A stretch of DNA of 10,124 nt from Bacteroidales bacterium (GTDB taxonomy: Bacteria > Bacteroidota > Bacteroidia > Bacteroidales > F082), in NCBI GenBank assembly GCA_016281295.1, contig JAEEII010000267.1:1-10124 (forward strand), written 5' to 3'. The stretch's first letter is position 1; each line of letters opens with the position of its first letter. The notes under the pieces were generated by a model. It did not search any database and was not told the DNA's origin. It saw nothing but the letters and a program-made list of their open reading frames with translations. The position numbers and the translations under genes are program-made. Shown here one piece after another: positions 1 to 10,124 of this stretch.

Positions 1-99
1 CGGGTCGAGGTAGGGGTGATACGCGCCCACGGTCAGCCTCGCCGCCGTATAGAGGCGAAAACAGAGTTGGTTATTTAGCTTAAGTTGCTCGTATTCCAT
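1..99 (-). CDS. ohrR: OhrR-type MarR family peroxide-sensing repressor, N-terminal 33 codons (runs off left edge)
   Basis: Only the first 33 residues lie in the window; the gene continues beyond base 1. The visible part reads MEYEQLKLNNQLCFRLYTAA and then has AYHPYLDP. This matches the opening of OhrR proteins (LENQLCF.LYA...Y.P.LD), the organic-peroxide sensors of the MarR winged-helix family. Cys13 falls at the position of the reactive peroxide-sensing cysteine of OhrR, followed by FRLY as in the family. Known role of the family: a dimeric repressor that leaves DNA when this cysteine is oxidised, usually controlling an organic hydroperoxide reductase (ohr) and itself. The promoter directly upstream is flanked by two palindromes, which fits autoregulation. 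The DNA-binding helices are outside the window, so the call rests on the N-terminus and the operator context. Confidence 0.8.
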   Translation of the reverse strand, partial: MEYEQLKLNNQLCFRLYTAARLTVGAYHPYLDP

Positions 100-112
100 T
101 ACTTGCAGATTT

Positions 113-163
113 ATATCGTTCACGATGCAAAAATACAAAAAATATTTATATCGTGGGCGATAT
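113..163 (-). promoter_or_regulatory. ohrR promoter with two operator-like palindromes
   Basis: On the minus strand TATTTTTGC (127-135) matches the Bacteroidota -7 element TAnnTTTG and would start transcription about 20-30 bases before the ohrR ATG at 99. Two perfect inverted repeats flank it: ATCGT-TC-ACGAT at 115-126, touching the -7 box and the probable start point, and ATATCG-TGGG-CGATAT at 148-163, over the expected -33 region. Both lie in the shared string TTATATCGT (111-119 and 146-154), 35 bases apart. A MarR-type dimer bound at either site would block polymerase. That OhrR itself binds here is an inference. Confidence 0.6.
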
Positions 164-208
164 TTTAAAAAAAAAGCTGTTGTATTATATTTTCATGTAA
201 TTTCCCTA

Positions 209-826
209 TCAAGCCCAATCAAACTCTATTTCATCACATTTAAGTTCACCATTTCTTTTAAATGGATACCCCACTTCAAATCTCCGATGGACATCAAAAT
301 AGAGTTTTTCAACACCATACTCGTTGGAAGCAAACTCGATGCAGTCAATACCGCCTTCTAACAGAGACTGTCGAATTTTTTCGGGGATACCAAACGTAAA
401 GATTTCCCGCATTAATTCATATTCCTGATAGGTGTCAATAACGCAGAAGGCAGTTCCAGGGGATTTGCCATCGCCTGTGCTCAGCAAGGTGTCAACAATC
501 TGATCTATCCGATTTTGGCAAAGCTCAACTATTACTTCATCATCAATTTTTTCCTCCCAATCGTTGGGAATGTTATCCCCAAAGTCAACAACATCTTCCC
601 AATATTGAATGCTGAAGGGACTTACGTGTCTATTATTAACATAGTCTTCGGTGAACGTATAGCCAAACATAATCCCGCGTAGGGTTTCTATTGGTGTTTC
701 TAGGCCGAGTTTTCCGTCAAGAAATTGTTGAAGCAATTCTTTTGTACAACTATTCTTGTACTCGTCAAAGTCCACTTTGCGGAAAACATCTCGGACTCTT
801 AACTTTTTTTGCGGTACATTTTCCAT
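209..826 (-). CDS. hypothetical acidic 205-aa protein
   Basis: I do not recognise this family. The protein is soluble-looking, acidic, and has no signal peptide or membrane segment. A charged start (QKKLRVRDVFRKVDFDEY) is followed by helical stretches and a middle acidic part (DDEVIVELCQNRIDQIVDTL, about residues 95-115). The C-terminal half alternates short strands and helices (AFCVIDTYQEYELM; GIDCIEFASNEYGVEKLYF). The size and acidity resemble immunity or antitoxin-like proteins, but no motif supports that. The start ATG at 826 is the first in frame and the coding frame is intact. It lies 103 bases downstream of the ADP-ribosylglycohydrolase gene in the same direction, and I see no clear terminator or TAnnTTTG box between them, so co-transcription is possible. 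A run of nine T (minus strand, 167-175) follows the gene without a convincing hairpin. Confidence 0.7.
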   Translation of the reverse strand: MENVPQKKLRVRDVFRKVDFDEYKNSCTKELLQQFLDGKLGLETPIETLRGIMFGYTFTEDYVNNRHVSPFSIQYWEDVVDFGDNIPNDWEEKIDDEVIVELCQNRIDQIVDTLLSTGDGKSPGTAFCVIDTYQEYELMREIFTFGIPEKIRQSLLEGGIDCIEFASNEYGVEKLYFDVHRRFEVGYPFKRNGELKCDEIEFDWA

Positions 827-929
827 GTTTTAGTTAACATCAGGTTTGTATATTTTCTGCATCTAATCAATTCTTTGAATTTTATTTGATTTTTTTCTTT
901 TGTAATTAGCGCGAATGTTGGTCTGAACG

Positions 930-2171
930 TCATTTTTGATTCATCAAAGCATGTAGTTCACGATTATTATTAATCCTATTCCAGATGTCCTTGTACAGGT
1001 AAACGTTCTCTTTGTCCTTCAGTGGCTCAAAAAGCGGCACCATCACGTCAAGGCCGATTTGGGATTTCTTCCCAAGACCAACATCTTGAACGAGATATAT
1101 TTTGTCAGGGTTCGCCCCTACTTCTGCAATGAGTCTCCTAATGTCTTGCTTTACAGTGTCAATGGATGTCCCGATGGTATGGATGGGAAATCCGGCAAGA
1201 GGCATGCGAGTGAAACGACTTGTCCGAGTTTCAAAATAGCCTCGCTCGCCCTCCGATTCCTCCGCATTAGTGCCATAGACCACCACACAATCGTTACCCC
1301 AGCGTTTTACCATTGGTGGTGTGATACGGAGATTTGGCAGGTTAGCACCATCAAACTCATTAATGACATCTAACATCCGTTTCGGTATATAAATAGAGGC
1401 TTGTTCGGCGATTGTTCTTGGCACGCCATAATAGGCGGCGGCCACACCACCCGCGATGGCAGCGATGGTGTCAGTATCCACGCCTAACTTGACAGCCGAT
1501 TCAATGACCTCGTTGAAATCATTGCCGAACATAAAAGCGCTCATGGCTATGGTGACAGATTCTGGCGCCATCACGTAATCGGACCTTCTATGTCGAGCAG
1601 CAAAAGCATCTGCCGTCTGAAAATTATCATAAACAGGAATACGGAACGTTTTCTCCACGTAGTTCTTGATTTCCAGTTTGGAATTACCTTCTCTGGCGAG
1701 GAAGATGGCTGCAGCCACCGCCCGAGCACTGCGAATCCCATCCCTGCTGTCATGGGTCGGTATTGTAGCCTCCTTGGCCAGCTCAAGCACCTGCTTGAGG
1801 TTCTGGCCATAGAAACCGACGGGACTGATACGCATCGCGCAACCATTGGCGGAACTATGATTCCGGGTTCCTGATGGGGTTTTTATCCACTTGCGGAATC
1901 CCTTTCCGAAACCGGCTGCCGGGTACTGATTTCCCCACGTACGAAAGGCCTGCTCAAAAGACTTGCCATGCAGAAGGGCATCGGCCACCGCGACGGTCAA
2001 CACTGAATCGTCCGTCACGGAGTCGCTGGCACTAAACCACTTTATCCTGCACGGGACCTTCTTAAACTCATACATGCTTCCGATGATATCGCCGACAACA
2101 GCACCGATAACGCCCTTGATGGTGTCATTCGTACTGGAATCGGAGTCGACCACTGCACTCTGACTGTTCAT
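930..2171 (-). CDS. ADP-ribosylglycohydrolase family protein with an extra C-terminal FVFGSN-type domain
   Basis: Residues about 18-270 are an ADP-ribosylglycohydrolase (DraG/ARH fold), a family that removes ADP-ribose from proteins, nucleic acids or small molecules using two metal ions. Visible signatures are GAVVGDIIGSMYEF (23-36), the metal-binding TDDS (53-56), NGCAMR (109-114, the usual GNGAAMR) and VDTDTIAAIAGG (231-242) with metal ligands expected at D232 and D234. The usual GG before DTD is altered to LGV. Residues about 290-400 are a second domain: VVVYGTNAEE (297-306), PLAGFPIHTIG (324-334), YLVQDVGLG (359-367) and NVYLYKDIW (389-397). Its spacing resembles a small Bacteroidota domain starting IFVFGSN and ending in a FLVT.IG.G strand, sometimes fused to ADP-ribosylglycohydrolases; this second match is from memory and is weaker. 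It starts 22 bases after the repeat-protein gene, in an operon-like arrangement. Confidence 0.85.
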   Translation of the reverse strand: MNSQSAVVDSDSSTNDTIKGVIGAVVGDIIGSMYEFKKVPCRIKWFSASDSVTDDSVLTVAVADALLHGKSFEQAFRTWGNQYPAAGFGKGFRKWIKTPSGTRNHSSANGCAMRISPVGFYGQNLKQVLELAKEATIPTHDSRDGIRSARAVAAAIFLAREGNSKLEIKNYVEKTFRIPVYDNFQTADAFAARHRRSDYVMAPESVTIAMSAFMFGNDFNEVIESAVKLGVDTDTIAAIAGGVAAAYYGVPRTIAEQASIYIPKRMLDVINEFDGANLPNLRITPPMVKRWGNDCVVVYGTNAEESEGERGYFETRTSRFTRMPLAGFPIHTIGTSIDTVKQDIRRLIAEVGANPDKIYLVQDVGLGKKSQIGLDVMVPLFEPLKDKENVYLYKDIWNRINNNRELHALMNQK

Positions 2172-2193
2172 GTTGACGAATTTTTATTCTATT

Positions 2194-2502
2194 TTAACAG
2201 GTAGTGAGGTTAAATAGGATTTTGCCAAGCGAATTTTGTCTCTCGCGGATCCAATATCCGTCAATATTGAACACAATCCGGCCAACGGAGGATTGTCCTT
2301 CGCGGATCCAGTTGCCATCGACATTATAAATGATCGTGCTAAGCGGATTTTGCCCTTTGCGAATCCAATTGCCATCGATGTTATAGAGAATGGTACCGAC
2401 AGAACTTTGTCCTTCGCGAATCCAATTGCCATATACGTTGTACAGAATGCGACCGGTGGAGTTTTGCCCTTCACGGATGTATATTTTTTGATTGAAGTAC
2501 AT
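2194..2502 (-). CDS. beta-flower-type tandem-repeat protein (five 19-residue repeats)
   Basis: The 102-aa protein is almost entirely five repeats of about 19 residues with consensus YNIDGNWIREGQSSVGTIL (first unit residues 1-20, then 21-39, 40-58, 59-77, 78-96) and a short tail. The pattern (short strand, G.WIR.GQ, then S..G.I.YN.DG) resembles the small repeat proteins of Bacteroidota annotated as 4-fold or 5-fold beta-flower proteins, in which each repeat forms one blade of a closed beta structure. The function of those is not established. There is no signal peptide, so it is probably cytosolic. The ATG at 2502 lies 25 bases after the SelO-like gene's stop, and its own stop is 22 bases before the ADP-ribosylglycohydrolase start, so it sits inside an operon. 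The repetitive DNA keeps other frames open; this frame was chosen because the protein repeats are regular and fit the gene spacing. Confidence 0.7.
   Translation of the reverse strand: MYFNQKIYIREGQNSTGRILYNVYGNWIREGQSSVGTILYNIDGNWIRKGQNPLSTIIYNVDGNWIREGQSSVGRIVFNIDGYWIRERQNSLGKILFNLTTC
2215..2442 (-). repeat. four in-register 57-bp tandem repeats inside the beta-flower gene
   Basis: Four consecutive 57-base units encode residues 21-96, preceded by a diverged first unit (2443-2502). On the plus strand each unit contains a version of the string GCGGATCCAAT or GCGAATCCAAT (from the codons for NWIR.G). The units are diverged in sequence but identical in length, so unequal recombination would add or remove whole repeats without a frameshift. 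Confidence 0.7.
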
Positions 2503-2527
2503 AATGTTTTGATTGTTAAAATTCTGT

Positions 2528-3382
2528 TCACCTGTCTTTTGGTACTTTCCATTTGCTGATGGGGTAGCCGTATTTCTCGAAGATACCGTCTATGACTTTG
2601 AAGTCCTGTTTCTCACGCAAAACCCCGGCGATGTAATTGATGATAACGTAGGTTTGAATCACCTCGCGGTCGTACAGGTCGCTTACATGACGCTCGTAGT
2701 CTGCTTTGGTGTAAGGGTGTTGCGGGGTGCGGCAAAGCTCGAAGTCGAGCAACTCCAACGCCCAAGTGTAGTTCTGCTCGTGGATGGCGTTGTGCAGCAC
2801 CTCGTGGTCGTGCATGACACGCAGGTTTCGGATGAGTACTTCTGCAGCAATATGGTGGTTCTGCTGCCACCCTGACTCGTTGTACTGCTGCCATTTGGCC
2901 ACTTCCGCCTCAATCTGCTCCCGCTCCATAAAGGCGGCATCGCAGATACGGTAGGGGCACTCCACGCTGTATTGCAATAGGCACGGTTTCAGGTCTGCGC
3001 CGGTTTTTTCAATATGGATGGGATAATCCAGTTCTAACACACATTCCATCCAGTTAGTTTTAATGCCCAACGCCCGCACATCTTGACAACAATAAAAATC
3101 GCGCAAGGCATCCTCCTTAAGCAGAAGACCCCAAACATCCGTAGGCATTTCGGGCGTGTAAAGGAACGGAAACTGCGAATAGCACAACCCGTTCCCTTTG
3201 CTTACAATATACCGACCATCCTCGTGCTGCCCGACCACAAAACTGCGGCCATGAAGAGGACTGACTCGCCACATTGTTTTGTCACCGTCTTCGGAACGGA
3301 GAAATGGGTATCTATTTAATTTGAAAGGATATTCTATTGCTATATAATCAACACTTTTGGCACTAAACAACGTTTTTTTCAT
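2528..3382 (-). CDS. compact SelO-like kinase-fold protein, probably altered or inactive
   Basis: The 284-aa protein shows the ordered landmarks of SelO, the kinase-fold enzyme that AMPylates proteins, at about 60% of its length. [19 protein letters not shown] (51-69) aligns with the SelO GQLGDGR...LKGAG.TPYS segment; K62 is the nucleotide-binding lysine position. [20 protein letters not shown] (86-105), followed by GIKT, aligns with [30 protein letters not shown] (197-204) aligns with HGVMNTDN, and LLDFE (211-215) with LDYGP. The interval from metal-binding N204 to D213 is nine residues, as in SelO. Two expected residues differ: the helix-C Glu position is Q100 and the catalytic-loop Asp is Q203. 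It is therefore either catalytically dead or uses other chemistry. The start ATG overlaps the stop of the proline-rich peptide gene (ATGA, 3379-3382), indicating translational coupling. The alternative is an unrelated kinase-like family; I made the alignment by eye. Confidence 0.6.
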   Translation of the reverse strand: [284 protein letters not shown]

Positions 3383-3522
3383 AAAACTTTTTTCCCTGGA
3401 TTTGGTTTTATATCAGGAATTACGGGTTTAGAAGGTTTCTCAGGAATCGGAGTGCGTTTCGGCTGATCTGGAAGAATTGGTTTTTGTGGGATTTTCGGTT
3501 CAATAATTATTTGTTTCTCCAT
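3379..3522 (-). CDS. 47-aa proline/lysine-rich small protein
   Basis: From the ATG at 3522 the product starts MEKQIIIEPKIPQKPILP and ends DIKPNPGKKVL. Twelve of its 47 residues are proline and nine are lysine. Prolines recur every third residue over two stretches (9, 12, 15, 18, 21 and 27, 30, 33, 36), as in a PxxP polyproline-II helix. No signal peptide or membrane segment follows the start. Its stop overlaps the next start as ATGA, so it is probably translated with the SelO-like protein and may act with it as ligand, linker or substrate (inference). A GTG further upstream at 3576 would give 65 aa, but it lies inside the terminator hairpin at 3558-3582, so the ATG is preferred. No clear promoter lies between that terminator and this ATG; expression may depend on read-through. 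Confidence 0.6.
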   Translation of the reverse strand: MEKQIIIEPKIPQKPILPDQPKRTPIPEKPSKPVIPDIKPNPGKKVL

Positions 3523-3553
3523 AATAATTGTATAAAGGTTAATACTAAATTTG

Positions 3554-3582
3554 AAAAAGCAGGGCGGACAAGCCACCCTGCT
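3554..3582 (-). terminator. intrinsic terminator after the radical SAM/Cys-peptide unit
   Basis: On the minus strand AGCAGGGTGG-CTTGT-CCGCCCTGCT forms a 10-bp stem (one G-T pair) with a five-base loop, followed by TTTTTC. It begins 10 bases after the stop of the 34-codon peptide gene and ends 31 bases before the proline-rich peptide ATG. It may end the radical SAM transcript or act as a partial terminator that lowers downstream expression. Confidence 0.85.
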
Positions 3583-3591
3583 TGATTAGAC

Positions 3592-3696
3592 TTAAACTTG
3601 ACGCCACATAACTCCGCAAACTCCTTCTGAAATTTGTGAGCAGTGTCCCATGCAAATCACTTGAGATGTTTTGCTAATTGACAATTCTACTTTCAT
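3592..3696 (-). CDS. 34-aa cysteine-containing peptide, candidate radical-SAM RiPP precursor
   Basis: This short ORF reads ATG (3696) to TAA (3592) and encodes a peptide starting MKVELSISKTSQVI and continuing CMGHCSQISEGVCGVMWRQV. It has three cysteines (C15, C19, C27; spacing Cx3Cx7C) and small residues (G, S) around them. It starts 46 bases after the radical SAM stop and ends 10 bases before a strong intrinsic terminator, which is what a deliberate last gene of that transcript would look like. Radical SAM/SPASM proteins with a PqqD-like leader-binding domain commonly modify a short peptide encoded beside them, often by linking Cys sulfur to another residue. On this view residues 1-14 would be the leader and 15-34 the core; both are inferred. 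The ribosome-binding site is weak (A/T-rich), as is usual in Bacteroidota. A chance ORF cannot be excluded. Confidence 0.6.
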   Translation of the reverse strand: MKVELSISKTSQVICMGHCSQISEGVCGVMWRQV

Positions 3697-3742
3697 TTCG
3701 GTAAAAATTAAACGGTTATAGGTGTACTGCGGGAGACACCAT

Positions 3743-5278
3743 TTATCCCTTTGTATTATACTGGCGTTGAAGCGTCACCTTGGCCTTCGGCAACGCTTGC
3801 AATGCCTTTACAAATTCGTATCCGTGAAGTGGGTCATACCCTTCCATCATCTTGTGCGCCAAATTGAAGCGAATTTTAGCCATGTAGCAGCAGTTCTCGG
3901 CAGGCTTACGCCAGTCGCCGTGCTCCATCTGTCCGTGACCAGCGCAAAGATTGCAGTAGTCGCAATAATCGTGACGCCCGCATTCAGTGAATTGCTGCAA
4001 AGTGTGGTGCTGCCACTGTTGCAACGGCTCATTATCGGCAAACACATCCGACAAGGATTTTTCTTTCAGGTTTCCAAAAGATAACGGAAATGCACAACAA
4101 GGTTGTAAATATCCCTCTGGTGTAATGCAAAAGATGGTTTTACCTGCCCCGCATGCTATATTATTCAGGTCACGGGGATAGCCACCGAAATTTGGAGCCT
4201 CGGGACCAACATAAAGCGGCACATTATCGTCGCGCAACACCACTTGCAACTGTTCTTCGGTGAGGCGCAACTGGCGGGCGCAGGTATCACCCTCATTGGA
4301 ATCGGAAATGTTGATTTCAAACTGCGGCTGCGCACCCAATTTGAACGCCAAATCGGCAACTGTATAATAACTGTGCAGGTTGGGCTGCATCACACAGCAT
4401 TTGATGTTCATCGGTACTGCCAGTTCGGAAAGCCGTCGCACCACCTTCATCGAGCGTTCCCACGAGCCCGGCACCCGCGTGATGGCATCGTGGTCTTCGG
4501 GAACACCGCTGTAAATGCTCACACCCACTATCCGCGGATAATAATCTGCCAACCTTTCCACCTCACTCACAATGCGTTGTCCGTTTGTAAACACATCAAA
4601 CGCAATCTCCTTCTGGAACAGATAGTCAATGATGTCCCACGCGATGGGCTTCGAAAAGGGATCTCCACCAGAGAGGCACACCTTCACCAAACCAGCTTCA
4701 TCAAGTTCGTCAATAATGCGTTTGTAGTCCTCCCATTGCAGCTCCTCACGGTCTCCGCGATGTGAGATTTCGCTGTCGTTGCGCGTAGCACCGGGATTGT
4801 AACAATGGATGCACTTCTCGCTGCAGTTGTAGGTGAGTTCAAACATCACGGAGGTTACAACACCTTGTGCCTCCACCGCGTCGTAGTAGGCCTGTTCGGC
4901 ATTGGAGGTTTCCATAGGCAGTTTCTCATGGGTGGTTTTCTCCACCTGCTGCTCGCGGCATTTCACATCCGCCAACTGATGCCGGTAGCGAAGAATCTCC
5001 TCTTTGGTCGGCACGACAGAAACAAGAAGTCCCAGTTCCACAAACTGCTGGAAGAATGGTTCGATGCTTTCCTCGGCGATACCGGTACTCTGTGCCACTT
5101 CGGCGACTGAAACTTCCTTATTTCGTTTCACATTGAGAATCTGCCCCACTACATCTGCGGAGTAACTTTCAAAAAAGTAGCTGTAGCCGGCGATGAGGTT
5201 GTACATCAGCGCCACGTGTTTGTCGGCGTTATATCTGCCACAGGTCCATTCGGGACGGAAATAGATGTTCTTTGCCAT
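3743..5278 (-). CDS. PqqD-like/radical SAM/SPASM protein, probable peptide maturase
   Basis: Start ATG at 5278 (511 aa) is chosen because AAGGAA lies just before it; the frame stays open to a TTG at 5569, but that codon sits inside the promoter -7 box. Residues 1-86 look like a PqqD-type small domain, which binds precursor leaders (IAGYSYFFESYSADVVGQIL, then AEVAQSTGI and FVELGLL). A charged linker follows. The radical SAM core starts about 140, with the cluster motif CSEKCIHCY (C152, C156, C159), LSGGDPF (202-208) and FTNG (230-233). The C-terminal SPASM domain holds auxiliary Fe-S ligands: C376, C384, C394/C395, C433, C439, C442, C445 and C463/C464, including CDYCNLC. Such proteins cleave S-adenosylmethionine to a 5'-deoxyadenosyl radical and modify peptides. 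A 34-codon Cys peptide lies 46 bases downstream. Substrate and chemistry are inferred. Confidence 0.88.
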   Translation of the reverse strand: MAKNIYFRPEWTCGRYNADKHVALMYNLIAGYSYFFESYSADVVGQILNVKRNKEVSVAEVAQSTGIAEESIEPFFQQFVELGLLVSVVPTKEEILRYRHQLADVKCREQQVEKTTHEKLPMETSNAEQAYYDAVEAQGVVTSVMFELTYNCSEKCIHCYNPGATRNDSEISHRGDREELQWEDYKRIIDELDEAGLVKVCLSGGDPFSKPIAWDIIDYLFQKEIAFDVFTNGQRIVSEVERLADYYPRIVGVSIYSGVPEDHDAITRVPGSWERSMKVVRRLSELAVPMNIKCCVMQPNLHSYYTVADLAFKLGAQPQFEINISDSNEGDTCARQLRLTEEQLQVVLRDDNVPLYVGPEAPNFGGYPRDLNNIACGAGKTIFCITPEGYLQPCCAFPLSFGNLKEKSLSDVFADNEPLQQWQHHTLQQFTECGRHDYCDYCNLCAGHGQMEHGDWRKPAENCCYMAKIRFNLAHKMMEGYDPLHGYEFVKALQALPKAKVTLQRQYNTKG

Positions 5279-5578
5279 CGTTCCTTTTTTTCCGCACCTC
5301 AGGCCCGCAAGGCGCACCACATATAACAAGAAAGTGGAGCCATTCCATTCTCGACTCATCCTAACGTGAGGGCTCGACTCCCTGTCAAATGGATGAGAAG
5401 AGCGAACAACCCCACGTTGAGTATGTCGTATGAAACGAATACCTAACAAGGAGCGCTCATCTTCCCAGTATCCCGATTTGACTTGTGAATTGTCGAGTTT
5501 CACGTTACGGAATAAAGCGAAAACGCGCTTTCTGAATGCTGCGGATTTCTCCCCGCAACACCGCTGCAAAAATACAAA
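5279..5578 (-). promoter_or_regulatory. promoter and ~285-nt leader of the radical SAM gene (copy A)
   Basis: TATTTTTG (5567-5574, minus strand) fits the Bacteroidota -7 box, placing the transcript start near 5560 and leaving a leader of about 280 bases before the ATG at 5278. Within it are two small hairpins: GCGG/CCGC (5541-5544 with 5553-5556) and AAAGCG/CGCTTT (5514-5519 with 5526-5531). Bases 5455-5578 recur almost exactly at 7992-8115. The rest of the leader is more diverged but still alignable to 7805-7991, for example CCATTC.C.ACTCA and TCAAA.GGAT.AGAAGAG on the plus strand. A conserved, structured leader suggests post-transcriptional control; the mechanism is unknown. Confidence 0.65.
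5455..5578 (-). repeat. 124-bp promoter/leader repeat, copy A
   Basis: This is identical to 7992-8115 except at two positions (5489 and 5564), at a constant offset of 2537 bases and in the same orientation. It covers the -7 box and roughly the first 105 bases of the predicted transcript. Confidence 0.95.
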
Positions 5579-5606
5579 AATATTCCATCATGCCGCTTTT
5601 TTCGGA

Positions 5607-5632
5607 CAAAAAACCGCCCTGCTAGAGGGCGG
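5607..5632 (-). terminator. intrinsic terminator of the 495-aa/193-aa unit
   Basis: On the minus strand CCGCCCT-CTAGC-AGGGCGG forms a perfect 7-bp GC-rich stem followed by a run of six T. It lies 75 bases after the stop of the 193-aa gene and about 33 bases upstream of the next promoter's -7 box, separating the two units. Confidence 0.85.
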
Positions 5633-5707
5633 CCTCGTGATAGTTGTGGTACATTCTTTTTACTCTAAAACCATTGATAAATCAATCTTCTCAAAAAGAC
5701 ATGCACC

Positions 5708-6289
5708 TTATGCTCCCCCCTTATTGACAATCAATGCAGTAACAAGCACCACAAAACTAAATATGCTCCAAATCACAATCCACTTACTGTAGAAACGCGA
5801 CAAATCCAGTCCCAACCATTTCGGAACAAAACGTAATGCCAAGCATGTTAGCACAGTGAATATCCAATAAGGCAAGTGCCATCTGTCAAAAAACCAACTG
5901 TAAACCATCATAACAGGTGTCACTCGGCAAAGGAAAGGCCCAATTCGAAGTGAACCCCATATAAAAGTCTCAATATCTCCTTTCCCTTCCCTCTCTTCGT
6001 ATAAGTTTGAACTTGCGATATCCATAATATAGTCTTCAGCTTCCCAATATGTAATTGACGGGTCTTCTTCCTTTAGCTCTTTCATAATATGAAACCTACA
6101 AAACCAATATCCCGCCAAAAGCATGCACAAAAGAGCAAAAGAAATCCATGTGGAATCAACATCTACCTTAATGAAAAGAAAGTCCTTTGCAGAGTACATA
6201 TCTTCCTCAGCTGCCCCGCATGATGCGGCAATAATCATTAAAATGGCGGCAACGGCCATTAACAGAATTGTTTTGTTTGTCTTCTTCAT
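5708..6289 (-). CDS. 193-aa membrane protein or lipoprotein of unknown function
   Basis: I recognise no family. The N-terminus is a signal-like segment (MKKTNKTILLMAVAAILMII) ending in AASC, so Cys24 may be lipidated, although Ala rather than Leu at -3 makes the lipobox imperfect. Further hydrophobic segments lie at about 48-66, 120-135, 140-153 and 169-188. Between 67 and 110 is a charged stretch (MKELKEEDPSITYWEAEDYI) with no catalytic motif that I can identify. It starts 27 bases after the stop of the 495-aa gene and is followed by a terminator, so it is the last gene of a two-gene unit and is probably the membrane partner of that protein (inference). The alternative is a plain multi-pass inner-membrane protein with an uncleaved first helix. 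Confidence 0.75.
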   Translation of the reverse strand: MKKTNKTILLMAVAAILMIIAASCGAAEEDMYSAKDFLFIKVDVDSTWISFALLCMLLAGYWFCRFHIMKELKEEDPSITYWEAEDYIMDIASSNLYEEREGKGDIETFIWGSLRIGPFLCRVTPVMMVYSWFFDRWHLPYWIFTVLTCLALRFVPKWLGLDLSRFYSKWIVIWSIFSFVVLVTALIVNKGGA

Positions 6290-6316
6290 TTTTTTATGAT
6301 TTTATTGTTTTGATTA

Positions 6317-7804
6317 TTATTTCTTTTTTGCAATTACCGAAAATTCGCGGTATAAGCCGTTTGCACTCAACACAATTTTTTTAGAATTGTCTTTAAACAG
6401 CTGTATGGAAAGTTCTAGATTCTCGAAAGGTTTGTGAATCGGGAAACGATGCAAGGCTGCTATTCCATCCTCTGTTGGGTGAAAAATATCACCAAACAAT
6501 GGTAAGGCCAGAACAGCAATAGGCTTGTCTTCCCCCACATCTTGAGTGTTTAATCGCATTTCAGCGCAATTAAAGTAACAGCCTACTCTTCTATTGTTAA
6601 GCGTGTGTATCAAACTCCTTGCTTTTCTATTACATTCTTCTGCAAGTGCTTCACATTCCGGAAAATTTTTTCTGATGCATTCATGAATGACCGAATCTAA
6701 CTTATCACAGGACTCTTCATTATACTGGGCCACCAAATTCAATATATCATATTGCCAAGGAACGACTGAACGTTCATCATCTATTGTCTTGTAGAAATCC
6801 AAATAATGTTTTTTCAATATATCTTTAAGATTGAAATTCTCTGTCACGATACAAGTGGGATAGAACTTTGGATATTCAAATACCTTATTACCTGATCTTT
6901 TGAAGTTGAACTTGTAGCGAGTGGCAGCAGACAAGAGTGCTTTTTCACTCATTTTTCCTGTCTCCACCTTTTTCAAATCATCCATACCAAATGTTTCAAA
7001 CTCCACCTCTGATGTCAATTGGTCGTATATCCTCTTATACCGCTTGTATTCGGAATCTTGGGTGTTAAAATTGAGGTCTCCGATTTTAAAATCCTCAAGT
7101 TCCAACACGTCACCATCTTCGTTCCGTAGATAAATAATGCCGTCTTTGAATATGGCGGTATAGTCATTCTGTATGCGCTGAAAATACGGGAGCGGTTCGC
7201 TAAAATATTCAAAATAATCAACGAGTAAATAATAACTATCTAACACATATTTTCTTTCAGAAAGATTGTCTTTAATTTGTGCATTCAAATTTATGTATGC
7301 AATACTTATTTTGTTTTTATCGTGTGGGGTAGGTTTGAATCCCACTACGACAGATTCTTTATGAGGCCAAGAAAGGGAAACGGATGCCAAGGCCTCTTTT
7401 TCTAAATAAATTTTATAATTATCTCTGACAGAATCCCAAATTTTACCCAAAATTCGACACGCTTTCTCTTCTGAGCAACTATTCTTTCGCATATATGCAA
7501 GTATAGCTAATGATTCTATTCCTTCCGCTACATCTCGAAGAACTTCAGGATCAATGTATTTCCAATATTCAGGGTCATCATACGGATATTCTTTCTGAAC
7601 GGTTGCAGCAATTTTCTCCACCACCATAGCGGCTCTCACTCTCGATGCCCCCGTCTTCTGAATATAAAGGTTTTTGGCTAATATTAGGTCTTCATCAGCA
7701 ATGGCGCGAAGAACATCTGGATCGAGAGAACGCCAGTTTTCAATCTCATCCTGCACATCTGTGACCATTTGTTTCCCTTTCTGGAATAAATCTAACAGTC
7801 CCAT
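6317..7804 (-). CDS. 495-aa soluble protein of unknown function with a duplicated N-terminal helical module
   Basis: I do not recognise this family. It has no signal peptide or membrane segment. Residues about 27-75 and 83-130 are two copies of a helical module: LDPDVLRAIADEDLILAKNL then TGASRVRAAMVVEKI, against IDPEVLRDVAEGIESLAILA then NSCSEEKACRILGKI. Each resembles in outline the helix-turn-helix end of ribosomal L7/L12-type domains (K.LY...TG.S...A...VE.I), a loose similarity that does not define function. The remainder (about 140-495) is mixed alpha/beta, with four cysteines and frequent charged residues around 365-400, and has no motif I can name. The promoter and leader are shared with the radical SAM gene, and the 193-aa membrane protein follows after 27 bases. 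Start ATG at 7804 opens with MGLLDLFQKGKQM, a plausible cytosolic N-terminus. Confidence 0.75.
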   Translation of the reverse strand: MGLLDLFQKGKQMVTDVQDEIENWRSLDPDVLRAIADEDLILAKNLYIQKTGASRVRAAMVVEKIAATVQKEYPYDDPEYWKYIDPEVLRDVAEGIESLAILAYMRKNSCSEEKACRILGKIWDSVRDNYKIYLEKEALASVSLSWPHKESVVVGFKPTPHDKNKISIAYINLNAQIKDNLSERKYVLDSYYLLVDYFEYFSEPLPYFQRIQNDYTAIFKDGIIYLRNEDGDVLELEDFKIGDLNFNTQDSEYKRYKRIYDQLTSEVEFETFGMDDLKKVETGKMSEKALLSAATRYKFNFKRSGNKVFEYPKFYPTCIVTENFNLKDILKKHYLDFYKTIDDERSVVPWQYDILNLVAQYNEESCDKLDSVIHECIRKNFPECEALAEECNRKARSLIHTLNNRRVGCYFNCAEMRLNTQDVGEDKPIAVLALPLFGDIFHPTEDGIAALHRFPIHKPFENLELSIQLFKDNSKKIVLSANGLYREFSVIAKKK

Positions 7805-8115
7805 TTCGTAATTGTTTTGTGTTTAACTTGTTTCGCACCATAAGCCTTTGGGTGCATACTATCACAACAGATAAGCGAGGCTCTCCATTCCCAACTCACC
7901 TAAACCCGAAGACCCGAATCTTCATCAAACGGATAAGAAGAGAAAACAGCCCACACAAACAATCCGAATGTGTAAAACACAAACATGGGATGCTCATCTT
8001 CCCAGTATCCCGATTTGACTTGTGATTTGTCGAGTTTCACGTTACGGAATAAAGCGAAAACGCGCTTTCTGAATGCTGCGGATTTCTCCCCGCAACACCG
8101 TTGCAAAAATACAAA
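7805..8115 (-). promoter_or_regulatory. promoter and ~290-nt leader of the 495-aa gene (copy B)
   Basis: TATTTTTG (8104-8111, minus strand) is the -7 box. The transcript would start near 8097 and run about 290 bases to the ATG at 7804. Apart from the near-identical first part (7992-8115), the leader holds diverged but alignable counterparts of the copy A leader, such as CCATTCCCAACTCA and ACGGATAAGAAGAGAAAACA on the plus strand. No gene is seen in this stretch; the 68-codon frame across it starts inside the promoter and ends before 7804. Confidence 0.65.
7992..8115 (-). repeat. 124-bp promoter/leader repeat, copy B
   Basis: This is the second, same-orientation copy of 5455-5578, with two mismatches (8026 and 8101). 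The two copies bracket the 495-aa and 193-aa genes. Confidence 0.95.
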
Positions 8116-8140
8116 TTTTTTGAAACTATATACTCATTGG

Positions 8141-8174
8141 CAAAAAAAACGCAAGAGTTCCAAAACCCTTGCGT
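8141..8174 (-). terminator. intrinsic terminator upstream of leader copy B
   Basis: On the minus strand ACGCAAG and CTTGCGT pair as a 7-bp stem around a 12-base loop, followed by TTTTTTTTG. It lies about 30 bases upstream of the next -7 box, mirroring the terminator-then-promoter arrangement at copy A. It would end transcription coming from the flavoprotein genes. Confidence 0.75.
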
Positions 8175-8580
8175 AATCTTGATATGGACATGCCGACAGT
8201 CTCCTCTTGGCCTTATGTGGAGGTGCGCACCATTCCGCATGCTCGCTGCGTCCGCAGCGGAATTTCCTACGGAAAATCACGAAAATACGCCAATAGTTAC
8301 AACGAAAAGAGCTTGCGAAACTTGAATCATTTGATTTTTAAATTGGCAATTGAAATTGCCGATTTTCTATCTGCCTATTTGTTTATGCTTTGTAAATCGC
8401 CAATCACGATTGGCTATTTTGATTCATCTGTTATGACCGATGAATCAGGGTCCAACATCGTCCATTCTTCATAAAACAAGCGTTTATTTTTCATGCTTGA
8501 TGTTGAAAATCCCCTTAATTCCAGCAATTCATTTTATCTTGTTATGGGTACAGTTGCTCAATTACCTTCACGGAACACGT
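8175..8580. other. 406-base palindrome-rich intergenic region
   Basis: No convincing gene is present. Visible structures are a perfect palindrome GGTGCGCACC (8222-8231); nested repeats ATTCCGC/GCGGAAT (8232-8238 with 8257-8263) and CGCTGCG/CGCAGCG (8244-8250 with 8253-8259); TTTCC/GGAAA (8264-8275 region); an 11-bp stem AAATTGGCAAT-TGAA-ATTGCCGATTT (8340-8365); GCCAAT-CACG-ATTGGC (8399-8414), flanked by AAAT and ATTT; and GATTCATC/GATGAATC (8421-8428 with 8439-8446). The two GGCAAT-type hairpins have the same design and may act as terminators in either direction, or the region may be a dispersed palindromic repeat. Confidence 0.6.
8414..8494 (-). CDS. doubtful 26-aa acidic peptide ORF
   Basis: The ORF runs from ATG (8494) to TAG (8414). 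It starts MKNKRLFYEEWTML and ends DPDSSVITDESK. AAGGGG lies about 16 bases before the ATG, rather far for a ribosome-binding site. The amino-acid composition looks coding-like. However, the ORF is short, contains the GATTCATC/GATGAATC inverted repeat, and has no partner or promoter that I can identify. It follows the Tat flavoprotein gene by 86 bases. It could equally be chance or a decayed fragment. Confidence 0.2.
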   Translation of the reverse strand: MKNKRLFYEEWTMLDPDSSVITDESK

Positions 8581-9342
8581 TCATTCTTTCGCCTCCGCCA
8601 TCCGCTTGCCCGCGTCGAAGGCCTTCTGCAGGTCCTCTTCCCAATGTTCCTCGCGGTATTTCCGCTTGGCCTCTTCGGAGAAGCCGGCCAGTTCGTAGCG
8701 GTCGTAGTTCTTCACCTGATAGGTGTTGTAAGCAACCAGCCGTTCGGGGTCGCCGAGTGCGGCGGAGATGCAGTGCTCCATCGAGCCGTAGCCCTTGCTG
8801 TTGTTGCGGGCGGGCGCGCCGTTCATGGTCTCCAACAGCACCACGGGCATCTTCTTGGGCGCTGTCATACTGTAGTCGTTGTAGGAGAGCCACGGGAAAG
8901 CCAGCCGCTCCAGGAAGGTGCGCATCTGGCCGGTCACGTCGCCGAAGTAGATCGGGGAGCCGAGCACCAGACCGTCGGCTTCAGCAATCTCCTCCAAAAC
9001 TGGGGTCAAGGCATCCTTGAACTTGCAGATGTTCGAGGCTTTGCCTTTGAGTTTGCAGGCCATGCACGACATACAACCTTTGTAGTCCATGTCGTAGAGG
9101 CGCACCAATTTCACTTCTGCCCCACCCTCTTTGGCACCGTTGGCGAAGGATTCCAGCATGGCGGCGGTGTTCATGTTACGGCACGGACCACCGTCGATAA
9201 CCATTATTTTCTTCATCATATTCGGTGTTTTATTGTTAATCAATTCATTTGCTGTAGCCACAGCGGGATGCTCCAGCAGGCTGGTTGCCGCCACTGCCGC
9301 CACCCCGAGGGCCGCCTTCTTCAAAAATTCACGTCTGTCCAT
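8581..9342 (-). CDS. Tat-exported NAD(P)H-dependent FMN reductase-like flavoprotein
   Basis: The 253-aa protein starts with a twin-arginine signal, DRREFLKKAALG (2-13), then a hydrophobic Ala/Val stretch and AVATA as a possible cleavage site. It is therefore probably exported folded with its flavin bound. The flavodoxin-fold core begins at about residue 43 (MKKIMVIDGGPCRNMNTAAM), where GGPCRNMNT replaces the usual GSPRKNGNT phosphate-binding loop. Then come GCMSCMACK (C90, C93, C96), C106 and GSPIYFGDVTGQMRTFLERL (128-147), which is typical of NADPH-dependent FMN reductase and iron-sulfur flavoprotein families. The Cx2Cx2Cx9C spacing could hold a 4Fe-4S cluster, as in Isf proteins. The methionines at 42-43 mark where cytosolic homologues usually start. 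The lipoprotein flavodoxin gene lies just upstream, suggesting a shared redox role in the cell envelope. Confidence 0.85.
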   Translation of the reverse strand: MDRREFLKKAALGVAAVAATSLLEHPAVATANELINNKTPNMMKKIMVIDGGPCRNMNTAAMLESFANGAKEGGAEVKLVRLYDMDYKGCMSCMACKLKGKASNICKFKDALTPVLEEIAEADGLVLGSPIYFGDVTGQMRTFLERLAFPWLSYNDYSMTAPKKMPVVLLETMNGAPARNNSKGYGSMEHCISAALGDPERLVAYNTYQVKNYDRYELAGFSEEAKRKYREEHWEEDLQKAFDAGKRMAEAKE

Positions 9343-9466
9343 TCGTTGAATAATTTAGGGTGCAACAGGCAGTCTTCATGACAAACTGGTCAATGGCCTG
9401 GTCCTGCATTTCCTTCCCTGCGAGCACGCCAACAATGGCATCGACAGGCTCTGCTACGGAGGGGAT
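9343..9466 (-). other. spacer between the two flavoprotein genes, possible decayed coding fragment
   Basis: After the flavodoxin's TAA the same frame stays open for about 40 codons, reading EPVDAIVGVLAGKEMQDQ and then FVMKTACCTLNYSTN, into the next gene's start region. The composition looks like protein, but it does not resemble the expected flavodoxin C-terminus. It may be the remnant of a lost gene, or chance in GC-rich DNA. Confidence 0.25.
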
Positions 9467-10009
9467 TTAGCGATTCATCAGACGGCTTTCGCCCCATTTG
9501 TACTGCGGGTACGCCTTCTTGAGGTCGTTGGCGGAACCCTCCACGCCGCTGCCACCGCTGGTGGCGAACACGTTGAGCACCTTGCCGCTAAGGTCGTGGG
9601 CTTCGATGAAAGTGTTGACGATGGTGGGAGCAGTGTACCACCACACGGGGAAGCCGATCCACACCGTGTCGTAGTCGGCGATGTTCTCGCATTTGCCCTT
9701 GATGGCGGGACGCGAGCTCTTGTCCTGCATCTCCAGCGTGGAGCGGGACTTCTTGTCGCGCCAGTCAAGGTCGGCGGCGGTGTAAGGTTGTTCAGGGGTA
9801 ATCTCATAAAGGTCGGCGTTGAACTCTTGGGCGAGTTTTTGCGCGGCGGCCTTGGTGGTGCCTGTGGCTGAGAAATAAACGATCAAAGTCTTTTTCATCT
9901 CTTTCTGATTGGTTTGTGAATTCTTTTGGTTTTCAGCACTTTTGGGCGACTGAGCGCACGCGGTCATCATCAGGCAGCACGCAGCGACGATAAAGGTAAT
10001 GTTTTTCAT
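9467..10009 (-). CDS. lipoprotein flavodoxin (Flavodoxin_4-like), short at the C-terminus
   Basis: The 180-aa product opens with a lipoprotein signal: MKNITFIVAACCLMMTAC, with Cys18 as the lipid anchor site, followed by a Ser/Asn/Gln-rich linker (19-37). A flavodoxin domain starts at MKKTLIVYFSATGTTKAAA (38-56), whose SATGTT loop binds FMN phosphate. It continues with YEITPEQPYTAADLDW (68-83), VWIGFPVWWYTAPTI (116-130) and ATSGGSGVEGS (149-159). This is the small flavodoxin family common in gut Bacteroidota, an electron carrier that would act at the periplasmic face of a membrane. The sequence stops at WGESRLMNR, where relatives, as I recall them, carry about 15-20 more residues (a GA..S..E...W helix), so the last helix may be missing. 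It is the first gene after the promoter at 10031-10038. Confidence 0.85.
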   Translation of the reverse strand: MKNITFIVAACCLMMTACAQSPKSAENQKNSQTNQKEMKKTLIVYFSATGTTKAAAQKLAQEFNADLYEITPEQPYTAADLDWRDKKSRSTLEMQDKSSRPAIKGKCENIADYDTVWIGFPVWWYTAPTIVNTFIEAHDLSGKVLNVFATSGGSGVEGSANDLKKAYPQYKWGESRLMNR

Positions 10010-10030
10010 TTCTGTCTTTTTTTAAGGCCG

Positions 10031-10038
10031 CAAAAGTA
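10031..10038 (-). promoter_or_regulatory. -7 box of the flavodoxin unit
   Basis: TACTTTTG on the minus strand fits TAnnTTTG, 22 bases before the flavodoxin ATG at 10009. A TTG about 17 bases further upstream may be the -33 element. Confidence 0.6.
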
Positions 10039-10050
10039 CATTTTTTATTT

Positions 10051-10101
10051 AGATGCAACGCATTGGAAAGCAGTTCCGCATCTGACATTTTTGTACTTTT
10101 G
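10051..10101 (+). promoter_or_regulatory. divergent promoter for a plus-strand gene beyond the right edge, with inverted repeat
   Basis: TACTTTTG on the plus strand (10094-10101) is a second TAnnTTTG box facing right, followed by AAAAAAAGGAAAGG near the window end, which could be a ribosome-binding site. Between the two divergent boxes lies the inverted repeat AGATGC/GCATCT (10051-10056 with 10078-10083), a possible binding site for a shared regulator. The gene itself is outside the window. Confidence 0.45.
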
Positions 10102-10124
10102 CCGCCGTTAAAAAAAGGAAAGGC

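Follow-up and report, generated by a model that had tools for sequence, protein, structure and literature searches.

The window analysed here, a stretch of DNA of 10,124 nucleotides taken whole, encodes a radical SAM/SPASM enzyme with a 34-codon open reading frame (ORF) a short way behind it. This arrangement raises the question of whether the short ORF encodes the substrate of the adjoining enzyme and, if so, what kind of product the locus makes. An earlier reading of the sequence alone had proposed the 34-mer as a RiPP precursor. The features of the locus and its surroundings are as follows, in order of transcription.

Ahead of the enzyme gene and first to be transcribed, minus strand: lipoprotein-like ORF of 193 aa (assigned by eye)
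5278-3743, minus strand: probable radical SAM/SPASM peptide maturase gene, an ORF of 511 aa from its ATG
3749-3721, minus strand: H-type RNA pseudoknot, part of the peptide gene's 5' leader
3696-3592, minus strand: probable precursor peptide ORF, 34 codons, 46 bases past the enzyme stop codon
3583-3557, minus strand: intrinsic terminator behind the peptide gene
3522-3379, minus strand: proline-rich ORF of 47 aa between the peptide and SelO-like genes, which may not belong to the cassette
3382-2528, minus strand: SelO/YdiU-fold kinase-like partner of 284 aa, without a Pfam match
After the 284-aa partner, minus strand: six-fold beta-flower protein
930-2171, minus strand: ADP-ribosylglycohydrolase-like protein, adjoining the cassette
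209-826, minus strand: DUF4919 protein, adjoining the cassette

Scanning genome contigs with the enzyme yielded 40 related loci, which together with the window make 41. According to record annotation, all 40 are from Bacteroidales or from families or genera of that order; 14 records mention rumen, faeces or some other part of the gut, and a further 12 are of RUG isolates, which we take to be rumen assemblies. The enzymes nearest to that of the window (L001, 98% identical; L002, 95%; L009, 94%) occur in Bacteroidales assemblies that carry water-buffalo and sheep rumen in their names. Viral contigs gave no match to the enzyme patterns. Neither the ADP-ribosylglycohydrolase-like protein nor the DUF4919 protein is in the families common to at least three of the 41 loci. 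A 134-nt direct repeat, 96% identical between its copies, lies in the window upstream of the enzyme gene (5445-5578) and upstream of a 495-aa gene at 7804-6317 (7982-8115). Two copies also occur in L001 and in L009, one in L002 and a 69% version in L003; the repeat may be a promoter or leader region in common, or a small mobile repeat.

The enzyme has the radical SAM motif CSEKCIHCY and a Cys-rich C-terminus, both recognized in the sequence-only reading and both borne out by Pfam (Radical_SAM, E 4.4e-18; SPASM, E 8.4e-8 for the window protein). All 30 relatives searched match PF04055 and PF13186, and the C-terminal Cys residues 376, 394, 433, 439, 442, 445 and 464 are invariant in an alignment of 30 of the 41 enzymes. 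In L034 the frame of the enzyme gene (7971-9533) is split, through decay or assembly error. A structure model of the enzyme (pLDDT 89) has CteB, SkfB, ChlB, a sulfatase maturase and SuiB as its best structural matches, with 14-20% identity in the alignments to CteB, SkfB and SuiB. The radical SAM core begins at about residue 143, and a linker (85-140) of some 55 residues joins it to an N-terminal domain.

The N-terminus had been called PqqD-like, a description that stands only as to its general fold. PqqD itself has no Pfam match in the window enzyme or in its relatives. Winged-helix families are matched weakly among the N-termini of 20 of the 41 enzymes (Rrf2 in 9, MarR in 4; best E 1.9e-4), and a profile of these N-termini searched against solved structures returned weak winged-helix and chance matches, with no RiPP enzyme at E <=10. 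The model places strands at residues 12-17, 22-27, 32-37 and 55-57 and helices at 38-48, 58-65 and 69-82, with a block pLDDT of at least 95 for residues 11-100. SuiB aligns from enzyme residue 6 and SkfB from residue 12, in a list of structural matches that barely tests residues before 124. The model and the weak matches lend support to residues ~5-82 being a winged-helix domain of the RRE/PqqD-like kind.

The 34-codon ORF, correctly located in the sequence-only reading, encodes MKVELSISKTSQVICMGHCSQISEGVCGVMWRQV. By listing short ORFs behind the enzyme genes and then searching every frame for the core motif, we found an ORF of 33-36 aa of one family at the equivalent place in 35 of the 40 related loci and in the window, that is, in 36 of 41 loci by motif; the all-frame scan contributed a single unrelated match, on the minus strand of L034. 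The frame is intact in 35 of the 36, the exception being L023 (9596-9700), which has an in-frame stop through decay or assembly error. Short ORFs behind homologous enzymes and unbroken frames are what the proposal of a precursor had called for; the single broken frame, that of L023, is of the type which the sequence-only reading had listed as counter-evidence. The peptide starts 45-67 nt past the enzyme stop codon in 32 of 36 loci, the outliers being L026 (19 nt), L016 (189 nt), L030 (198 nt) and L027 (346 nt). In keeping with the earlier remark that the peptide belongs to no named precursor family, it has no match in NCBIfam (E <=1) or Pfam (E <=1e-3).

The family pattern is M(K)xxLx(I/V)SxxSxV...C-x7-C-G-(I/V)-x-(Y/W)-R. 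In an alignment of 34 of the 36 peptides (leaving out L001, identical to the window, and L023), L5, S11, C19, C27 and G28 are invariant, and M1, Y31 and R32 are present at 90% or more. Residue 31 is Tyr in 32 peptides and Trp in the window and L003, and Arg32 is replaced only in L009, by Gln. The Cx3Cx7C spacing first singled out does not hold as a functional pattern, since Cys15 varies; what the family has in common is Cx7C-G-(I/V)-x-(Y/W)-R. Position 29 is not absolutely Ile or Val, because the peptide of L068, a locus found in the genome searches below, reads CGTSYR. In the window peptide, the core (~17-34) holds C19-x7-C27-G28-V29-M30-W31-R32 and the leader would be ~1-16, with a border that probably lies near residue 16/17.

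The association of this pattern with its place is strong. Counting one frame of 25-60 aa per ATG across the 41 loci, 41 of 103 frames within the 420-nt zone behind the enzyme fit the leader or core pattern, compared with 6 of 5216 outside it; four of these six are longer versions of the peptide ORF that start before the enzyme stop codon and two are chance matches. Pooled over the 406 pairs formed by the 29 peptides that are 34 codons long (with L001 and the window each counted), pN/pS is 0.51 in the peptide frame and 1.02 and 1.18 in the shifted frames. In the 25 listed pairs of lowest divergence, dN/dS lies between 0.07 and 1.23, the sequences being short.

The remaining loci vary in what stands at the peptide's place. 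L008 (start 9586), L033 (9586) and L039 (1291) have ORFs with leader-like beginnings and differing ends (MKIELKVSKISNV..., MQKNEVDLRVSQATKV... and MKPLFHISLVSRVV..., respectively), and the divergent cores of L008 and L033 contain one Cys each. To judge by their sequences, these are candidates for precursors that have retained the leader and altered the core, in the manner of RiPP precursors. L037 has no recognisable peptide ORF at the expected place, and its genome carries the cassette elsewhere (G015:C35), with peptide, pseudoknot, enzyme and partner; in L040 the place is lost to the contig end.

Searches with a peptide profile tie the family to the enzyme from the other direction. The profile matched 14 of the 15 genomes of known loci, with one strong copy in each; the unmatched genome (G012) is the host of L033, whose ORF is divergent. 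The peptide was found in 7 of 399 genomes of one family (including two seeds), in 6 of 393 genomes of one order (including two seeds and one marginal match) and in 3 of 104 genomes of the family of L001 (including two seeds). Phylum-wide, 5 of 345 genomes matched, one of which is the genome on which the sample was centred. In the 399-genome, 393-genome and phylum-wide sets, the best ~20 candidates per genome were scored. All 23 distinct strong matches (E <=6.7e-10) have the enzyme within the 3.1 kb fetched; 17 repeat peptides of the 40 loci, and the other six (L049, L062, L064, L065, L067 and L068) were new. Weak matches behave differently: 25 are listed (20 in the genomes' own searches, one order-level and four phylum-wide), of which 11 were examined. 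Seven checked matches (L055-L060 and L069) are without the enzyme, as is the order-level match in G711 (E 8.9e-4). The other four phylum-wide matches (E 1.3e-4 to 7.3e-4) were rejected; they run antisense to a DnaK-like ORF and have no enzyme. Computation thus establishes a conserved peptide family and its tie to the enzyme, and the 34-mer is very probably, as the sequence-only reading had proposed, the substrate of the adjoining radical SAM protein, which would modify it.

The aligned spacers between enzyme and peptide are conserved outside the coding parts, in the form of an H-type pseudoknot. In the window (minus strand), stem S1 pairs 3749-3746 with 3734-3731 and stem S2 pairs 3740-3736 with 3725-3721; the loop TAAAT (3745-3741) contains the stop codon of the enzyme, and TATAACC (3720-3714) follows directly. 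The family form is S1 GGG(A)/(T)CCC, the loop TAAAT, a five-pair S2 and then TATAACC. A script for this form, which added L001, L008, L010, L022 and L038, found the pseudoknot in every one of the 38 loci that carry the peptide or a divergent version of it, always 21-26 nt ahead of the peptide ATG. The case rests on the family, because individually no more than 17 of the 40 spacers outscore the best of 20 shuffles. Comparative evidence comes from 38 aligned pseudoknots, 33 of them from the loci and the window and five from loci of the genome searches; the duplicates L001, L022 and L038 were left out, as were L008 (missed by the pattern) and L010 (other stem length). L068 is outside this alignment; a pseudoknot can be traced in it by eye.

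In the alignment, 92.1% of cells are paired compared with 72.9% in shuffles, eight of nine pairs have changes on both sides (3.1 in shuffles), 69 cells do so (21.7 in shuffles) and none of 500 shuffles reaches any observed pairing value. These controls lean towards the pseudoknot, because the structure was read from the same sequences and the relatives are not independent. A stronger point is the variety of pairs in S2, with up to five types per pair. Compensatory changes occur in all five pairs of S2, with 99.5% of cells paired, and in three of the four pairs of S1, with 82.9% paired; the outermost S1 pair fails in 24 of 38 sequences. Sliding the partner columns by 1-3 lowers pairing to 41-69%. 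Plain folding of the region gives z -0.18, as expected from a method without pseudoknots.

The pseudoknot belongs to the leader of the peptide gene, because it stays with the peptide in L016, L027 and L030, where it lies 134-289 nt from the enzyme stop codon and as far from the peptide as in the other loci. A coding explanation of the spacer conservation, based on a 50-codon frame (MWFPKK...) in L016, L018, L022 and L025, was rejected, since the frame is lost elsewhere and the element remains with the peptide where the enzyme stop codon is 189-346 nt off. Rfam 15 gives nothing at gathering score in the window, and only a snoRNA at E 7 in 3560-3900; for lack of a match, a known riboswitch was rejected. 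A covariance model (S2 only) found one strong copy, at the cassette, in each of 14 genomes, plus one further match at E 0.53, when the best 150 of 177-958 first-look candidates per genome were scored. The news of this search is the absence of a second strong copy among the candidates scored, because most copies found were in the model, and the single copy at the cassette argues against a general riboswitch. With stricter filters and the best 25 candidates per genome, 5 of 251 genomes of a family gave a pseudoknot match; four are known bearers of the peptide and the fifth (G051, E 0.0015) has no enzyme in its 3 kb. Three peptide-bearing genomes of the 399-genome search (G277, G278 and G387), which may or may not belong to this sample, are not among the five. 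The element likely acts in cis to control translation of the precursor.

Behind the peptide gene, the strong terminator of the sequence-only reading was confirmed as an 11-bp stem with a T-run (-19.3 kcal/mol, z -4.2, none of 200 shuffles as stable), with its spacing corrected from 10 to 8 bases past the peptide stop codon. In the window, it would yield more peptide than downstream message. A pseudoknot ahead of the ORF, a terminator behind it and a SelO-like gene next in 24 of 41 loci could also be taken as an attenuator, in which the ORF would serve the downstream gene as a leader peptide or small regulator. We regard this as extremely unlikely: changes that alter the amino acids are under-represented in the peptide frame, the conserved residues near the C-terminus are Cys, Gly and Tyr/Trp with no run of one amino acid, and the peptide is retained where the SelO-like gene is absent.

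That downstream gene encodes the partner, which has a SelO/YdiU fold and, across the genomes searched, never turned up apart from the cassette. Its fold and its link to the cassette are established computationally. At 284 aa it is much shorter than the 478-aa AMPylase SelO/YdiU; PF02696 is not among the 11 Pfam families matched by 22 partners (E <=1), and a sequence profile of the partner has no match to E. coli SelO. In an alignment of 22 of 25 partners (leaving out L001, the L018 piece and L034), K62, R145, N204 and D213 are invariant and, when placed by eye, may fall on SelO active-site positions; by eye, Q203 stands at the position of the Asp in the SelO TDN motif. The partner is absent within 1 kb in 17 of 41 loci, of which L018 retains a 120-aa piece 3.3 kb on. 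In seven loci (L013-L018 and L022), an M42 aminopeptidase gene occupies the usual place of the SelO-like gene behind the peptide. On the enzyme tree, the SelO-like gene requires 8 changes (at least 5 forced) and the M42 gene 5 (at least 3 forced), a history that is unsure.

Two further families are frequent neighbours. A protein kinase family (F2) is near 19 of 41 loci and a family without a match (F3) near 15, on either strand and side, and neither was taken as a cassette member. In L011, L015, L017, L018, L022, L026, L027, L028, L031 and L040, F2 and the small F3 precede the enzyme gene and share its strand. The 47-aa proline-rich ORF of the window has no family match; similar ORFs were seen by eye in L001 and L009, with a shorter one in L012, and the set spans 33-47 codons. 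Beyond the enzyme, the partner, F2 and F3, no gene family of ORFs of at least 70 aa occurs in more than 7 of 41 loci, and no protease, exporter or transporter family is common to more than that number.

The conserved residues and the affinities of the enzyme bear on what bond it may form. Two invariant Cys residues could indicate a sactipeptide- or ranthipeptide-like thioether joining Cys19 and Cys27 to backbone or side-chain carbons, and the nearest solved enzymes, CteB and SkfB, are thioether formers. AlbA, of the sactipeptide type, is the fifth NCBIfam match of the enzyme, but its 84.6 bits are well below the cut-off of 850, and the ranthipeptide-type PapB model likewise gives 43.9 bits against 340; the label offered in the sequence-only reading is not established. 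Ranthipeptide precursors are Cys-rich, unlike the present family with only two conserved Cys residues; moreover, ChlB and SuiB, which form C–C bonds, and PqqE are no more than 3 Z units behind CteB in the structural match list, and the one-Cys cores of L008 and L033 do not fit. A thioether is quite possible, though short of an even chance. The invariably aromatic residue 31 and the nearly invariant Arg32 could point to a C–C bond at residue 31, for example to Arg32, comparable to the Arg-Tyr link of the RRR peptides; radical SAM links of Arg-Tyr and Lys-Trp have precedent in the available part of PMC8326336. Such a bond leaves the two invariant Cys residues unexplained and has to accommodate the Gln of L009, and the set with which the enzyme was compared contained no RRR enzyme; we consider it somewhat unlikely.

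A different kind of product would be a cofactor, as in mycofactocin or PQQ, with the peptide as a scaffold whose aromatic residue is converted and a peptidase freeing a small redox molecule. According to the accessible part of PMC3023750, the mycofactocin precursor MftA ends in an invariant Cys-Gly-Val-Tyr, its gene was originally missed and no transporter or immunity gene accompanies it; the present peptides end in Cys-Gly-Ile/Val-x-Tyr/Trp-Arg, each of 14 genomes has a single copy, and no transporter family occurs in more than 7 of 41 loci. The M42 aminopeptidase behind the peptide in seven loci would fit, and the mycofactocin maturase model TIGR03962 is the fourth NCBIfam match of the enzyme, but at 90.7 bits it is far below the curated cut-off of 265, and the PqqE model TIGR02109 (67.7 bits, cut-off 381.35) is below its own. 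Against a cofactor are also the residues that continue past the aromatic one, the Trp in place of Tyr in the window and the lack of an MftD/E/F-like set, which follows from the absence of any other family in more than 7 loci. We judge a cofactor of this kind unlikely. More broadly, 14 genomes have a single precursor each, the core is conserved and transporter families are common to 7 of 41 loci at most; on these grounds we lean slightly towards a product that stays inside the cell, such as a cofactor or signal, over an exported bacteriocin.

Our best reading is that the cassette is an undescribed single-copy RiPP system whose peptide is cross-linked by the enzyme and perhaps modified further by the SelO-fold protein. 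We hypothesize that the mRNA for the 34-mer carries a dedicated leader pseudoknot 21-26 nt ahead of the start codon, and that the N-terminal half of the peptide (M-K-V-x-L-x-I/V-S-x-x-S-x-V) serves as the leader, which the winged-helix (RRE-like) domain would bind. The core end would thereby be placed at the SAM cluster, where the SAM and SPASM clusters would oxidise the C-terminal core; the auxiliary clusters would accept electrons and may bind a Cys. The result would be one or more intramolecular links using Cys19, Cys27 and/or residue 31 (Y/W) beside Arg32. In over half of the loci the SelO-fold ATP-binding protein might then act on the peptide or product, by AMP or phosphate transfer or as a non-catalytic partner. 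That the locus is a RiPP cassette working in this way as a whole seems to us highly probable. The more specific proposal of a new RiPP class, with a cross-linked CxxxxxxxCG(I/V)x(Y/W)R core, AMP or phosphate added by the SelO-fold enzyme and a pseudoknot that may sense the product, is decidedly doubtful.

The locus resembles CteB, SkfB and SuiB in overall fold, in the Cx3Cx2C SAM motif, in the Cys-rich SPASM end and in having an adjoining short precursor, but differs in its own precursor and partners, the ~55-residue linker, the Bacteroidales hosts and the low identity; SkfB and CteB have an RRE, as the available part of PMC8326336 describes. Mycofactocin is the closest precedent for the logic of discovery, with one short, first unannotated precursor bearing Cys-Gly-(Val/Ile) and Tyr near its C-terminus and no transporter. 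Unlike MftA, the present peptides have an extra residue ahead of the Tyr/Trp, which is followed by an Arg, and further residues come after CG(I/V)x(Y/W)(R/Q); unlike MftC, the enzyme has a fused winged-helix domain and a score far under the family cut-off; and no glycosyltransferase or creatininase-type gene family is common to the 41 loci. Radical SAM enzymes beside short ORFs also occur in Bacteroidales RiPP clusters mined with BAGEL4, of which, in the portion of PMC10352776 available, 7 of 9 studied include peptidase-containing transporters and GG-type leaders are found on most precursors, in contrast to the present loci, with no transporter family in more than 7 of 41 and no NCBIfam leader match for the window peptide. 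The same portion terms class I bacteriocins elusive in Bacteroidales. Rumen genomes have been surveyed with automatic rules, as seen in the accessible parts of PMC8241843 and PMC13289728, the latter finding ranthipeptides mostly missing from Bacteroidota.

We found no paper with the core form CGIMYR, and the enzyme group may have been listed earlier in a large survey. No paper returned by our literature searches describes, to judge by title or abstract, a SelO-fold RiPP partner or a pseudoknot ahead of a precursor. To our knowledge, neither a SelO-fold cassette protein nor a precursor-gene pseudoknot is known in RiPP biology, and we know of no other use of the SelO fold in the making of peptide natural products. 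These two most unusual parts of the cassette were absent from the sequence-only reading.

The locus thus adds a new precursor family in rumen and gut Bacteroidales, one that a gene of just 34 codons makes easy to miss. A SelO-fold protein confined to the cassette in the genomes searched and a conserved pseudoknot make it unusual and directly testable. With its single copy and its CG(I/V)x(Y/W)R ending, the peptide reopens the question of how many peptide-derived cofactors are still to be found.
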